From: Sphaerisporangium perillae
GTDB lineage: Bacteria > Actinomycetota > Actinomycetes > Streptosporangiales > Streptosporangiaceae
Assembly (NCBI RefSeq): GCF_023276435.1
Contig: NZ_JALLPO010000040.1
Coordinates: forward strand, 1 to 64,000
Direction: 5' to 3'
DNA length: 64,000 bases
Position numbers and translations under genes: made by a program. The first letter of the stretch is position 1; every line of letters starts with the position of its first letter. Positions 1 through 64,000 of the stretch are shown here, piece by piece. The notes beneath the pieces are model-generated. The model saw only the letters and a program-made list of their open reading frames with translations, did not search any database and had not been told where the DNA came from.

Positions 1-53
1 CCGGCCCCGCCGCATCACTCAACCGACATCCCTTTGTGGAAGGAAGTCGACCC

Positions 54-1022
54 ATGGCCAAGAGTAGTGGCCGTTCCTTCTCCCGGCGAGCTTCCGGCCG
101 CCGCGGCTCGGTTACGGTGATCGAGGATCACGTCTCCCGGTCCTACACCCGTAACGCCAAGATCGCCTTCTGGGTGGTCTCCATCGTGGCCGGCCTGCTG
201 GCCGCCACCGTCCTGGCGGACACGTGGCATCCGATCCTCGCTCTCCTGCTGGGCGGTGTCCTCGGCGTGGCGGTTGCGCTGCCGATCGCTGCCGTGATCG
301 CCATCTGGCCCGTGCTTCGGGTCATCGTGTGGTGGCTGCCCGAAATCGTCTTCACGACTGACTGCGTGCTGGGGTTCGTGGTCCTGGCCCAGCACACCAC
401 CTTGGCCGTGCGCCTGGTGGTCGTCGTCGTGCTGGCGGCCCCGTTCGCTTTCCCCAAGGTCCGGCGCCACGTCATGAAAGTCGCCTGGTGCTTCATCTCC
501 CGGCACCGTCTGCGGACCTGCTTCGCCGAATTCATCATCGGCAACAACCGGGCCTCGCTGCCGTTCGTCTTGTGGGCGCGTCCCACCCTGGTCGGCGAAT
601 CGGTGTGGCTATGGCTGCGCCCTGGCCTTGCCATGTCCGACCTGGAAGGTCGCCTGGAACAGATCGCGGCTGCCTGCTGGGCCGACAAGGTCACGGTCGA
701 GCGTGCCTCGCAGTCCAACTCCGCCTATGTGCGGATGGACATCAGCCGCCGCGATGCCCTCACCGGAACGGTCGTCTCCCCTCTCACAGGCGAGATCAGG
801 GAGCCGAGCGACGCACTGATCCAACCCTCGACACTCGTCCTCGACACGCCGGCCGATGGGCTGGACCTGGACGACGTCACCGAAGCGTTCGTCCTGGACG
901 CGCAGAAGAACACGGTCAAGAACGGCCGGACCGACAACGGCAAGAAGCCCGGCCCTGCCCGGGAGACCGTCACGGTCCCGGCCGCCCACGGCGCGGACGA
1001 CATCAGCGACTACATCGACTGA
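54..1022 (+). CDS. Membrane protein resembling the N-terminal part of a TraB/FtsK-type transfer protein
   Basis: The protein is 322 aa. The ATG at 54 is preferred because GGAAGG lies about 9 bases upstream; an in-frame GTG at 36 overlaps that site. A basic N-terminus is followed by hydrophobic segments at about residues 40-60, 65-90 and 105-140, probably four membrane passes. A soluble part from about residue 175 has a segment (LWLRPGLAMSDLEGRLEQIA) like the domain that precedes the motor in TraB/FtsK proteins. The motor itself is absent and is encoded by the next gene, so the two probably form one DNA translocase complex at the membrane. The acidic, flexible C-terminus ends in DDISDYID. The function is inferred from context and this partial resemblance. 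Confidence 0.7.
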   Translation: MAKSSGRSFSRRASGRRGSVTVIEDHVSRSYTRNAKIAFWVVSIVAGLLAATVLADTWHPILALLLGGVLGVAVALPIAAVIAIWPVLRVIVWWLPEIVFTTDCVLGFVVLAQHTTLAVRLVVVVVLAAPFAFPKVRRHVMKVAWCFISRHRLRTCFAEFIIGNNRASLPFVLWARPTLVGESVWLWLRPGLAMSDLEGRLEQIAAACWADKVTVERASQSNSAYVRMDISRRDALTGTVVSPLTGEIREPSDALIQPSTLVLDTPADGLDLDDVTEAFVLDAQKNTVKNGRTDNGKKPGPARETVTVPAAHGADDISDYID

Positions 1023-1123
1023 GGTAGCCGCACCTCGCCGTATCCACCCGCAACCACCTTCGGGACGGCCGCGCACCTGGTGCCTAGCCGTCCCATCTCC
1101 CTCTGTCCGAGAGGCACACGACC

Positions 1124-1981
1124 ATGACCACTGCCGACCCCACCGCTGCGGGGGTGCCGATAGGGCCGATGCTGTCGATGTATGACCCGATCTTCATCGG
1201 GATCGATGAGATGCGCCGGCCGGTCTATCTGCCGCTCATCTACCGCAACATCCTCGCCGCCGGCGAACCGGGCGGCGGAAAGTCCGGCCTGATCCAGGCC
1301 ATCGGCTGTCACGCCGCGTTGTGCGACCGGACCCGCCTGGTCCTCCTGGACGGCAAACAGGTCGAACTCGGCATGCTCGCCCAGGCCGCCGACAAATTCG
1401 TCGGGCCTGACATCGACGAAGCCACCATCACCCTGCGACGACTCCAGCAGGTGATGAACAACCGCTACTCATGGCTGCTGGCACGCCGCCGCCGCAAGAT
1501 CGAGGACCATGACGACGTCAACGTCATCGTCGTCATCATCGACGAGATCGCCTACTTCTCGGCCACCGTGGGCGATGAGCGCCAACAGCGCGAATTCATC
1601 GCTTTCCTTCGGGACCTGGTAGCCCGTGGCCGCGCTGCCGGCATCGTCGTGGTCGCCGCTACGCAGCGGCCCAGCGTCGACATCATCCCCAAGTCGATGC
1701 GCGACCTGTTCGGCTACCGGGCCGCGTTCCGCTGCACCTCCTCCGGGTCCAGCGACATCATCCTCGGCGACGGCTGGTCCTCCTCGGGCTACTGCGCCAC
1801 CGAGATCACACCGACCAGTCAGGGCGTCTGCTACCTCATCGCCGAAGGCGGCACCCCTCGAAAGATCAAGGTCGCCTACCTCACCGATAGCGACATCGCT
1901 CACATCGCTGACTACGCCGCATGGACCCGCCGCGCCGGTCGGGGCGGCTCATCCTCACCCACCCACGGACTCGCAGCCTGA
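1124..1981 (+). CDS. FtsK/SpoIIIE-type DNA translocase motor (conjugative transfer)
   Basis: The protein is 285 aa, a P-loop ATPase expected to pump double-stranded DNA during AICE transfer. Walker A is GEPGGGKS at residues 47-54. Walker B is VVIIDE, with Asp140 and Glu141. A later ATQRPSVDIIPKSMRD segment is the typical FtsK sensor region. It is much shorter than usual TraB proteins because the membrane portion is in the preceding gene and no C-terminal winged-helix (gamma) DNA-recognition domain is obvious. GAGAGG lies about 10 bases before the ATG. It sits 100 bp downstream of its likely membrane partner. Confidence 0.88.
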   Translation: MTTADPTAAGVPIGPMLSMYDPIFIGIDEMRRPVYLPLIYRNILAAGEPGGGKSGLIQAIGCHAALCDRTRLVLLDGKQVELGMLAQAADKFVGPDIDEATITLRRLQQVMNNRYSWLLARRRRKIEDHDDVNVIVVIIDEIAYFSATVGDERQQREFIAFLRDLVARGRAAGIVVVAATQRPSVDIIPKSMRDLFGYRAAFRCTSSGSSDIILGDGWSSSGYCATEITPTSQGVCYLIAEGGTPRKIKVAYLTDSDIAHIADYAAWTRRAGRGGSSSPTHGLAA

Positions 1982-2020
1982 CCCCCTGGCGAGCTGGTCA
2001 CGATCCGGAAGGAACACCTG

Positions 2021-2230
2021 GTGATCCACAAACGGTATCGCCGCAACGGCACCCCGGACCTCCGGCGGTGGATCTTCGAATGTGACCACTGCCATTGCCG
2101 CCACAACATCGGCGACATCAAAGGCTGGCTCATTCCCGAGCACCCCAAGCCGGGAGTGCGCACCTACTGCCCGCCGTGCGTCAACCGCATAGCCGCTGTG
2201 CTCATCCTCGTTGCCCTGCGCAGCGCCTGA
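2021..2230 (+). CDS. Small cysteine-rich protein, putative zinc-binding
   Basis: The protein is 69 aa and starts with GTG; GGAAGGA is placed 7 bases upstream. It carries CDHCHCRH near residue 21 and a later CPPC pair near residue 50, a plausible four-ligand zinc site. The C-terminus (VLILVALRSA) is hydrophobic. The gene lies in the AICE operon between the translocase and HTH genes. No family is recognised; a zinc-ribbon accessory protein of the element is the best guess. Confidence 0.6.
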   Translation: MIHKRYRRNGTPDLRRWIFECDHCHCRHNIGDIKGWLIPEHPKPGVRTYCPPCVNRIAAVLILVALRSA

Positions 2231-2316
2231 CCACAGGTAACAGGGGCCGGACCACCTTCCAAAGTTCCCCGGCCCCTGCCTCCACCTCTCCACCCTCAAG
2301 CGAAGGATGTGGATCG

Positions 2317-2652
2317 ATGCAGCGTACCTGCACCGAGCTTTCCGCCACGCCGGAAACCGATTCCCCCGTCAACCCTCCGTTGACACCCCAACCTGCACGA
2401 CGCGTCGTCGAGAACGACGAATACGCCGAATTCCTCCAGCGCATCATCCGCGCCTACGGCCGCCGCATCGCCGCTGGCGATGTCGAAGCGCTCGCCGACG
2501 CCGTCGCCCTCATCGAGGAACTCGACGACGCCATAGTCCACGCCGTCACCGGCCTACGTGGCAAGCACGGCTACTCCTGGGCAGACATCGCCCGACCCCT
2601 GGCCATCACCCGCCAGGCCGCGCAACAGCGCTGGGGCGGTGAACCCTCATGA
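2317..2652 (+). CDS. Small helix-turn-helix-like protein of the AICE
   Basis: The protein is 111 aa. The ATG at 2317 is preceded by GAAGGA with 9 bases of spacing; the frame is open further upstream but lacks a start with a ribosome site. Residues 30-75 look helical and acidic. The C-terminal 25 residues (YSWADIARPLAITRQAAQQR) match a sigma-region-4-like helix-turn-helix, as in many small actinobacterial DNA-binding proteins. Its stop overlaps the next start as ATGA, so the two are translationally coupled. It probably regulates or assists element functions; target unknown. Confidence 0.7.
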   Translation: MQRTCTELSATPETDSPVNPPLTPQPARRVVENDEYAEFLQRIIRAYGRRIAAGDVEALADAVALIEELDDAIVHAVTGLRGKHGYSWADIARPLAITRQAAQQRWGGEPS

Positions 2653-2897
2653 CCACCCGGAACAGCGAGCAGGCCAAGGACGGGCGAACCGTGACCGAGG
2701 CCTGGGCCCGAGCGACGCTCAATGCTCGCGCCGCCTATTCAGCCGTCGCAGCCGGACGCCGCGAAGACTACGCCTGGCTCCGCACCGAGCAACATCACAC
2801 GATGGCCCAAGCGGCCGAACGCATCGGTGTCACTTACCGCACCGCTCAACGCTGGGAACGCCTCCGACGCCTCCGCAATGAGGACGCCACCTCATGA
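2649..2897 (+). CDS. Small helix-turn-helix protein
   Basis: The protein is 82 aa and its ATG overlaps the stop of the upstream gene. The C-terminal half holds a clear helix-turn-helix (MAQAAERIGVTYRTAQRWER), as in AlpA/MerR-like or phage regulators. The N-terminal half is helical and alanine-rich. It overlaps the next gene by ATGA, making a three-gene coupled block with the RRQRL protein. It is likely an element-encoded DNA-binding protein with no identified target. Confidence 0.7.
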   Translation: MTTRNSEQAKDGRTVTEAWARATLNARAAYSAVAAGRREDYAWLRTEQHHTMAQAAERIGVTYRTAQRWERLRRLRNEDATS

Positions 2898-3259
2898 GCG
2901 GGCGCATCTATTGGGACCCCACCGGGGCCGAGTTCGGCATCCCCACCTACCCCTACCGGATGGCGCCCAAGGGGCTGGCCACCCGGCGTCAACTCACCGC
3001 ACTCGGCTTGCGCCCTGCCGGCCAGGACGTCCAAGCGCAAATCCTGTGGCGTCGCGGAAAGCGTGTCGCCTACCTCTACGCCGTCGAGCTGGCCAAGCCC
3101 AAGCGCACACCCACGGCCGCGCAACTGGCCGCCCTTGAGCGGGCGATGCAAGCCCGCCGCACCTGCCCGCGCTGCCTGCGCGACATCGGCTACTGCCTCC
3201 GCAAGCGGTGGCCTGCCTGCCTCGACTGCCAAACCCCTGACGAGAGAGAAGCAGCCTGA
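2894..3259 (+). CDS. RRQRL-motif zinc-binding protein of AICEs
   Basis: The protein is 121 aa. It begins with the typical segment of this AICE family (YWDPTGAEFGIPTYPYRMAP), followed by the TRRQL motif near residue 36 and GQDVQAQILWRRG. The C-terminus has CPRC, then C and CLDC, a four-cysteine zinc ribbon. The family occurs almost only inside actinomycete integrative elements; its biochemical role is not known to me. It starts within the stop of the preceding gene and its own stop overlaps the next ATG (TGATG). Confidence 0.8.
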   Translation: MSGRIYWDPTGAEFGIPTYPYRMAPKGLATRRQLTALGLRPAGQDVQAQILWRRGKRVAYLYAVELAKPKRTPTAAQLAALERAMQARRTCPRCLRDIGYCLRKRWPACLDCQTPDEREAA

Positions 3260-3909
3260 TGAAAACCAGGACTGAACGCATCGAGTCCGCCGCCCAAATC
3301 GGCATCCTGCTCGTCATCGGCGGGATGGCCGGCGCGGTCTCCTTCACCCACGTCCACGACTGGACCATGCAACACGTCCCCCCAGGGACCGGCGACTGGT
3401 TCGGCTGGACCAACGCCATCATCTCCGAACTCACCCCGACCGCTGCCGGTCTGGAGATCCGCCGGCGCAAGCGCGCCGGGCTCTCGGTCGCCTACCCCAT
3501 GGTGGTCCTAGTCGCCGCCGCCGCGCTGTCCATCTCCGCACAACTCGCGGTCGCCGCCCACAGCCCCAGCGGATGGCTACTCAACGTCGTACCGGCGCTG
3601 GCCTTCCTCGCCCTCACCAAGCTCGCCCTGTCGAGCACCACAACCCGCAAGGCTCCCCTTGCCGGGGAATTCAACGAGACGATCACCGTCACAGCGGAAG
3701 TCCCGCATGGTGACACCCCTGCCATAGCCCCGGCGACGTCCATCCCGGACGAACTCATCCAGGGCGCTCGCATGGCCGTCTTCGCACACCGGCAACGCAC
3801 CGAGCAGCCCATCACCCCGGCGATCCTCGCCGACCACCTCGGCATCGGCACCGATGTTGCCACCGCCGTGCTGCACCACCTCGACGGCACCCACGGGGGC
3901 CGCGCATGA
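3259..3909 (+). CDS. DUF2637 (SpdB-like) membrane protein
   Basis: The protein is 216 aa. Four hydrophobic segments are visible, at about residues 12-30, 45-60, 75-95 and 105-120, the layout of DUF2637/SpdB proteins implicated in plasmid spread between hyphal compartments. The C-terminal 70 residues are soluble and end in a helix-turn-helix-like stretch (PAILADHLGIGTDVATAVL). It is coupled to both neighbours by overlapping start and stop codons. The spread function is known for SpdB homologues of Streptomyces plasmids and is inferred here. Confidence 0.8.
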   Translation: MKTRTERIESAAQIGILLVIGGMAGAVSFTHVHDWTMQHVPPGTGDWFGWTNAIISELTPTAAGLEIRRRKRAGLSVAYPMVVLVAAAALSISAQLAVAAHSPSGWLLNVVPALAFLALTKLALSSTTTRKAPLAGEFNETITVTAEVPHGDTPAIAPATSIPDELIQGARMAVFAHRQRTEQPITPAILADHLGIGTDVATAVLHHLDGTHGGRA

Positions 3910-5507
3910 CCTCCAGCCCGTCGGCACCTTCGACGCTGGCTCTCGTCCCCGGGAAGACTGGGCAACAGCTCACCTTCCCGGGCACGGGGGCGAACACCGA
4001 ACCCGACCCCGCTCGCCTGCCCGCTGATGTTGCCCTGTTCGCCCGCGACACTGCGCTGACCCGTGGCGGTGACGGCTACTTCGCCTGGCTCGATCACATC
4101 TGGTCCGCCGCTGGATGCTCGGCCCCGGTCCGCCTGCACGGCCAGGTCCACACCGTCGACACCCACACCGGGCAGGTGCTGAGCACGCTGCCTACCTCGG
4201 CCCTGCCCGATGCTGTCATCTACAAGGCGTGCGGAAATCGCCGCGTGACGGTCTGCCCGTCCTGCGCGGAGACCTACCGGCGGGATGCCTACCAGCTCGT
4301 CCGCTCCGGCCTGGCAGGCGGCAAAGGCGTTTCTGAGTCGGTCTCGACCCATCCGGCGGTCTTCGCGACCTTCACCGCCCCCACCTTCGGGCCGGTCCAC
4401 ACCCGGCACGTCCGCGTCCACACCTGCTCGGACAAGACCCGATGCACCTGCCGGCCCGAACCCTGCCACGCCCGCCGCACCCTCCAGACCTGCCCCCACA
4501 GGGTGCAGCAAGCCTGCTTCGCCCGCCACGAGGCCACTGATCCCCGAGTCGGGCAACCGCTCTGCCTCGACTGCTACGACCACGACCACCACGTCGTCTG
4601 GAACAACCAGGCAGGGGAGTTGTGGCGGCGCACCAAGCAGGCCATGGAACGCCATCTCAACCAGGTAGCACGCCGCCGCGGACTGCCCCGCATCCGCATT
4701 GCGCACGGCAAAGCCGCCGAATACCAACGACGCGGAGCCGTTCACTTCCACGTCCTGCTCCGCCTCGACGGCCTGGACCCCGACGACCCCACCGCCGTCC
4801 TCCCACCACCGGACGGGCTCACCGTCGACGACCTCCAGGAGGCCGTCGAGCACGCCGCCACCGTTACCGGCTTCACCGCTGCCACGCATGCGGAAAAGCC
4901 CGGCGGATGGCCGATCGTCTGGGGTGACCAGCTCGACGTACGCCCGCTGACCCTCCGGGGAGACAACCCGGTCACCGACGCCATGGTCGCCGCCTACCTC
5001 GCCAAGTACGCCACCAAAGGCACCGAAGTCACCGGGCACGCCTCCCGCCGGCTCAACCCCGAGACCGTCGAGCAGCACGCCAACCGCACTGGCACCCACA
5101 CCGAACGACTCATCGCCGCCTGCTGGGACCTCGGCGACCCCGACCACCCCGGATTCGACGGGCTACGCAGGTGGGCGCACATGCTCGGCTTCGGTGGCCA
5201 CTTCTTCACCAAAGCCCGCCGCTACTCCACCACCTTCGCCGCCCTACGCGCCGCACGCGTCCGCTACCGCCGCGCCCAAGACATCGGCCACGAGTACGTC
5301 GCCGACGCCGTCACCCGTCAACCCGACCTTGACGAAGAAACCACGCTCGTGATCGGCGACCTCTCCTATGCCGGATCCGGGTGGAGAACGACCGGAGACG
5401 CCCTCCTGGCCAACACCGCCGCCGACCAAGCCCGCAAACGCCGCGCCGCCGGCCGCGAAGAAATCGCCCACCAACTCGCCACCGAACAGACACCGATCGC
5501 CGCGTGA
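3906..5507 (+). CDS. HUH replication initiator protein (RepSA-type)
   Basis: The protein is 533 aa. It starts rolling-circle replication of the excised element by nicking its origin. Cysteine pairs near residues 118-121 (CPSC) and 178-195 suggest zinc binding. The HUH metal site is His280-Phe-His282 in AVHFHVLLR. The candidate catalytic tyrosines are Tyr364 and Tyr368 in YLAKYATKG. These features match the RepSA group of actinomycete plasmids and AICEs. Length and both ends look intact. The ATG overlaps the stop of the DUF2637 gene, and excisionase follows after 15 bp. The origin was not located; it may lie in or upstream of this operon. Confidence 0.88.
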   Translation: MTSSPSAPSTLALVPGKTGQQLTFPGTGANTEPDPARLPADVALFARDTALTRGGDGYFAWLDHIWSAAGCSAPVRLHGQVHTVDTHTGQVLSTLPTSALPDAVIYKACGNRRVTVCPSCAETYRRDAYQLVRSGLAGGKGVSESVSTHPAVFATFTAPTFGPVHTRHVRVHTCSDKTRCTCRPEPCHARRTLQTCPHRVQQACFARHEATDPRVGQPLCLDCYDHDHHVVWNNQAGELWRRTKQAMERHLNQVARRRGLPRIRIAHGKAAEYQRRGAVHFHVLLRLDGLDPDDPTAVLPPPDGLTVDDLQEAVEHAATVTGFTAATHAEKPGGWPIVWGDQLDVRPLTLRGDNPVTDAMVAAYLAKYATKGTEVTGHASRRLNPETVEQHANRTGTHTERLIAACWDLGDPDHPGFDGLRRWAHMLGFGGHFFTKARRYSTTFAALRAARVRYRRAQDIGHEYVADAVTRQPDLDEETTLVIGDLSYAGSGWRTTGDALLANTAADQARKRRAAGREEIAHQLATEQTPIAA

Positions 5508-5522
5508 CAGGAGGAACCCGTA

Positions 5523-5759
5523 GTGACGATCACACCAGCAAATGAGGCAATGGATCTTCTACCAAGCGGCTGGTACACCACCGAGGAGTTGGCTCAACTG
5601 CTCAAGGTTGATCCCTCGACGGTTCGTCGGTGGCGTACCGCTCGACCCGTGCAAGGTCCGCCGTTCGTTCGGCTGTCATCGCGGCTGACCTTGTATAGCG
5701 TTCACGATGTTGAGCGCTGGCTATCGAGCCGCCGCACTGACCCCGGCAAGGTGGCCTGA
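5523..5759 (+). CDS. xis: Excisionase (MerR-like winged helix)
   Basis: The protein is 78 aa with a GTG start and AGGAGG 8 bases upstream. Nearly the whole protein is a helix-turn-helix of the excisionase type (WYTTEELAQLLKVDPSTVRR), followed by a wing segment ending in DVERWL. It would bind the attachment-site arms and direct the integrase toward excision. Its stop TGA overlaps the integrase ATG, so the two are made in linked amounts, as in pSAM2-like elements. Confidence 0.85.
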   Translation: MTITPANEAMDLLPSGWYTTEELAQLLKVDPSTVRRWRTARPVQGPPFVRLSSRLTLYSVHDVERWLSSRRTDPGKVA

Positions 5760-6970
5760 TGGTCATCCGCAAGGAGCTACCCCCAATCGGGGTGTCGTTG
5801 GCCTCTGACGTGGAGCACCGCCCCGGCCGTCCCCACCCGTACCGGGCTCGGGTCCGGTGGACTGATCCGGTCAGTAATGAGCGCAAATCCAAGTCGGAAT
5901 CCTTCGACACCCCAGAGGCCGCCCAAGCGTGGATCAACGGCATGAAACGAGCCGCGCAAGGAGGAATTGATCCGATGGCGGCAACTGCCACCCTCGGGGA
6001 CTACGGCGATGCTGTGATGCCTCTCGCGCTGCGAGGTCTGGAGGGCAAGACCCTTGATCCGTACCTGGCGGGTTGGCGTAAACGGGTCGTCCCGACTCTG
6101 GGGCACCTGCCCGTCCGATTGATCACCAACGGTGCCGTTGATCGCGCGGTTCACGGGTGGATCGCTGACGAATGCGGCCGGTCGACGGTAAAGAACAGTC
6201 TCGCCGTGCTGGTCCGAATTATGGAGCAAGCCGTTCGTGACGGGATCGTTGATCGCAACCCGGCTCAGGTGAGCGGCTGGCAACGCGAGTATCAGCGTGC
6301 GGAAGACGAACTGGATGATCCTCGCTCGCTCGCACTACCTGACTGGGATGCCTTGGCCCAGCTCGCTGCGGCACTCGTTGAAAGATCGGCCGGTCAGTTC
6401 GCGGGCTGGGGTGAAGTGGTCATCTTTGCGGCGTGCACCGCAGCGCGTATCGGCGAAGTTTCCGGAGTCCGCGTCGGCGATATCAACCGCGAGACGTGGA
6501 CCTGGACTGTACGCCGGCAGACCACTCCCAGCCCTGGCGGGATCCTGGACAAGGGCACGAAAGGTAAGCGGGCTCGAACTGTGCCGCTCATTGCTGAGGT
6601 CCGTGATCTGATCGCCAGACGTTTGGACGTCTCCGGGCCGGACCCTGCGGCGCGCTTGTTCGTCGGCCCCCGAGGTGGACGCATCACCACCGCCGTACTC
6701 CGCGACGCCACACATTGGGATGACGTGGTGACACGGCTCGGCTACGAGCATCTCCGCCGCCATGATCTGCGGCATACCGGCCTAACCTGGATGGCCGACG
6801 CAGGCGTTCCCGTGCACGTGCTGCGAAAGATCGCGGGCCATGGATCACTGATCACCACTCAGCGGTACCTACACCCGGATTCGCGCTCGATCGCCGACGC
6901 CGGTGATGCCCTGAGTGCCCATCTGGCTGTCAGGCGGTCCCCAAATGGTCCCCACCTCAAGGTCGTCTAG
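5759..6970 (+). CDS. int: Tyrosine site-specific integrase
   Basis: The protein is 403 aa, the normal length for AICE integrases. The N-terminus carries an arm-type DNA-binding region, followed by a SAM-like core-binding domain at about residues 75-165. The catalytic domain holds Arg230 (AARIGEV), His335-Asp-Leu-Arg338-His339, His361 (AGHGS) and Tyr370 (RYLHPD), so the active site is complete. It is translationally coupled to the excisionase and stands next to the tRNA-Pro gene, which is therefore the likely target. Confidence 0.92.
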   Translation: MVIRKELPPIGVSLASDVEHRPGRPHPYRARVRWTDPVSNERKSKSESFDTPEAAQAWINGMKRAAQGGIDPMAATATLGDYGDAVMPLALRGLEGKTLDPYLAGWRKRVVPTLGHLPVRLITNGAVDRAVHGWIADECGRSTVKNSLAVLVRIMEQAVRDGIVDRNPAQVSGWQREYQRAEDELDDPRSLALPDWDALAQLAAALVERSAGQFAGWGEVVIFAACTAARIGEVSGVRVGDINRETWTWTVRRQTTPSPGGILDKGTKGKRARTVPLIAEVRDLIARRLDVSGPDPAARLFVGPRGGRITTAVLRDATHWDDVVTRLGYEHLRRHDLRHTGLTWMADAGVPVHVLRKIAGHGSLITTQRYLHPDSRSIADAGDALSAHLAVRRSPNGPHLKVV

Positions 6971-7030
6971 CTGACCCGCTGATCTATCCGACATGAAGAA
7001 AGGCCTGTTGACCTGAGGTTTCCCTCTGAT

Positions 7031-7049
7031 CGACAGACCTTCTCGTCTG

Positions 7050-7052
<3 letters not shown>
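7031..7052 (-). terminator. Inverted repeat at the 3' end of tRNA-Pro
   Basis: CGACAGAC and GTCTGTCG form a perfect 8-bp stem with a 6-base loop. The stem overlaps the last three bases of the tRNA gene on the minus strand. It could end tRNA transcription and may also be an integrase arm site in the attachment region. No T-tract is seen. Confidence 0.5.
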
Positions 7053-7123
<71 letters not shown>

Positions 7124-7317
7124 TTGCTCACCTAGGCGAGCGAGAACAACCCTAGCGCAGATCGAGGACTCTTGCGTACGCGTACCCCCCGTCCCGGGCA
7201 CTCCTGCCCCGTGCGTCGCGCGTCTTAGCTCAGGGCGTCGGGTGATGGCGGATGATCAGTGGTCCGGGATCATGTGACGGCAGCGTCCACGGAGCGAACT
7301 GAAGACGGGATGGGTGC

Positions 7318-7758
7318 ATGGGGCGGAAGGCTCATATCGATCGGGAAGAGCTACGGCGGCTCGTCGCGGCCGGTTGGTCCAACGCGGAACTGGCCGCGCA
7401 CTTCGAGGTGACCGAGTCCGGGATCCTGCAGGCCAAGCGGGCGGCGGGGCTCGCCAAGCCGATGCTCGACCACAGCCGGGCCATCCCGTGGAAGCTGAAC
7501 CGCGTCCACAACCAGACAGGGCCGGCCACGAACCTGCGGAACCTGTCCGCGATCGCCCAGGGCGGGAACGTACCGCAGGCCAAGATCAACACGGCTCTCC
7601 GCTGGGCACGGAAGCTGGTCGACGGCGGGCTGGACATCTCCTACAGCCCCGAAGTGGGGTTCTACGAGAGGGCCGTGGCCGGTACGTCCCACGTCGAGAC
7701 GGTGCTGAACGACGCGCTGACCGTTCTGCGCGAACGGGAGGCCGGGGGGCATTCCTAG
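7318..7758 (+). CDS. Hypothetical helix-turn-helix protein
   Basis: The protein is 146 aa. Residues 8-45 form a helix-turn-helix (LVAAGWSNAELAAHFEVTES) of the kind seen in small phage-type and resolvase-like DNA-binding proteins. The rest is mixed alpha/beta with no motif I recognise. It lies just outside the inferred AICE end, in the tRNA-flanking zone where remnants of earlier integrations often remain. No obvious ribosome site precedes the ATG, so the start is uncertain. Confidence 0.65.
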   Translation: MGRKAHIDREELRRLVAAGWSNAELAAHFEVTESGILQAKRAAGLAKPMLDHSRAIPWKLNRVHNQTGPATNLRNLSAIAQGGNVPQAKINTALRWARKLVDGGLDISYSPEVGFYERAVAGTSHVETVLNDALTVLREREAGGHS

Positions 7759-7860
7759 GGCTCAGAGGCTGAAGGACTTCCAGGGCAGCCCGAACGAACG
7801 ATCGCCGGGTTGCTCGCCGTAACGCGGCGCCGGCATCGCCGTACCACTACTCGCCGACCC

Positions 7861-8079
7861 GGCGCCTATCGGACAAGCGCCATTCGGTGCGGTGAGAGGA
7901 GCAGCCGGCCAACCCGGGGCGCCGATCGGTGAGCTCGGGACCGAGCGGTGAGAGGAAGCCGCCCGGCCAAAGAGCGCCAATTGGGGCAGATCCTGGGCCG
8001 TGAGAGAGGCACCCGGCCAAGGGGCGCCGATCGGGGGAGAGCTCCGCACCGGGCGGTGGAGGAGGCGACCCGGTCAAGG
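7861..8079. repeat. Four degenerate tandem units of about 50-57 bp
   Basis: Units begin at about 7861, 7918, 7973 and 8023. Each starts with a version of GGCGCCGATCGG and continues to GGTGAGAGGA...CCCGGCCAA. Spacing varies (57, 55 and 50 bp), so the units are old and non-coding. They occupy the gap of about 580 bp between the HTH gene and the next membrane-protein gene, where no convincing gene is visible on either strand. Confidence 0.75.
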
Positions 8080-8127
8080 TCAGTGGTTACTCCGCCAGCG
8101 GGGCGGGACCCCCATCCCTGAGGAGCA

Positions 8128-8196
8128 GGGACCGTCCTGGGATCCCTGAGAGGACCGGGACCGTCCTCGGGCGGTAGGCCGGGACCGTCCTCGGGG
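8128..8196. repeat. Three copies of GGGACCGTCCT
   Basis: Copies begin at 8128, 8157 and 8181, each followed by (C/G)GGG. Each unit contains the near-palindrome GGACCGTCC. They are separate from the longer repeat just upstream and lie about 140 bp before the ATG at 8337. They could be protein-binding sites for that operon or another satellite; the sequence cannot decide. Confidence 0.6.
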
Positions 8197-8336
8197 TGGG
8201 GTGGTGCTGGAGGTCGAGAGGGGGTGGGCCGGGTCGGGGGTTGTGCTGTTTGCGTGAAAGCGTGCTTTCGCTCTGTTTTGGGGTCGCCTTCTCGGGCAGT
8301 CGGGGGGTTACAAAGCACACATAACCGGAGGCAGAC

Positions 8337-9194
8337 ATGACCATCACCTGGGTGGCCGTCGTTGTAGCCGCGGTGGTGGCGATTTTGGCCGTCGGCTACC
8401 TCGTGGCGCAGCAGCAGCGCAGGCGCCGGCTCCAAGAACGCTTCGGCCCCGAGTACGAGCGCACCGTGCGCGAACGAGAGAGCCGCCGTGAGGCGGAGCA
8501 GGAACTACGCGAAAGGGAGCAGCGGCACGCCCAGCTGGACATCAGGCCGCTTGCCCTGGAGAGCCGTTCCACCTATGCCAAGAAGTGGACCGAGGTCCAG
8601 GAGCGGTTCGTCGACGCTCCCGGCTTCGCCGTCACCGAGGCCGATCACCTGGTGACCGCCGTGATGGCGGACCGGGGCTACCCCACCGAGGGCTTCGAGC
8701 AGCAGGTGTCGGACCTGTCGGTCGCCCACGGCCAGACGCTGGACCACTACCGCAAGGCCCACGAGATCAGCAGCCGCGCGGCGCGGCAGGAGGCGTCGAC
8801 CGAAGAGCTGCGGCAGGCCATGGTGCATTACCGTGCGCTGTTCGAGGAGCTCCTGGAGGACACCACGGCCACCGACGGTGACCGCCGGACCCACGACGAC
8901 CGCCGGCAGGACGGCCGGGAGTACGGCGAGACCCGGCAGGAAGAGCACCGGACCGACGAGGCGCGGCAGGTGGACGAACGCCGGACCGACGAGGCGCGGC
9001 AGGACGAGCGCCGGTACGAGCAGGGCGAGCAGGCGGGCCGGGACTACGACGAGGCGCGCCGGGAGCAGGACGCGCGCCGCGAGCAGGACCGCCGGCAGTA
9101 CGGCGGCCAGGAGCCGGGGCGCCGAGAGTCCATGGAGACCGACGCCCACGTGGCCGGAGGCCGTACGTCCTACCGCAACACCCAGGGAGGCTGA
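8337..9194 (+). CDS. Single-pass membrane-anchored protein with charged C-terminal tail
   Basis: The protein is 285 aa. A single N-terminal membrane segment (residues 4-23) is followed by a basic stop-transfer stretch (QQQRRRRLQERFG) and a charged helical region. Residues 80-180 form a helical domain (KKWTEVQERFVDAPGFAVTE...) that recurs in the next gene. The last 110 residues are very rich in Arg, Asp, Glu and Gln, with repeated DEARQ/ERR units, and probably disordered. GGAGG lies 6-7 bases before the ATG. The pair is typical of actinobacteria; no function is known to me. Confidence 0.8.
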   Translation: MTITWVAVVVAAVVAILAVGYLVAQQQRRRRLQERFGPEYERTVRERESRREAEQELREREQRHAQLDIRPLALESRSTYAKKWTEVQERFVDAPGFAVTEADHLVTAVMADRGYPTEGFEQQVSDLSVAHGQTLDHYRKAHEISSRAARQEASTEELRQAMVHYRALFEELLEDTTATDGDRRTHDDRRQDGREYGETRQEEHRTDEARQVDERRTDEARQDERRYEQGEQAGRDYDEARREQDARREQDRRQYGGQEPGRRESMETDAHVAGGRTSYRNTQGG

Positions 9195-9200
9195 CGAGCG

Positions 9201-10088
9201 ATGGAACCCTATCGCCGAGACACCACGACCGAGGCGGACCGTGATCCGGAGACCGGCCACGCCCAGGACCCGGAGACCGGCCACCCCGAGAACTCCTCCG
9301 ACCTCGAGAACTCCCCCGACGACCCCGGCACCGTGTACGACCCCGCCGGGCATGCGCGGGACGAGAGCAAAAGTCTGAACAACCACGGCTCGGACGAGCG
9401 TGGACTCGATGACCACGGCTCGGACGAGCGTGGTTTGGGCGATGTCGATGTGGAGCGTCCTCAGGGGGAGAGCACAGGCATGGTCAGCAATCCCGACCCG
9501 GCTCATGCCTCCGGCACGCTCGGCGACGCTGAGACGCGCGGGGAGCAGGCCGAGCAGCGGGATCTGATCGTGTACCCGGAGGAGGCGGACTACCCCACCC
9601 CGGCCGAGGACTCCAGCCTGGCCGCCGGCGTTCCGGGCGCGGAGCTGGATCCCGTGCTCGTGGCGCAGGCCACCGGCCCCGGTTCGGGCACCGGAGCCGA
9701 CACCCGCACCGGGACCGGGACCGGCCTGGACATCGGCATCGGCTCGGGCGTTGATACCGGCGCCGGTACCGACACCGGCAAGGATCACAACGACGACGAG
9801 GGCGCCGACTTCGAGCGGCGGTGGCGCAAGGTGCAAGCGAGCTTCGTCGACGACCCTCGAGAGGCCGTCGAGCGGGCCGACCGGCTCGCCGACGAGGCGG
9901 TGGCGGCGATCACCTCTCGCAAGCAGGGTCTCGTCGACCGCTGGAAGAACGGCGACCAGAACGGCGACCAGAACGACACCGAGCGGCTCCGGCTGGCGCT
10001 GCGCGACTACCGCTCCTTGCTCCAGGAGCTCGTGGGGCTTTCCTACTCCAGCGCCGGGCACGACATGCCCCGGCTCGAAACGAAGTGA
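9201..10088 (+). CDS. Low-complexity protein sharing the C-terminal domain of its upstream neighbour
   Basis: The protein is 295 aa, with AGGGAGG placed 11 bases before the ATG and only 6 bp from the previous stop. The N-terminal 200 residues are low complexity: DPETGH repeats, NNHGSDERGLDDHGSDERGL and a Gly/Thr/Asp-rich run (about residues 154-192). The last 90 residues repeat the helical domain of the upstream protein (RRWRKVQASFVDDPREAVER; final YRSLLQELVG matches YRALFEELLE). No membrane segment is present, so a soluble partner of the anchored protein is possible. Function unknown. Confidence 0.78.
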   Translation: MEPYRRDTTTEADRDPETGHAQDPETGHPENSSDLENSPDDPGTVYDPAGHARDESKSLNNHGSDERGLDDHGSDERGLGDVDVERPQGESTGMVSNPDPAHASGTLGDAETRGEQAEQRDLIVYPEEADYPTPAEDSSLAAGVPGAELDPVLVAQATGPGSGTGADTRTGTGTGLDIGIGSGVDTGAGTDTGKDHNDDEGADFERRWRKVQASFVDDPREAVERADRLADEAVAAITSRKQGLVDRWKNGDQNGDQNDTERLRLALRDYRSLLQELVGLSYSSAGHDMPRLETK

Positions 10089-10096
10089 GGTAACCG

Positions 10097-10288
10097 ATGC
10101 TTGCCATCGTCGCGGCGATCGTCTTCGGAATCGCCTTCCTGTTCAGCCTGATCGGTACGAGTATCGGCATCTCGACCACAGCGCTGATCGCGCTCGGGCT
10201 GTGCCTGCTCGCCCTGCACCAGGGCGGCATCGGCACTACCAGCATCGGCAGCGGCAACTGGCGCGGATACCGGCGCACCCGCCGCTGA
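10097..10288 (+). CDS. Small membrane protein
   Basis: The protein is 63 aa, with two hydrophobic segments (residues 3-20 and 25-42) and a basic tail (RGYRRTRR). GAGG precedes the ATG by 5 bases and the gene is 8 bp downstream of the previous one, so it is the third gene of the operon. It resembles the tiny two-helix membrane proteins common in actinobacteria. No function can be assigned. Confidence 0.7.
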   Translation: MLAIVAAIVFGIAFLFSLIGTSIGISTTALIALGLCLLALHQGGIGTTSIGSGNWRGYRRTRR

Positions 10289-10299
10289 CGGCCGGGCAC

Positions 10300-10381
10300 C
10301 GAAAGCCGAAAGCCGAAAGCGGATAGTCGAATGCGGATAGTCGAAAGCCAAAGCCGAAGCGGATAGCCGAAAGCGGATAGG
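10300..10381. repeat. Short tandem repeats of GAAAGC and GCGGATAG
   Basis: The stretch between the small membrane protein and the CBS gene consists of GAAAGCC units alternating with GCGGATAGTCGAA or GCGGATAGCCGAA units. The A-rich, purine-strand-biased composition differs sharply from the GC-rich surroundings. It ends next to the CBS gene's ribosome-binding site. Confidence 0.75.
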
Positions 10382-10398
10382 GAGAGGAGGTGTCGAGG

Positions 10399-10818
10399 AT
10401 GAGCCAGAAGGTGCGGGACGTCATGACCCACCGGCCGATCTGCCTGCCCGCCGACGCGCCGGTGTCCAAGGCGGCCCGGCTCATGCGCGACCAGGCGATC
10501 GGGGACGTGCTGGTGACCAAGGACGATCAACTGTACGGCCTGGTCACGGACCGCGACATCGTCGTGCGCGCCGTCGCGGAGGCCCGGGACGCCGATGCGA
10601 CGCCCCTGGGCACGCTGTGCACCTCCGACCTGGTCACCGTGCGGCCGGACCAGAACGTGGACGAGGTGGTCCGGCTGATGCGGGACAGAGCCGTCCGCAG
10701 GGTTCCCGTCGTCGAGGACGGCCGTCCCGTCGGCATCGTGTCCTTGGGGGACATGGCCCTGGAACGTGAACCGTCGTCGCCCCTCTCGGAGATCAGCGGC
10801 GCTCCCCCGAACGGCTGA
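10399..10818 (+). CDS. CBS-pair domain protein
   Basis: The protein is 139 aa. Two CBS motifs fill the protein, at residues 5-60 (VRDVMTHRPICLPADAPVSK) and 70-125 (SDLVTVRPDQNVDEVVRLMR). Such pairs bind adenine nucleotides and report energy state. The ATG at 10399 has GAGGAGG 8 bases upstream; a GTG at 10390 overlaps that site and is unlikely. No catalytic domain is attached. A strong hairpin follows the stop. Confidence 0.88.
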   Translation: MSQKVRDVMTHRPICLPADAPVSKAARLMRDQAIGDVLVTKDDQLYGLVTDRDIVVRAVAEARDADATPLGTLCTSDLVTVRPDQNVDEVVRLMRDRAVRRVPVVEDGRPVGIVSLGDMALEREPSSPLSEISGAPPNG

Positions 10819-10864
10819 AGACCCATCGCGTGTCCCTCCGGGCCTCGGGCGCGCGGTGAAGGAA

Positions 10865-10896
10865 GAAGGGCGCCGCCCCACCGGACGGCGCCCTTC
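10865..10896. terminator. Bidirectional hairpin terminator
   Basis: An 11-bp perfect stem (GAAGGGCGCCG paired with CGGCGCCCTTC) with a 10-base loop lies between the convergent CBS and NADH dehydrogenase genes. The A and T bases at the base of the stem suit termination from either side. Confidence 0.75.
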
Positions 10897-10926
10897 CGCG
10901 TGCGTGATCGTCCGCGTGAGGGCCGG

Positions 10927-12288
10927 TCAGTGGTCCGGGGCGGCGCCGGAGTGGGCAGGGGAGCGTTGGTGGAGGTCCTGGCGGCCGGTGCGGGCGGCCA
11001 GTTCGAACTCCTGGCGCGGATCCTGCATGGCGCCCAGGGAGACGATCTCGCGGGTGAAGAGCAGGCCGAGCGTCCAGTCCATCAGGATGCGGGCCTTCTT
11101 GTTGACCGTCGGGATCTTGGACAGGTGGTAGGTCCGGTGCAGGAACCAGGCGGGGAACCCGCGCATCTGGTGCCCGTAGACGTTGGCGACGCCGCGGTAC
11201 ATGCCGAGGCTCGCCACCGATCCGGCGCTCTTGTGCCGGTACGGCGTGCGCGGCTCGCCCCGCAGGGTGGCGATCAGGTTGTCGGCGAGCCGGGCGGCCT
11301 GCCGTACGGCGTGCTGGGCGTTGGGCGGGGTGGTCTCCCCGGGCCTGGTCAGGTCGGGGACGGCGGCGCAGTCGCCGGCCGAGAAGGCGAAGCCGGTGCC
11401 TTCGACGAGCAGGCAGGCGTCGACCTTGACGCGCCCGCGCGCGTCGAGCGGCAGGTCTCCGGCGCCGGTGAGCGGGTTGGGCTTGACGCCGGCGGTCCAC
11501 ACCAGGGTGTCGGCGTCGAACTCCTCGCCGTCGCTGAGGACGATGTGGTGGTGCTCGGCGGAGTTGAGCCGGGTGTGGGTGCGGACCTCGATCCCGCGGC
11601 TGCGGAGCTGCTGGGCGGTCCACTCCCCCATCTCGACGCCGACCTCGGGCAGGATCTTGTCGGTGGCCTCGACCAGGACCCACCGCATGTCGGACGGCTT
11701 CACCTGGCGGAAGTAGCGGCACGCGTCGGCCGCCATGTCCTCCAGTTCGGCGAGCGCCTCGACGCCCGCGAAGCCGGCGCCGACGAAGACGAAGGTCAGC
11801 GCCCGCCTGCGTACCTGCTCGTCGTTGGTCGAGGCGACCAGGTCGAGCTGGGCGAGCACGTGGTTGCGCAGGTGGATGGACTCTTCCAGGGTCTTGAAGC
11901 CGATGCCGCATTCGGCGAGCCCGGGCACGGGCAGTGTCCGGGAGATCGATCCGGGAGCGAAGACCAGGTAGTCGTACTCGAGCCGGCGCGGCGGTCCCTC
12001 GTAGGGCTCGAAGAAGGCCGTGCGCGAGGCCAGCTCGACGCGCGCGACGCGGCCGCAGAGGATCTCGCATCTCGGGAGCACGCGGCGCAGGAAGACGACG
12101 ACGTGGCGTGGTTCCACGCTCCCCGCGGCCGCCTCCGGCAGGAAGGGCTGGTAGGTCATGTAGGAGTCGAGGTCGACCACGGTGACGTGGGCCTCGCCGC
12201 GGTGGAGCCTCTTTTGCAGGCGCCGGGCGGCGAGCATGCCCACGGCCCCGCCTCCCACGACGAGCACGCGAGGGATTCGCTGAGTCAT
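10927..12288 (-). CDS. ndh: Type II NADH:quinone oxidoreductase (NDH-2)
   Basis: The protein is 453 aa, the usual length. It oxidises NADH and reduces menaquinone at the membrane without pumping protons. The N-terminal FAD-binding Rossmann motif is VVGGGAVGMLAARRL. A second nucleotide-binding motif, FVFVGAGFAGVEALAEL, begins near residue 165. TLVWTAGVKPNP and GDCAAVPD are conserved in the family. The C-terminal amphipathic region (WFLHRTYHLSKIPTVNKK) is the usual membrane contact. Transcription is toward the CBS gene, with the shared terminator downstream. Confidence 0.9.
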   Translation of the reverse strand: MTQRIPRVLVVGGGAVGMLAARRLQKRLHRGEAHVTVVDLDSYMTYQPFLPEAAAGSVEPRHVVVFLRRVLPRCEILCGRVARVELASRTAFFEPYEGPPRRLEYDYLVFAPGSISRTLPVPGLAECGIGFKTLEESIHLRNHVLAQLDLVASTNDEQVRRRALTFVFVGAGFAGVEALAELEDMAADACRYFRQVKPSDMRWVLVEATDKILPEVGVEMGEWTAQQLRSRGIEVRTHTRLNSAEHHHIVLSDGEEFDADTLVWTAGVKPNPLTGAGDLPLDARGRVKVDACLLVEGTGFAFSAGDCAAVPDLTRPGETTPPNAQHAVRQAARLADNLIATLRGEPRTPYRHKSAGSVASLGMYRGVANVYGHQMRGFPAWFLHRTYHLSKIPTVNKKARILMDWTLGLLFTREIVSLGAMQDPRQEFELAARTGRQDLHQRSPAHSGAAPDH

Positions 12289-12328
12289 ACTCTGGGACGT
12301 ACCCCACCCAAGGACGCCATACAGGCAT

Positions 12329-12781
12329 TTATGGCAGTTTGAAGCGCATTATGAGCTCTGTGCCGTTTTGCCCGGTTCGGAGGACGAGCTCCTTGGTCAG
12401 CTTCCTGGCCACCCACAGGCCCATCCCGCTGGTGGAGTAGTCGTGCGGGGCCACCATGCCGGGTGGTTCCTCGGGGATCCAGTGGCCGTCGTCGTAGACG
12501 CCGATCATCAGGTCGCCGCCCTCGCACCACGCCCGCAGCCGCGCCTTGGCCGCTCCGTGCGTCACCGCGTTGGTGGCGACCTCGTTGACCGCGACGAGGA
12601 AGTCGCCGATGGAGTCCGCTGCCATTCCCGCCCGCCTGGCCTGGAGAGCGGCGAAGTCCCGCACCTCGGGGAGATCCCCGACGCAGAACGTCAGTTCCTT
12701 GACCGCCACGCCGGACGGGAGCGGCGAAGAGCCGCCCCCGTCCGTGAGGAAGCGGGGAGGAGGGACTTCGTCCTCGTTCAC
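12329..12781 (-). CDS. Anti-sigma factor serine kinase (RsbW/SpoIIAB-like ATP-binding protein)
   Basis: The protein is 150 aa, a GHKL-type ATPase of the HATPase_c_2 group. The N-box VNEVATNAVTHG is at about residues 65-76, GVYDDGHWIPEEP forms the G1 box and STSGMGLWVARKL the G2 box. Such proteins bind a sigma factor or phosphorylate a STAS antagonist. The sigma-factor gene lies 160 bp upstream on the same strand, which points to a cognate pair. That gap contains the palindrome CCGGGATCCCGG (12859-12870), perhaps part of a separate promoter. Confidence 0.85.
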   Translation of the reverse strand: MNEDEVPPPRFLTDGGGSSPLPSGVAVKELTFCVGDLPEVRDFAALQARRAGMAADSIGDFLVAVNEVATNAVTHGAAKARLRAWCEGGDLMIGVYDDGHWIPEEPPGMVAPHDYSTSGMGLWVARKLTKELVLRTGQNGTELIMRFKLP

Positions 12782-12940
12782 CCGATAACCGCCTCCAAGA
12801 GCGATCAGCTATGGGAAGGTCACCCTGCAACGGGGCCGATTACATCGACGAAGATACCCCGGGATCCCGGCCCGTTAGGAAAGTGGCCCCTCAGCGCGAC
12901 TTCTGTTCCGCCGTTCAGTGCCCAAGGATGGGCGGCTTAA

Positions 12941-13723
12941 TCAGCCGGCGGCGACGAGCTGCGAGTGGAGCTGGTCGAGGACCTTACGCAGGATGCGGGA
13001 GACGTGCATCTGGGAGATGCCGAACTCCCCTGCGATCTCCGCCTGGGTCATGTTGCCGTAGTAGCGCAGGAGCAGGATGTTGCGCTCCCGCTCGGGAAGC
13101 TGGTCGATCAGCGGCTTGATGGCCTCGCGGTCGACCAGAACGGCCAGCTCGTCGTCCTCATCGGGGATGAGGTCGCCGAGCGCGGCGGCGTCGTCGTCGG
13201 CGCCCATCGGGGCGTCCAGGGACAGGGTGCTGTAGGCGGCGGAGGCGTCCATCGTGAGGAGCATGTCCTCCTCGGAGATGCCCATCTTCTGGGCCAGCTC
13301 GGCGACTGTGGGGAACCGGCCGAGCTCCTGGGTGAAGTCGGCGACGAGCCGGTTGAGCTCCGAGCGCCGCTCCTGGTACAGGCGCGGGACCCGGATGGCC
13401 CAGGTCCTGTCGCGGAAGTGCCGCTTCACTTCGCCGGTCATGGTCACCATGGCATAGCCTCTGAAGCTATGCCCCAGGTCGGCGTCGAACCCGTTGATCG
13501 CCTTCATCAGGCCGACGTACGCGGCCTGGAGCAGATCCTCCATGGGCTCGCCCCGGTGGAGGTAGCGGCGGGAGATCTCCCGCGCCATGGGGAGGTGCAT
13601 TTCGACGATCATCTCGCGCAGCCGTGCCCGCCTGGCCTCGGTGGTGCCCGGCTCGGCGAGCTCGCGCAGCAGGTCTTCGGCGGTGATCTCGGTCTCGGCG
13701 AAAGTGTGGTTCTCGGCAGCCAT
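12941..13723 (-). CDS. RNA polymerase sigma factor, SigB/SigF/SigG subfamily
   Basis: The protein is 260 aa, normal for the subfamily. The ATG (MAAENHTF) is preceded by GAGGGAG; the frame is open further upstream but lacks a ribosome site. Region 2 contains GEPMEDLLQAAYVGLMKAIN and the FRGYAMVTMTGEVKRHFRD promoter-melting segment. Region 3 follows (ELGRFPTVAELAQKMGISEE). Region 4 ends with AEIAGEFGISQMHVSRILRK. It directs stress or developmental promoters and is expected to be held by the RsbW-like kinase and released by a STAS protein. Partner genes are close by on both sides. Confidence 0.92.
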   Translation of the reverse strand: MAAENHTFAETEITAEDLLRELAEPGTTEARRARLREMIVEMHLPMAREISRRYLHRGEPMEDLLQAAYVGLMKAINGFDADLGHSFRGYAMVTMTGEVKRHFRDRTWAIRVPRLYQERRSELNRLVADFTQELGRFPTVAELAQKMGISEEDMLLTMDASAAYSTLSLDAPMGADDDAAALGDLIPDEDDELAVLVDREAIKPLIDQLPERERNILLLRYYGNMTQAEIAGEFGISQMHVSRILRKVLDQLHSQLVAAG

Positions 13724-13947
13724 TGCTGCTCCCTCGTATGCCTTGCAAGCGAGGCGGAACCGACAATGCCCATGCAGAGCCGACATCGCCTCGCGTACTA
13801 CTGTCGAGACGAGGCCCTCTGCTGGACCTCGGCTCCAGTATTCCCCAAAAATCAAGAGTATTGCTACCCCCCGGGCAACAGTAATGTTGCGATTGACCCC
13901 CGACGGGGTTGGCGCCATGCGCCAGGGAAGCGGCGAGGAGGCGCGTG

Positions 13948-14316
13948 GTGACCGTTCCAGACAGGGCAAACTCCGCTCTGACCCTTACGTCTGCGGTCGC
14001 GGAGGGTGTGCCCGTGGTGCGGGTGGCCGGCATCCTCGACGCGACGACGCGCGGCCAGTTCACGGACCGGCTGGCCGAGATAGCCGACGAGCACGGTCCC
14101 GACCTGGTCCTCGACCTCGCCGAGGTCACGTTCATGGATTCACGGGCGCTCGGGCTGATCGTGCACCACTGGCAGCGCACGATGGCCGCCAAGGGCCACT
14201 TCGCCCTGGTCGGCGTGCAGTATTCCAACTCGAAGGTCATGTGGGTGACCGGGCTCGCGCAGCGGCTCCCGCTGTACGACACGCTGGAGGAGGCGCTGGC
14301 CGCCTTCAGAGCATGA
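13948..14316 (+). CDS. STAS-domain anti-anti-sigma factor
   Basis: The protein is 122 aa, a single STAS domain. The GTG at 13948 has GAGGAG 7 bases upstream. The phosphorylation-site motif TFMDSRALGLI carries the target serine near residue 64; nearby VVRVAGILDATTRGQF and LDLAEV are typical. Unphosphorylated, it would bind the RsbW-like kinase and free the sigma factor. It is divergent from the sigma gene across a 224-bp gap. A stem-loop overlaps its stop codon. Confidence 0.88.
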   Translation: MTVPDRANSALTLTSAVAEGVPVVRVAGILDATTRGQFTDRLAEIADEHGPDLVLDLAEVTFMDSRALGLIVHHWQRTMAAKGHFALVGVQYSNSKVMWVTGLAQRLPLYDTLEEALAAFRA

Positions 14317-14330
14317 TCGTCGATCATGCT
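14310..14330 (+). terminator. Stem-loop overlapping the STAS gene stop codon
   Basis: AGCATGATC and GATCATGCT form a 9-bp stem with a 3-base loop, followed by TTGGG. The stop codon TGA lies inside the left arm. It separates convergent genes and is probably a terminator. Confidence 0.6.
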
Positions 14331-14385
14331 TTGGGTGATATATCGCGCTAAAGTTGGTCAAAGCATGAAGAGCTACGGGAACCGG

Positions 14386-15114
14386 TCAGGACGGTAGGGC
14401 ACCGCCGTGCTTGGTCTGGTGCTCGCTCACCAGCAGGCGGGCCAGATCGGCCACCTTGACCTGATGGTGCTGCGACAGGCGGCGCAGCTCGTCGAACGCC
14501 GCCTCCGACGAGCATCCGCTCGCGTGCATGATGATGCCCTTGGCCTGGTCGATCACGGCACGCCCCGCGAGCGCCTCCTGCAGCTGCGCCGCGTCGGTGA
14601 GCACCTCGTCGTAGTCGGACACGTTGGCGAGGGCCACGGTGAGCTGCTCGCTCAGCAGGGCGGCCAGCGGGTCGGCGGTGCCGCCGGGGAACGCCCCGGG
14701 CCGCACGGCGTACAGCCCGAGGATCAGCGTCGCGCCGTCGATGGTGATCGGCAGCACGAGCGTGGAACGCACTCCGTGCTTCACGGCCGTCGCGGCGTAC
14801 CGGGGCCAGCGCGTGTCCTGCAGCACGTCGGGGACCAGGATGTTCCTGCCGGTCGCCGACGCCTCCACCGACGGGCCCTCCCCCAGGGCCCGCTCACGAT
14901 CGACCAGGGCGATGAGGTCGCTGTGGGACGCCGAGATCATGAGCCGTTCCTCGCGCCGCAGCTCGACCGTGCCGCCGGCACAGCCGGGGACGCCGACCGC
15001 CACGGCCGCGGTGACGCCTCGCAGCACGCTCTCCATCGAGGTGTCCTCGTTGACCCGGCCCAGTGCGGCGAGATCCCGGGCGAGGGCCGGGCTGAACATG
15101 CGCATCGTCTCCAT
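14386..15114 (-). CDS. GAF and ANTAR domain RNA-binding antiterminator-type regulator
   Basis: The protein is 242 aa. A GAF sensor domain covers about residues 15-165 (GRNILVPDVLQDTRWPRYAA is typical). The C-terminal ANTAR domain, about residues 180-235, contains LQEALAGRAVIDQAKGIIMH and SSEAAFDELRRLSQHH. ANTAR proteins bind paired hairpins in nascent RNA and prevent termination; the signal sensed here is unknown. It lies between STAS and phosphatase genes of the partner-switching cluster, divergent from the phosphatase. Confidence 0.88.
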   Translation of the reverse strand: METMRMFSPALARDLAALGRVNEDTSMESVLRGVTAAVAVGVPGCAGGTVELRREERLMISASHSDLIALVDRERALGEGPSVEASATGRNILVPDVLQDTRWPRYAATAVKHGVRSTLVLPITIDGATLILGLYAVRPGAFPGGTADPLAALLSEQLTVALANVSDYDEVLTDAAQLQEALAGRAVIDQAKGIIMHASGCSSEAAFDELRRLSQHHQVKVADLARLLVSEHQTKHGGALPS

Positions 15115-15244
15115 ACAAGGTCTCCGCTTCCCTCAAGGGCCAGGTTAAATCCCCGCGGGAGGTGCTCGATCGATGGCGGGCGCCTCTTTGACGTACGGTC
15201 TAGCAGGGGAACCCACGCGCCTCCCCCCATACGAAGGACGTCAA

Positions 15245-17140
15245 TTGACCGACCCTACTGATCTTCCCGCGCTCGAGCAGGCACTGAGCGGCCTGACGGC
15301 CCGCATCTCCTCGCTCAGGGACGCCCGTTCGGCCTACCCGGGCGACCCCGGCTCGACCCTGGACGCGGCGCTCGTCGAGCTCGACACGGCCCGTGAGCTG
15401 CTGCGGGCCTCGATCGGCGAGCTGGGCAAGTCGCGGCGCAGGTCGGGCGGGAAGGAGAGCAGCTCCAACCGCGAGCTGAAGCTCCTGCGGACGGTGTACC
15501 GCACGATGCCGGTCCCGGTGATCATCCTTGACACGGCCGGCACGGTGCGGCGCGTGAACGCCGAGGCCTCCCGGCTGCTCGGCAGCCCCGACGGCTACCT
15601 GACGGGCCGGGCCTTCCCGCTGCTGGTGGACGTCTCGCGCCGGGCGGCCTTCCGGTCGCACCTGACCTCCGTGCTGCACACCGGCGAGACGGCGGCCTTC
15701 CCGACGCGGCTGGCCCACCAGGGACGCGCGCACAACGTGCAGCTCGTCCTGACCCAGCTTCGCATGCCGGGCGAGCCGCAGGAGATGATCGCCGCGGTGG
15801 CGCTGCCCGTCGAGGTGCGCGCGCCCGAACCGGGGCAGGCGCCCGAGCCCGAGCAGGCGCCCGAGGAGTCCCTGGTCATGGCCACCGCCCGGCGACACGA
15901 GCTGATGTCGCAGCTCACCCGCCTGCTGCTGGACGAGGAGAGCCTGAGCGAGCCGGTGGCCCTCATCCGGGCCGGGCGGCTGCTCGCCTCCCACACCGCC
16001 GACTGGGTGTTCGCCGACGTCGTCCGCAACGGTGTGGCGCAGCGGTCCCTGGTCATCGGCCCGACCAACCAGCCCGTCGCCCGCCTGGTGCAGACGCTGG
16101 AACGCATGGACCCCTCCGTGGCGCCGCTGGTCTCCCATGTGCTCGCCAGCGGAGGCGGCGTGGTCCACGAGATGGTCGAGGACGACAGCCTGCTCGGCGT
16201 CCTGCCCGACGGCTCCCCCGTGCTGAACGCGACGCGGGCCGGGTCGGTCCTGAGCGTCCCGATCAAGGCCGGCGAGGAGGTCCACGGCGTCATCACTCTG
16301 CTGCGCCTGCGCGAGCGGCCCCCGTTCGGCCTGGCCGACCTGGCGCTGCTGGAGGACGCGGGCGGGCACATCGGGCTCGCCCTACGCGCCCAGCGCGTCT
16401 TCCAGGGCAGGTCGCAGGCCGCCGACACCCTGCAGACCGGCGTGCTGCCGCGCACGCTGCCGGACGTCCCCGGCTACGACGTGGCGGCGTCGTACCACAC
16501 CGGCGCCGGGCCGAGGGCGATCGGCGGGGAGTTCTACGACGTCTTCCCGGTCAAGGACGGCTGGGGCTTCGCCGTCGGCGGCGTCGTCGGCCAGGGCGAT
16601 GAGGCCGCCTCGGTCACCGCGATGGTGCGCGGCGGGCTGCGCACGCTCAGCGTGTGGGAGGAGGACCCCGGGGCTGTGGTGGCCAAGCTCAACGACGCCC
16701 TGGTGATGCAGGACACCGGCATGTTCGTCATGGTGGCCGCCGGGTTCGTCACGCCGGGCAGGCGCGGCGGACGGGTCAGGCTGGCCTCGGCCGGCAACCA
16801 TCCGCCGGCCGTCCTCAAGGCCGACGGCGGGGTGCGCTACACCTTGGGGGGAGGCATGCCGCTCGGCATCGAGACCGGCACCGCTGTCCCGGTGGAGGAG
16901 GTCTCCCTGGCCATCGGCGAGACCCTGGTGCTGTACTCCGACGGGCTCGCGGGCTCGCGCGGCAGGTCCGGCCAGGAGGAGCTGGCCTACGGCGAGAGCC
17001 GGCTCACCGAGGTGCTGACGCGCTGCACCGGGCAGCCGGCCGCGGCGGTGGTCAAGGCGGTCGAGGAGGACCAGCAGGCTTTCTGCGGCGGCCAGGTGCT
17101 GGACGAGATCACCATCCTGGCCATGCGCCGCGCCCGCTGA
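15245..17140 (+). CDS. PAS-GAF-SpoIIE (PP2C) serine phosphatase
   Basis: The protein is about 631 aa from a TTG at 15245, preceded by GAAGGA. An upstream ATG at 15173 with GGGAGG 10 bases before it would add 24 residues, so the start is open. The order is an N-terminal helical part, a PAS domain (about 75-180: MPVPVIILDTAGTVRRVNAE), a GAF domain (about 230-390) and a SpoIIE phosphatase domain (about 410-631). Such enzymes dephosphorylate STAS proteins and so activate a sigma factor. The phosphatase core has GGEFYDVF and LYSDGLAGSRG. The first metal-binding Asp of GGDFYD is Glu here, which deserves attention. Expected partners are the STAS and RsbW-like proteins encoded just upstream. Confidence 0.87.
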   Translation: MTDPTDLPALEQALSGLTARISSLRDARSAYPGDPGSTLDAALVELDTARELLRASIGELGKSRRRSGGKESSSNRELKLLRTVYRTMPVPVIILDTAGTVRRVNAEASRLLGSPDGYLTGRAFPLLVDVSRRAAFRSHLTSVLHTGETAAFPTRLAHQGRAHNVQLVLTQLRMPGEPQEMIAAVALPVEVRAPEPGQAPEPEQAPEESLVMATARRHELMSQLTRLLLDEESLSEPVALIRAGRLLASHTADWVFADVVRNGVAQRSLVIGPTNQPVARLVQTLERMDPSVAPLVSHVLASGGGVVHEMVEDDSLLGVLPDGSPVLNATRAGSVLSVPIKAGEEVHGVITLLRLRERPPFGLADLALLEDAGGHIGLALRAQRVFQGRSQAADTLQTGVLPRTLPDVPGYDVAASYHTGAGPRAIGGEFYDVFPVKDGWGFAVGGVVGQGDEAASVTAMVRGGLRTLSVWEEDPGAVVAKLNDALVMQDTGMFVMVAAGFVTPGRRGGRVRLASAGNHPPAVLKADGGVRYTLGGGMPLGIETGTAVPVEEVSLAIGETLVLYSDGLAGSRGRSGQEELAYGESRLTEVLTRCTGQPAAAVVKAVEEDQQAFCGGQVLDEITILAMRRAR

Positions 17141-17314
17141 GGCGGCGGGCGAGGAGGCCGGCGCGATGACTTTTCCTGAGATTTTTTGGCCTGGGGGGTT
17201 TGTCGTGTTCCAAACGCCGGTAAGCTGACTGACAGATTCCGTGCCTAAGACGCAGGCACAACTCAGTACGTCTGCGGGTCCTCGTTGTGACCCGGCTTCC
17301 CTGAGGTGTGCCCC

Positions 17315-18493
17315 GTGAATATCGCCATCGTCTCCGTGCACGAGCTTTCCGCCGACATCCCGGCGATCGCCCGCGAACTCAGCGGTTCCCACCGTGTCAC
17401 CGTTTACACCCGCCGCAACTCCCCCGACCGCAAGTCCCGGGTCAAGGTGACCACGGGCGTGACGATCGAGTACCTGGACGCGGGTCCCGCGGAGCGGCTC
17501 CCCGAGAGCGAGCTCATGCCGCACATCTCCGCGTTCAGCGCGCAGCTCGCGCAGCGGTGGGGCAAGGACCGCCCCGATGTCGTGCACGCCCACTCCTGGA
17601 CGGGCGGCCTCGCCGCCGTCGCCGGCGCCGACGGCCTCGACGTCCCGATCATCCAGACCTTCCACCAGCTCGGCTCGTCCCGCATCCAGCCCGGCGGTGG
17701 CCGGGAGCAGGCGGCCCGGGTGCGGCTGGAGCGCGCGATCGGCCGCAGGGCCGACGCGGTCATCGCCTCCTGCGTCGACGAGGGCGAGGAACTGATCCGG
17801 CTGGGCGTACCGCGCAAGAACATCGCGGTCGTCCCGCACGGCGTCGACACCGAGCGCTTCCGCCGCCAGGGCCCGTCCCTGACCCGTGGCGAGCGCCCCC
17901 GCCTCGCCCACGTCGGCCACATCACCCGGGGCGGCGGCGCCCACACCGCGATCCGAGCCCTCGAGGGCATCCCGGGCGCGGAGCTCCTGATCGCGGGCGG
18001 CCCGGTCGCGGGCGCGCCGGACACCGAGAAGGACCTCGAGCGGCTGCGCCTGCTGGCCAAGGAGGTCGGCGTCGAGGACCGCGTCACCCTGCTCGGGCAC
18101 GTGCCGCACAACTCGATCGCCAAGCTGATGCGCAGCGCCGACGTCGTGCTCTCCCTGCCGATCGCCGTGCCGAACGGCAAGGTGGCCCTGGAGGCCATGG
18201 CGTGCGGGGTCCCGGTCATCGCCACCGCCGTGGGCGCCCACCTCGACTCCGTCGTCGACGGCGTGACCGGCATGCTGGTGCGCCCCGCCGACGCCGCCCT
18301 GCTGGCCCGCCGCACCCGCCTGCTCCTCGGCGACCTCACCCGCCGGACCGCCCTCGGCTTCGCCGGCGCCGACCGCGCGGGGTCGCGCTATTCGATGGAG
18401 CGCATCAGCCGTGAGCTGGTCCGCGTGTACGACAACGTCACCGGCCGGACGCAGCTTGTCGAGGCGGAGGCCGAAGAGGTCGAGGCCGCCTGA
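17315..18493 (+). CDS. GT4-family glycosyltransferase
   Basis: The protein is 392 aa. The GTG at 17315 is preferred because GAGG lies 8 bases upstream; a GTG at 17306 overlaps that site. It has a GT-B fold: the N-terminal acceptor domain begins NIAIVSVHELSADIPAIARE, and the C-terminal donor domain holds LGHVPHNSIAKLMRSADVVL and VALEAMACGVPVIAT, the nucleotide-sugar binding EX7E-type region. The substrate is unknown; family members build glycolipids, wall glycans or small glycosides. A candidate -35/-10 pair (TTGTCG, TAAGCT, 15-bp spacing) lies near 17200-17226. A terminator hairpin follows. Confidence 0.88.
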   Translation: MNIAIVSVHELSADIPAIARELSGSHRVTVYTRRNSPDRKSRVKVTTGVTIEYLDAGPAERLPESELMPHISAFSAQLAQRWGKDRPDVVHAHSWTGGLAAVAGADGLDVPIIQTFHQLGSSRIQPGGGREQAARVRLERAIGRRADAVIASCVDEGEELIRLGVPRKNIAVVPHGVDTERFRRQGPSLTRGERPRLAHVGHITRGGGAHTAIRALEGIPGAELLIAGGPVAGAPDTEKDLERLRLLAKEVGVEDRVTLLGHVPHNSIAKLMRSADVVLSLPIAVPNGKVALEAMACGVPVIATAVGAHLDSVVDGVTGMLVRPADAALLARRTRLLLGDLTRRTALGFAGADRAGSRYSMERISRELVRVYDNVTGRTQLVEAEAEEVEAA

Positions 18494-18550
18494 CCTTCGG
18501 AGCCTGCCGATCGCCGAGGCCGGGACCGGCCGCTTCCCCAGGCGATCATC

Positions 18551-18581
18551 GAGCCCGTGTCACCCCAGGTGGCACGGGCTC
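18551..18581 (+). terminator. Hairpin terminator after the glycosyltransferase
   Basis: GAGCCCGTGTCACC pairs with GGTGGCACGGGCTC: 14 pairs including one G-U, with a 3-base loop. It lies 57 bp after the stop. No other gene is visible between 18494 and 18722. Confidence 0.75.
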
Positions 18582-18722
18582 CGCCGTGTACCAGAGCGCG
18601 CCGGGGTACCGCACAACGCCACATTCCGGGTAAGCGGTGAATACCCGGAGATATGCGGGGCGCCGGGACGCCAAATCGCTATAACCCTGTGATCAGGGGA
18701 GGATGCTTGCTTTCATGGGCGC

Positions 18723-19877
18723 ATGTCGATTCGTAACGCATACATGATCGTAGCGGCGACGACGTTGAGCCTCTGTCCCGGTCCGGGCCAGGACGGCCCG
18801 TACGCCGGCCGCCCGCACGGCGACGGCCGCCCGCCGGCGGCCCATGGCGGCGCCGCGCCCTCCGGCCGGGAGCAGAGCACCCCTCCGCACGCCGGCCCCG
18901 TCGCGAGCCGCACCCCCGGCGGGGCGCCCTACGCGAGCCCCCCTTCCGGAGCCTCCGGGAGCGGCGCCGCGCCGGGCGAGCCTCCGCCGCCCGTCTACGA
19001 CCACCGGTACGGCCCACTGTCCGCCACCGGCGCCCCCTCCTACGGGACGCCCGACACGCCGCCGCCCCCGGCCGGCACCGGGTACGGGGATTTCGGCTCG
19101 CCGCCGCCTCCGGCGGGGCGCGTCTCCGAGCCGCCGGCAGCCGTCCCTCCCGGTGACGGGAGCACTCCGGGCGGTTCCTCGGCGACTCCGGCCGCCCCGC
19201 CCTCCGCCGGCGGCCGGATGTCGGCCCAGCCGGACGCCCGCTGGGGCACGCCCGTGCTGGTCGAGAACTTCGACGGCACGCGTGTCGACCGGAGCAAGTG
19301 GGAGGTGTACCACTCCCCCGACGCCCGGGTGAACCCGCGCACCGCGCAGGCGACGACCGTCCACGGCGGCATGCTGCAGATGACCGGCGGCTTCTACGGC
19401 GGCAAGGACCTCTCCGGCGGCGTCGCCAGCCACCTGTCCCAGACCTACGGCCGCTGGGAGGTTCGGTTCCGCGGCGAGGCGGGGGCCGGATACTCCCTGG
19501 TCACGCTCCTGTGGCCGAGCAGCGAGCGCGGCGAGTACGCCGAGATCGACTTCGCCGAGGTGATCGACCCGACCCGGCGGACCGGCGGCATCTTCATCCA
19601 CCGTGGCGAGGCCCCGCAGGCGCAGAGCCAGATGCGCGCCGACTTCACCAAGTGGCACACGGTCGCCGTCGACTGGCTGCCGGGCCGCCTGACGTTCTGG
19701 CTCGACGGCAAGCGGACGTGGGACTACACCGGGCCGCGCGTCCCCGCCGGACAGCCGATGCACCTGACCCTGCAGAACGACGTGGTCTGCAACCAGTGGT
19801 CGCCCTGCAGGAACGCCTCGACCCCGAAGACGGTGTCGATGTACGTCGACTGGGTCAAGATCTACCGCGCTCGCTGA
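18723..19877 (+). CDS. Secreted GH16-like glucanase with proline-rich linker
   Basis: The protein is 384 aa. The N-terminal 20 residues are hydrophobic and resemble a short signal sequence. Residues 22-175 are a Pro/Gly/Ala/Ser-rich linker, probably disordered and wall-spanning. The GH16 fold starts near residue 182 (PVLVENFDGTRVDRSKWEVY). The catalytic motif E-x-D-x-x-E is present as Glu274, Asp276 and Glu279 in EIDFAE, so hydrolysis or transglycosylation of a beta-glucan is likely. The C-terminus (VSMYVDWVKIYRAR) is typical of the fold. The exact glycan cannot be told from sequence. Confidence 0.85.
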   Translation: MSIRNAYMIVAATTLSLCPGPGQDGPYAGRPHGDGRPPAAHGGAAPSGREQSTPPHAGPVASRTPGGAPYASPPSGASGSGAAPGEPPPPVYDHRYGPLSATGAPSYGTPDTPPPPAGTGYGDFGSPPPPAGRVSEPPAAVPPGDGSTPGGSSATPAAPPSAGGRMSAQPDARWGTPVLVENFDGTRVDRSKWEVYHSPDARVNPRTAQATTVHGGMLQMTGGFYGGKDLSGGVASHLSQTYGRWEVRFRGEAGAGYSLVTLLWPSSERGEYAEIDFAEVIDPTRRTGGIFIHRGEAPQAQSQMRADFTKWHTVAVDWLPGRLTFWLDGKRTWDYTGPRVPAGQPMHLTLQNDVVCNQWSPCRNASTPKTVSMYVDWVKIYRAR

Positions 19878-19901
19878 CCGCCGTCGCCTGCGAAGGGCGG
19901 G

Positions 19902-20981
19902 TCAGGACCTGCCGGGACCGGCGAGCAGCTCGGCCGCCTTGAGCCCGAGGTGCAGGACCAGGCGGCTCTCGCCGTCGGCGAGGTCGAGCCCGGTGAGGCG
20001 TTCGGCCTTGGCCAGCCGGTAGTACAGCGTCTGGCGGTGCACGCCGAGCCGCGCGGCCGTCTCGCGTGCCCGCCCGCCCTGGTCGAGGTAGGTGACCACC
20101 GTGTACGCCAGCTCGCCGGAAAGGGCCGCCGCCTCGGCCGCGAGATCGGCCAGCTCGGCCCCGGACAGGCGCACCAGCAGGCGATGCACGCCGAGGTCGC
20201 CCCAGGCCGCGACGGGACCGAGCCTTCGCACCCGCTGGGCGGCGCGGAGCGCCAGGGTGGCCTCGCGCCAGCTCCGCCACGCCTCGCCCGCATCCTCCCG
20301 CGCCCCGCCGACGCCCGCGGCCGTTCCGTACATGTCCTGGACCCTCGTGGCGACGGCCAGGGCCTGGGCGGCGGGCGCCAGGATGGCGGTGAGGGGGTCC
20401 CCGGCGTCGGCGAGCACCCCCCGGGGCAGCGTCCACAGCGGCGCGACCCGTCCGGAGGCGCTCTGTACGGCGATCGCGGCGACCGGACCGGCGAGGTCGA
20501 ACTGGGCCGAGGCGCGGACCTCGGGATCGGCCGAGAGCAGGTCGCGCAGGCGCACGCCGAGGTCCTGGCGGCTGCGGGCCTCCTGGGCGAGCGCGGCGGC
20601 GGCCCGGGCGACCATCGGCGCGACGCCCGCGAGACGCTGGTCGGTGAGGCTGCCGGAGTCCAGCAGCCACAGGTACCCGTAGGTCACCTCCCGGTTGCGC
20701 AGCGGGACGCAGACCCGGGCCAGCACGCCGAGGCCGGCGTCGGCGGGGATGCGGACCGGGCCGGTGGCCGTGGCGATGCCATAGCCCTCGAAGTACGCGC
20801 GCACCTCGTCGGAGGCGCGGCGGCGCAGAATGGACTCGCGCCGGACGGTGTCGATGTCGCCGCTCTGCGCCGCGTACGCGAGCAACTGGAAGGCGCGGTC
20901 CTCCAGCGTCGCCGAGGCGTCCAGGATGCGAGCGATGTCATCCACGATTTCCTGCAGGTCCACCCGCCCATTGTCATACAT
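19902..20981 (-). CDS. PucR/CdaR-family transcriptional regulator, probable regulator of proline catabolism
   Basis: The protein is about 359 aa from the ATG at 20981; a GTG at 20963 is the alternative, and neither has a good ribosome site. The central part is GGDEF-like as in CdaR proteins (SGRVAPLWTLPRG...). The C-terminal PucR helix-turn-helix (ETAARLGVHRQTLYYRLAKAERLTGLDL) is clear. It is divergent from the proline dehydrogenase gene, an arrangement known in actinobacteria where such regulators activate putA/pruA-type genes in response to proline. A palindrome overlaps its start region. Confidence 0.85.
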   Translation of the reverse strand: MYDNGRVDLQEIVDDIARILDASATLEDRAFQLLAYAAQSGDIDTVRRESILRRRASDEVRAYFEGYGIATATGPVRIPADAGLGVLARVCVPLRNREVTYGYLWLLDSGSLTDQRLAGVAPMVARAAAALAQEARSRQDLGVRLRDLLSADPEVRASAQFDLAGPVAAIAVQSASGRVAPLWTLPRGVLADAGDPLTAILAPAAQALAVATRVQDMYGTAAGVGGAREDAGEAWRSWREATLALRAAQRVRRLGPVAAWGDLGVHRLLVRLSGAELADLAAEAAALSGELAYTVVTYLDQGGRARETAARLGVHRQTLYYRLAKAERLTGLDLADGESRLVLHLGLKAAELLAGPGRS

Positions 20982-20988
20982 CTGTATG
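20975..20988. promoter_or_regulatory. Palindrome CATACA-TC-TGTATG, candidate operator
   Basis: This perfect 6-bp inverted repeat with a 2-bp spacer overlaps the ATG of the PucR-type regulator and lies 70 bp upstream of the proline dehydrogenase start. Its AT-rich symmetry stands out in this region. It is well placed for autoregulation and for control of the divergent operon. Confidence 0.5.
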
Positions 20989-21057
20989 AAAGGGGTAGAC
21001 GTGGGCCGTGGCGGATGTCCATGGAAGCCATTGAGCTGCGGATTTATGGTGGTGAAC

Positions 21058-21975
21058 ATGCTCGGTTCCGTACTTTTGGCGGTATCGCGGAGCCCTCTCG
21101 CGCGCCGCGCCGTCTCCGGTTTCCCGGTCACCCGGCTTGTGGTCGACCGGTTCGTCGCGGGCGAGGACGCGGGGGACGCGCTCTCGGCCGTCCAGCGCCT
21201 CACCGACGCCCGCCTCTCGGTCACCCTCGACCACCTCGGCGAGGAGACCAAGGACGCGCGGGCCGCGGCGGACACCGTCAAGGCCTACGTCTCGATGCTC
21301 GACGCGCTTAGCCCCATCGGCCTCGGCCGCCGCGCCGAGGTGTCGGTCAAGCTGTCCGCCGTCGGCCAGGTGCTCGACCAGGGCATGGCCCTGGACCACG
21401 CCCGCCAGATCTGCGCCGCCGCGCGCGACGCGGGGACGACGGTGACCCTCGACATGGAGGACCACACCACGGTCGACTCCACGCTGTCGATCTTGCGCGC
21501 GCTGCGCGAGGACTTCCCCGAGACCGGCGTCGCCATCCAGGCTTACCTGTACCGCAGCGAGGCCGACCTGCGCGACCTGGCCCACGAGGGGTCACGGGTC
21601 CGCCTGGTCAAGGGCGCCTACCGCGAGCCGGCCTCGGTCGCCCACCAGAAGAAGAGCGACGTGGACAAGGCGTACGTGCGGTGCCTGCGTATCCTGATGG
21701 AGGGGAAGGGATACCCCATGGTGGCCACGCACGACGACCGGCTGATCTCCATCACCGAGTTGCTGGCCGACCGCGCCGGGCGCGAGCGGGACTCCTTCGA
21801 GTACCAGATGCTCTACGGCATCAGGACCGACAAGCAGGAGGCCCTCGCCCGCGCCGGGTCCGGCGTCCGCGTCTACGTCCCCTACGGCGACGACTGGTAC
21901 GGCTACTTCATGCGCCGCCTCGCCGAGCGTCCCGCCAACATCGCCTTCTTCCTGCGTTCACTCCGCTCCAAGTGA
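21058..21975 (+). CDS. putB: Proline dehydrogenase
   Basis: The protein is 305 aa, the length of monofunctional enzymes. It oxidises L-proline to pyrroline-5-carboxylate with FAD, passing electrons to the quinone pool. The ATG at 21058 gives MLGSVLLAVSRSPLARR, the usual start; an in-frame ATG lies 12 bases upstream. Family motifs are EVSVKLSAVG, VTLDMEDHT, AIQAYLYRSEADL, RVRLVKGAYREP and YVPYGDDWYGYFMRRLAERP, the last holding the proline-binding arginines. It is the first gene of a two-gene operon with P5C dehydrogenase. Confidence 0.93.
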   Translation: MLGSVLLAVSRSPLARRAVSGFPVTRLVVDRFVAGEDAGDALSAVQRLTDARLSVTLDHLGEETKDARAAADTVKAYVSMLDALSPIGLGRRAEVSVKLSAVGQVLDQGMALDHARQICAAARDAGTTVTLDMEDHTTVDSTLSILRALREDFPETGVAIQAYLYRSEADLRDLAHEGSRVRLVKGAYREPASVAHQKKSDVDKAYVRCLRILMEGKGYPMVATHDDRLISITELLADRAGRERDSFEYQMLYGIRTDKQEALARAGSGVRVYVPYGDDWYGYFMRRLAERPANIAFFLRSLRSK

Positions 21976-21983
21976 GGTCTTCC

Positions 21984-23609
21984 ATGGATGCCGTCAGCAA
22001 CGTCCCCGTCCCGGCCAACGAGCCGGTGTACGGCTACGCACCCGGCAGCGCCGAGCGGTCCGCGCTGGAGAGCCGGATCAAGGAGCTGTCCGGGACCACG
22101 ATCGACCTGACGATGACGATCGGCGGCGAGCGTCGCATGGCCTCGGGCGCCTCGATCGACGTCGTCCAGCCGCACAACCACGCCCACGTGCTCGGCCGTG
22201 CGGCCGACGCCTCCGGCGCCGACGTGCGCGCCGCCATCGACGCCGCGCTCGCGGCCGCGCCGGCCTGGCGGGCGCTGTCGTTCGACGAGCGCGCCGCGAT
22301 CTTCCTCAAGGCCGCCGACCTGCTGGCCGGGCCGTACCGCGCGACGCTGAACGCGGCCACGATCCTCGGCCAGTCGAAGTCGGTGCAGCAGGCGGAGATC
22401 GACGCCGCGTGCGAGCTGATCGACTTCCTGCGCTTCAACGTGTCCTTCGCACGGCAGCTGCTCAACGAGCAGCCGATCTCGTCGCCGGGCGTGTGGAACC
22501 GGATGGAGTACCGGCCGCTGGAAGGCTTCGTGCTGGCGATCACGCCGTTCAACTTCACCGCCATCGCCGGAAATTTGCCGACTTCTGCGGCATTGATGGG
22601 AAATGTCGTCGTCTGGAAGCCGTCGCCGACGCAGCAGTTCGCCGCGCACTTCACCATGCGCCTGCTGGAGGAGGCCGGGCTGCCGCCGGGCGTCATCAAC
22701 ATGGTGACCGGCAACGGCGCGGCCGTCTCCGAGGTCGCGCTCGCCGACCCCCACCTGGCCGGCATCCACTTCACCGGCTCCACCGCCACCTTCCAGCACC
22801 TGTGGGGCACCGTCGGCGCCAACATCGGCTCCTACCACGGCTACCCGCGCCTGGTCGGCGAGACCGGCGGCAAGGACTTCGTGCTCGCCCACCCCTCCGC
22901 CGACCCCGCCGTGCTGTCGACGGCGCTGATCCGCGGCGCGTTCGAATACCAGGGCCAGAAGTGCTCGGCGGCGTCCCGGGCGTACGTCCCGCGCTCCATC
23001 TGGTCGGCGATCCGCGACGACGTCGTCGCGACCGCCGAGTCCCTGACCGTGGGCGACGTGGCCGGCGACCTGTCGACGTTCATGGGCGCCGTCATCGACT
23101 CCCGCGCCTTCGCCAAGCACAAGGCCGCCATCGACCGGGCCCGCGCCACCGAGGGCATCGAGGTGCTCACCGGCTCCTACGACGACTCCACCGGCTACTT
23201 CGTCAAGCCGGCCATCCTCGAGGGCGCCGACCCCGCCGACGAGATCTTCGTCAAGGAGTACTTCGGCCCGATCCTGGCCGTGCACGTGTACGACGACAGC
23301 CGGTTCGACACCGTCCTGGACCAGATGGAGAGCGTGTCGCCGTACGCGCTGACCGGCTCGATCATCGCCCAGGACCGGTACGCCATCGCCTCGGCGGCCG
23401 AGCGGCTGCGCTTCGCGGCGGGCAACTTCTACATCAACGACAAGCCCACCGGCGCGGTCGTCGGCCAGCAGCCCTTCGGCGGAGCCCGCGCCTCCGGCAC
23501 CGACGACAAGGCCGGCTCCATCTTCAACCTCGTCCGCTGGGTCAGCGCCCGCGCCATCAAGGAGACCTTCGTCCCGCCGACCAACCACCGCTACCCCCAC
23601 ATGGGCTGA
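21984..23609 (+). CDS. pruA: L-glutamate gamma-semialdehyde (P5C) dehydrogenase
   Basis: The protein is 541 aa, normal for the enzyme. It converts glutamate semialdehyde (from P5C) to glutamate with NAD+, completing proline breakdown. GAGG lies 6-7 bases before the ATG, 9 bp after the proline dehydrogenase stop. Visible motifs are ITPFNFTAIAGNLPTSAALMGN (substrate/NAD region), GIHFTGSTATF, LVGETGGKDF with the conserved glutamate and the catalytic cysteine in YQGQKCSAASRAYVP. A strong terminator lies about 90 bp downstream. Confidence 0.94.
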   Translation: MDAVSNVPVPANEPVYGYAPGSAERSALESRIKELSGTTIDLTMTIGGERRMASGASIDVVQPHNHAHVLGRAADASGADVRAAIDAALAAAPAWRALSFDERAAIFLKAADLLAGPYRATLNAATILGQSKSVQQAEIDAACELIDFLRFNVSFARQLLNEQPISSPGVWNRMEYRPLEGFVLAITPFNFTAIAGNLPTSAALMGNVVVWKPSPTQQFAAHFTMRLLEEAGLPPGVINMVTGNGAAVSEVALADPHLAGIHFTGSTATFQHLWGTVGANIGSYHGYPRLVGETGGKDFVLAHPSADPAVLSTALIRGAFEYQGQKCSAASRAYVPRSIWSAIRDDVVATAESLTVGDVAGDLSTFMGAVIDSRAFAKHKAAIDRARATEGIEVLTGSYDDSTGYFVKPAILEGADPADEIFVKEYFGPILAVHVYDDSRFDTVLDQMESVSPYALTGSIIAQDRYAIASAAERLRFAAGNFYINDKPTGAVVGQQPFGGARASGTDDKAGSIFNLVRWVSARAIKETFVPPTNHRYPHMG

Positions 23610-23655
23610 CCTCCCCGGCCCGGAACGGGCGGGCGAGCCGCCGCACAGCACCCGG

Positions 23656-23678
23656 GCCATCAAGGGCACCTTCGTCCC
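23656..23678 (+). repeat. Partial duplication of the pruA 3' end
   Basis: GCCATCAAGGGCACCTTCGT and three further bases at 23656-23678 repeat pruA bases 23553-23575 with two mismatches, 103 bp downstream. The copy sits after the true stop, in front of the terminator, and looks like a leftover of a local duplication. Confidence 0.6.
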
Positions 23679-23696
23679 CGGCCCCGGATGGACAAC

Positions 23697-23730
23697 GACG
23701 CCCGGGTCTCCAGTCGGAGACCCGGGCGTC
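23697..23730. terminator. Strong hairpin terminator of the proline operon
   Basis: A perfect 15-bp stem (left arm GACGCCCGGGTCTCC) with the 4-base loop AGTC stands after pruA. It ends only 31 bp before the histidine-kinase ATG, so that gene must have its promoter within or just after the hairpin, or depend on read-through. Confidence 0.85.
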
Positions 23731-23761
23731 ACCCGTTCCCGCCACCTTCGCCACCTGAGGT

Positions 23762-25039
23762 ATGGCCACCGCCACGGACAAGTCGATACAGCGCATGCGA
23801 TCGGGCTATGACCAGCAGCGCGGTCAGGGTACGGCAGAGCGGCACCAAACGGGCCGCAAGCAATATGACAACCAGCAGGTCAGGCCGCAAACTAGCAGTA
23901 TGGGGGGGAAATGGGGCGACTTCGTGGCCCGGTACCGCGATGTACTCATCGACGTGTTACTGGCCGCGGCCGTTCTCGCGTTCACCATCCCGACGACGGT
24001 CATCGGTTACTCCTTCTCCCTGTGGGGGCCCGTACCGGACTGGATCGAGTTCCTCATCGGGGCGATCACGGCGGCGACCATGCTGGTACGGCGCCGCACC
24101 CCCTGGCCGGCGATCATCGCCTCGGCCGCATGCGCCTGCCTCACCGGGCAGACCGTGCCGATGATCCTCGCCGTCTACTCGATGACGGCCGAGCACAGGA
24201 TGCGCCGATGGCAGTATGTCGCCCTGGCTCTCACAGCCGTGTACATCGTGGTCGACTATACGAATCCCCACACGGACAAGGTCGTCTATCTCAGCATGGT
24301 GCGCGCGCTGACGCTCATCTATCTGCCCGCGCTGGTGGGGACCTGGGTGCACGGCTACCGGCGGCTGATCCGCGACCTGCGAACCGGAGTGCGCGAGCGC
24401 GAGGAGCACGCCGCCTCCGAGGAGCGCCGCAAGATCGCCAGAGAGTTGCACGACACCGTGACCCACGCGGTCACCGCCATGGTCCTCACGGCGGGCATCA
24501 TCCAGGGCGCCGAGGAACCCAGTGAGATCAGCGAGCTGACGGCCCACATCGAAGACAAGGGTGTCCAGGCGCTCAGCGAACTGCGTGAACTTCTCACGGT
24601 GCTCCGTCACGAGGACCTGCCCAGGACCCAGGGGGTCGGGGGGATCACGCGCCTGGTGAAGGAGGAGCAGGCCACCGGGCTGGAGGTCAGCCTCCACCTC
24701 GACGTGCCCCCTGGGACGCTGCCGAGGCAGGTCGCACACGCGTGCTACCGGCTCGTCCAGGAGGGACTCAGCAACATACGCAAGCACGCGCCCAACTCCC
24801 AGGTGCGGGTCTCCTGTGAGCTCAGCGGCGACCACGTGACCGTGTCCGTGGTCAACAGCGCGGACCGCGGCGGGGAAGCGGTCCGGGCGGCGCCCTCCCT
24901 CGGGGGCGGCTACGGTCTGGCCGGCGTCAGGGAGCGGATCGTCCTCGCAGGCGGCAAGCTCGTTTCCGGACCGACTTCCGAGGGTGGCTTCGCGCTCGTG
25001 GCCCAGCTCCCCCTGCCTCTTGGCAAGGAGAAGGCCTGA
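23762..25039 (+). CDS. Orphan sensor histidine kinase, NarL/DesK type
   Basis: The protein is 425 aa from the ATG at 23762. The GAGG is too close to this ATG, so a later start (for example ATG at 23900, MGGKWGDFVARYRD) is possible. Hydrophobic segments between about residues 60 and 195 suggest five to six membrane passes. The HisKA_3 box EERRKIARELHDTVTHAV contains His230. The HATPase domain has EGLSNIRKHAPNSQ (N box) and GGGYGLAGVRERI (G box). Enzymes of this type phosphorylate a LuxR-type response regulator; none is encoded next to it. Confidence 0.87.
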   Translation: MATATDKSIQRMRSGYDQQRGQGTAERHQTGRKQYDNQQVRPQTSSMGGKWGDFVARYRDVLIDVLLAAAVLAFTIPTTVIGYSFSLWGPVPDWIEFLIGAITAATMLVRRRTPWPAIIASAACACLTGQTVPMILAVYSMTAEHRMRRWQYVALALTAVYIVVDYTNPHTDKVVYLSMVRALTLIYLPALVGTWVHGYRRLIRDLRTGVREREEHAASEERRKIARELHDTVTHAVTAMVLTAGIIQGAEEPSEISELTAHIEDKGVQALSELRELLTVLRHEDLPRTQGVGGITRLVKEEQATGLEVSLHLDVPPGTLPRQVAHACYRLVQEGLSNIRKHAPNSQVRVSCELSGDHVTVSVVNSADRGGEAVRAAPSLGGGYGLAGVRERIVLAGGKLVSGPTSEGGFALVAQLPLPLGKEKA

Positions 25040-25165
25040 CCCGCCTCCGCATCGAGAGCTGACAGACCGAGTACGGCGGCGCACACCCTCCGCTCAGAAC
25101 GAGGCGTGTGCGGGGGCTACCACCCGACCGGGGGATGTGGCGGCGGATCTTCGAACTGCTCCTCT

Positions 25166-25711
25166 CTAGACGACGCCCGGCCTGCCGGCGTGCTTTTCGG
25201 CGCGTTCAGCGGCGAAGAACGTCTCGATCCGGGCCGCCCCGGTCCGGTCCAGCCAGGTACGGAAGTCCGCCAAGCCGGGGTGGATTCGTCGCGCGGCGGC
25301 CACGTCGGCCCGGTAGCCGCGCTCGTTGAGCCACTCGTAGGCGTACGCGAACTCCTCGCCGACCTGCCGGATCACCTCGATCGGGAGCTGCACGTACGGC
25401 ACGGTCCGCCCGATCGCCCGCCCGATGGCCTCGGTGATCCGCCGTGGGGTCAGCTCGTCACCGGCCAGGTCGATCGTCCGGCCGATCCATTCGCTCGGCC
25501 GGGCGAAGGCCAGCGCGGTGAACACGCCGACGTCGTCGACGGCCATGACCTGCTGCGGCACGTCCGGCTCGAACGCGGTGGTCACGGTGCCGTCGCGCAG
25601 GTGGTAACCGCCGGTGTAGTTCTCCATGAAGGCCTGCGGCGAGCAGCGGGTGGCGGTATTGGGTCCTGCGCGATGGCCGGCCCCGCTCGAAACGTAGGGT
25701 CGCCTCGTCAT
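25166..25711 (-). pseudogene. 5'-truncated NmrA-like NAD(P)-binding protein
   Basis: From about residue 27 (PQAFMENYTGGYHLRDG) to the end the frame reads as the C-terminal two thirds of an NmrA-like SDR/epimerase protein, including QQVMAVDDVGVFTALAFARP and GRTIDLAGDELTPRRITEAI. The N-terminal Rossmann motif is missing; the preceding 25 residues are unrelated. The break lies within 90 bp of a perfect 21-bp inverted repeat at 25717-25769. The gene is almost certainly non-functional as an oxidoreductase. Confidence 0.75.
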
Positions 25712-25716
25712 AGTGC

Positions 25717-25769
25717 GGACACCCTTGTAGCCGGTATCCCGGTGCGGAATACCGGCTACAAGGGTGTCC
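25717..25769. repeat. Perfect 21-bp inverted repeat with 11-bp loop
   Basis: Arms at 25717-25737 and 25749-25769 are exact reverse complements. They begin GGACACCCTTGTAGCC and the loop is CCCGGTGCGGA. It stands 2 bp from the stop of the DHFR-like gene, so it may be that operon's terminator. It also sits at the truncation point of the NmrA-like gene. Its stem is longer than other terminators here, and it could be a small mobile-element remnant. Confidence 0.8.
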
Positions 25770-25770
25770 T

Positions 25771-26322
25771 CTACTGGGGAACCGCCGGCTGATAGGTCAG
25801 GTGGACGACGCCGGTCTTGAAGACCTCAGAGCCGGCCAGGCGTAGTGACTTGTTCAAGCCGCCCTCCTCGAAAAGCCGCCCGCCGCGGCCGAGGACCACC
25901 GGGTGAACCAGCAGCTGGAGTTCGTCCAGGACGTCGTCGTGCAGGAGTGAGCGGATCAGGGTGGGGCTGCCGGCGATGGTGATGTTGCGGCCGGGCTGCT
26001 GCTTGAGCTTGGTGAGCTCGTCGGCGGCGCTGCCGCTGATCAGGGTGCTGTTCTGCCACGTCACGGTGTTCAGGGTGGTGGAGGCGACCAGTTTGGGCAT
26101 CGTGTTGATCCGGTCCGCGAGCGGCACTTCGCTGCCGCGTTGGGGCCAGGAGCCGGCGAACGCCTGGTAGGTGGTCCGGCCCAGAAGCAGGATGTCGGAC
26201 TGGTGGAACTGCTCGGCGACCACTTCGGCCATCCGCTCGTCGTAGTAGGGAAAGTGCCAGTTCTCAGGGGCTTGCATGACGCCGTCGACGGACACGAACA
26301 GCTGCGCGACGATCTTCCTCAT
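25771..26322 (-). CDS. Dihydrofolate reductase/RibD C-terminal family protein
   Basis: The protein is 183 aa. It starts RKIVAQLFVSVDGVMQAPENW and continues with LLLGRTTYQAFAGSWP, the NADPH-binding signature of the YyaP/RibD-C family; IAGSPTLIRSLLHDDVLDEL and HPVVLGRGGRLFEEG follow. Members are NADPH-dependent reductases of poorly known substrate, rarely true DHFR. The ATG overlaps the stop of the upstream hydrolase (ATGA), so the two are co-translated. It is the last gene of a four-gene minus-strand operon. Confidence 0.88.
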   Translation of the reverse strand: MRKIVAQLFVSVDGVMQAPENWHFPYYDERMAEVVAEQFHQSDILLLGRTTYQAFAGSWPQRGSEVPLADRINTMPKLVASTTLNTVTWQNSTLISGSAADELTKLKQQPGRNITIAGSPTLIRSLLHDDVLDELQLLVHPVVLGRGGRLFEEGGLNKSLRLAGSEVFKTGVVHLTYQPAVPQ

Positions 26323-27101
26323 CGGTTCGCGCCAAAGAACTCGGTGACGGCGGGGGCGATGGCCGCCGCGTCGACGTTGTGGGGTTGGCCGTGCAGCGTG
26401 GTGCGGTGGGCGTCGGGCAGGGCATCGGCGATCGCCTCGGCCGCGGCGGTGATCCAGGGGGTGGTCGCGCCGTCTATGACGAGGGTGGGGATGGTGATGG
26501 TCTTCAGTGCCTCGGAGGGCAGGCCGAAGTCTGCGGCGACGTCGGCGTCGTAGGCCAGGCAGCTCGCCCCGGCCGCCATCGCCTCCCAGAACGGAGCGGC
26601 CTTCATGCCTTCGACGAACCCGGCGGGCATGAGCGCGGCCTTGAGCATGAACAGTTCCATCATGTCGCCGAAGCGGCCTTGGGCCCGTAGGGCGTACTGC
26701 TGGTCGCGGTAGTCGGCGGGGACGGGCTCGCGGGTACCGGGCAGAATGTAAGGGACCTCCCATAGGGCCAGCTTGGTGATGGGCAGGCCGCGGGCGGCGG
26801 CCTGGATCGCGATCATTGCGCCGCCGGAGGTGCCGTAGACCATCGCGGACCCGCCGGCCTCGGTGATCAGGGCCTGGAGGTCGTCGAACTCGCGGTCGAC
26901 CGAGTACGCAGCGGTGTCTACGGTTTCACCGCGGCCGCGCCGGTCGTAGCTGTAGATGGTGAAGTGTTCGGCCAGCAGTGCGGCCAGCGGCGATTCGGCT
27001 GTCCGATCGACCGGCCCTCCGCCGATCACGATGACCGCCGGGCCTGAACCGATGCTGTCGTAGGCGATGCGAGTGCCGTCCTGGGAGGTGACGAAGGTCA
27101 T
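26319..27101 (-). CDS. Alpha/beta-fold hydrolase
   Basis: The protein is 260 aa, a complete single-domain hydrolase. The oxyanion region is VIVIGGGPVDRT, the nucleophile elbow YGTSGGAM holds the serine, the acid is likely in PTLVIDGATTPW, and the base is His in QPHNVDAAAIAP. The substrate is unknown. Its sequence closely resembles the hydrolase domain at the C-terminus of the divergent SARP-type regulator (28385-31051), sharing YDRRGRG, PTLVIDG and an H-x-V-D-A segment. Co-transcribed with DHFR-like and YdeI-like genes. Confidence 0.9.
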   Translation of the reverse strand: MTFVTSQDGTRIAYDSIGSGPAVIVIGGGPVDRTAESPLAALLAEHFTIYSYDRRGRGETVDTAAYSVDREFDDLQALITEAGGSAMVYGTSGGAMIAIQAAARGLPITKLALWEVPYILPGTREPVPADYRDQQYALRAQGRFGDMMELFMLKAALMPAGFVEGMKAAPFWEAMAAGASCLAYDADVAADFGLPSEALKTITIPTLVIDGATTPWITAAAEAIADALPDAHRTTLHGQPHNVDAAAIAPAVTEFFGANR

Positions 27102-27146
27102 GATGATCTCTTCCGATTCGTTGGGCAGTGGGTGGGACTGGGCTGG

Positions 27147-27596
27147 TTAGCGGATGTTCCCGGCGGCCAGGGTGGCGACGGATTTGTCGATGCGTCGCTG
27201 GCGGGTCGCGTCGGTCTTGGCGCCGTCGATCGACAGGACGTGGGCGCGGCGGTTGCTGTAGGAGAGCCGGTCGAAGAGGTTCCTGGCTGCCGGTTCGCGG
27301 TCGAGGGCCGCCGCGAAGTCGGCCGGAACGGCGACCTCGCGCGGTTCGGTGTCGAGCTGCAGGTCGATCTCGATGGTGTCGCCTGCCGCCACGCCGGTCT
27401 GCTGCCGGACGTCGGCGTTCAGGCCGAGCATGTAGGTGCCGTTCATCGGCGCCACCGAGTTGCGGAAGGTGTGGCCGGCGATGGTGAGGCGAACTTTCGG
27501 CCGCTTCCCGCCGCCGAGGGCTTCGACGATCTCGGCGGGCACTTCGATCCCGGTGGTGGTTTTGCCGCTGCTCAGGACGATGGTGTGGAACCTCAT
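27147..27596 (-). CDS. YdeI/OmpD-associated family protein with DUF1905-like domain
   Basis: The protein is 149 aa. The N-terminal half is a DUF1905-like beta barrel (IEVPAEIVEALGGGKRPKVRL...GTYMLGLNADVRQQTGVAAGD). The C-terminal half is the YdeI-type helical segment (FAAALDREPAARNLFDRLSY), with RRAHVLSIDGAKTDATRQRRI at the end. Function is unknown; such proteins often sit in stress or detoxification operons. It lies between the DUF998 gene (3 bp upstream) and the hydrolase. Confidence 0.85.
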   Translation of the reverse strand: MRFHTIVLSSGKTTTGIEVPAEIVEALGGGKRPKVRLTIAGHTFRNSVAPMNGTYMLGLNADVRQQTGVAAGDTIEIDLQLDTEPREVAVPADFAAALDREPAARNLFDRLSYSNRRAHVLSIDGAKTDATRQRRIDKSVATLAAGNIR

Positions 27597-27599
27597 GAC

Positions 27600-28277
27600 T
27601 TAGGCCGCCTGTCGCATCAGGTGGGCGGAGGTGGCGCAGATCCAGGCCCAGCCCAGCACCATGGCCACGGTGAAGGCGAGGTTGATGACGGCGTTCCCTG
27701 GGCCGGACGCGATCCCGGCGAAGGCGGCGAAGAAGACGATCCCGGTAGCCCCGCTGTAGATCGCCCATCCGCGGCGGCCAAGGGCGGCGTAGGCGCGGGC
27801 GAACACCAGGCAGGCGCCGATCAGCCCGAGGAAGCCGATTCCGCCGCCGACGAAGTGCAGCAGACCGTGCCAGCTGACTGGCCCGGGCCCCTCAGGCGTT
27901 CCGACCGGGAAGCCCAGGGCCGGGTCGGCTCGGAAGATCCCGCCAGCGATCAGGCCTCCGCCGTACAGTGCCATCAGCCGTGGCCCCCAGACGCGGCCCC
28001 TGCCCGCCCGCACGGCCCGCCGCATTCCGACCGCGGCGGCGATGGTCATCAGGCCCGCCAGGATGAGGTTGGCGATCTGGATCCAGCCGGGGCCGCCGTT
28101 GGCCAGCAGACTGGCCGGGTGCCGGGTGAGGTCGAACCCGTCGCGGGTCAGTGCCTGCACGCCGGTCACGACCACATACAGCGGACCTGCGACCACTCCC
28201 CAGCCCAGCAGGGACTTGGTGATCCGGGCCTGAGGCGAGCAGTTGGTACGGCGGGCGGTTGTGGTGATGGCGGTCAT
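27600..28277 (-). CDS. DUF998 membrane protein
   Basis: The protein is 225 aa from the ATG at 28277, which has GGAAGGA 8 bases upstream; an ATG at 28313 lacks one. Six hydrophobic segments are visible, with family motifs DLTRHPASLLANGGPGWIQI, GGIFRADPALGFPVG and HGLLHFVGGGIGFL. The physiological role of DUF998 is not established. It is the first gene of the operon divergent from the SARP-type regulator, so it is the gene most directly exposed to that regulator's control. Confidence 0.87.
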   Translation of the reverse strand: MTAITTTARRTNCSPQARITKSLLGWGVVAGPLYVVVTGVQALTRDGFDLTRHPASLLANGGPGWIQIANLILAGLMTIAAAVGMRRAVRAGRGRVWGPRLMALYGGGLIAGGIFRADPALGFPVGTPEGPGPVSWHGLLHFVGGGIGFLGLIGACLVFARAYAALGRRGWAIYSGATGIVFFAAFAGIASGPGNAVINLAFTVAMVLGWAWICATSAHLMRQAA

Positions 28278-28330
28278 CTCGGGGTTCCTTCCGTCTGTCT
28301 TGCTGATGTCCACAGCTTGTCGGCGGAGGC

Positions 28331-28349
28331 TTCAGAACGGCTTTAGAAC
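28331..28349. promoter_or_regulatory. 11-bp-spaced direct repeat, candidate SARP-binding box
   Basis: TTCAGAAC (28331-28338) and TTTAGAAC (28342-28349) are direct repeats exactly 11 bp apart in the gap between the DUF998 operon and the SARP-type gene. SARP regulators recognise short direct repeats at 11-bp spacing near the -35 region. The repeat is AT-rich against a GC-rich background. Confidence 0.5.
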
Positions 28350-28384
28350 TACTTCCGGGCGGCCTTGGACCACTAGCCTGAGGC

Positions 28385-31051
28385 ATGCGATTTGGCGTAC
28401 TTGGTCCGCTTGCCGTCTGGACAGATGACGGTGCACTGGTTCGGGTTCCCGACACGAAGGTCCGCGCCCTGCTGGCCGACCTGCTCCTGGGAGAGGGCCG
28501 CCCGGTGTCGATCAGCGCCCTCATCGATGATCTGTGGGGCGATGAGCTTCCGGCCAATCCCACCAGCACCCTGCAGACCCGCGTCTCCCAACTGCGGCGG
28601 GCGCTGGAGGAGGCGGAGCCGGGAAGCCGGGACCTGGTGGTGACCCAGCCACCGGGCTATGTGCTGCGAGTAGCGGACGACGCGGTGGACGTGAGCCGGT
28701 TCCGTGGGCTGGCCCAGCGTGCGCGGACAGTCGCCGAGCCACGTACCCGCGGGTCGCTTCTCGCCGACGCTCTAGCGCTGTGGCGGGGACCGGCCTTCGC
28801 CGACGTATCCGAAGCGCCCTTCGCCCGCGCGGCCATCGACCGGCTCGCAGAGGAGCGGATGGTCGTCATCGAGGAGCACGCCGAGGCCCGCATGGAGCTG
28901 GGAGAGCACCATCTGCTGTCAGCCGAGCTCGCCGAGGTCGTGGCCGGACATCCGTTACGGCAGCGCCTGCGCGCCATCTACATGCGCGTGTTGTACCGGT
29001 CAGGACGGCATAGCCAGGCGCTGGAGACCTACCATGACCTCCGTACCCGCCTGGCCGACGAGTTGGGCCTGGACCCCGCCGCCGACCTCGTCAGCCTCCA
29101 CCAGGCGATCCTCAGCCAGGATCCCGCGCTGGCCGCGGTACCGGCAAAGGCGTCGGCTCAGACGAATCTGCCCGCCGCCATGACCGAGTTGATCGGCCGG
29201 GCCGCGGCAGTGGAACGTGTTCGGGCCCGCCTGCGCAGCGGCAGGCTCGTGACGCTCACCGGGCCGGGTGGCGTGGGCAAGACCAGCCTGGCCCTGGAGA
29301 TCGCCCGGGATCTGGACGACGCCTGGCTGGTGGAGCTGGCCGCCCTCGACGGCTCCGCCAGTGAGCAGGAGCTCCTCCAGGCGATCGGGAACCTCACCCA
29401 GCCCGACGGGGAGCGCGTGCTGGTCCTGGACAACTGCGAGCACGTGGTGGAGCAGATCGCCGCAGTGGCCGACAGGCTGCTGCGGACCGCTCCGCAGCTG
29501 CGGATCCTGGCCACCAGCCGCGAACCCCTGGGCATCCTCGGCGAGCAGGTGTGGCCGGTCCCGCCGCTCGACCTGCCGTCCTCGGCCACCGACTCCGGCG
29601 CCGTGGCGCGATCCAGCGCCATCCAGCTGTTCGTGGCCAGGGCCACCGCGGCCAAGCCCGACTTCCAGCTCACTGCCGCCAACACGGCGGCCGTGGTGGA
29701 GATCTGCCGCAGACTCGACGGCCTGCCCCTCGCGCTCGAACTGGCCGCGACCCGCGTCCGCGCCCTGGAGATCCACGATCTCGCCGCGCGTCTCGACGAT
29801 CGTTTCCGGGTGCTGGCCACCGGCCGTCGCGGCGCGCCGGACCGGCAGCGGACGTTGCAGGCCATGATCGAATGGAGCTGGGACCTGCTCACCGAGCCAG
29901 AACAGGCCGTGCTGCGCCGACTGGCCATCCACCCCGAGGCGTGGAGCCTGCAGGCGGCGGAGGCGATCTGCCCCGGTGACGTCGCCGACCTGCTCACCCG
30001 CCTCGTCGATCGTTCCCTGGTCTGGCCGCTGACCGAGACGACCGGCTCCCGGTACCGGCTCCTGGAAACCGTCCGGGCCTTCTGCCTGGACCGCCTGCGC
30101 GACTCGGGCGAGTTGGAGGAGACCCGCAGGCAGTACCTCGCCTATTACGAGGAGCTGACAGGCCGCAACGAGCCACGGCTTTACGGGCACGGCGGCCTGC
30201 TCATCCAGGCCAGCGACCTCTACCGTGAGCCACACCCGGCAACGGGCGCCCCGGACAGCGGGGCGCAGAGCGGAGCCAAGGCCACCGCCACCGCGGCCGA
30301 CGGCACGATTATCGCCGTCGAGCGATGGGGCCAAGGCCCGCCCCTCATCCTGGTCGGCGGCGCACTGAACGAGCGGACGGACTTCACCGCGCTGGCCGTA
30401 CGGCTAGCACCGCGGTTCACCGTGATCACCTATGATCGCCGCGGTCGCGGTGGGAGCGGGGACACCGAGCCGTATACGGTCGCCCGGGAGATTGAGGACC
30501 TGGCAGCCGTCATCGGCCAGGACGGTGAGTCCGCCTTCGCCCTCGGCGTCTCCTCAGGCGCCGTCCTGATCGCCGAGGCGGCTGCGCGCAGCGTGCCGAT
30601 CACCGCACTGGTGTTGATCGAGCCGCCCTTCATGCTCGACGACGCCCGCGCAGCCCTACCCCTGGACTTCAGCGCGCAGCTCGACAAGCTCGTACGGGCA
30701 GATCGCCGAGGCGACGCGGTCGAACTCTTCCTGACCACCGCTGTGGAGATGCCGGCCGAGGTCATCGCCGCGATGCGCTCGGCTCCCCAGTGGCGAAGCC
30801 TCGAAGCCATGGCCCACACCCTGGCCTATGACATGGCCGTGATGGGCGACTTCTCCCTGCCCATGCACTGGGCGGCCACTATCTCCGTCCCCACCTTGGT
30901 CATCGACGGCACCCACAGTGCCGCCTGGCGACGGGACGCCGCACAAACGGTCACCGACCTGCTGGCTCACGGTCGGCGCCACAGCGTGGACGCACCACAC
31001 GACATGGCACCCGACATCCTGGCGCCCCTGCTGGAGCAGTTCCTCCTCTAA
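28385..31051 (+). CDS. SARP/AfsR-type regulator with NB-ARC-like ATPase and C-terminal alpha/beta hydrolase
   Basis: The protein is 888 aa. Residues 1-95 are an OmpR-like winged helix (MRFGVLGPLAVWTDDGALV) and 96-245 a bacterial transcriptional activation domain. Residues 285-610 form an NB-ARC/STAND-like NTPase with GPGGVGKTS at 293-301, VLVLDNCEHV and LATSREPLGI. AfsR-like proteins then normally carry TPR repeats. Here the TPR region stops at about residue 635 and residues 639-888 are an alpha/beta hydrolase: YDRRGRG, the elbow GVSSGA with Ser723, PTLVIDG and a final HSVDAP. The frame is unbroken, so this looks like a true fusion. The hydrolase resembles the divergent neighbour at 26319-27101. 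It probably controls the divergent operon. Confidence 0.88.
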   Translation: MRFGVLGPLAVWTDDGALVRVPDTKVRALLADLLLGEGRPVSISALIDDLWGDELPANPTSTLQTRVSQLRRALEEAEPGSRDLVVTQPPGYVLRVADDAVDVSRFRGLAQRARTVAEPRTRGSLLADALALWRGPAFADVSEAPFARAAIDRLAEERMVVIEEHAEARMELGEHHLLSAELAEVVAGHPLRQRLRAIYMRVLYRSGRHSQALETYHDLRTRLADELGLDPAADLVSLHQAILSQDPALAAVPAKASAQTNLPAAMTELIGRAAAVERVRARLRSGRLVTLTGPGGVGKTSLALEIARDLDDAWLVELAALDGSASEQELLQAIGNLTQPDGERVLVLDNCEHVVEQIAAVADRLLRTAPQLRILATSREPLGILGEQVWPVPPLDLPSSATDSGAVARSSAIQLFVARATAAKPDFQLTAANTAAVVEICRRLDGLPLALELAATRVRALEIHDLAARLDDRFRVLATGRRGAPDRQRTLQAMIEWSWDLLTEPEQAVLRRLAIHPEAWSLQAAEAICPGDVADLLTRLVDRSLVWPLTETTGSRYRLLETVRAFCLDRLRDSGELEETRRQYLAYYEELTGRNEPRLYGHGGLLIQASDLYREPHPATGAPDSGAQSGAKATATAADGTIIAVERWGQGPPLILVGGALNERTDFTALAVRLAPRFTVITYDRRGRGGSGDTEPYTVAREIEDLAAVIGQDGESAFALGVSSGAVLIAEAAARSVPITALVLIEPPFMLDDARAALPLDFSAQLDKLVRADRRGDAVELFLTTAVEMPAEVIAAMRSAPQWRSLEAMAHTLAYDMAVMGDFSLPMHWAATISVPTLVIDGTHSAAWRRDAAQTVTDLLAHGRRHSVDAPHDMAPDILAPLLEQFLL

Positions 31052-31437
31052 GACCCCGCCCGACGCGCCGGCCATGACGCCCACCGCGCCGCACACGCCG
31101 ACACCGACCTGCTCAACGCCATCGCGGCAGGCCACAGCCCGATCGAATCGTTGGTCCCGATCTCCCTCGGCCTCCCACCCTCGTCGTGGACACCTCTGAC
31201 GGCTACCAGCCCGACCTCGCCGCCACCGCCCAACCGACTCCCGGACTGACAGCCCCCCACCTCGACGGCACCCAGCCCGCGGGTTCCAACGGCGAGGACA
31301 CCTCCGCCGAGCAGATCCTGGCCGCCCGTGCCGCCGTCGCCCCGGGAAGCCGAGACCCACCTCACACTATTGACCCCGGTATCGAGGTGGCTGGAGGGTG
31401 TCGGTGTCAGGGGGATCGGCGTCGACGGGTGGGGCTT
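31052..31437. other. Gap with decayed coding traces
   Basis: About 390 bp lie between the SARP-hydrolase gene and the next membrane-protein gene. One frame just after 31080 reads like a protein C-terminus (HRAAHADTDLLNAIAAGHSP), but it has no start and switches frame. The rest is Pro/Ala/Thr-rich without a ribosome site. It is probably relic DNA of the accessory island. Confidence 0.4.
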
Positions 31438-32175
31438 GTGGAGACGGATCAGGAAAGGCTCGTCCTGCGCGAGCCGTACGCGTCGATCGTGTTATGGGGA
31501 CGGGTGCTGCTGCTCGTCGTGCTGCTGTGGGGTGGGCTGGTGAGCGTGCTGAGCACAAGTCCCCCGCCCCGCTCCGTCGAGGAGTTCCAGGCCGCGTTGC
31601 GGGCGGGCGAGGTCACCTACATCATCGAGCGGGGGTCGGGCCCGTCCTTGAACGACCTGCGCTGGTCCGCCGGGCCGCTGTTCTGGTACCGGGTGGACGG
31701 GCTCTGGCACGTGGACGAGCAGGGCGTCGCCGTCTACGAGTCGGCCGATCTGGCGAAGGACCTGTACGCCGCGAAGGCGCGGCCGTTCGTACGGCACGAG
31801 AACAACGGCAACAACTCGCAGGGGATCTTCCCCGACTGGCCCTTCCAGGTGCCGGTGGCGCACGTGGGGTGGCTGGCCGGGGGCGCCTACGTTCTGGCCT
31901 TCCTCGGCATGCTGGGCACGGCGCGGCCCCGCATCGGCAACCGCTGGGCGTGGTTCTGGCTCTTCACGGTCGGCCAGGTCGGGGCGATCCTGTTCCTGAT
32001 GCTGGAGCCCCGGCCTGTGTGGTGGGGAGTCCACGAGGAGCTGCCCAGGTCTTCCCAGATGGGCGGCAGGATGGGGTGCCTGGTCTCCATTGGCGTCGCG
32101 ATCGTCACCGGCCTGGCCGCGTTCGCGATCGGCGAGGCGGTGAGGCTGCTGGTTTCGGTGGCGACCGGCCCATGA
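31438..32175 (+). CDS. Hypothetical membrane protein
   Basis: The protein is 245 aa from the GTG at 31438; the frame is open upstream for another 84 codons, but that part looks non-coding. Hydrophobic segments at about residues 17-38, 140-160, 170-190 and 215-240 suggest four passes. A soluble domain at 40-135 (VEEFQAALRAGEVTYI...WYRVDGLWHVDEQGVAVYES) is exposed between the first two. No family is recognised. Convergent with the SnoaL-like gene across a terminator. Confidence 0.75.
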   Translation: METDQERLVLREPYASIVLWGRVLLLVVLLWGGLVSVLSTSPPPRSVEEFQAALRAGEVTYIIERGSGPSLNDLRWSAGPLFWYRVDGLWHVDEQGVAVYESADLAKDLYAAKARPFVRHENNGNNSQGIFPDWPFQVPVAHVGWLAGGAYVLAFLGMLGTARPRIGNRWAWFWLFTVGQVGAILFLMLEPRPVWWGVHEELPRSSQMGGRMGCLVSIGVAIVTGLAAFAIGEAVRLLVSVATGP

Positions 32176-32213
32176 GCCCCGCCGCACGCACCGGCCGCCG
32201 GCCTCACCGAGCG

Positions 32214-32240
32214 GGCGCTCAGCCTCATCGGCTGAGCGCC
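32214..32240. terminator. Hairpin between convergent genes
   Basis: GGCGCTCAGCC and GGCTGAGCGCC form a perfect 11-bp stem with a 5-base loop, between the membrane-protein gene and the convergent SnoaL-like gene. Confidence 0.7.
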
Positions 32241-32307
32241 GTCGCCCGCGAGGCCGGCCCGCCGCCGTCAGAGCCGGTCCGGAGCGGCGAGGCCGGCGAC
32301 GGCCTTT

Positions 32308-32898
32308 CTAGAACGGTCGCTGCCGCCCGTCCTCGGGGTGGACGAGCGTGTTGTGGAAGGACTCGATCAGCCATTTGCCCTGGCGCTTGACGACGATGCT
32401 GCTGTTGATCGACAGGGTGACCGGGCTGCAGGTCGTCTCCGCGCCGTACAGCACGCAGTCCTTCCTGATGATGATCGCCATCGTGGGCGACACGCGGCGG
32501 ATCTGCTCGGCCAGCCGGAGGATGCGGGTGTTCTTGAGCTGGTTGTTGAAGTAATGCTGGATCCGGGCGGCTATGACGGTACGGCCGTGCAGATGCTCGC
32601 CCCTGATGTTGATGAGGTCGGCGTCGGGGGTGTACATCGAGGCGTACGCGTTGGCGTCTCCCCGCGCCCAGGCGGCCGCCTGCCGCTTCCAGATCTCGCC
32701 CATGGCGATGAGGTCGGGATCGGAACGGCCCGCCCGGGGCTCCGGCCCGCCGGCCGGCGCCGTGGCCTGCCCCGTACCGGTGACGCCGCCGGCCGGTGTC
32801 AGGGCCGCCGCCGGCGTCACGGCGCAGAGGAACGCCATCCCCGCTCCGCCGATGAGAACCAGGCCGCCGGCCCATTTCCTGTGTTGGTGAATGCGCAT
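32308..32898 (-). CDS. Secreted SgcJ/EcaC-family (SnoaL-like) protein
   Basis: The protein is 196 aa. Residues 1-33 form a signal peptide (basic start, hydrophobic core, AAA cleavage region). Residues 60-190 are an NTF2/SnoaL-like fold of the SgcJ/EcaC group: EIWKRQAAAWARGDANAYAS, YTPDADLINIRGEHLHGR and WLIESFHNTLV. The family has members beside antibiotic biosynthesis genes, but no reaction can be assigned to this secreted form. It stands alone between convergent and divergent neighbours. Confidence 0.85.
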   Translation of the reverse strand: MRIHQHRKWAGGLVLIGGAGMAFLCAVTPAAALTPAGGVTGTGQATAPAGGPEPRAGRSDPDLIAMGEIWKRQAAAWARGDANAYASMYTPDADLINIRGEHLHGRTVIAARIQHYFNNQLKNTRILRLAEQIRRVSPTMAIIIRKDCVLYGAETTCSPVTLSINSSIVVKRQGKWLIESFHNTLVHPEDGRQRPF

Positions 32899-33169
32899 TC
32901 ATGCCCCCGTTTACGTGCACCTGCAGCAAACATATATGCGCTTCGCCTTATTAGCGGCTAACACGACCACGTGTCCTCTTGACCGCCAGGGGATATCACG
33001 GTACTCCCCCCCTTTCAGCAGCATGTCCGGACAAGGACGACCTGTTACCTCCGATTATGGATATCGCACCGCAGCTCCCCCAACGAACCTTCATCTCGGC
33101 CTTTCTCCAGCGAGTCTTCGCCGCCGCCGGTGAAAGGCCCGCGACAATGGCGGCAAGGGGGGATGACAT

Positions 33170-34060
33170 ATGCAGATAGCCGTCCTTGGGATGGGCAACA
33201 TGGGCCGGGCGGTGGCCGGGCGCCTGGTCTCGCACCGGCACGAGGTCACGGTCTGGAACCGGACGCCGGGGAAGGCCGCGGAGGTGATCGAAGCCGGCGC
33301 GACAGAGGCGTCGTCGCCGGCGGAGGCCGCGCAGGGCGTCGACGCGGTGATGATGTCGCTCGCCGACGATCGGGCCGCCCTCGAGGTCATGGGACAACTG
33401 ACCGGGCTCGGATCCGGCCCGGACGCGCCGATCATCGTCGACATGAGCACCGTCGCACCGGACACCTCCCGCAAGCTCGCGGACATGGCACCAGGAAACC
33501 GGTTCGTGGCCGCGCCGATCATCGCGGCGCCGAAGACCGTTCTTGAGGGCATGGCCTCGGGCCTGCTGGGCGGCGACCGGCGCCTGGTCGACCACCTGGA
33601 GCCGCTCTGGTCGCGGATCTTCAACGTCCACTGGTACTGCGGCGAGGACCCCGGCAGCGCGGCGACGTTCAAGCTGCTCAACAACTACCTGCTGATGGCC
33701 GAGATCGCCCTGGTCGCCGAGGTGGTGGCCACGGCGGAGGCCGCGGCGCTCGACACCAAGCTGCTGCGCGAGGTCCTCGACCAGTGGCCCACCATCCCGG
33801 TCGGCATCCGCAACCGGCTCGACGACCTCATCAGCGGCGACCACCGGGGATGGTTCTCCACCCGGCTCGGCGCCAAGGACGTCGGGCACCTGGTGCAGGT
33901 GGCGGAGTCCAACGGGCTCGAGCTGCCCATCGCCCGGCTGGTCGGGCAGCGGTACGAGCAGGCGGCGGAGCACGCGGGGAGCCAGGCCGACATCGCCGCG
34001 GTCGTGGAGGTGCTCCGCGCCGAGCGCCGGCCGAAGCCGTCGACCGCGAGCCCGGCATGA
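33170..34060 (+). CDS. NAD(P)-dependent beta-hydroxyacid dehydrogenase/imine-reductase-like oxidoreductase
   Basis: The protein is 296 aa, normal for the 3-hydroxyisobutyrate dehydrogenase family. The N-terminal NADP motif is VLGMGNMGRAVAGRLV, with NRTPGKA at the second strand suggesting NADPH. The conserved lysine is in ATFKLLNNYLL. The sequence style (APIIAAPKTVLEGMASGLLGG) fits GLYR1/imine-reductase-like members as well as HIBADH. GGGGGG precedes the ATG by a few bases. It probably forms a unit with the SDR gene 49 bp downstream. Confidence 0.87.
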   Translation: MQIAVLGMGNMGRAVAGRLVSHRHEVTVWNRTPGKAAEVIEAGATEASSPAEAAQGVDAVMMSLADDRAALEVMGQLTGLGSGPDAPIIVDMSTVAPDTSRKLADMAPGNRFVAAPIIAAPKTVLEGMASGLLGGDRRLVDHLEPLWSRIFNVHWYCGEDPGSAATFKLLNNYLLMAEIALVAEVVATAEAAALDTKLLREVLDQWPTIPVGIRNRLDDLISGDHRGWFSTRLGAKDVGHLVQVAESNGLELPIARLVGQRYEQAAEHAGSQADIAAVVEVLRAERRPKPSTASPA

Positions 34061-34109
34061 GCCGGGAGATCGCCGGGGCGGCCGAGAACGCGCGAAACGG
34101 CAGGCGGCC

Positions 34110-34865
34110 ATGACGGGCGACGGCGCCACCCGGCGCGCGACGGCGCTGGTCACAGGCGGCAACCAGGGAATCGGGCGCGAGATCGTCGCGCAGCTGGCCG
34201 GGCGGGGCATGACCGTGCTGCTCGGCGCCAGGGATCTGGGCCGGGGCGAGGAGGCCGCGGCCGGCCTGCGGTCCCGCGAGGCCGACGTGCGCGCGGTCCA
34301 GCTCGACGTGACCGACGCCAAGTCGGTCGCGGCCGCCGCGCGACACGTCGACGAGGAGTTCGGCGTGCTCGACGTCCTGGTCAACAATGCCGGGATCCTC
34401 GGCGACGTCGCCGGGCAGGATCCCTGCGAGGCCGACCTGGACGTCATCAGGGAGGTGTTCGAGACCAACGTCTTCGGCGTGGTCCGCGTGACCACCGCGA
34501 TGATCCCGCTGCTGCTGCTCTCGTCCGCGGGGCGCATCGTCAACGTCACCAGCGGCCTCGGTTCGCTGACACTGATGGGCGATCCGGCGGGCCACTTCGC
34601 CCGCCGGCCGCCCTCGGCGGCGTACGTCCCGTCCAAGACGGCGCTCAACTCGCTCACCGTGCAGTACGCCAATGCGCTCCGCCCGCACGGGATCCTCGTG
34701 AACGCGGCGGATCCCGGCCTGTGCGCCACCGCCTTCACCAGGGGCGTTCCCGGCGTCACGCGCAGCGCGGCCGACGGCGCCGCGATCGCGGTGCGGCTCG
34801 CCACCCTCGGCGACGACGGCCCGACGGGCGGCTGCTTCGGAGACGACGGCCCCATCCCGTGGTAG
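34110..34865 (+). CDS. Short-chain dehydrogenase/reductase
   Basis: The protein is 251 aa, a classical SDR. The cofactor motif is TGGNQGIGREI near residues 15-25, then LVNNAGILGD. The catalytic triad is Ser in VNVTSGLGSL, and Tyr and Lys in AAYVPSKTALN. The sequence resembles carbonyl reductase-type SDRs, which use NADPH and reduce quinones or ketones. Follows the dehydrogenase-like gene in the same direction. An 11-bp inverted repeat lies just past the stop. Confidence 0.9.
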   Translation: MTGDGATRRATALVTGGNQGIGREIVAQLAGRGMTVLLGARDLGRGEEAAAGLRSREADVRAVQLDVTDAKSVAAAARHVDEEFGVLDVLVNNAGILGDVAGQDPCEADLDVIREVFETNVFGVVRVTTAMIPLLLLSSAGRIVNVTSGLGSLTLMGDPAGHFARRPPSAAYVPSKTALNSLTVQYANALRPHGILVNAADPGLCATAFTRGVPGVTRSAADGAAIAVRLATLGDDGPTGGCFGDDGPIPW

Positions 34866-34867
34866 CG

Positions 34868-34908
34868 GCCGTCCCGGGGGTCTGGCAAATCAGGCCGCCC
34901 GGGACGGC
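34868..34908. terminator. Inverted repeat after the SDR gene
   Basis: GCCGTCCCGGG (34868-34878) and CCCGGGACGGC (34898-34908) are perfect 11-bp arms with a 19-base loop, starting 2 bp after the stop. Confidence 0.6.
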
Positions 34909-34915
34909 ACGGCCG

Positions 34916-35080
34916 TCAGCTAGCGGCGATCCACCAGGCGGACAGCAGGTGGAGGACGGCGAGCACCCCGGCGGTGACGACCACGCCGGGGACGCGTCGC
35001 AGGAGCCCGAGCATCGCGTCGGCCGCCTGTGCCAGGCCGGAGACCAACAGCAGCGGACCGAGCGCGGCCTGGCCGCACAC
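34916..35080 (-). pseudogene. Fragment of a small membrane protein
   Basis: The minus strand reads 54 codons from a GTG at 35080, giving two hydrophobic helices (AALGPLLLVSGLAQAADAML and VVVTAGVLAVLHLLSAWWIA). The composition is convincingly protein-like, resembling the C-terminal half of DUF4267-type membrane proteins. No ribosome site is present, and the upstream frame stays open without protein-like character. It is best read as the 3' remnant of a broken gene. Confidence 0.4.
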
Positions 35081-35197
35081 GCCGGCCTGCCCACCTGAGA
35101 ATGGACGCGGCCGGCGAGACGGACGAGGGCGGACGGCTCGATGGGACGGGGCGGACGCGGGGCGGCGCGGCGGACGGTCACCGTCCCGGGGAACGGA

Positions 35198-36418
35198 TCA
35201 GTAGCCGCGGGTCAGGCGCACCCCGGATCCGGTGACGCGCGGGTTGCCGACGTTGTCGACGAGATTACCGGTGGAGGCGATGGACATCCCGTCGCCCTGC
35301 CCCTTCTCGAACAGCATCCCGGTCTCGCGCCTGGTCCCCTGGCCGAGGATGGTGTTGCCGGTCACCGAGGCGTGCCCCGTGCCGTAGTTGACCTCGTCGA
35401 GGGCGAGGTAGACGAAGTCGGTGTGCGGGGGCAGCGCGCCGGTGAGGGTACGGGCACGCACCGGAGGCGCCATCCCGAGCTTGCGCGCCTTGCCGTAGCC
35501 GGCGAGGACGTCCGGCGGCGGCAGGAACCGGTGGATCCGGTTGTTGGAGATCGTGGTGTTCGCCTCACCCTGCAGGTCGCAGCGGACACCGTAGTAGGTC
35601 TGGTTCGCGGCGCCCTCCCCACCGAAGTCCTCGATGTAGTTGTTCTGGATCGAGGTGCCGAAGCACCGGTGAGCGTCGATCGCGTGCTTCGGCGTCCCGT
35701 ACAGGTGCAGGTCGCTGAACGTCCACCCGGCCGCGTTGTCCGATTCGATGGCGCTCGCGCCGCTGAAGCCGATCCAGGAGCGCTGGAAGGTCCAGTCGGT
35801 GACGGAGTTGCCCGGGTCGACCACCTTGAGACCCGAGCCGCCGGCCCCTTCGATGTCGACGTCGCTGATCACGCTGTTCACCATGGTGTTCCGCAGCAGG
35901 GTGCCGTTCTTGGACGGGTTGCTGATGCGGATGCCGTCGGAGGGCGCGCCGTAGATGTCGACGTCGTAGACTCGGGCGTTCCACGATCGCAGCATCAGGC
36001 CGACGGTGCCGGTGTTGTTGTCCCGGTTGCCGTCGAGCGTGAGCCGCTCGATGCGCACCGTGTCCGAGCTGTACTCGGCGTCGGTGACCCACGACTCGGA
36101 GGCCAGCATGGCCGGCAGGTTCGCGCCGTCCGCCTGTTTGATCACCGTTCCCGCCTTCGCGTCGCCGCGGTAGGTCCGGCGGTCGAGCAGGGTGATCGTC
36201 GCGTTGATCAGGCACGGTCCCTTGAAGACGACCTCGTCTCCGTCCTTGGAGGAGTCGATCGCGGCCTGCATGGTCTTCGCGTCGTCGGCCGTGTTCGCAC
36301 AGGTGGCGTCCACCCGGGTGGCGGAGGCCGGGAGCAGCGGAAGGGCCACCGCGATGCCGGTGGCGGCCAGTGCCAATGCGAGGGCGCCCGCCACGGGGCG
36401 GAGGCGTAAGTGAGGCAC
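35198..36418 (-). CDS. Secreted right-handed beta-helix protein
   Basis: The protein is 406 aa from a GTG at 36418, which has AAAGGGGA upstream. Residues 1-34 form a signal peptide (LRPVAGALALALAATGIAVA). The body contains repeated beta-helix turns with N/D-rich motifs (GIRISNPSKNGTLLRNTMVN, TTISNNRIHRF, ASVTGNTILGQG), as in pectate-lyase-like or glycosyl-hydrolase-28-like folds. No clear catalytic triad of a named family is visible. It probably acts on an external polysaccharide. Confidence 0.82.
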   Translation of the reverse strand: MPHLRLRPVAGALALALAATGIAVALPLLPASATRVDATCANTADDAKTMQAAIDSSKDGDEVVFKGPCLINATITLLDRRTYRGDAKAGTVIKQADGANLPAMLASESWVTDAEYSSDTVRIERLTLDGNRDNNTGTVGLMLRSWNARVYDVDIYGAPSDGIRISNPSKNGTLLRNTMVNSVISDVDIEGAGGSGLKVVDPGNSVTDWTFQRSWIGFSGASAIESDNAAGWTFSDLHLYGTPKHAIDAHRCFGTSIQNNYIEDFGGEGAANQTYYGVRCDLQGEANTTISNNRIHRFLPPPDVLAGYGKARKLGMAPPVRARTLTGALPPHTDFVYLALDEVNYGTGHASVTGNTILGQGTRRETGMLFEKGQGDGMSIASTGNLVDNVGNPRVTGSGVRLTRGY

Positions 36419-36600
36419 GTTCTGTCCCCTTTGGAAGTCTGTTGGAAGAACTCGGGGGCAGAACGCGATCCGCGCGCGGAGATCCCCGTCTCCCGCAATG
36501 TCCCCGCTCGGGATCATCATGGCAGGTTCCCCGGCAATTCGTGATCTATCGGAAGCTCACGACGGCGTGCCGCCGGTACACGCCGGGAGGCCGACGGCCC

Positions 36601-36939
36601 TTAGACGAGATGGCCTGTACGGAAGGAGAAGCGGGCGACCTGAGGGGCCCAATCTCGATAGACCGTGAGTTCGGTCGGCAGCCGCGTGGTGCCGAGCGTG
36701 CGGCTGACGGCCGTGTCGAGCCGCTGCCATGCCGCGAGGTCTCGAGGCGGAGTGGGGTGCGGTCGCCGTCCTCGGTGGCCGTTCGGCGAGGCGGGGGTAC
36801 GCAGATGGGCCCGGATGAGCTCCGGGAACGTGCCGGTCTGGGAACGGGCCATCAGGTACGGCTGCCAGCTCATCTCCGACACGCTGCCCAGGCTGCACCA
36901 CATCGCGCCCAGGACCCAGGACGAATCACGCGCGGTCAC
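36601..36939 (-). CDS. Hypothetical protein
   Basis: The protein is 112 aa with high GC at third codon positions over most of its length and a GTG start. Residues 1-50 look like a folded helical segment (MTARDSSWVLGAMWCSLGSV...YLMARSQTGTFPELIRAHLR), then a basic proline-rich linker and another helical end. No family is recognised and no clear ribosome site is seen. It could be a remnant of a larger gene. Confidence 0.4.
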   Translation of the reverse strand: MTARDSSWVLGAMWCSLGSVSEMSWQPYLMARSQTGTFPELIRAHLRTPASPNGHRGRRPHPTPPRDLAAWQRLDTAVSRTLGTTRLPTELTVYRDWAPQVARFSFRTGHLV

Positions 36940-37036
36940 CCACTACGGCCGGGATAACGCCGGCCTGGGGAACCGCAGCGACCGGACGAGGGGCATCTCC
37001 GCTGCCAGCACCTAATCGGATCCGGACGCAGAACCA

Positions 37037-37072
37037 GTGGAGCCCGAGGCGACGGTTCGCCTCGGGCTCCAC
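37037..37072. terminator. Strong 16-bp hairpin terminator
   Basis: Arms 37037-37052 and 37057-37072 (left arm GTGGAGCCCGAGGCGA) are perfectly complementary with the loop CGGT. It stands 15 bp after the stop of the murG-like fragment, as its original terminator. Confidence 0.8.
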
Positions 37073-37086
37073 CACGTACGCAGACG

Positions 37087-37653
37087 TCAGCAGCCCGCGG
37101 CAGACAGCACGACGTCGACGAGCCGGTCAGCCGCGTCAGGCCTACCGTGCGCCCGCGCCCGCTCCGCGATCGCGGCACGCCGACCCGGATCCGTAAGCAG
37201 CGGAGCCAGGGCCTGCCGCAGGGCCTCCGCGGAAACCTCGCCGAGCACGGCCACCGCGGCGCCGTCCTCGGCCAGGTGCCGCGCGTTGTGCGCCTGCTCG
37301 TTACCTGCGGAGGAGGCAAGGGGAACGAACATAGCCGCCTTGCCCAGCGCAGTCACCTCTGCGATCGTCCCCGCGCCGCTGCGGGAGATCAACACGTCCG
37401 CCAAGGCGAGGACGTCGGGCAGTTCGGGCCCGACGAAGCCGGTCAGCAGGTAGCGCGCATGCCCGAGGTCGAGCTGCTGCCACACTCGGCGTGGCCGGTC
37501 ACCGCCGACGTCCTCGGCACCGGCACCGGCACCGGCACCGGCGCCGTGCCGCTGCCCTCCGCACGTCGCCGCCCGCCCGACTGAACGTGTTCGAGGGCGG
37601 GGCGGAGAAGGGATCCGCCGTTGGTAGGGTCGGTGAGGAGTCGTTCTCAGCAA
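37087..37653 (-). pseudogene. MurG-like glycosyltransferase, C-terminal fragment
   Basis: From about residue 58 onward the frame matches the UDP-GlcNAc-binding C-terminal domain of MurG-like enzymes: LPDVLALADVLISRSGAGTI, AEVTALGKAAMFVPL, EQAHNARHLAEDGAAVAVLG and a final helical end. The whole N-terminal lipid-binding domain and the domain-2 start are missing. The upstream part is low complexity and includes a hexanucleotide repeat (37515-37538), so the break lies near 37500. It is not expected to be active. Confidence 0.75.
37515..37538. repeat. Hexanucleotide repeat (CGGCAC)4
   Basis: Four exact CGGCAC units are followed by a degenerate one, at the break point of the murG-like fragment. 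It is translated as Gly-Ala repeats in the fragment's frame. Confidence 0.8.
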
Positions 37654-37727
37654 GGGACCGGCGTCAACCTAAGGTGATACCCCCTCTCCGTGTACGGACG
37701 CGTGGCCTGTGGAAGTGGTGATGGCTC

Positions 37728-39326
37728 ATGGATTGCGGTGAACGCGGTCTGCGTTCCACCCCCGTGGTCCCGTCATCGGACGCGGCGGGCGGATCCCCGG
37801 GAGCGGATACCGGCACGGTCTCCCTCATCCAGGCCGTGCTGGACGGCATTCCCGCGCAGTCGGCCTGGTACGCGCCAATCCGTGACCAGGACGGCCGGAT
37901 CACCGACTTCGAGGTGCGGGCGGCCGGCCCGCACGCCAGGGACGTGCACGGCCGCACCGGCAAGGAGCTGATCGGCGTACGCGCCCTCGCGTCCTACCCC
38001 TCGGTCGCCGGAAGCTCCCTGTGGGAGGGCTACCTGCGGGCGATGGAGACCGGCGGCCCCGAGGAGATCGCCCGCTACGTGCACGTGGAGACGGTCGAGG
38101 GTGTCGCCCACCGTTCGACCTACACCGTCACGGCGACGCGCGTCGGCGGCGGGCTGCTCGCCGCCTGGGTCCGCGACGACGACGAGGCGCGGCTGGCGGC
38201 CCGGATGGCCCACACCGAGCGTCTGGGCGACCTGGGATGGGCCTACTGGAACCTGGCCACCGGCCAGGTCGAGTGGTCGGAGCACATGTACGCCATCCAC
38301 GAGCGCGACCCCGCCGACGGGCCGCTCGACCTGGAGGGCTACGCCACGATCACGCACGCCGACGACCTGCCCCTGCTCCGTCAGGCGCTGGCCACCATCA
38401 CCGGCACCGAGGGTGCCCACGAGTTCGAGGTCCGGGTGCACACCGGCGGCAGGCTGCGGCACCTCCGCATCGTCGGCGAGGCCAACCGGGACGCCGGCGG
38501 GCAGGCCCTCGAGGTCCACGGCGTGGCGCAGGACATCACCCACTGGCGGCACGCCAACGACCAACTCGCGCTCACCCAGCGGCGGCTGGAGGAGGAGCTC
38601 CTGCTCACCGCCGAACTGCAGCACATCATCATGCCGGTGCAGGAGAGCCTCCTCACCCTGCCCGGCCTGCGGGTGGGCGTGCGGTACGACGCCGCCCAGA
38701 CGGCCCTGCTGGGCGGCGACTGGTACCAGGCGATGCGGCTGAGCGACGACCAGGTGCTGCTCGCCGTCGGTGACGTCGCGGGCAGCGGCCTGCCCGCCGC
38801 CTCGGCCATGGCCAAGCTGCGTCACGCGATCACCGGGCTGGCCTTCGCCGACCACGACCCCGACCGCATTCTCGTGGCGCTGAACCGGCTGCTGCGGTGC
38901 GTGCGGCCCGACGTGCTGGCCACCGCCGTGGTCGCCCGGTACAGGCCGGAGGACAGGACGCTGACCTTCACCCACGCCGGCCACCCGCCGATGCTGCTCG
39001 TGCGCGGGCACACGGTGCAGCGGGTGCTGCATCCGGGAGTGCTTCTCGGCGTCTTCGACGACGCCAGCTATACTCACGCCAACATACGGCTGGAGCCCGA
39101 CGACATGTTGGTGATGTACACCGACGGTCTGATCGAACGCCCAGGTCGTGATCTTTATGAGGGGTTGGACATCTTGGCGGCGACCATCGCCGAGGTGGTG
39201 CGCGCAGCGCCCGCCGATCGGCTGTCCGCGGTCATGGAGGCCCTGGTGCCCAGCAACACCAGCGACGACACCTGCATTCTCGTCGCTCACGTGAAGCCGA
39301 ACACCGAGGGAGTGCCCGATGTCTGA
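37728..39326 (+). CDS. PAS-SpoIIE (PP2C) serine phosphatase
   Basis: The protein is 532 aa. Two PAS-like domains are visible, at about residues 30-150 (IQAVLDGIPAQSAWYAPIRD) and 165-280 (LGDLGWAYWNLATGQVEWSE). A SpoIIE phosphatase domain covers about 310-525: LLGGDWYQAMRLSDDQVLLAVGDVAGSG with metal-binding aspartates, THAGHPPMLLV, and MYTDGLIERPGRD. Unlike the phosphatase at 15245 it keeps GGDW. It should dephosphorylate the STAS protein encoded immediately downstream, whose ATG overlaps its 3' end by 8 bp. Confidence 0.9.
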   Translation: MDCGERGLRSTPVVPSSDAAGGSPGADTGTVSLIQAVLDGIPAQSAWYAPIRDQDGRITDFEVRAAGPHARDVHGRTGKELIGVRALASYPSVAGSSLWEGYLRAMETGGPEEIARYVHVETVEGVAHRSTYTVTATRVGGGLLAAWVRDDDEARLAARMAHTERLGDLGWAYWNLATGQVEWSEHMYAIHERDPADGPLDLEGYATITHADDLPLLRQALATITGTEGAHEFEVRVHTGGRLRHLRIVGEANRDAGGQALEVHGVAQDITHWRHANDQLALTQRRLEEELLLTAELQHIIMPVQESLLTLPGLRVGVRYDAAQTALLGGDWYQAMRLSDDQVLLAVGDVAGSGLPAASAMAKLRHAITGLAFADHDPDRILVALNRLLRCVRPDVLATAVVARYRPEDRTLTFTHAGHPPMLLVRGHTVQRVLHPGVLLGVFDDASYTHANIRLEPDDMLVMYTDGLIERPGRDLYEGLDILAATIAEVVRAAPADRLSAVMEALVPSNTSDDTCILVAHVKPNTEGVPDV

Positions 39327-39693
39327 CCTGCACGTCTCCACCGACTCTGCCCAGTTCGCCGCAGAGCGCCATGGGGAGATCGGGCTCCTGAAGCTGAAGG
39401 GCACCCTCGACTACACCGTCCGCCAGCCTCTCGAGGACTTCCTGGACCAGGCGTTCACCCGCTGCGGGCCCGACCTGGTCATCGACCTGCTCCAGCTCGA
39501 CCTGCTGGACTCCAGGTCCACGGGGCTGCTCGTGAACTGCTGGAAGCGCTCCAGGGAAGGCGGCGGGTGGCTCGGGCTGGTCGCGGTGCAGCGCAGCGCG
39601 GCCAGGGTGCTGTGGATCACCGGCCTGGCCTCCCGCATCCCGGTGTTCACCACGGTCGAGGAGGCGCTGGCCGCCGCTCCGGCCCACCAGTGA
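39319..39693 (+). CDS. STAS-domain anti-sigma factor antagonist
   Basis: The protein is 124 aa. The STAS motif LLDSRSTGLLVNCW carries the phosphorylatable serine near residue 57; LKLKGTLDYTVRQPLEDFL and ITGLASRIPVFTTVEEALA are typical. It is similar to the STAS protein at 13948-14316, including the unusual W(I/V)TGLA(S/Q)R segment, so the two probably belong to one signalling network. Overlapping genes make the phosphatase and its substrate together. Confidence 0.9.
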   Translation: MSDLHVSTDSAQFAAERHGEIGLLKLKGTLDYTVRQPLEDFLDQAFTRCGPDLVIDLLQLDLLDSRSTGLLVNCWKRSREGGGWLGLVAVQRSAARVLWITGLASRIPVFTTVEEALAAAPAHQ

Positions 39694-39699
39694 CCGGCG

Positions 39700-40125
39700 T
39701 CAGACGGCGATGTCGCGCTGGGCGATGACCTTGGCGATGTGGAGCCGCACCACGATCTGCCCCGGGACGCCGTTGCGCACGCCGAACTCCTCGGCGCGGT
39801 CCGCGCCCATGTAGCGCCCGCCGAGCACGGTCGCCCACTTGATCAGGTCGTCCAGCTCGTCGGTCAGGGTGACCGTGCCTTCCAGCATCACGAAGGCGTA
39901 CGGCGGCCGGTCCTCATCGACGCACACGGCCGCTCGGGGGTCACGGCGCAGGCTCTTGGCCTTCTGGCCGGTGCCGCTGGTGGTGAACACCAGGTCGTCG
40001 CCGTCCAGGGCGAACCACACGGGGGTCACGTGCGGCCTGCCGTCCGCGCGCGTGATCGCGACCTTCGCCGTGCGCGTCCCCTCGGTCGCGAACGATCGCC
40101 ACTCTCTGTCATTCATCAGTTCCAT
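39700..40125 (-). CDS. PPOX-class F420-dependent oxidoreductase-like protein
   Basis: The protein is 141 aa from the ATG at 40125 (MELMNDREW). It is a split-barrel flavin/F420-binding fold: TRTAKVAITRADGRPHVTPV, WFALDGDDLVFTTSGTGQKA, SLRRDPRAAVCVDED, and a basic IVVRLHIAKVIA end. This matches short actinobacterial PPOX proteins that bind F420 or FMN. The substrate is unknown. It is convergent with the STAS gene, only 6 bp apart, with no terminator between them. Confidence 0.85.
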   Translation of the reverse strand: MELMNDREWRSFATEGTRTAKVAITRADGRPHVTPVWFALDGDDLVFTTSGTGQKAKSLRRDPRAAVCVDEDRPPYAFVMLEGTVTLTDELDDLIKWATVLGGRYMGADRAEEFGVRNGVPGQIVVRLHIAKVIAQRDIAV

Positions 40126-40155
40126 ACCGTCACGGTACGGCATGGCCTCGGCGGG

Positions 40156-40899
40156 TCATGCCTTGCGGCGGGCCCGCCGTTCGGCGGCGTCCAGGGCGGC
40201 GGCCTCCTCGGGGGTCGGGGCGGCGCCGCCGAGGTGGGCGGGCTGCCACCAGGCGCCCTCTCCGTCGTCGGGGTAGGTGCGCTGGACCTGCTCCAGCCGT
40301 TCGGCCATCAAGGTCCGCAGGCCGGCGGTGACCTCCTCGAGGTCCTGGCCGGGCTTGGGGAACAGCGGCTCGCCCAGGTCGATCGTGATGGGGATGTGCC
40401 GCTGAGTCAGCCTCTTCGGGCGGCCCTTGGTCCACATCCGCTGCGTCCCCCACACCGTGACCGGGATCAGCGGCACCTCGGCGGTGGCCGCCATGCGGAC
40501 GGCACCGTTCTTCAGATCCTTGATGGTGAAGGACCGGCTGATGGTGGCCTCGGCGAACACGCCGACCACCTCTCCGGCGCGCAGGTCCGCGACCGCCCGG
40601 CCGTAGGCTCCTGCGCCCGCCGACCGGTCCACCGGGATGTGGTGCATCGCCCGCATCAGCGGCCCGGACACCGGGTTGGCGAAGACCTCCTTCTTGGCCA
40701 TGAACCGTACGAGACGGCGGGAGGGGAACGCGCCGTACCCGACGAAGATGAAGTCCAGGTAGCTGATGTGGTTGCTGACGAGCACCGCTCCGCCGCTTCG
40801 CGGCACCCGCTCGGCCCCCCTCACGTCGATTCTCAGGTCGAGCGCCTTGAACAGCGCGCGCGCCGTCGCGATCACCGGGGGGTACACGATCTCAGCCAT
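40156..40899 (-). CDS. 1-acyl-glycerol-3-phosphate acyltransferase (PlsC family)
   Basis: The protein is 247 aa. Block I is NHISYLDF with the catalytic His and Asp. Block II lies around KKEVFANP. Block III is GVFAEATISRSF, where FPEGTRS of canonical enzymes is changed to FAEATIS, keeping the glutamate. Block IV is VPLIPVTVWG. It would transfer an acyl group to lysophosphatidic acid or a related polar lipid at the membrane. The C-terminal tail (residues 205-247) is a variable extension. Confidence 0.88.
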   Translation of the reverse strand: MAEIVYPPVIATARALFKALDLRIDVRGAERVPRSGGAVLVSNHISYLDFIFVGYGAFPSRRLVRFMAKKEVFANPVSGPLMRAMHHIPVDRSAGAGAYGRAVADLRAGEVVGVFAEATISRSFTIKDLKNGAVRMAATAEVPLIPVTVWGTQRMWTKGRPKRLTQRHIPITIDLGEPLFPKPGQDLEEVTAGLRTLMAERLEQVQRTYPDDGEGAWWQPAHLGGAAPTPEEAAALDAAERRARRKA

Positions 40900-40970
40900 G
40901 TCTGCACCGTAACCTACGCATCGGTAACCTGCGAGGCGGCGGCGAGCGGATCAGTGTCGCGGGAAGCGGG

Positions 40971-42641
40971 TCAGTGGCCTCGGAACGCCTCCTCCAGCCA
41001 CCAGGAGCCGCGGTCGGCGGTGACCTTGGCGTGCACCAGCAGTGGCCGGTCGCGCGGGCCGTCCAGCCAGCGCGACACCTCCGCCAGGTCGGAACATTCC
41101 CGGACGGTCACCGCCGCGCAGCCGAACCCCCGGCCGATGGCGGCGATGTCGCGCGGCGGGAATCTCACCTGGTCCAGGGCGTGGCCGTCCGGGCCGAAGT
41201 GGTACACCTCGGCGCCGTACGCCTCGTCGTCGTAGACCACGATCACCATGGGCAGCCCCAGGCGGACGACGGTCTCCAACTCGGCGATGCCCATCAGCGT
41301 GCCGCCGTCGCCGAGCGCCGCGACGGGCAGCCGGTCGGGGCGCGCCAGCGCGGCCCCGATGGCCGTGGCCAGGCCGAGCCCGATGGACTGGAAGCCCTGG
41401 GTGAAGCAGAGGCCGTTCTCGTCCGGGACGGACAGGAACATCGAGGGGTATCCCATGAAGTTCCCCGAGTCGACGGCGACGACGCGCTCCACCGGCAGCA
41501 GGTCGTCCAGGCCGATCGACAGGGTGCGGGGATCGATGCGGCCACCGCCGGACCCGTCTGTGTACGGCACGTCCCGCCAGGCGACCTCGCGGGCGATCCG
41601 CTCCGCCAGCGCGGGCGTCCGGACCGCGCCACCGCCCGCACCGTTCTCGCCACCGCCGGAACGGTCGGCGCCGGAGCCGGCGAGGAGATCGGCGACCGTC
41701 CGCGCGGTGGCCGCGACGTCCCCGAGGACGCCGAGGTCGACGGGGCGGTGCGCGCCCAGGGAGCCGGCCTCGACGTCGACCTGGACGACCGTCGTGGACG
41801 GCCCGATCAGCGTGCCGTGCCGCATGGTCCACATGTTGAGCGAGCAGCCCCAGCCCACGATCACGTCGGCCTCGCGGATCAGCTCGGCGGTCAGCGGCGA
41901 GGCGAACCCGCCGCTGACGTCGAGGTTCCACGGGCTGCCCGTGAACAGGCCCCGGGCGACGGCCGAGGTGGCGAGCAGGGCGCCCGTGAGGTCGGCGAGC
42001 GTCTCGAGCTCGCGTCGCGCGTGCCTCGCCCCCCGCCCGGCGACGAAGACGGGACGCCGCGCCCCGGCGAGCACCCCCGCCAGCTCCGCCGCCGCTTCGG
42101 CGGACGGCTCCAGGGCGGGCTCCCCCGGTGAGAGGTACGGGACCGTGAGATCGTCCTCGACGTGCTCGGCCTGCACGCCCAGCGGGAGGTTGAGCAGAAC
42201 GGTCCTGCGCCCCTCCGCCGCGAGCCGCCAGGCCCGTACGGTGTCGGCGACGGCGGTCACGGCCGACTCCACCCGCTCGGGCACCGCGCCGACCGCCTCG
42301 GCCAGGGCGCTCTGGTCGATGTGGAAGTTCGACCGCGGCTCCAGCACCTCGGCGGCCAGGACGAGCAGCGGCGTTCGGCTCTTGGCGGCCTCGGTGATCC
42401 CGGTCATCGCGTTGGTCAGGCCCGGTCCCTGGTGGACGCTGAGGACGCCGACGGTGCCGCTCATGCGGGCGTAGGCGTCCGCCATGGTGGCCGCGCCGCC
42501 CTCGTGGCGCGCGGCGACGAAGCGCACGCCGTGCTTCACCAGGGCGTTGGTGACGTGGAAGTTGCCGCTGCCGACCACGCCGAAGGCGGTGCTCACGCCG
42601 AGCCCCGCCAGGACCTCGCCGACAGCGTGAGCGACGATCAT
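40971..42641 (-). CDS. Thiamine-pyrophosphate-dependent decarboxylase/acetolactate-synthase-like enzyme
   Basis: The protein is 556 aa. The N-terminal PYR domain contains AFGVVGSGNFHVTNALVKHG and HEGGAATMADAYARM (catalytic glutamate region is HEGGA). A central TPP-enzyme domain spans about 185-330. The C-terminal PP domain has the GDGGTLMGIAELETV cofactor motif. It resembles acetolactate synthase-like and benzoylformate decarboxylase-like proteins; the reaction cannot be fixed from sequence. Its ATG overlaps the stop of the cyclase-family gene (ATGA), which implies one pathway. Confidence 0.85.
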   Translation of the reverse strand: MIVAHAVGEVLAGLGVSTAFGVVGSGNFHVTNALVKHGVRFVAARHEGGAATMADAYARMSGTVGVLSVHQGPGLTNAMTGITEAAKSRTPLLVLAAEVLEPRSNFHIDQSALAEAVGAVPERVESAVTAVADTVRAWRLAAEGRRTVLLNLPLGVQAEHVEDDLTVPYLSPGEPALEPSAEAAAELAGVLAGARRPVFVAGRGARHARRELETLADLTGALLATSAVARGLFTGSPWNLDVSGGFASPLTAELIREADVIVGWGCSLNMWTMRHGTLIGPSTTVVQVDVEAGSLGAHRPVDLGVLGDVAATARTVADLLAGSGADRSGGGENGAGGGAVRTPALAERIAREVAWRDVPYTDGSGGGRIDPRTLSIGLDDLLPVERVVAVDSGNFMGYPSMFLSVPDENGLCFTQGFQSIGLGLATAIGAALARPDRLPVAALGDGGTLMGIAELETVVRLGLPMVIVVYDDEAYGAEVYHFGPDGHALDQVRFPPRDIAAIGRGFGCAAVTVRECSDLAEVSRWLDGPRDRPLLVHAKVTADRGSWWLEEAFRGH

Positions 42642-43411
42642 CGTTCGACGAGCGCCAGGACGCGGACCGGGCTGCCCGAGCCGCCCACGATGGGAAGCGG
42701 CGGGGCGAGGACCACGGCCCCGGTGGCGGGCAGCCGGTCGAGGTTGCGGAGCTGGGTCAGCCCGTACTTCCCGGCGCCGAGCAGGAAAGAATGACAGGGG
42801 AAGGCCGGATCGAAGGAGTGTGCGGCTCCGGCGTCCGTACCGACGGTCTCCACACCGAGCCCGGTGATCGGGGTCTCCTCGGCCAGCCACCTCGCGCACT
42901 CCACCGAGATGCCCGGGGTGTGCGGGCCGGTCTCGTCGGCGTTGAGGAAGCCCGCCTGGTCGTTGGCGCGGCTGTCCCAGCCGGTGCGGTAGAGCACCCA
43001 GCCGCCGTCGGGCAGCTGGCCGTGGGCCTTCTCCCACGCCTTGACGTGCTCGATCTCCAGCAGGAAGTCGGGGTCGCCCGCGGCGTGCCCGGCGAAGTCG
43101 AGCACCACGGCGGGAGCGATCAGGCGCGCGGCCGGCACCTGGGAGACGTCCTCGCCGTCGCGCCCGGTGATCCAGTGGACCGGCGCGTCGAAGTGGGTGC
43201 CGGTGTGCTCGCCGGTGGTGATGTCGTTCCAGTACCAGGCGGGGCCACGGTCGTCGTACCGGCTGATCTCGGTGAGCTGGAAGGGCACCGTGTTGCCGAA
43301 CGGCTCGGGCAGCATGAGGATCGGCGTCTCCGAGCTCAGTGGCGCGGTGAGGTCGATCACCTCGATCGCACCGTTCCGGATCCCGTCGACGAGACTGCTC
43401 AACACCGACAT
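42638..43411 (-). CDS. Cyclase-family metal hydrolase (kynurenine formamidase/isatin hydrolase type)
   Basis: The protein is 257 aa. The metal-binding motif GEHTGTHFDAPVHW matches the H-x-G-T-H-x-D-x-P-x-H signature of kynurenine formamidases, isatin hydrolases and arylformamidase-like enzymes. Other conserved parts are DLTAPLSSETPIL at the N-terminus and LYRTGWDSR. Such enzymes use Mn2+ or Zn2+ to hydrolyse amide or lactam bonds. It is translationally coupled to a TPP-dependent enzyme, which suggests ring opening followed by decarboxylation or ligation of the keto-acid product. Confidence 0.87.
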   Translation of the reverse strand: MSVLSSLVDGIRNGAIEVIDLTAPLSSETPILMLPEPFGNTVPFQLTEISRYDDRGPAWYWNDITTGEHTGTHFDAPVHWITGRDGEDVSQVPAARLIAPAVVLDFAGHAAGDPDFLLEIEHVKAWEKAHGQLPDGGWVLYRTGWDSRANDQAGFLNADETGPHTPGISVECARWLAEETPITGLGVETVGTDAGAAHSFDPAFPCHSFLLGAGKYGLTQLRNLDRLPATGAVVLAPPLPIVGGSGSPVRVLALVER

Positions 43412-43651
43412 CTCTTGCCTCCCACTCGTGCTCGTACGGACCGATACTCCTCCCTCCGGCCGCCTTGCGTCATCATCCGTGGCTCACTTGATGCCGGAGA
43501 AGCTCATGGTGGCCACGAAGTGGCGCCGCGAATATCAGCGCCGTGGGCATCAGGATGCGGGCTCGACAGGCCCTCGGCCGCGTCCACCATGAGCACCTGC
43601 GACGACGGCCGCTCGCCCGTACGCGACCGCCGCGCCGTATCCGGAGTGGAG

Positions 43652-43720
43652 GGTAGACCACGGCGGGAAGCCCGATGCCACCCCAGATCGAGATGACGAC
43701 GAGCACGAGCACGGTGCTTG
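43652..43720 (-). pseudogene. Trace of a sugar ABC-transporter permease
   Basis: The minus strand here reads [20 protein letters not shown](V)Y, the membrane segment that precedes the EAA loop of carbohydrate ABC permeases. The frame is lost on both sides. It is the only recognisable content of the gap of about 370 bp (43412-43784) between the cyclase gene and dhaK. Low certainty because the match is short. Confidence 0.35.
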
Positions 43721-43784
43721 CCGGGAGTCGCGAACGGGGAGAGATTGGCCGGAGAGACCACCAACGCAAGGCGAGGTCTGGGTC

Positions 43785-44777
43785 ATGAAGAAGCTCATCA
43801 ACAGCGCGGACTCCGTCGTGACCGACGCGCTCGCCGGAATGGCCGAGGCCCACCCCGGCCTCCGGGTCGATCGGGACAACAAGGTCGTGTACCGCCGGCA
43901 GGGGCCCACGCCGGGCAAGGTGGGGCTGGTGTCCGGCGGCGGCTCCGGCCACGAGCCGCTGCACGCGGGCTTCGTCGGGTACGGCATGCTCGACGCGGCC
44001 TGCCCGGGAGAGATCTTCACCTCCCCGGTGCCGGACCAGGTCATGACGGCCACCCAGGGCGTCGACGGCGGCGCCGGGGTGCTACACATCGTCAAGAACT
44101 ACACCGGCGACGTGATGAACTTCGAGATGGCCGCCGAGCTGTGCGCCGAGGAGGGCATCGAGGTGACCTCGGTGCTGGTCAACGACGACGTGGCGGTCAA
44201 GGACTCCCTCTACACGGCCGGGCGGCGCGGCACCGGCGCGACCGTCTTCGTGGAGAAGATCGCCGGAGCGCTCGCCGAGACCGGGGCGTCCCTGGCCGAG
44301 GTGGCCAGGATCGGCGGGCAGGTCAACACGCTCAGCAGGTCCTTCGGCGTGGCACTCTCCCCGTGCACCGTGCCGGCGGCGGGCAAGCCGACCTTCGACC
44401 TCAGCGACAACGAGATCGAGTTGGGCATCGGCATCCACGGCGAGCCGGGCCGGACCCGCGCGCCGGCCGCACCCGCACGGGAGCTGGCGCGCATCGCCAT
44501 GGACGCCGTCCACGCCGACCTGCCGCTCTCCGGCGACACGCTGGTGATGGTGAACGGCATGGGCGGCACGCCGCTCATCGAGCTGTACGTGGTGTTCGCC
44601 GAGGTCGCCGCGTACCTGCGGGAGAAGGGGGCGTCACCCACGCGCAGCCTGGTGGGAAACTACATCACGAGCCTGGACATGCAGGGCTTCTCGGTGACCG
44701 TGTGCCGGCTGACCGACGAGCTGACCCGGCTCTGGGACGCCCCCGTGCAGACCCCTGCCCTGCGCTGGGGCCGGTGA
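43785..44777 (+). CDS. dhaK: Dihydroxyacetone kinase substrate-binding subunit DhaK
   Basis: The protein is 330 aa, normal for the bacterial PTS-type subunit. It binds dihydroxyacetone covalently through a histidine, here His218 in [27 protein letters not shown] contributes the substrate site, and [20 protein letters not shown] is typical. It works with DhaL (ADP-binding) and DhaM (phosphoryl donor), encoded directly downstream, to make dihydroxyacetone phosphate from PEP-derived phosphate. It begins the operon. Confidence 0.95.
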
Positions 44778-44855
44778 CGGCGGCCGCCCCGCCCCTCCGA
44801 GCAAGGCACACCCCCGACAGGACGACCCGCAGCCGCCTTCAGGAGCCACAGTCTC

Positions 44856-45608
44856 ATGGACGCCAAGTTCTTCACCGCCTGGATCGAGGAGACGGCGCGG
44901 GTCATCGCCGCCAATCGCGACCACCTGACCCGGCTCGACGCCGCGATCGGCGACGCCGACCACGGGACCAACCTGGACCGGGGCTTCGCCGCCGTCCGCG
45001 AGGCCCTGGCCGCCAGGCCGGCGGGCACCCCCGGAGACGTCCTCACCCTCACCGGCACGACGCTCATCCGCAAGGTCGGCGGCGCGTCCGGCCCCCTGTA
45101 CGGCACCGCCTTCCGCCAGATGGGCACCGCCCTCAACGCCGCCGCCCAGCCCGCCCCGCCACCCGCGGACGCCCCGCCGCCCGGGAACGCCGGGGCCGTC
45201 CCACCGGCCGGGGACGCCGGGACCACCACTGCGCCGGGCGCCGAGGGCGTCACCGCACCCGCCGGCGGTGGCGAGGTGACGCTCTCCGAACTGGCCGCCG
45301 CGTTCGAGGCGGCGCTCGCCGGGGTGCGCAGGCTCGGCGGGGCCGCCGAGGGCGACAAGACCATGGTGGACGCCCTCGCCCCCGCGACGCGCGCGCTGGC
45401 GGTCGCCGCGAACGGCGGGATGAAGCCCGAAGAGGCACTGGACGCCGCCCTCGCCGCCGCCGAGGAGGGCGCGCAAGCGACGATCCCGCTCCAGGCCCGC
45501 AAGGGACGCGCCAGCTACCTGGGCGAGCGGAGCATCGGGCACAAGGACCCGGGCGCCGCCTCCACCGCGCTCATCTTCGCCGCCCTGCGCGCGGTGGCCG
45601 CCGGATGA
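44856..45608 (+). CDS. dhaL: Dihydroxyacetone kinase ADP-binding subunit DhaL
   Basis: The protein is 250 aa. The Mg-ADP site motif DAAIGDADHGTNLDRGF is near residues 28-44, followed by TLIRKVGGASGPLYGTAF; near the end are GDKTMVDALAPA and ARKGRASYLGERSIGHKDPG. It is about 40 residues longer than usual because of a Pro/Ala/Gly/Thr-rich insertion at about 97-140 (AAQPAPPPADAPPPGNAGA...). It accepts phosphate from DhaM on bound ADP and hands it to DhaK-bound substrate. Its stop overlaps the ATG of the first of two mini-cistrons before dhaM. Confidence 0.95.
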   Translation: MDAKFFTAWIEETARVIAANRDHLTRLDAAIGDADHGTNLDRGFAAVREALAARPAGTPGDVLTLTGTTLIRKVGGASGPLYGTAFRQMGTALNAAAQPAPPPADAPPPGNAGAVPPAGDAGTTTAPGAEGVTAPAGGGEVTLSELAAAFEAALAGVRRLGGAAEGDKTMVDALAPATRALAVAANGGMKPEEALDAALAAAEEGAQATIPLQARKGRASYLGERSIGHKDPGAASTALIFAALRAVAAG

Positions 45609-45687
45609 CCATCCCTGAGACGGCGGTGGCCGGATGACCGTCCTGGACAGAGCGGTGACCGGATGACCATCCCCGAAAAGCAGGTCG
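45601..45687 (+). repeat. Three 29-bp direct repeats creating two mini-cistrons before dhaM
   Basis: Units begin at 45601, 45630 and 45659, each starting CCGGATGACC(A/G)TCC. Each carries an ATG, at 45605, 45634 and 45663. Because 29 is not a multiple of 3, the first two ATGs give ten-codon frames (MTIPETAVAG and MTVLDRAVTG) that end in TGA overlapping the next ATG. The third ATG is that of dhaM. The chain is dhaL stop - mini 1 - mini 2 - dhaM, all joined by ATGA overlaps. Confidence 0.85.
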
Positions 45688-46055
45688 GCATCGTCCTGGT
45701 CTCCCACAGCGAAGCCCTGGCGCGGGAGGCCGCCGCCATGGCCGTGCAGATCGCTGGCCCGCACGTCCACGTCGCGCCCGCCGGCGGCACCGACGACGGC
45801 GGCTGCGGCACCAGCGCCGACAAGGTGGCCGCCGCCATCGAGCAGGTCGACCAGGGGATCGGGGTGGTGCTCATCCCCGACCTGGGCAGCTCGGTGCTCA
45901 CCGCCCGCCTGTTCGAGCAGCCGGATTCGATCGTCATCGCCGACGTCCCCTTCGTCGAGGGCGCCATCTCCGCCGCCGTCCTCGCCGGCACCGGGGCCAC
46001 GCTCGCGACCGTCCTCATCGCCGCCCAGGAAGCCAGGGAGTACCGGAAACTCTGA
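45663..46055 (+). CDS. dhaM: PTS-dependent dihydroxyacetone kinase phosphotransferase subunit DhaM
   Basis: The protein is 130 aa, a single EIIA-mannose-like domain. The phosphorylated histidine is His15 in IVLVSHSEALA; GGTDDGGCGTSADKVAAAIE and VLIPDLGSSVLTA are family motifs. Enterobacterial DhaM also carries HPr- and EI-like domains; none is present here, so phosphate should come from the general PTS proteins. The true start is the third of three repeated ATGs. Two ten-codon frames upstream may pass ribosomes to it from dhaL. Confidence 0.92.
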   Translation: MTIPEKQVGIVLVSHSEALAREAAAMAVQIAGPHVHVAPAGGTDDGGCGTSADKVAAAIEQVDQGIGVVLIPDLGSSVLTARLFEQPDSIVIADVPFVEGAISAAVLAGTGATLATVLIAAQEAREYRKL

Positions 46056-46076
46056 CCCCGCCGCCCGGCGGTCACC

Positions 46077-47297
46077 TCACGGTGTGTCCCACAGGTCGGT
46101 GCTGTGTGCGTCGACCAGAGCGCGGACGCGGGTCAGGAGCTCGGCGGCGGGCACGGCGTCCAGGCGGCGCCCGTCGCGCAGGCGCAAGGCGACCTGGTCG
46201 CCGGCGGCCTCCTTGGCGCCGATCACCGCCTGGTAGGGCACGAGCCGGGCGGCCCGCACGCGGGCGCCCAGGGTGCCGTGCTCCGGCCCGGCGATCTCGG
46301 CGCGCAGCCCTTGGGCGGCGCATCGTCCTACGAGGGCGGCGGCCTGCGGCAGTTCGTCGTCGGAGACCGGCAGGACCACCACCTGGGTGGGGGCGAGCCA
46401 GGCGGGGAAGGCGCCGCCGTGCAGTTCGATGAGGTGGGCGACGGCCCGCTCCACGCTGCCGATGATGCTGCGGTGGACCATGACCGGCCGATGCTTGGCG
46501 CCGTCGGGGCCGATGTAGTGCAGGCCGAACCGCTCCGGCTGGTGGAAGTCGACTTGGACGGTGGACAAGGTGGCCTCACGGCCGGCACTGTCGGCGATCT
46601 GGACGTCGATCTTGGGGCCGTAGAACGCCGCCTCGCCTTCGGCGGCCTCGTACTCGACGCCGGACGCGTCGAGGACCTCGGTCAGCAGGGCGGCGGCCCG
46701 CCGCCACATCTCAGGGCCGGCGACGTACTTCCCGCCCGGCCCCGGCAGGGAGAGCCGGTAGCGGGCCGAGCGGATGCCGAGAGCGCCATAGGCCCGCCGG
46801 ATCAGCTCAAGGGCCGCCCGCGCCTCGCCTGCGGCCTGGTCCAAGGTGCAGAAGATGTGCGCGTCGTTCAGCTGGATCGCCCGTACCCGGGTCAGCCCGC
46901 CGAGCACTCCGGACAGCTCGGAGCGGTACATGCCTCCGAGCTCGGCCATCCGCAGGGGCAGCTCCCGGTAGCTGTGGGAGCGGGAGCGGTAGATCAGGGC
47001 ATGGTGCGGGCACAGGCTCGGCCGCAGGACGACCTGCTCTCCCCCGAGATCCATCGGGGGGAACATGTCGTCGCTGTAGTGGGACCAGTGCCCGGAGATC
47101 TCGTACAGTTCCCGCTTGCCCAGCACGGGCGAGTACACGTGCCGGTAGCCGGCCCGGCGCTCGGCGTCGCGGATGTACTCCTCCAGGGCGTGCCGCACCA
47201 CCGCGCCGTCGGGCAGCCAGTACGGCAGCCCCGCGCCGATCAGCGGGTCGGTGTCGAACAGCTCGAGCTCGCGGCCGAGCTTGCGGTGATCGTGCAT
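46077..47297 (-). CDS. thrS: Threonyl-tRNA synthetase paralogue lacking the N-terminal TGS and editing domains
   Basis: The protein is 406 aa; full bacterial ThrRS is about 640. The ATG has GAGGAG upstream. It starts directly with the catalytic core: DTDPLIGAGLPYWLPDGAVV, RPSLCPHHALIYRSRSHSYR (motif 2 and zinc ligands), RIQLNDAHIFCT-type motif (VRAIQLNDAHIFC), FYGPKIDVQI and HRSIIGSVERAVAHLIE (motif 3). The anticodon-binding domain follows (QVVVLPVSDDE...). The core looks intact, so it should charge tRNA-Thr without proofreading. A leader peptide with three Thr codons precedes it. Such second copies can give resistance to ThrRS inhibitors. Confidence 0.9.
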   Translation of the reverse strand: MHDHRKLGRELELFDTDPLIGAGLPYWLPDGAVVRHALEEYIRDAERRAGYRHVYSPVLGKRELYEISGHWSHYSDDMFPPMDLGGEQVVLRPSLCPHHALIYRSRSHSYRELPLRMAELGGMYRSELSGVLGGLTRVRAIQLNDAHIFCTLDQAAGEARAALELIRRAYGALGIRSARYRLSLPGPGGKYVAGPEMWRRAAALLTEVLDASGVEYEAAEGEAAFYGPKIDVQIADSAGREATLSTVQVDFHQPERFGLHYIGPDGAKHRPVMVHRSIIGSVERAVAHLIELHGGAFPAWLAPTQVVVLPVSDDELPQAAALVGRCAAQGLRAEIAGPEHGTLGARVRAARLVPYQAVIGAKEAAGDQVALRLRDGRRLDAVPAAELLTRVRALVDAHSTDLWDTP

Positions 47298-47318
47298 CGT
47301 GGTCTCCTCGCGGACTAC

Positions 47319-47434
47319 GGGGCGAGTGACCACACGGCGAAGCCCCGGGGCACTCGCCCCGGGGCTTCGGACTGAGAACATCTGTCAGCGCGCCGGGACA
47401 CTCTCCGGCGTCGTCGTCAAACCAGCGCGCTTCA
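47319..47434 (-). promoter_or_regulatory. Putative transcription attenuator of the thrS-like gene
   Basis: Four competing pairings are visible in the leader RNA. Stem 1:2 pairs AGCGCGCTGG (47431-47422) with CCGGCGCGCT (47396-47387), 10 bp with one G-U, and the three Thr codons lie in its loop. Stem 2:3 pairs TGTCCCGG (47400-47393) with CCGGGGCG (47362-47355). Stem 3:4 is the 14-bp hairpin at 47369-47338. A further pairing joins GGGGCGAGTG (47360-47351) with CACTCGCCCC (47328-47319). This is the arrangement of a ribosome-controlled attenuator: stalling at Thr codons would favour 2:3 over the terminator. Confidence 0.65.
47338..47369 (-). terminator. 14-bp hairpin in the leader of the thrS-like gene
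   Basis: CGAAGCCCCGGGGC and GCCCCGGGGCTTCG form a perfect stem with a 4-base loop (GAGT in the RNA). It lies between the leader-peptide stop and the thrS ribosome-binding site. No U-run follows, as is common for actinobacterial terminators. Confidence 0.75.
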
Positions 47435-47435
47435 T
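47385..47435 (-). CDS. Leader peptide with three consecutive threonine codons
   Basis: The frame encodes MKRAGLTTTPESVPAR, 16 residues, with three successive ACG (Thr) codons at positions 7-9. No ribosome site precedes the ATG. A -10-like TACCGT ends 7 bases before it, so the mRNA may start at the ATG (leaderless), as for some actinobacterial leader peptides. It lies 88 bp upstream of a threonyl-tRNA synthetase paralogue, the amino acid matching the gene. The peptide itself needs no function; translation speed would be the signal. Confidence 0.7.
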   Translation of the reverse strand: MKRAGLTTTPESVPAR

Positions 47436-47686
47436 GTGGGCAACGGTAACAGAGGCGTCGATCTCCACACCTCCGGTTTTCGAGCCCGCCGACCACAGGC
47501 CCTCGGCGGACCGGCCGACTGCGGGGGCGGGGAACGGCGTGCGTGGTGGGGAACGGCGTACGAGGCGGAGAGGGCGTGCGGGGCGGGGAGCTCGGGCGGC
47601 CGCGGCTGAAAGCCGGGAATCGAGCTGGAACACGTCGTATCTCAGCACGTAGCGGGCGATGTGCCGTTGCAGTACGGTTCGGGGCT

Positions 47687-48193
47687 GTGGCCTACCGTAT
47701 CCGGGTATTCATCGGTGCGCTGATCTCCCTGGTCTGCCTGGGGTTCGCGTTCTATGCGCTGTATCAGCTGATCCGTGGCGGTAGCTGCGCTTCAGGCGGC
47801 AACTACGTCTCCGTACGGCAGTGTCCGCCCGGCACGGAGAAATGGGCCTGGGTGCTGCCGGGCTCGATCATCGGCGGGCTCCTCAGCTTCTTCCTCGGCA
47901 CGTTCAAGGGGTTCGGACCTGCGCCGGAGGTGACGGGCAAGCGTGCCGCGGCCGGCGCCGCCTACCCGGCCCGCGAGCCCGGGGCGGCGCCGTTCGACCC
48001 GGCCGTGATGTTCGGCGGCCGGGTGATCGTGGCACGGGGGCGGCCGTTCACCCCTGGCGGGACGCACGGCTCGCCCGCGGACGGCGAGGATCCCATCGCC
48101 CGGCTGCGGAAGCTCCGTGACCTGCTGGACGACGGCACGCTGACGCCGACCGAGTTCGAGGCGGCCAAGGCGAGGATCCTCAACGGGATGTGA
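47687..48193 (+). CDS. Membrane protein with C-terminal SHOCT-like domain
   Basis: The protein is 168 aa from a GTG at 47687. Two hydrophobic segments (residues 6-27 and 52-72) flank a short loop with two cysteines (GGSCASGGNYVSVRQCPPG). The last 32 residues (IARLRKLRDLLDDGTLTPTE...) are a SHOCT-like short helical domain found at the ends of many membrane proteins. Function unknown. Three GGGGAACGGCGT-like repeats of about 20 bp lie upstream, near 47526-47590. Confidence 0.75.
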   Translation: MAYRIRVFIGALISLVCLGFAFYALYQLIRGGSCASGGNYVSVRQCPPGTEKWAWVLPGSIIGGLLSFFLGTFKGFGPAPEVTGKRAAAGAAYPAREPGAAPFDPAVMFGGRVIVARGRPFTPGGTHGSPADGEDPIARLRKLRDLLDDGTLTPTEFEAAKARILNGM

Positions 48194-48251
48194 CCTACCC
48201 GAGATCCACGCCGAGATCACCGTCCGGCCATCACGAGATCAGCGTCGGCCA

Positions 48252-49238
48252 TCAGGAGATCAGGCCGAAGCCGCGTACCGCTCGGGCGTAGTGGGCGGAC
48301 AGTTCCTCGTCGATGGCCGCCGACGACGCGGGATCCAACAGGCGCTCACCCTGACGGGCGGTGGCGGCGCGCTCGTCGAGGTCGCCCGCGCGGGCCAGCG
48401 TCGATTCACGGATCTCCGAGATGGTCGCCCCCCGCAGTGCCGCCGCCTGCACGGGGGCCAGGAAGCGCCTTCCTTCGATGAGTTCGGTCAACCGGGCCGC
48501 CTCCGCCTCCGTGGCGACACCCTCGAGCGGCGCCGGCCCCGCCTGAACGTCCCGGCCGTCACCCGGGCGGGCGAGCCAGAGCAGCGCCCGTTCCAGCAAC
48601 AGCGCCGGCCAGCCCAGCACGTAGCCGACCACCCGGCCGAGAGTGCCGGCGGCCTGGTAGCTCCCGCGCGGCGCCTCCGCACCCAGGGAGATCACGAGGC
48701 GATTGTGCGCCTCCTCCCGCAGTTCCAGCGGCCCACCACCGGACATCAGCGACTCGCGCCACTGCGCCAGCGTCCACAGCGCTCCGCTCATCAGCAGCCC
48801 GTGATCGTCCTTCTTGGTGTACGTCCGGGCCAGCAGCACCACCCGCTGTCTCGCCGACAGCACCAGCCAGAGGGGCAGTCCGACGACGAGGACGGGCCTG
48901 AGCCGCCAGCCCACGCGAACGTATTCACTCGCCACCTCCAGGTCCCTGACCGCCACCGCCGCCGGCGGGCGTGCGCGGACGGCCTCCGCCACGCGCCGCG
49001 CGACACCGTACAACTCCGGGGCCGAAGAGCGTGCCAGCACCTCGGCATCGGCGGGCAGCCGGCGCGGGCGGGGAAACAGCAGCGCACCGATCGCGATGAG
49101 CAGGCCGCCGACCGCCCAGGCCAGCAGGAAACCCGGACTTCGGTAGATGATCGAAGCGCCTAAGACGATGAACATGAGAGTGATCCCATGCACCACGAGC
49201 GACACGAACACAGCGGTGATCTTCTTCAGGGCATCCAC
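48252..49238 (-). CDS. Membrane protein resembling an M48 peptidase without the zinc motif
   Basis: The protein is 328 aa from a GTG at 49238. Two hydrophobic segments at the N-terminus (about 8-25, 30-50) and one near residues 115-130 match the layout of M48 membrane peptidases. The segment LPLWLVLSARQRVVLLARTY aligns with the position where active members have ...LGHELGHxxxxD. Here it is ARTYTKKDDHG, so both zinc histidines and the glutamate are lost. The remainder is conserved in style (GLLMSGALWTLAQWRESL). It is therefore probably a non-catalytic relative. No function is known. Confidence 0.7.
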   Translation of the reverse strand: MDALKKITAVFVSLVVHGITLMFIVLGASIIYRSPGFLLAWAVGGLLIAIGALLFPRPRRLPADAEVLARSSAPELYGVARRVAEAVRARPPAAVAVRDLEVASEYVRVGWRLRPVLVVGLPLWLVLSARQRVVLLARTYTKKDDHGLLMSGALWTLAQWRESLMSGGGPLELREEAHNRLVISLGAEAPRGSYQAAGTLGRVVGYVLGWPALLLERALLWLARPGDGRDVQAGPAPLEGVATEAEAARLTELIEGRRFLAPVQAAALRGATISEIRESTLARAGDLDERAATARQGERLLDPASSAAIDEELSAHYARAVRGFGLIS

Positions 49239-49355
49239 ACGGAGACTCCGTTCCGGCAATACAGGAGGGGGTGGCCACGCGCACTGCACGGAAAGGCATC
49301 GGAGGCATCCGGACGCCCGCCGTGTTCGTGTCGTGACGCTCGCCGTGGGCTGATC

Positions 49356-49538
49356 CTAAGGGAGCTCTCCTTGCCGGGGCTGATCTGATTCAGCCGACCT
49401 CGCGATGCGGAGGAAGTGGATGCCGCCCGGCTGATCACCCAGCGTGTGCTCCCACGGATAATGTCCCGTAGCTCCTTGCTGCCGGCACGCCCACACGGTG
49501 ACATCGGGCACCGGCCCGAGCAACTCGCTGAGTGCCCG
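49356..49538 (-). pseudogene. Fragment of an unidentified protein
   Basis: The minus strand is open for 61 codons and reads ALSELLGPVPDVTVWACRQQ followed by a tryptophan- and histidine-containing stretch (GHYPWEHTLGDQPGGIHFLR) with protein-like composition. It has no ATG or ribosome site, and its 5' end meets the inverted duplication at 49542. The rest of the gap 49239-49743 shows nothing else convincing. Confidence 0.35.
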
Positions 49539-49541
49539 CTA

Positions 49542-49615
49542 CAGCACCGAGGACATGGACTACGGCCCACCCGGCACCCATGCCGGTGGTGAACCAGTGG
49601 TGCCCACCCGAGCAA
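49542..49615 (+). repeat. Inverted duplication, copy A
   Basis: CAGCACCGAGGAC...GGCACCCATGCCGGTGGTG...CAGTGGTGCCCACCCGAGCA at 49542-49615 is the diverged reverse complement of 50528-50600. Differences are a few substitutions and a short length change. The two copies face each other about 910 bp apart, around a GNAT gene. Confidence 0.75.
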
Positions 49616-49743
49616 TCGACTCCACCCAGCAGATGAAGGCAGGGCACCACCAGTGAAGATGGGGCACCACCAGCAACACCGGAGCACGCCCCCCACGCAG
49701 GAGGCGACGGCCCAGCAGATGTTTCCGGGAGACTGGTGGTGAC

Positions 49744-50232
49744 TCAGAGCTGTCGATACATGATGTGCAGTCCGACGTAGCCATGGACCGGATGGTGAAA
49801 GCCCTCCGGAAGGGTGGTCATCACCTCGAAGCCCAGTGACCTCCACAGGGAGACCGCACGGGTGTTGGTCTCCACGACAGCATTGAACTGCATCGCTCGA
49901 AAGCCGTCTTTGCGCGCCTGCTCCAGCACATGTTCGCCGAGCGCCCGGCCCACACCCCGGCCCGAGTAAGCCGGATCGACCATGAAGCTCGCGCTGGAAA
50001 TATGCGCTGCGCCGCCGCGGTGATTGCGGACGCTGTTCGCGGTGCCGACCACGGTTCCGTCCACGTCCACCGCGACGAAGGTATGGCCCGGCGGCTCCGG
50101 GAACCACATCTGCCTGGCCTGGGACTCGGTGGTACCGCGGTCCCACGAGAACGTCTCGCCCGCCCGCACGATGCCCACCATGAACGACCACATCAGGGGC
50201 CAGTCATGCGACGTCGCTTTTCTGATCAGCAC
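49744..50232 (-). CDS. GNAT-family N-acetyltransferase
   Basis: The protein is 162 aa from a GTG at 50232 (LIRKATSHDW). The acetyl-CoA motif A is SASFMVDPAYSGRGVGRALGE, with the R/Q-x-x-G-x-G/A signature as SGRGVG. ETNTRAVSLWRSLGFEVM is motif B. FVAVDVDGTVVGTANSVRNH precedes them. Substrate unknown; the short form resembles phosphinothricin/aminoacyl-type acetyltransferases. The gene is intact although the DNA on either side is decayed and duplicated in inverted orientation. Confidence 0.88.
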   Translation of the reverse strand: MLIRKATSHDWPLMWSFMVGIVRAGETFSWDRGTTESQARQMWFPEPPGHTFVAVDVDGTVVGTANSVRNHRGGAAHISSASFMVDPAYSGRGVGRALGEHVLEQARKDGFRAMQFNAVVETNTRAVSLWRSLGFEVMTTLPEGFHHPVHGYVGLHIMYRQL

Positions 50233-50269
50233 GGCTGCCAGCCTGGGCCGCCCGGCCGCGAACCGCAAA

Positions 50270-50380
50270 TCAGTTTCGAGCCACGATGACCGTCGAGCCG
50301 AGGAGGATTCGCTCGCTCGCTACGAACCGGTCTAATGATCCACACACAGGACACGCCCTACGCCCTAGGAGGGGTTGCAT
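50270..50380 (-). CDS. Possible small CxxC peptide
   Basis: A 36-codon frame reads MQPLLGRRACPVCGSLDRFV...VIVARN. AAAGGA lies 5-6 bases before the ATG, a good ribosome site, and a CPVC pair is present. It overlaps the region upstream of the GNAT gene. It may be a small zinc peptide or chance; no homologue is known to me. Confidence 0.35.
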   Translation of the reverse strand: MQPLLGRRACPVCGSLDRFVASERILLGSTVIVARN

Positions 50381-50499
50381 CGTGTCCTTTCGCCCTGGGG
50401 GTGGTCGTAGTGGATCTGGTCCTGCCTCCTTATCCGAGATCAGGTGGTGCCTGGTCAGTGTCCCAGTCACCTGAGGGTGCCCTGATCGGCCGGTGGTGC

Positions 50500-50740
50500 C
50501 GCGCCTTCGCGTGGTGAATGCGGGTAAATGCTCGGGTGGGCACCACTGGCCCACCACCGGCATGGGTGCCGGGTGGGCCATGTCCGCGTCCTCGGTGCTG
50601 AGACGAGGATCAAGCCAGTCGTCGATGCCGGTCGCGGCTCCGTAAGTGTCGTGCTCCAGGCCGTCGTAGACGCGGTAGGCGACCTGGGAGCCCGTGCTGC
50701 GGAGCTCGGCGGCGACCTTGGTGGATCCGGTCCAGGCCGG
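50500..50740 (-). pseudogene. C-terminal fragment of an alpha/beta hydrolase or esterase
   Basis: The minus frame reads TGSTKVAAELRSTGSQVAYR followed by VYDGLEHDTYG, which resembles the last strand and catalytic histidine loop of dienelactone-hydrolase-like esterases. It continues WLDPRLSTEDADMAHPAPMP and ends without a clear stop pattern. There is no N-terminal domain. The part from about 50528 to 50600 is present again, inverted, at 49542-49615. Confidence 0.5.
50528..50600 (-). repeat. Inverted duplication, copy B
   Basis: Reverse-complement partner of 49542-49615. This copy retains the hydrolase-like reading frame (STEDADMAHPAPMPVVGQWC), so it is probably the original; copy A has lost the frame. 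Confidence 0.75.
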
Positions 50741-50834
50741 GCGGCCGAACGCCACGCGGGCGGCCGGAGCCGCATGGCCGGCGCTCGGCACGGCGACGCC
50801 GTGGGGTGGAATGGCGACGGCTCTCGGGGCGACA

Positions 50835-52697
50835 TCACCGATCAGGCGCGCCTCCCGATCCCCTTTGTGCCAGGGACGCGGGGACGTCGACGTGGCGGGA
50901 GAGGATGAACTCGCCGAGGGCCTTGGCCTGGGCGTCGAAGCGGCTGGTCGCCGTCGCGCCCTCGCCCAGCAGGCCATGGACGACGAAGTTGAGCGCGCGC
51001 AGGTTGGGCAGTTCGTAGCGGTCGATCGCCAGGGCCGCGGCCTCGGGGAGCAGCTCGCGCAGCCGGTCCGTGGTGAGCGCGCCGCGCAGCCAGGCGTACG
51101 CCTCGTCATCCCGCGTCCACAGGCCGAGGTTGGCGTTGCCCCCCTTGTCACCGGAGCGCGCGTCGGCCACCACACCAAGCGGCAGCCGCACGACCGTGGC
51201 ATCCGGTTCGGGGACGGGCCCGTTGCCGGACTCCTTCCCCGGCTCGGTACCGGGCTCGGTACCGGGCTCGGTACCGGGCTCGGTGCCGGGTTCGGTCCCG
51301 GGTTCGGTCCCGGGTTCGTTGTCGGGGGCGGCGGTGGGGGGCCATGGGATGGCCTCCACGGTGCCGTCGGGCAGGACCACCTGGTGGTGGACCTCGGTGA
51401 TCGGGATGGTCGTCGGCCAGTACCTGCCATAGCTGCGGGCGCCCTGTGGGGTGCCGGTGGCGTAGAAGCCCGGGTAGCTGCCGAGGGCGAGCCCCACGAC
51501 CAGGCCGGAGAACGCGCGCCCCACCTTCTTCTCCTCCGGCCCCTTGACGGCGATGCGCAGCAGGCAGGAGGCCGCGTTCTGGCCGGCGGCGTCCTGCCCC
51601 GCCGTGCCGATGCGCTGGAAGGTGACCGAACAGGACTTCTCGAGCCCGTCCTGCACGGTGCGCTCGATGAGCGCGGCCTTCTCGTCGATGTGGCGGCCGG
51701 TCAGCACGAGCGTGATCTCGTTCTCGAATCCGCCGAGGCCGGTGATGGCCACCTTGGTGAACGGGGGCGGGGGCGTGCCGCGCGCTCCGGTGATCTCAAC
51801 GCGGTCGGGGCCCGCCTGCCGCAAGGTCAGGGTGTCCAGCAGGGTCGTGACGTCGGGGTTCAGGTAACGGGTGCCCTGGATCTCGTACACGAGCTGCGCG
51901 GTGACCGTCCCGACCGTCACCGCTCCCCCGGTGCCCGCGTGCTTGGTGATAACCGCGCCGCCGTCGGCGGCGACCTCGGCGATGGGGAAGCCGGGATGGG
52001 TCAGATCGTCGATCTCCAGGAACGAGGAGTAGTTGCCGCCGGTGGCCTGCGCGCCGCATTCGATCACGTGCCCCGCGGCGACGGCGCCGGCGAGCCGGTC
52101 CCAGTCGTCGTGGGCCCAGCCATGCCACCACGCCGCCGGGCCGACGGTGAGCGCCGCGTCGGTCACCCGGCCGCAGACCACGATGTCGGCGCCCGCCTCC
52201 AGGGCGCGGACGATGCCCCACGCGCCGAGGTAGGCGTTCGCGGTGAGCGGCGACAGCCCGGAGCCGGCGAGCGGGTCACCGTGCTCGGCGTGTGCCAGCA
52301 GGTGGCCGCCGTCCTGGAGCGCGCCGAGCCGTCCCAGCAGGTCGTCGCCGACCACGCACGCCACACGTGGTTCCAGGCCTGCGGCGTGGGCCTGCACGAT
52401 GAGACGGTCGGCCAGCCCGCGCGGGTTGAGGCCGCCGGCGTTCACCACTACCTTGATGCCGCGTTCGAGGACGGTTCCCAGCACCGGGCCGATCTGGGCC
52501 GGGAAACTGGCCGCGTATCCCGCCTCGGGATCGCGTGCCCGTCCCTTGGCCAGGACCAGCATGGTCACTTCGGCCAGGTAGTCGCCGGTGACCACGTCGA
52601 CATCCCCACCGGTGACCATCTCGGCGAACGCGGTGGCCCTGTCCCCGTAGAACCCCGAGGCATTGGCGACCCGGATGGAACGGCGTAAGGCGCCCAT
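50835..52697 (-). CDS. Acyclic terpene utilization AtuA/DUF1446-family protein
   Basis: The protein is 620 aa. The ATG at 52697 has AAGGAGG 5 bases upstream. The AtuA/DUF1446 domain spans about residues 5-440: VANASGFYGDRATAFAEMV, VVTGDYLAEVTMLVLAKGRA, VVNAGGLNPRGLA, GRVTDAALTVGPAAWWHGW and GGNYSSFLEIDD. An EPGT-repeat linker (about residues 460-488) joins it to the small C-terminal AtuA-like domain (PLGVVADARSGDKGGNANLG). AtuA is needed for citronellol/geraniol use in Pseudomonas, reaction unknown to me. Probably follows the FAD/Fe-S gene in one transcription direction, although 270 bp of repeat-rich DNA intervenes. Confidence 0.85.
   Translation of the reverse strand: MGALRRSIRVANASGFYGDRATAFAEMVTGGDVDVVTGDYLAEVTMLVLAKGRARDPEAGYAASFPAQIGPVLGTVLERGIKVVVNAGGLNPRGLADRLIVQAHAAGLEPRVACVVGDDLLGRLGALQDGGHLLAHAEHGDPLAGSGLSPLTANAYLGAWGIVRALEAGADIVVCGRVTDAALTVGPAAWWHGWAHDDWDRLAGAVAAGHVIECGAQATGGNYSSFLEIDDLTHPGFPIAEVAADGGAVITKHAGTGGAVTVGTVTAQLVYEIQGTRYLNPDVTTLLDTLTLRQAGPDRVEITGARGTPPPPFTKVAITGLGGFENEITLVLTGRHIDEKAALIERTVQDGLEKSCSVTFQRIGTAGQDAAGQNAASCLLRIAVKGPEEKKVGRAFSGLVVGLALGSYPGFYATGTPQGARSYGRYWPTTIPITEVHHQVVLPDGTVEAIPWPPTAAPDNEPGTEPGTEPGTEPGTEPGTEPGTEPGKESGNGPVPEPDATVVRLPLGVVADARSGDKGGNANLGLWTRDDEAYAWLRGALTTDRLRELLPEAAALAIDRYELPNLRALNFVVHGLLGEGATATSRFDAQAKALGEFILSRHVDVPASLAQRGSGGAPDR
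51235..51322 (-). repeat. 12-bp coding repeat encoding (EPGT)7
   Basis: Seven tandem 12-bp units inside the AtuA-like gene encode EPGTEPGT..., ending in EPGKES. The units are nearly identical on the DNA level, differing mainly at third codon positions. They form the linker between two folded domains, where length change would be tolerated. Confidence 0.9.
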
Positions 52698-52710
52698 CAC
52701 GCCCTCCTTC

Positions 52711-52847
52711 TCTGATGCGGTGTCCAGCAGCCTTCACCGGCTCTGATGCAGAGTCCAGCAACGCTCACCGGCTCCGGCACGGTATCTCCAGCAATGTTCA
52801 CCGACGCCGGGCAACAACGGACGACCCGGTGCACGTTGCCGGACACC
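52711..52847. repeat. 31-33-bp tandem repeats upstream of the AtuA-like gene, plus an inverted copy
   Basis: Units start at 52711, 52742 and 52773. On the minus strand each contains CGGTGA(A/G)C(A/G)TTGCTGGA or a close variant. A further copy, CGGTGCACGTTGCCGGACAC, lies at 52827-52847 on the plus strand. They fill the promoter region of the AtuA-like gene, 14-150 bp before its start, and could be regulator-binding sites. Confidence 0.65.
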
Positions 52848-52969
52848 ATGTCACCGCTCCGGGTACGGGTTTCCATCGGTACGGATGGATCTTCGCATGG
52901 CAGGGAGCCACCCAGGCAGGTATCCATGGTCACTTCCCGCCGGTAGGAGTAGGAGGCCGCCGGCCGGTG

Positions 52970-55948
52970 TCATGGTCCCTCCTCGCCACCAGGAGGCTCG
53001 GCCAGCAGTTCGGCGAGGTGGCGGGCGGGTACGCCGGCGAGCTGGTCGAGTTGGGTGCGGCAGGAGAAGCCGTCGGCCAGGATCAGCGTGCCGGGGGCGG
53101 CCCCGCGTACGGCTGGGAGGAGCTGGGTCTCGGCGACCGCGACCGACACCTCGTAGTGCCCGCGCTCGACGCCGAAGTTCCCGGCCAGGCCGCAGCAGCC
53201 GCCGACCGAGGTGACCTTGGCGCCCGCCCCCTTGAGCAGCGCCCTGTCGGTGTCCCAGCCCATCACCGCGTGGTGGTGGCAGTGCGGCTGGGCCAGCACC
53301 TCCACCCCGCTCAGGTCGGGTGGCGTCCAGCCGGGCAGCTCGGTCAGGAACTCCGCGAGCGTGCGGACCGAGGCCGCGACGAGCCGGGCGGCGCGGTCGT
53401 CGCCGCCGAGCAGGTCGACGGCGTCGGAACGGAGGACCGCCGTGCAGGACGGCTCCAGCGCGATGATCGGCGTCCCCGCCTCGGCGTACCGGGCCAGAGC
53501 GTCCACGGTCCGCCGGAGCTTGCGCCGGGCGGTGCCGAGCTGGCCGGTGGAGATCCAGGTGAGCCCGCAGCACAACGCGGCACGCGGGACCGCCACCGAC
53601 AGGCCGGCGCGGTTCAGCACCCGCACGGCGGCCAGCGCCACCTCGGGCGAGAAGTGGTCGGTGAAGCTGTCCACCCAGAGCACCACGGTCCGCCCCGCCC
53701 CGGCCGCCATGCGGCCTGCGGCCTGCGCCGGTTCCGGACGGTCCCGCCGTAAAGAATCGTCGGCTTGCACCGGCGGGCGATCCACGGACCCGGAATGACC
53801 GCCACTCACGGGGAGAAGGTCTACGGGTGTCAGGCGGAGGCCGCGGTCCGGGTGGTGTCCGCGGAAGCTCGTCTCGGCGAACGGCGGCAGGGCCCGGCGG
53901 GGGTCGATGCCGCCGAGGCGCTTGGCGAGCGTGGCGGTGGGCCGGGCGCGGAGCAGTGCGTTGGCCACGCGGGGCGCCAGGCTCGCCAGCCGGGCCCAGC
54001 GCGGGAGCCAGCCGAGTGTGTAGTGCGAGGCCGGGCGGAGGCGGTGGCGGTAGGTCTGGTGGAGCACCTCGGCCTTGTAGGTGGCCATGTCGACACCGGT
54101 CGGGCAGTCGGACCGGCATCCCTTGCATGACAGGCACAGGTCGAGCACCTCGCGCACTTCAGGGGCCCGCAGGCCGCCGGGCAGGGAGCCGTTCACGGCC
54201 TCCTGGAGCACCCGGGCGCGGCCTCGCGTGGAGTCCTTCTCGTCGCGGGTGGCCTGGTACGACGGGCACATGACGATGCCGGCGCCCGTGGTCTCGGACC
54301 GGCAGCGGGCGACCCCGGTGCAGCGGTGCACGGCGGCGGTGAGGTCCCCGCCGTCCTCCGGGTACCGGAACGCCGTCCCCTTGGCGAAAGGCGGTGGCGG
54401 CTGTAGCCGCAGGTCGGCGTCCGCGGGCGCGGGCCGGACGATCACGCCGGGGTTGAGCACGCCGTCGGGGTCGAACACGTCCTTGACGGCGGCGAAGGCC
54501 GACAGAGCCGCCGGGGAGTACATCAGCGGCAGCAGTTCGCCGCGTGCCCTGCCGTCGCCGTGCTCCCCCGACATCGAGCCGCCATGGGCGGCGACCAGGC
54601 GGGCGGCGTCGAGCAGGAAGGCGCGGAACACCTTCGCCCCGTCCGTGCGGTCGAACGGGAAGTCGATGCGCACGTGCAGGCAGCCGTCGCCGAAGTGCCC
54701 GTAGGGCAGGCCGGTCAGCCGGTGGGCGGACATGAGGGCCTCGAACTCGCGCAGGTACGCGCCGAGACGCCCGGGAGGGACGGCCGCGTCCTCCCAGCCG
54801 GAGTGCGCGGGGGCGCCCGACTGCGTACGCGCGGACAGCCCGGCGCCGTCCTCGCGGATCAGCCAGACGGCGGCCGCGTGGGCGGGGTCGGTGACCAGGA
54901 GGCTGTCGCCGGCCGCCGAGTCCGCGATCAGCGCGTCGGCGGCGGACCGCAGCTCGGCCGCCGAGTCGCCGCCGAGCTCGACCAGCAGCCATCCACCGCC
55001 CTTCGGCAGCGGCGGTACGCGGCTCGCTCCGCGCCGGGCCCGCACGATGTCGACGATGCGGGCGTCGATGCCCTCGAGCGCGACCGGCCGGTGCGGCAGG
55101 AGGGCGGGGACGGCGTCCGCGGCCGTGGCCATGTCGGGGTAGCCGAGCACGACGAGCGCGGTACGCGCGGGCGCTTCCACCAGCAGGACCTCGGCTTCGA
55201 GCAGCACGCCCCACGTGCCCTCGCTGCCCACCATGGCCTTGGCCACGTCGAACCCGCGCTCGGGGAGGAGATGCTCCAGCGAGTAACCGGAGATCTGCCG
55301 CGGGAACCGCCCGAGCTCGGTCCGGATCACCGCGAGGTTCTCGCCGACCACCCGCCGGAGCGCGTCCAGCGTCGGCGAGCCGGTTCCGTCCTGTCCGGCC
55401 GGGGAGCCGGATGGACGGGGGGTGGACAGGCGTTCGCCGGTTCCGGTGAGGAGGTCGAGGGTCAGGACGTTGTCGGCGGTGCGGCCGTAGGCGAGGGCGC
55501 GGGATCCGCAGGCGTTGTTGCCGATCATCCCGCCGATGGTGCACCTGCTGTGCGTGGAGGGGTCGGGGCCGAAGCGCAGCCCGTACCGCGCGGCCTGGAC
55601 CTGAAGGGTGTCCAGCACGGCGCCGGGTTCGACGGTCGCGGTACGCGCCTCGGGGTCCAGCGACTTCACCCGCCCCATGTGGCGGCTGAAGTCCAGGACG
55701 ACGCCGGAGCCCACGGCGTTGCCCGCGATGGAGGTGCCGGCGCCCCGAGGGGTCAGCGGCACCCCTTCCGCGCGGCACAGCGCGAGGGCGGCGGTGACCT
55801 CCTCCGCGTCTCGCGGGAAGGCCACCACCGCCGGCGGCACCCGGTACAGCGAGGCGTCGGAGGAGTACTCCGCTCGGCGCCTCGCCGAGGCGTCGACGTC
55901 CCGCACCCCGGCCCGCCGCAGCGCTTCAGCCAGATCGGACGGATTCAA
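52970..55948 (-). CDS. FAD/Fe-S dehydrogenase of the YdiJ/D-2-hydroxyacid dehydrogenase type
   Basis: The protein is 992 aa with a TTG start and AAGGGA upstream. An FAD_binding_4 domain (about 30-240: VPLTPRGAGTSIAGNAVGSG, IGGMIGNNACGSRALAYGRT) and a FAD-oxidase C domain (about 245-520, with GEHGDGRARGELLP) are joined to a Fe-S domain (CLSCKGCRSDCPTGVD, about 620) and a C-terminal CCG domain (AALCCGLTWI, VGGCCGLAGNFG). This architecture and length fit E. coli YdiJ, which oxidises D-2-hydroxyglutarate, and some D-lactate dehydrogenases. Electrons would go to quinone. It lies downstream of a transhydrogenase-like gene expected to make D-2-hydroxyglutarate. Confidence 0.87.
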   Translation of the reverse strand: MNPSDLAEALRRAGVRDVDASARRRAEYSSDASLYRVPPAVVAFPRDAEEVTAALALCRAEGVPLTPRGAGTSIAGNAVGSGVVLDFSRHMGRVKSLDPEARTATVEPGAVLDTLQVQAARYGLRFGPDPSTHSRCTIGGMIGNNACGSRALAYGRTADNVLTLDLLTGTGERLSTPRPSGSPAGQDGTGSPTLDALRRVVGENLAVIRTELGRFPRQISGYSLEHLLPERGFDVAKAMVGSEGTWGVLLEAEVLLVEAPARTALVVLGYPDMATAADAVPALLPHRPVALEGIDARIVDIVRARRGASRVPPLPKGGGWLLVELGGDSAAELRSAADALIADSAAGDSLLVTDPAHAAAVWLIREDGAGLSARTQSGAPAHSGWEDAAVPPGRLGAYLREFEALMSAHRLTGLPYGHFGDGCLHVRIDFPFDRTDGAKVFRAFLLDAARLVAAHGGSMSGEHGDGRARGELLPLMYSPAALSAFAAVKDVFDPDGVLNPGVIVRPAPADADLRLQPPPPFAKGTAFRYPEDGGDLTAAVHRCTGVARCRSETTGAGIVMCPSYQATRDEKDSTRGRARVLQEAVNGSLPGGLRAPEVREVLDLCLSCKGCRSDCPTGVDMATYKAEVLHQTYRHRLRPASHYTLGWLPRWARLASLAPRVANALLRARPTATLAKRLGGIDPRRALPPFAETSFRGHHPDRGLRLTPVDLLPVSGGHSGSVDRPPVQADDSLRRDRPEPAQAAGRMAAGAGRTVVLWVDSFTDHFSPEVALAAVRVLNRAGLSVAVPRAALCCGLTWISTGQLGTARRKLRRTVDALARYAEAGTPIIALEPSCTAVLRSDAVDLLGGDDRAARLVAASVRTLAEFLTELPGWTPPDLSGVEVLAQPHCHHHAVMGWDTDRALLKGAGAKVTSVGGCCGLAGNFGVERGHYEVSVAVAETQLLPAVRGAAPGTLILADGFSCRTQLDQLAGVPARHLAELLAEPPGGEEGP

Positions 55949-56111
55949 AATCGTTCCCTTCCCCCGAATTCCCAGATTCCCTCGGCACCAGCTCTACCTG
56001 GTCCAACGCCCACGAACCTGCACCGACTCCCCACCGTACGAGGGCGCCGGCACCGCCGTACCACGTCCCGCCGCCGCGGCGCCGGTCTCGCCACCACCAG
56101 ACCGAACGGAA

Positions 56112-56250
56112 ATGAACCCCGCCCGCCGGGGGTGGGCGCAGGGAAATGAATCCCGCCCGGCGAAAGCAGACGCTCGGAAACGAACCCCCCGCCCGTCGCG
56201 GGTAGGCGCTCGGACATGAACCCCGCCCGCCGCAGGTAGGCGCTCATGGC
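56112..56250. repeat. Four 34-36-bp tandem repeats
   Basis: Units begin at 56112, 56146, 56180 and 56216. Each starts A(T/C)GAA(C/T)CCC and continues with CGCCCG and a GGGTAGGCGCTC-type end. They fill the middle and end of the 295-bp gap between the FmdB-type and FAD/Fe-S genes. They may be binding sites or a satellite. Translation as Met-Asn-Pro starts is a coincidence of the motif. Confidence 0.8.
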
Positions 56251-56618
56251 GGCGCTGATCCGGGAGAGGGGGACGGGTCGCCGGCGCGGAGGGGGGTTTG
56301 TTCGTAGCGGCCCTCGTGGGCGAGGACGGGTCTGCGATCGCCGGCCAGTTCGGGGTGGCGTTCCTCCAGGTCGCGGCGGGCTTCAGCGGTGCGGCGAAGG
56401 CCGGCGACGTACTCGCGGTCGGCGCCGTAGGTGCCCCGCCAGGTCTGCGGCATCATCTCCGGGGGCGGCGGCGTGGCGGCACGGCCCGCCAGCGCGAACC
56501 GGCTGGGGATCTTGCCGGTGGCGGCTCCGCAGTAGGGGCAGTCGGGCAGCGGCGCGGTGAACGACTGGATGACCTCGAAGCGATGCCCGTCCTGGCAGCG
56601 CAGATCATAGATGGCCAT
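56244..56618 (-). CDS. FmdB-family zinc ribbon protein
   Basis: The protein is 124 aa. It begins MAIYDLRCQDGHRFEVIQSF and has DCPYCGA at about residues 26-32, a zinc ribbon of the FmdB type with one cysteine in RCQDGHRF. The remainder (TPPPPEMMPQTWRGTYGADR...) is a family-like segment rich in proline, then charged. FmdB proteins lie in operons of amide or C1-compound use and are thought to be regulatory. The start is 9 bp after the stop of the transhydrogenase-like gene. Confidence 0.88.
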   Translation of the reverse strand: MAIYDLRCQDGHRFEVIQSFTAPLPDCPYCGAATGKIPSRFALAGRAATPPPPEMMPQTWRGTYGADREYVAGLRRTAEARRDLEERHPELAGDRRPVLAHEGRYEQTPLRAGDPSPSPGSAPP

Positions 56619-56627
56619 GGTGTCACC

Positions 56628-57914
56628 TCACCACAATGTGATCGAGCGGGTGAGGATGCCGGATACGTCGTCCTCGCTGACTGGGCGGGGGGCGGTGGCG
56701 AGGAGGCGCTGTTGCTTCATGGCGCCTTCGGCGAGCGCGGGGACGTCGGCCTCGGTGTAGCCGACGCCGCCGATGCCGTTGGGGATGCCGATGTCCTTCA
56801 TGAGGTTCATCAGGACGCTGGGCAGGAACTCCGTGAGGTCGTTCGGCTTGGCGGCGGACGGGTCGAGGAGTTCGGCGGCGCGCAGGTGCCGTTCCGGCTG
56901 GGCGTCGAAGGTGAACCGGAACGCCTCGGGGGCGGTGAGCGCGACGGCCATGCCGTGCGGCACCATCGGCTCCTCCTGCGGGTACCCGTCGGGACGGAAG
57001 TCCTTGACCCGCCCGGCGATGGGGTAGGCGTTGGCGTGCGGGATGTGCACGCCCGCGTTGCCGAACCCGAGCCCGGCGAAGGTCGCCGCCAGCGCCATCT
57101 CGGCCCTGGCCTGGGCGTCGTCGCCGTGCCGCACGGCGGTGCGGAACGATCGCGCGAGCAGGTTCAGTGCCCGTTCTGCCCACATGTCGGCCACCGGGTT
57201 GGACCCGCAGTACGGCACGCGTTCCTCGGGCTTCTTGTGCTCGTAGGAGGTGTAGGGCCGGGCGGTGTAGCTCTCCAGGGCGTGGCAGAGGATGTCCATC
57301 CCGGCGGCGGCGGTGACCCCGGCGGGCTGGGTCATGGTGAGGTCGGGGTCGACGACCGCGAGGACCGGGCGGAGCCGCACGTGGCTGATGCCGCTCTTGA
57401 CCTTCTGCTCCAGCACGTCAAGGACGCAGACCGTGGTGCTCTCCGCGCCGGTGCCGGTGGTGGTGGGCACGGCGACCAGGGGTTTGAGCGGCTGGGAGGG
57501 GGCCCGGCCGCCGCCCACGGGGGCGTTGACGTAGTCCATCAGCTCGCCTGGGTTGCTGGTGAGCAGGTTGACGGCCTTGGCGGTGTCGATGCTCGACCCT
57601 CCGCCGACGGCGACGAAGGCGTCCCAGGGGCCGGTGGCGCGGGCGTGCTCGATGGCGGCGAGCAGGCTCTCGTCGGTCGGTTCGACGTGCGCGCCGTCGT
57701 ACACGCGCGCCTCCATGCCGTACCCGGCGAGCTGGTCGGCGACGCGCTGCGGCGCGCCGGTGGCGGCGACGCCAGGGTCGGTGACGACTAGGACGCGCCG
57801 GACGCCGTACTGGCCGAGGTCGAAGCCGATCTCGGCGGAGGCGCCGGAGCCGAACTTCAGCATCGGCGCGCCGTAGGTGAAGACGGACTCGGGGTTGCTC
57901 GGGGCGGTGTACAC
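56628..57914 (-). CDS. Iron-containing alcohol dehydrogenase of the hydroxyacid-oxoacid transhydrogenase (HOT/ADHFE1) type
   Basis: The protein is 428 aa from a GTG at 57914, which has AGGAG 8 bases upstream; a GTG at 57932 overlaps the previous stop. HOT proteins oxidise 4-hydroxybutyrate to succinic semialdehyde while reducing 2-oxoglutarate to D-2-hydroxyglutarate. Segments matching the family as I remember it are HVEPTDESLLAAIEHA, DAFVAVGGGSSIDTAKAVNL, PTTTGTGAESTTVCVLDV, CHALESYTARPYTSY, CGSNPVADMWAERALNL, AGLGFGNAGVHIPHANAYPI and TAPRPVSEDDV. Metal ligands are expected among these Asp and His residues. It is coupled to a lactonase upstream. Confidence 0.87.
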   Translation of the reverse strand: MYTAPSNPESVFTYGAPMLKFGSGASAEIGFDLGQYGVRRVLVVTDPGVAATGAPQRVADQLAGYGMEARVYDGAHVEPTDESLLAAIEHARATGPWDAFVAVGGGSSIDTAKAVNLLTSNPGELMDYVNAPVGGGRAPSQPLKPLVAVPTTTGTGAESTTVCVLDVLEQKVKSGISHVRLRPVLAVVDPDLTMTQPAGVTAAAGMDILCHALESYTARPYTSYEHKKPEERVPYCGSNPVADMWAERALNLLARSFRTAVRHGDDAQARAEMALAATFAGLGFGNAGVHIPHANAYPIAGRVKDFRPDGYPQEEPMVPHGMAVALTAPEAFRFTFDAQPERHLRAAELLDPSAAKPNDLTEFLPSVLMNLMKDIGIPNGIGGVGYTEADVPALAEGAMKQQRLLATAPRPVSEDDVSGILTRSITLW

Positions 57915-57928
57915 GGCCTCGTCTCCTG

Positions 57929-58729
57929 TCACTTGTAGAAGCCGTCGGGTGCAGTGCGCATGGAGCGCAGTTGCTCCGCGTCGTGGCCGAAGATCACGTT
58001 CGCGCCGGTCCGCTCGGCGATGCCGCGGATCTTCTCGACGGAGGCGTACCAGGCGCCGAGGTCGTTGACGATGGCCGCGGGCGTGGCGGGCGGGCCGTAG
58101 GAGTCGCCCATGTAGACGGCGTCGGAGGTGAAGATCATGGTGCCGCTCTCGGGCAGGTCGACGCGCATGGCCATGGTGCCGGGGGTGTGTCCGGGCGCCT
58201 CGATGAGGGTGACCCCGGGCAGGATCTCGGTGTCCCCGGAGACGGTCTCGAAGTCCAGGCCCTGGTAGTCGGCCTTCAGGTGGGCCCCGGTGAACGCGCC
58301 CTCGTAGCCGAAGGCGAAGTCCTTCTCCTTGTCGTTGCAGACGAGGCGGGCCCCGCTGCCGGCGAAGGTCCGGACGTTCCCGGCGTGGTCGAAGTGCAGG
58401 TGTGACAGCACCACGTAGTCGAGGTTCTCGGGGCTCACGCCGAGCCTGCCGAGCTGGGCGTCGAGGTACTGCTCGTCGGAGACCTGGTCGTAGGGGAAGA
58501 ACTCCTGGAGCCCGGTCGGCACCCAGCGGGTCTCCCAGTCGCGGGGGCAGCTGGTGTCCCAGAGCAGCGTGCCTTCGTCGGTCTCGACGAGGACGGCGTG
58601 GGTGGTGCACGGGTACCACTCGACCGGCTTGTCCCGCTCGGACCGGGGCCTGATCGTGCGGCCCGGCTTGAGCAGCAGCCAGGTGAGGTCGCAGCTCATG
58701 GCTCCGCAGTCGAGGACATGCAACTTCAT
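57929..58729 (-). CDS. Metallo-beta-lactamase-fold lactonase (AHL/gamma-butyrolactone lactonase family)
   Basis: The protein is 266 aa. The ATG at 58729 has GGAGG 7 bases upstream. The zinc motif is SHLHFDHAG, with EAPGHTPGTMAM, TSDAVYMGD and NVIFGHDAEQL supplying the other ligands. It belongs with AttM/BlcC-type and AiiA-type lactonases, which open N-acyl homoserine lactones or gamma-butyrolactone. Its next gene encodes a 4-hydroxybutyrate-oxidising type enzyme, so gamma-butyrolactone or a relative is the better guess than AHLs. First gene of the operon, divergent from a GntR regulator. Confidence 0.88.
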   Translation of the reverse strand: MKLHVLDCGAMSCDLTWLLLKPGRTIRPRSERDKPVEWYPCTTHAVLVETDEGTLLWDTSCPRDWETRWVPTGLQEFFPYDQVSDEQYLDAQLGRLGVSPENLDYVVLSHLHFDHAGNVRTFAGSGARLVCNDKEKDFAFGYEGAFTGAHLKADYQGLDFETVSGDTEILPGVTLIEAPGHTPGTMAMRVDLPESGTMIFTSDAVYMGDSYGPPATPAAIVNDLGAWYASVEKIRGIAERTGANVIFGHDAEQLRSMRTAPDGFYK

Positions 58730-58777
58730 GACCATTCCTCCACCTTGCCCGGTTAACGCCAGATTTCAGAATTTGGC

Positions 58778-58793
58778 ATGTAGCATGCTGCAT
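58778..58793. promoter_or_regulatory. Palindrome ATGTAGCATGCTGCAT, candidate GntR operator
   Basis: A near-perfect 16-bp palindrome centred on AGCATGCT lies in the 142-bp gap between the lactonase operon (start 58729) and the divergent GntR gene (start 58872). FadR-type GntR regulators bind such AT-flanked symmetric sites. It is the only AT-rich stretch nearby. Confidence 0.65.
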
Positions 58794-58871
58794 GTCAATT
58801 TTTCGAGCTACCGGCGCTCTTCCAGCGGTAGAGTCCTTAACCGTCGAGTCGAAGCGGAAAGGTCCCCCCCG

Positions 58872-59600
58872 GTGCGAACGGTCGGCGGCACGTCAAGCCT
58901 CACTGAGCAGGTGATCGAGGCCGTCCGCGAGGCGATCCACTCCGGCGAGCTCCGCCCTGGCGAGCTGTATTCGGTGTACCAACTGGCCGCGCAGCTCAAC
59001 GTGTCGCGCACCCCGGTACGCGAGGCCATGCTCCGGCTGGCCGAGGCCGGCATGGTGCGCTTCGAGCGCAGCCGGGGCTTCCGGGTGCTGCGGCGCGACC
59101 CGAAGGAGATCGCCGAGGTCTTCCAGCTCCGGCTGCTGCTGGAGGTGCCCGCCGCGCGCCTCGCCGCCCGCAGGGCCGATCCGGCGCTCATCGAGGCGAT
59201 GCGCGTGGAGCTGGCCGCGATGCGCGCCGCCGCCGGCGACCAGGACGAGCCGCTCTTCATGCGCCACGACCGCGCCTTCCACGACCTGCTGCTGAACGCG
59301 GGCGCAAACCGCAAGCTCGTCGGCATCGTCGAAAACCTGCGCGACGCCACGATGACGCTCGGCGCCTCCACCGTCGACCGCTCCCGGTCGCTCACCGACA
59401 TCGCCGCCGAGCACGAGCCCATCCTGGCCGCGCTGGAGGCCCGCGACGCCGAGGCGGCGGCCGAGGCGATGCGGGCGCACGTCACCCACACCGGCGAGCT
59501 GCTGCTCGTCCAGGTCTCCACCGAGAACGGCGTCCCCGCCGACCCCGAGGACATCGACCTCATCCACGACCCGGGGATCGCGGACGCCGACGCGCGCTGA
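58872..59600 (+). CDS. GntR-family transcriptional regulator (FadR/FCD subfamily)
   Basis: The protein is 242 aa from a GTG at 58872 with GGAAAGG about 10 bases upstream. The winged helix is TEQVIEAVREAIHSGELRPG...YQLAAQLNVSRTPVREAMLRL. The C-terminal FCD ligand domain includes VFQLRLLLEVPAARLAARRA, FMRHDRAFHDLLLNAGANRK (metal-binding Asp/His type) and a final EHEPILAALEARDAEAAAEA. Ligands of this subfamily are usually small organic acids, which fits a hydroxy-acid operon. It is divergent from that operon and probably represses it. Confidence 0.9.
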   Translation: MRTVGGTSSLTEQVIEAVREAIHSGELRPGELYSVYQLAAQLNVSRTPVREAMLRLAEAGMVRFERSRGFRVLRRDPKEIAEVFQLRLLLEVPAARLAARRADPALIEAMRVELAAMRAAAGDQDEPLFMRHDRAFHDLLLNAGANRKLVGIVENLRDATMTLGASTVDRSRSLTDIAAEHEPILAALEARDAEAAAEAMRAHVTHTGELLLVQVSTENGVPADPEDIDLIHDPGIADADAR

Positions 59601-59702
59601 CGTCAACGTCGACCGCTTCCGCGCCTGACGTCAACGTCGACCTCTTCCGCACCTTCCGTGAAAGTCGACCGGCACCTGACGTGAACGCCGGCCGCTTCCG
59701 CC
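59597..59702. repeat. Four 23-28-bp tandem repeats
   Basis: Units start at 59597, 59625, 59653 and 59676, with CTGACGTCAACGTCGACC in the first two, a shortened third and CTGACGTGAACGCCGGCC in the fourth. The first unit overlaps the GntR stop codon. TGACGTCA is itself palindromic. Confidence 0.8.
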
Positions 59703-59778
59703 GATCGGATCGCCGAAGGTCGGCGATGCAGCCGGCGGAGACGGCCATCCGCTGTCGGTAGCGGTAGCGCGGAATGGG

Positions 59779-60126
59779 TCAGTAGCGGTAGCGCAGAACG
59801 GGAAGGACATCGTCGAACGCGGCCTCGTCCCCCGAGTTCCACGCGCGGGCCCCGCGCTTCAGTCGCGCCTTGTCGGCGGCGCGGATGCCCCTGAGGGCGC
59901 TTCGGTAGGCACCTTCGTTACGGCACAGCCCACAGCAGCAGTCGGGCACTCCGGTCCAGCGGAATTCCCAGTAGCAGCGTCCACGGGCTGCGGCGGCGAG
60001 GTCCTCGGCGAGGCTCGCGGGAAGGTCGCAGGGATGGCGGCCGCTGTGGCGGTGACAGGCCTGGCGGGCCAAGTCGCCGTGCCAGAGCTTGATGATGAGA
60101 GGTTTGGTCTTGTCGGTGCGGGACAC
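59779..60126 (-). CDS. Cysteine-rich hypothetical protein
   Basis: The protein is 115 aa from a GTG at 60126, with GGAGG about 10 bases upstream; the frame is open for 25 more codons. It contains H-rich and C-rich parts: LWHGDLARQACHRHSGRHPC and GVPDCCCGLCRNEGAYRSAL, then a helical basic region ending VLPVLRYRY. The Cys and His pattern suggests metal binding. No family is recognised. Confidence 0.55.
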   Translation of the reverse strand: MSRTDKTKPLIIKLWHGDLARQACHRHSGRHPCDLPASLAEDLAAAARGRCYWEFRWTGVPDCCCGLCRNEGAYRSALRGIRAADKARLKRGARAWNSGDEAAFDDVLPVLRYRY

Positions 60127-60277
60127 AGGTGTGACGCCTCCGGGGCCGGTCGGCGCGCCGTACCCGGAAAGGGCACGGCTGACGCCGTAGCTCGGTGGCA
60201 TCGCGTGGTCGCCGCAAGGCAGGGTCCTTCCGTTGGAGGCTCCGCCTCATCAGGATGACTCACTCGACGGGTTTTCT

Positions 60278-60449
60278 CCATGGCCGGACGCCGATCCGCC
60301 ACTCCACGACCGCACTCTCTCCATTGCCGGACGCCGATCCGCCACTCCACGACCGCACTCTCTCCATTGCCGGACGCCGATCCGCCACTCCACGACCGCA
60401 CTCTCTCCATGGCTGGACGCCGATCCGCCACTCCACGGCCGCACCTCGT
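60278..60449. repeat. Four exact-spaced 43-bp tandem repeats
   Basis: CCAT at 60278, 60321, 60364 and 60407 marks four units with a constant 43-bp period, each with GGACGCCGATCCGCCACTCC. Units 2 and 3 are almost identical and the outer two have few changes. No spacers differ, so it is a minisatellite, not a CRISPR array. It lies in the gap of about 410 bp between the cysteine-rich gene and the acyl-CoA synthetase gene, where no gene is otherwise visible. Confidence 0.9.
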
Positions 60450-60540
60450 CAGGCATTTCATCGACGCCGGCAAGCCTGTCGCGCTCTGCCACGGCCCGCT
60501 CGTTCGTGAAGCCGCTCAAGGTCGCGGCCGTCGGGTTCGG

Positions 60541-62274
60541 CTAGCTGGTCGGGGCCGGCCGGCCTCGATCGGATTCGGCGCGGGGGAAGTCGGTGTCGTG
60601 GTACTCGCCGGCGGGGCGGTCGTCCTCCTCCGCGTGCTTGATCCGCTCGCCGTCGCGCAGCTCCACCCGGCGGATCTTGCCGGAGATCGTCTTGGGCAGC
60701 TCGGCGAACTCCAGCCGCCGCACCCGCTTGAACGGCGCCAGGTGCTCCCTGCAGTGCGCGAAGATCGCCTCCGCCGTCGCGGCCGTGGGCTGCCATCCCG
60801 CCGCCAGGACGACGTACGCCTTGGGCACCGAGAGCCGCACCGGGTCCGGCGAGGGGACGACGGCGGCCTCGGCGACCGCCTCGTGCTCGATCAGCACGCT
60901 TTCGAGCTCGAACGGGGAGATGCGGTAGTCGGACGCCTTGAAGACGTCGTCGGTACGCCCGACGTAGGTGATGTAGCCGTCGGCGTCCCGCGAGCCGATG
61001 TCGCCGGTGTGGTAGTAGCCGCCCGCCATGGCCTCGGCGGTGCGCTCGGCGTCGCCGTGGTAGCCGGCGGTCAGCCCGAGCGGGCGGTGCGCCAGGTCCA
61101 AGCAGATCTCGCCCTCGTCCGCCGGCTCGCCGGTGAGCGGGTCGACCAGGACGACGCGGTACCCCGGCGCGGGGCGTCCCATCGCTCCCGGCTTGACGGG
61201 CTGGCCGGGGGTGTTGGCCACCTGCACGGTGGTCTCGGTCTGCCCGAAGCCGTCGCGGATCGTCACGCCCCAGGCCGCGCGGACCTGGTCGATTACCTCG
61301 GGGTTGAGCGGCTCTCCCGCGCTCACCACGTTGCGCGGCGGGGTGCGCAGCCCGCTCAGGTCGGCCTGGATGAGCATCCGCCACACCGTGGGAGGGGCGC
61401 AGAAGCCGCTGACCCCGCAGCGGTCGAGCTCGCGCAGCAGCCGCGCCCGGTCGAAGCGGGTGTAGTTGAAGACGAACACGCACGCCTGGGCGTTCCACGG
61501 GGCGAACACGTTGCTCCAGGCGTGCTTGGCCCATCCCGGCGAGGAGATGTTCAGATGCACGTCGCCGGGGCGCAGCCCGATCCAGTACATGGTGGACAGG
61601 TGGCCGACCGGGTAGGAGGCGTGCGTGTGCTCCACCAGCTTGGGCCGCGCCGTCGTCCCGGAGGTGAAGTAGAGCAACAGCGGGTCGTCGGCGGCGGTCG
61701 GGGCGTCCGGCACGAAGGCCGGGTCGGCGCCGTAGGCGCCGGCGTAGTCCAGCCAGCCCTCCACCGGCCCGCCGACGGCGACCCGGGTGTAGTCGCCGGG
61801 GACGCCGTCGAACTTGGCGGCGCCGCCCGCGCCGGCCACCACGTGCCGCGCGCCGCCGCGCTCGACCCGGTCGCGCAGGTCGGCGGGTCCGAGGAGCGGC
61901 GTCGTGGGGATCAGGACCGCGCCCAGCTTCATCGCCGCCAGGATCGTCTCCCACAGCTCGACCTGGTTGCCGAGCATCAGCACCAGCCGGTCGCCGCGCC
62001 GCACACCCTGGGCGCGCAGCCAGTTCGCGACCTGGCCCGAACGGCGGGACAGCTCGGCGAAGGACAGCCGCTGCTCGGACCCGTCCTCCTCGACGATCCA
62101 CAGCGCCGGGTCGTCGTTGCCCTCCGCGATCGCGTCGAACCAGTCGAGAGCCCAGTTGAAGTCGGTCAGCGCCGGCCACTCGAACTTCTCGTAGGCGGTG
62201 ATGTAGTCGTCGTGATGGGCCACCAGGAAGTCGCGAGCCGCTCGGAACACCGCCGTACCGTCGGCCTGGGTCAT
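60541..62274 (-). CDS. AMP-forming acyl-CoA synthetase
   Basis: The protein is 577 aa. The ATG (MTQADGTAV) has AAGGAGG upstream. The P-loop-like motif is YFTSGTTARPKLVEH, motif A5 is DGFGQTETT, motif A7 YYHTGDIGSRDADGYITYVG, and the adenylation lysine is in LPKTISGKIRRVEL. It activates a carboxylic acid to its CoA thioester. The sequence style fits acetyl/medium-chain acyl-CoA synthetases; the chain length cannot be read. It stands alone between repeats and an insertion-sequence remnant. Confidence 0.9.
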   Translation of the reverse strand: MTQADGTAVFRAARDFLVAHHDDYITAYEKFEWPALTDFNWALDWFDAIAEGNDDPALWIVEEDGSEQRLSFAELSRRSGQVANWLRAQGVRRGDRLVLMLGNQVELWETILAAMKLGAVLIPTTPLLGPADLRDRVERGGARHVVAGAGGAAKFDGVPGDYTRVAVGGPVEGWLDYAGAYGADPAFVPDAPTAADDPLLLYFTSGTTARPKLVEHTHASYPVGHLSTMYWIGLRPGDVHLNISSPGWAKHAWSNVFAPWNAQACVFVFNYTRFDRARLLRELDRCGVSGFCAPPTVWRMLIQADLSGLRTPPRNVVSAGEPLNPEVIDQVRAAWGVTIRDGFGQTETTVQVANTPGQPVKPGAMGRPAPGYRVVLVDPLTGEPADEGEICLDLAHRPLGLTAGYHGDAERTAEAMAGGYYHTGDIGSRDADGYITYVGRTDDVFKASDYRISPFELESVLIEHEAVAEAAVVPSPDPVRLSVPKAYVVLAAGWQPTAATAEAIFAHCREHLAPFKRVRRLEFAELPKTISGKIRRVELRDGERIKHAEEDDRPAGEYHDTDFPRAESDRGRPAPTS

Positions 62275-62353
62275 GCCGCCTCCTTCTAGGCTTCTCGTAC
62301 CGCCTCCACAGGATCGACCCGATCCAGCCGTCACGCTACCGTTCACCGAGACA

Positions 62354-62626
62354 TCAGTGGGTCTCGGTGATTCGCCCGTTGCGGGGGAAGGTCCCTGTCT
62401 TATACGCCCCTGGTGGGGTGATGCAGGGTAGACGTTTCACAGCCACCTGCCCCGCTGGGCGGGGTCTTACGGTCAGCTCGACGTCCGTTTCACATCTCCG
62501 GGCCACTCCCGGCGATGAAGCGCGGGCCAGCCGCCGGTTGCGGATCATGCCGGACACGTTGAGGTCTTCGACCACCACCGTGCCGTACTCACGCGCCAGA
62601 CCGGTGGTGAGCTTGTGAACGGCGTC
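62354..62626 (-). mobile_element. Remnant of an IS200/IS605-type element (TnpB fragment)
   Basis: The minus strand reads AVHKLTTGLAREYGTVVVED followed by LNVSGMIRNRRLARA, a standard TnpB core segment (with the first catalytic Asp region of the RuvC fold nearby). It then jumps directly to a C-terminal tail ending KTGTFPRNGRITETH, typical of TnpB ends. The zinc-finger part and its surroundings are deleted and the N-terminal two thirds are missing. No TnpA is present, so it is dead. Confidence 0.75.
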
Positions 62627-62845
62627 GGCCTGGCGGCCTACCTGATCGCCGCGATACTCCTGGGCGGTGGGCCCGGGAGCGGGTCACTGTGGGACTGGCC
62701 GGTCGCCACCTCCCCGCACCCGGTCACCTGGATCGTCCCGGTGTCTGCCCTGGTCATCGGCCTGGCCGCGCCGATGCTCGGACTGGGGCCGCGGCTTCCT
62801 ATTCCCGGGTTACCATCGAAAGAGAGGAAGCGATCGAACGCCTGA
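62615..62845 (+). CDS. Short membrane protein, possibly a truncated gene
   Basis: The frame encodes up to 76 aa from a GTG at 62615 inside the TnpB remnant edge. It has two hydrophobic segments (LAAYLIAAILLGGG and VTWIVPVSALVIGLAAPML) and a basic end. The protein-like part begins just past the insertion-sequence remnant, so the original 5' end was probably lost to the insertion. Not identified. Confidence 0.4.
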   Translation: MNGVGLAAYLIAAILLGGGPGSGSLWDWPVATSPHPVTWIVPVSALVIGLAAPMLGLGPRLPIPGLPSKERKRSNA

Positions 62846-62915
62846 ACGCCTTTGGCCTCGCGGCGCCACTCCCCGCTGAGCGGCGCTTGGACCCGGCCCT
62901 GCGCATGGCCGACCG

Positions 62916-63050
62916 CTTCCTCCGTTTGCGGAGGCTTCAGGCATCCCCCGTTTCGTGGAGGCTTTCGGTTCCCCCGCTCGTGGAGGCCTTCAGGTCCCCC
63001 CGCTCATGGCGGCTTCAGGTCCCCCCGCTCATGGCGGCTTCAGGCGCGGT
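62916..63050. repeat. Five tandem repeats of about 25 bp
   Basis: Units of the form CTTCAGGT(C/T)CCCCCGCTC(A/G)TGG(A/C)GG recur from 62916 to about 63050; the last two are almost identical. They run up to the stop codon of the PPOX-type gene. Confidence 0.8.
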
Positions 63051-63675
63051 AGAGGCGGGTTTCATACTGGGCGCCGTAGTACTGCTCCAGTTCCTCGATG
63101 GTCTCCTGCGTCTGCTGGACACTCTTGACTATCTGCGCGTGCGAGGGCAGCACATCGGGGTTCCACGACTCGGGCTTCCACAGGGCCGAGCGCATGAACG
63201 CCTTGCCGCAGTGGAAGAAGATCTGCTCGATCTCCACGACCATGGCGAGGGCGGGCCGGTGGCCCTTGACGATCATCTCGTCGAAGAACGGCGCCTCACG
63301 CACCAGGCGGGCCCTGCCGTTGATGCGCAGCGTCTCGTTCCGCCCCGGGACGAGGTACACCAGCCCGACGTGCGGGTTGGCCAGGACGTTCAGGAAGCCG
63401 TCCGCGCGCCGGTTGCCGGGGCGGTCGGGGATGGCGATGCTGGTCGCGTCGAGGACGCGGGTGAACCCGGGCGGGTCGCCCTTGGGCGAGACGTCGCAGT
63501 CGCCGTCGGCGCCCGCCGTCGCGATCAGGCAGAACGGGGAGGCCGCGAGCCACTCCCTGTCGCGCTCATGCAGCATCACGCGCTCTTTGGTGACCGCCCT
63601 CGGCCTCACCTCGCCGAGAAGCTCGCGCAGTTCGGCCGCCGATGTGATCTCCTGGTAGCCGGCGTTCTCCGCCAC
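63040..63675 (-). CDS. FMN-binding pyridoxamine 5'-phosphate oxidase-family protein
   Basis: The protein is 211 aa from a GTG at 63675 with AAAGGGGA upstream. The split-barrel fold shows FCLIATAGADGDCDVSPKGD, PGFTRVLDATSIAIPDRPGN, GLVYLVPGRNETLRINGRAR and IEQIFFHCGKAFMRSALWKP, as in the MSMEG_1061-type PPOX proteins. These bind FMN and reduce unknown substrates. The C-terminal helix contacts the dimer partner. A repeat array abuts its 3' end. Confidence 0.87.
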   Translation of the reverse strand: MAENAGYQEITSAAELRELLGEVRPRAVTKERVMLHERDREWLAASPFCLIATAGADGDCDVSPKGDPPGFTRVLDATSIAIPDRPGNRRADGFLNVLANPHVGLVYLVPGRNETLRINGRARLVREAPFFDEMIVKGHRPALAMVVEIEQIFFHCGKAFMRSALWKPESWNPDVLPSHAQIVKSVQQTQETIEELEQYYGAQYETRLYRA

Positions 63676-63875
63676 CGCGTCCCCTTTCCAGCTGATCATG
63701 ACTGTGGCCAGCGTAGTTCGCCCCTTTTGGGCCGGTAGCGCCGCCCATGCGCGAACGTCGACGCCTCCGGCCGCCCGGCGACCGGCGTCCGCGGGTCACC
63801 GGCCCCTGATGCCACCGATCGCCGGTCCTACTTCCATCTGAAGTATGCGCCCAGAGCGACGACCAGGGTAGACGC

Positions 63876-64000
63876 TCATTTCGTCCCCCCAGAGTGCACA
63901 GCCGGGGCACTCGACCCATTTTCGATCTTGTCGGCAAAGAACGCGTCCATGGCCTTCCGAGCCCGGTCTGCGGCGTCCGGCATCAGGTGCGTGTACGTCC
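63876..64000 (-). CDS. C-terminal end of a tyrosine integrase (cut by window edge)
   Basis: The last 41 codons read TYTHLMPDAADRARKAMDAF, then FADKIENGSSAPAVHSGGTK and TGA. (R)YTHLMPD with the catalytic tyrosine is the standard end of actinobacterial tyrosine recombinases. The rest of the gene lies beyond 64000. It implies a second mobile element to the right; no tRNA is visible in 63676-63875. Confidence 0.7.
   Translation of the reverse strand, partial: TYTHLMPDAADRARKAMDAFFADKIENGSSAPAVHSGGTK

Follow-up and report, generated by a model that had tools for sequence, protein, structure and literature searches.

Bacillus subtilis has a second threonyl-tRNA synthetase (ThrRS), thrZ, which is controlled by a T-box. 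In translational attenuation of the ermC type, a ribosome stalled on the leader frees a hidden ribosome site. Vecchione and Sello are said to have described, in 2010, ribosome-mediated attenuation of the auxiliary TrpRS of Streptomyces. Attenuation of the ermC type is also mentioned in an excerpt of PMC2965389, and the auxiliary TrpRS of Streptomyces is indolmycin-resistant according to an excerpt of PMC9437257. For threonine operons, the relevant section of PMC1262725 reported in 2005 that no conserved RNA structure lies upstream. The closest described element is thrL of S. lividans TK24, for which part of PMC8079986 gives the peptide MKRVRPFLETTPGFVPAR upstream of thrS SLIV_19410, a leaderless start and one hairpin without a U-rich sequence. 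We searched the open-licence literature, with subscription papers mostly outside the search, and found no other paper on the thr leader, the wider family or the ribosome-site switch.

We analyzed a locus within a 64-kb window, by which we mean the whole stretch of DNA under study (Table 1). A ThrRS paralogue is preceded there by a 16-codon frame on the same strand. An earlier note on this DNA had claimed that such a leader is undescribed in actinobacteria. The claim of novelty fails because thrL, in print since 2021, is the same element before the same paralogue. A pattern derived from the S. lividans thrL core matched in 2 out of 392 genomes (G486 and G589), and in both a peptide identical to MKRVRPFLETTPGFVPAR stands before a 77%-identical paralogue. 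The element is real, widespread and functional-looking, and its leader is known in one species.

Table 1 Features of the leader and the ThrRS paralogue, in the order of transcription
Feature	Position	Strand	Evidence or remark
-10-like element TACCGT	47443..47448	-	7 nt upstream of leader start
Leader peptide frame MKRAGLTTTPESVPAR, stop TGA	47385..47435	-	conserved in homologues
Strand 1 (partner of strand 2)	47422..47431	-	89.1% of cells paired, 37 rows
Three Thr codons ACG ACG ACG	47409..47417	-	ACG three times in 137/141 distinct leaders
Strand 2 (pairs with 1, or with 3 via GTCCCGG)	47387..47399	-	invariant alignment columns; nascent 2:3 test
Strand 3 of hairpin 3:4; last bases and loop = B	47356..47369	-	folding, conservation
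Loop GAGT, core of B:D, covaries with D	47352..47355	-	covariation, duplex energies, nascent folding
Strand 4 of hairpin 3:4, no U-tract after it	47338..47351	-	folding, sequence
D: partner of ribosome-site region E or of B	47319..47333	-	covariation
E: 3' arm of sequestor, holds GAGGAG (47309-47304)	47299..47311	-	sequence, folding, covariation
Helix 1:2	47431-47422 with 47396-47387	-	
Helix 2:3	47399-47393 with 47362-47356	-	7 bp including one G-U
Hairpin 3:4	47369-47356 with 47351-47338	-	14 bp, loop GAGT
Pairing B:D, 3:4 loop region with D	47360-47351 with 47328-47319	-	10 bp
Second helix D:E	47333-47299	-	hides ribosome site GAGGAG
ThrRS paralogue, catalytic and anticodon domains only	46077..47297	-	406 aa; NCBIfam, Pfam

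The threonine leader and its distribution

We sampled 158 homologous loci, comprising a first set of 111, in which the source gene and some other genes occur twice, and 47 further loci. A frame scan saw the leader in 109 out of the 111 loci of the first set. A contig end interrupts the leader at L053, where the core is still visible, and L028 has ACG AGG ACG in place of the three Thr codons. We also applied a rule that was blind to threonine: it asked for TANNNT, a start codon, 8-35 codons and a hairpin and set no condition on Thr codons. This rule found a leader frame in 146 of the 158 loci, and 145 of these frames encode TTT, as the earlier note had claimed for this locus; the remaining one (L028) encodes TRT. 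The 12 loci without a frame under this rule are L053, L149, L163 and nine others with a hairpin, start or length outside the rule. The short leader frame before the ThrRS paralogue is thereby confirmed as real rather than a chance occurrence.

Codon spelling was counted in 141 distinct leaders, a set whose search motif itself required Thr-like codons. It leaves out 14 duplicates of leaders that were kept, two loci at contig ends (L053 and L149) and one locus that is no homologue (L163). The spelling is ACG ACG ACG in 137 leaders, ACT ACG ACG in two, and ACC ACG ACG and ACG AGG ACG in one each, so that the first codon varies only to other Thr codons (ACT twice, ACC once). A run of cognate codons in a short frame upstream of the gene, as in ribosome-mediated leader-peptide attenuators, is observed. 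Either pairing with strand 2 or the sensing of a single tRNA-Thr isoacceptor could explain the near-constant use of ACG. The peptide ends in VPAR in 130 of the 141 distinct leaders. In four loci (L031, L096, L151 and L165) the tail is either frameshifted or truncated, yet strand 2 keeps most of its letters, which argues that selection acts on the RNA and not on the peptide tail. Two leaders with two Thr codons each (L166 and L167) were added later and lie outside all conservation and folding counts. Homologous leaders that lose the Thr codons or stems would have spoken against the earlier note; both are kept, with the exceptions of L028 and two S. lividans-type leaders that have two of the three Thr codons.

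TANNNT lies 5-9 nt upstream of the start in all 141 distinct leaders, the start having been picked with a preference for TANNNT where possible. As a background, 2 out of 1547 other ATG or GTG codons in the same stretches satisfy this rule. A scan with the strict sigma-70 consensus did not find a full promoter at the leader. The leader transcript is probably leaderless and begins at or near the leader ATG. The earlier note would have been contradicted by a transcript start downstream of 47385; the transcript of the S. lividans homologue is leaderless according to the part of PMC8079986 that concerns it.

We built a covariance model of the leader (R1) and ran it on 296 genomes of the class. It matched in 59 genomes, and in 44 of them with at least 48 bits. 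These 44 strong matches lie directly upstream of the paralogue in 43 genomes and at a contig end in one (G301). The paralogue itself was detected in 48 of the 296 genomes (E ≤ 1e-125). Five genomes have the paralogue without a strong leader match: two are interrupted by contig ends (G223 and G355), two have weak matches adjoining the paralogue (36.6 bits in G266 and 33.4 bits in G278), and in G270 the leader (L147) was missed by R1 and is visible by eye. The other weak matches of R1, at <37 bits, are probably chance hairpins. Within one genus, probably Streptomyces, the paralogue occurs in 97 out of 199 genomes. A second paralogue match occurs in two genomes: in G447 it covers only part of the protein (residues 74-366), and in G371 it has diverged to 56% identity.

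The ThrRS paralogue and its surroundings

The paralogue scores 445 bits against NCBIfam TIGR00418, for which the cut-off is 384 bits, and aligns with profile positions 171-563 of 565. Since the alignment begins at position 171, the N-terminal part is missing. The TGS and editing domains found at the N-terminus of the housekeeping enzyme were not found in the paralogue, in which Pfam recognized the class II core and anticodon domains only. The same genome (9.3 Mb) encodes one full-length thrS elsewhere in addition to the paralogue. At the positions that we mapped to the zinc ligands, C, H and H are present in 156 out of 156 loci. With its score above the curated cut-off and its zinc ligands kept, the paralogue is predicted to be a threonyl-tRNA synthetase. 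Several paralogues had seemed to contain an internal stop or readthrough, and this was rejected, as the stop is the end of the gene (alignment positions 402-403) in the four cases inspected.

We compared the drug-binding positions over the same 156 loci, some of which represent the same gene twice. Gln occupies the position of human ThrRS L567 (E. coli L489) in 154 loci, where the housekeeping ThrRS of the genome has Leu, and Ser occupies that of human M411 in 151, where the housekeeping enzyme has Met. According to excerpts of PMC4389257, mutations that confer borrelidin resistance occur at L489, and the ThrRS of the borrelidin producer itself is changed at the positions of human H391, F539, Q566 and L567. 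The paralogue usually differs at two of these four positions, with His for Q566 (139/156) and Gln for L567. H391 is unchanged in 148 of the 156 paralogues and F539 in all of them. The housekeeping ThrRS of the source genome itself differs at H391 and Q566. An excerpt of PMC11252418 names Gly463 of E. coli ThrRS; the Gly that we mapped to this residue is unchanged in 156 out of 156 loci. These residues suggest that the paralogue may be resistant to a ThrRS-directed drug.

The paralogue scores 389 bits against the ThrRS of Staphylococcus aureus and, in a different search, 326 bits against its own housekeeping ThrRS. The higher score against S. aureus hints that it may have originated outside the actinobacteria. 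At four loci (L025, L088, L156 and L166) a charged, low-complexity N-terminal extension, often rich in His and Asp, lies between the start codon and the catalytic domain; an example is MHDRDHDHDHDHD from L166. Such an extension could possibly bind metal. An excerpt of PMC10771440 mentions SCO3778, a threonyl-tRNA synthetase, as having a sigma-E site in cells under ethanol stress, and WblC switches on synthetase genes when antibiotics target translation (excerpt of PMC7157823).

We looked for conserved neighbor genes within 3 kb at 80 loci, using frames of at least 100 codons with G+C-rich third positions, and found none beyond the ThrRS cluster itself (79 loci). The next two clusters (30 and 25 loci) are shadow frames over the ThrRS gene or the leader, and the others comprise at most five loci. 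In the window, three frames that resemble dihydroxyacetone kinase subunits by eye (43785-46055, plus strand) are oriented convergently with the paralogue, leaving a gap of 21 bases. ARAGORN reported a tRNA-Thr (CGT) at 9623-9705 on the plus strand, which had no Rfam tRNA match even at E ≤ 10 and is therefore probably a false positive.

RNA structure, covariation and folding of the leader

The region 47290-47440 folds better than every one of 200 dinucleotide shuffles (z -4.0). In the first 60 leaders, the advantage over shuffles is only modest for the stretch upstream of the start codon (mean z -1.0, with values below -1.5 in 20 out of 60). The three alternative pairings 1:2, 2:3 and 3:4 of the earlier note, including the 14-bp hairpin, were all found. 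The range that it considered (47319..47435) ends before the ribosome-site arm (47311-47299), which we added here. Its 10-bp pairing with the 3:4 loop is present and conserved (B:D); we revise its place, assigning it to a second switch at the ribosome site.

The 1:2 stem, the 3:4 hairpin, the D:E helix and the B:D pairing are all conserved. RNAalifold, applied to 37 leaders, chose 1:2, and B:D rather than 3:4. In the same 37 rows, 91.4% of the cells of the set 1:2, 3:4 and D:E are paired, and 13 cells are changed on both sides compared with 5.0 in shuffles (0 out of 500 reached this number); foremost among these doubly changed cells are those of nine sequences in which U-A replaces C-G in D:E. 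For B:D, 92.9% of the cells are paired and nine are doubly changed compared with 3.6 in shuffles (0 out of 500), whereas the number of pairs changed on both sides, three, is not unusual in this alignment, as 237 out of 500 shuffles reached it. For 2:3, 98.1% of the cells are paired, and there is no covariation in the 37 rows because its letters hardly vary.

Changes in the loop are accompanied by changes in D (AAGT/CACTT, GGGT/CACCC, GCAC/GTGCG and AGAC/CGTCC), and in some leaders (L036 and L037, for example) there is a C-A mismatch between the two. We computed duplex energies for 135 leaders, leaving out six parses with a weak hairpin, duplicated stretches and rows in which the motif is missing, and compared each leader's own partners with partners exchanged between leaders; these permutations ignore kinship. 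For B:D, own partners reach -17.2 and exchanged partners -15.9 kcal/mol (sd 0.13; 0 out of 5000 permutations). When each unusual loop type is represented by a single sequence (n = 20), the values for B:D are -16.4 and -13.6 kcal/mol (sd 0.5; 0 out of 20,000 permutations). For D:E, own and exchanged partners in the 135 leaders reach -16.8 and -15.0 kcal/mol (sd 0.18; 0 out of 5000 permutations). B resembles the ribosome-site region of its own leader only slightly more than that of other leaders (4.91 compared with 4.85 of 7 letters, 0.9% of permutations), so the idea of a decoy is based on pairing and not on likeness. L147 and L148, whose protein is 54% identical, are the most divergent pair; they retain by eye the 1:2 stem (CACACC/GGTGTG and CACGCC/GGCGTG) and the sequestor (GGGCTCC/GGAGCCC), and strand 3 has a GAGCCC able to pair with D. 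D:E is thus a conserved helix on the ribosome-site region, as in translational attenuators.

We estimated which pairings a ribosome on the leader would favor. Helix 2:3 and the barrier that follows it were assessed in 135 of the 141 distinct leaders, and forced 2:3 and loop:D pairing in 134, the rest being without exact strand letters or a recognizable ribosome site. When a ribosome mask is placed at the first Thr codon and the RNA extends to the loop, 2:3 is predicted in 126 out of 135 leaders, compared with 8 out of 135 for ribosome-free RNA. Moving from 2:3 to 3:4 would require crossing a barrier estimated at 11.9 kcal/mol (median, n = 135). In nascent RNA that ends before the ribosome site, loop:D is predicted in 104 out of 134 leaders with 2:3 in place, compared with 11 out of 134 with 3:4 formed; the controls gave 3 out of 134 for free RNA and 60 out of 536 for random loops. 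This capture of D in nascent RNA gives the covariation of loop and D a role.

Full-length RNA at equilibrium behaves differently. With the stall mask (106 leaders), the ribosome site became more open by 0.2 in two leaders and less open in 10, and 3:4 was retained in the five leaders displayed. With 2:3 forced (134 leaders), loop:D exceeded 0.5 in 33 leaders compared with 0, and the ribosome site was more open in one and less open in three. These folds, in which the site is hidden with the stall mask or with 2:3 forced, speak against a thermodynamic switch. Because the site stays hidden at full-length equilibrium, either the switch must operate kinetically or transcription terminates at the U-less hairpin as the output. 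The 1:2, 2:3 and 3:4 pairings would form a mutually exclusive set governed by the position of the ribosome, a choice predicted by folding and absent at full-length equilibrium.

Proposed mechanism, alternatives and comparison with known systems

We propose, at a probability of roughly 0.55, that the element is a ribosome-sensing attenuator of a spare ThrRS that most likely acts at the level of translation. The analysis shows the anatomy, its conservation, the covariation of D:E and B:D and the folding preferences in each masked state. We infer stalling at the Thr codons, the direction and timing of the response, and translation rather than termination as its output. Hairpin 3:4 has no U-tract and the 10-bp pairing is part of a second switch at the ribosome site, so that the output is likelier to be translation than plain termination. 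When Thr-tRNA is ample, the ribosome would read through the leader and strand 2 would be covered by the ribosome or paired with strand 1. Hairpin 3:4 would form, its loop would be locked, and D would lie on the ribosome site, the off state. When Thr-tRNA is short because cells are starved of threonine or ThrRS is inhibited, the ribosome would halt at ACG ACG ACG and cover strand 1, and 2:3 would pair. With 2:3 formed, strand 4 could not immediately close the hairpin. The freed loop GAGUG would take D (CACUC) while the ribosome site is being transcribed, and translation of thrS would begin, the on state. Uncharged tRNA-Thr would raise expression of the paralogue, an enzyme that would serve under stress and might tolerate an antibiotic directed at ThrRS.

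The hairpin could instead act in plain transcription attenuation, with 3:4 as a terminator without a U-tract, 2:3 as the antiterminator and the ribosome-site helix secondary. Hairpin 3:4 is strong and conserved, 2:3 precedes strand 4 in the stalled state with a barrier to 3:4 of ~12 kcal/mol, and part of PMC8079986 lists thrL among attenuators identified by RNA-seq, although in the same part the S. lividans authors, too, call termination unclear. A terminator scan of 47200-47600 found no candidate with a T-run, and 3:4 does not have the U-tract of a classical attenuator. Termination alone would also leave the covariation of the loop with D, and of D with the ribosome site, unexplained, and we consider this reading possible but rather doubtful. 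The two sets of elements are conserved next to each other, as would be expected if 3:4 terminated some transcripts while D:E and B:D tuned translation of the remainder. The U-less hairpin again speaks against a termination level, and such a two-level control seems improbable.

The near-invariance of the strand-2 letters exceeds the need of a single stem and would fit an element that is not a sensor of charged tRNA at all, conserved for example for autoregulation by ThrRS binding or for nascent-peptide arrest. Against this, the peptide tail shifts frame or stops early in the four loci named above, Thr is kept through synonymous letters in three leaders, and the leader frame and the -10-like element recur; we give this reading very little credence. 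Translational control by a ribosome stalled at the Thr codons is the reading that we prefer. A wider proposal, which we put forward only tentatively, is an actinobacteria-wide two-stage relay. The loop of a U-less hairpin would compete for D, and after a stall and formation of 2:3 the loop would grab D cotranscriptionally and leave the site open; combined with an altered borrelidin pocket, the relay might form an inducible defence against ThrRS-directed antibiotics.

The analysis turns a one-line table entry for S. lividans into a defined regulatory module, and the loop-D pairing offers compensatory mutations that can be tested. If the reading of the drug site is true, the element would be a natural inducible sensor for ThrRS inhibitors, with relevance for reporter use and for the self-protection of antibiotic producers.

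Like thrZ of B. subtilis, the paralogue would be a spare ThrRS induced by threonine limitation; thrZ has a T-box, whereas the 64-kb window has no T-box match. A T-box riboswitch was considered and rejected, as a tRNA is the only match in the window at the Rfam gathering score and none of four weak matches (E ≤ 5) in 47200-47560 is a T-box. As in the ermC type, a stalled leader ribosome would expose a hidden site; the ermC type senses a general slowdown of translation, whereas the thr leader would sense a shortage of Thr-tRNA. The auxiliary TrpRS is likewise an inducible second synthetase, reportedly under leader-peptide control. There the amino acid is tryptophan and resistance has been demonstrated, whereas for the ThrRS paralogue it is threonine and resistance is suggested by residues only.

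The Streptomyces attenuators of the trp operon, trpS and leuS, as described in sections of PMC1262725, share a leader peptide with cognate codons, and two of them precede synthetase genes. In the same sections, the trp and leuS terminators are followed by poly-U; the thr leader has no poly-U and has a ribosome-site sequestor. The LEU element of actinobacterial leuA, also from these sections, resembles the thr leader in having a leader peptide and RNA pairing at the ribosome site. Its run of Leu codons pairs with the ribosome site, whereas the partner in the thr leader is D. A LEU element was rejected for this locus, ACGACGACG having no complementarity to GAGGAG. With S. lividans thrL, as presented in part of PMC8079986, the element shares a leaderless leader ending in TTP..VPAR and one hairpin without a U-rich stretch. 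That account of thrL gives the peptide, the start and one hairpin, whereas the present one includes 1:2 and 2:3, the ribosome-site helix, the loop-D pairing and a cross-species comparison. The leader itself was already in print; what is new is the breadth of the element, the loop-D switch as part of a two-stage RNA at the ribosome site, and the altered signature at the drug site.
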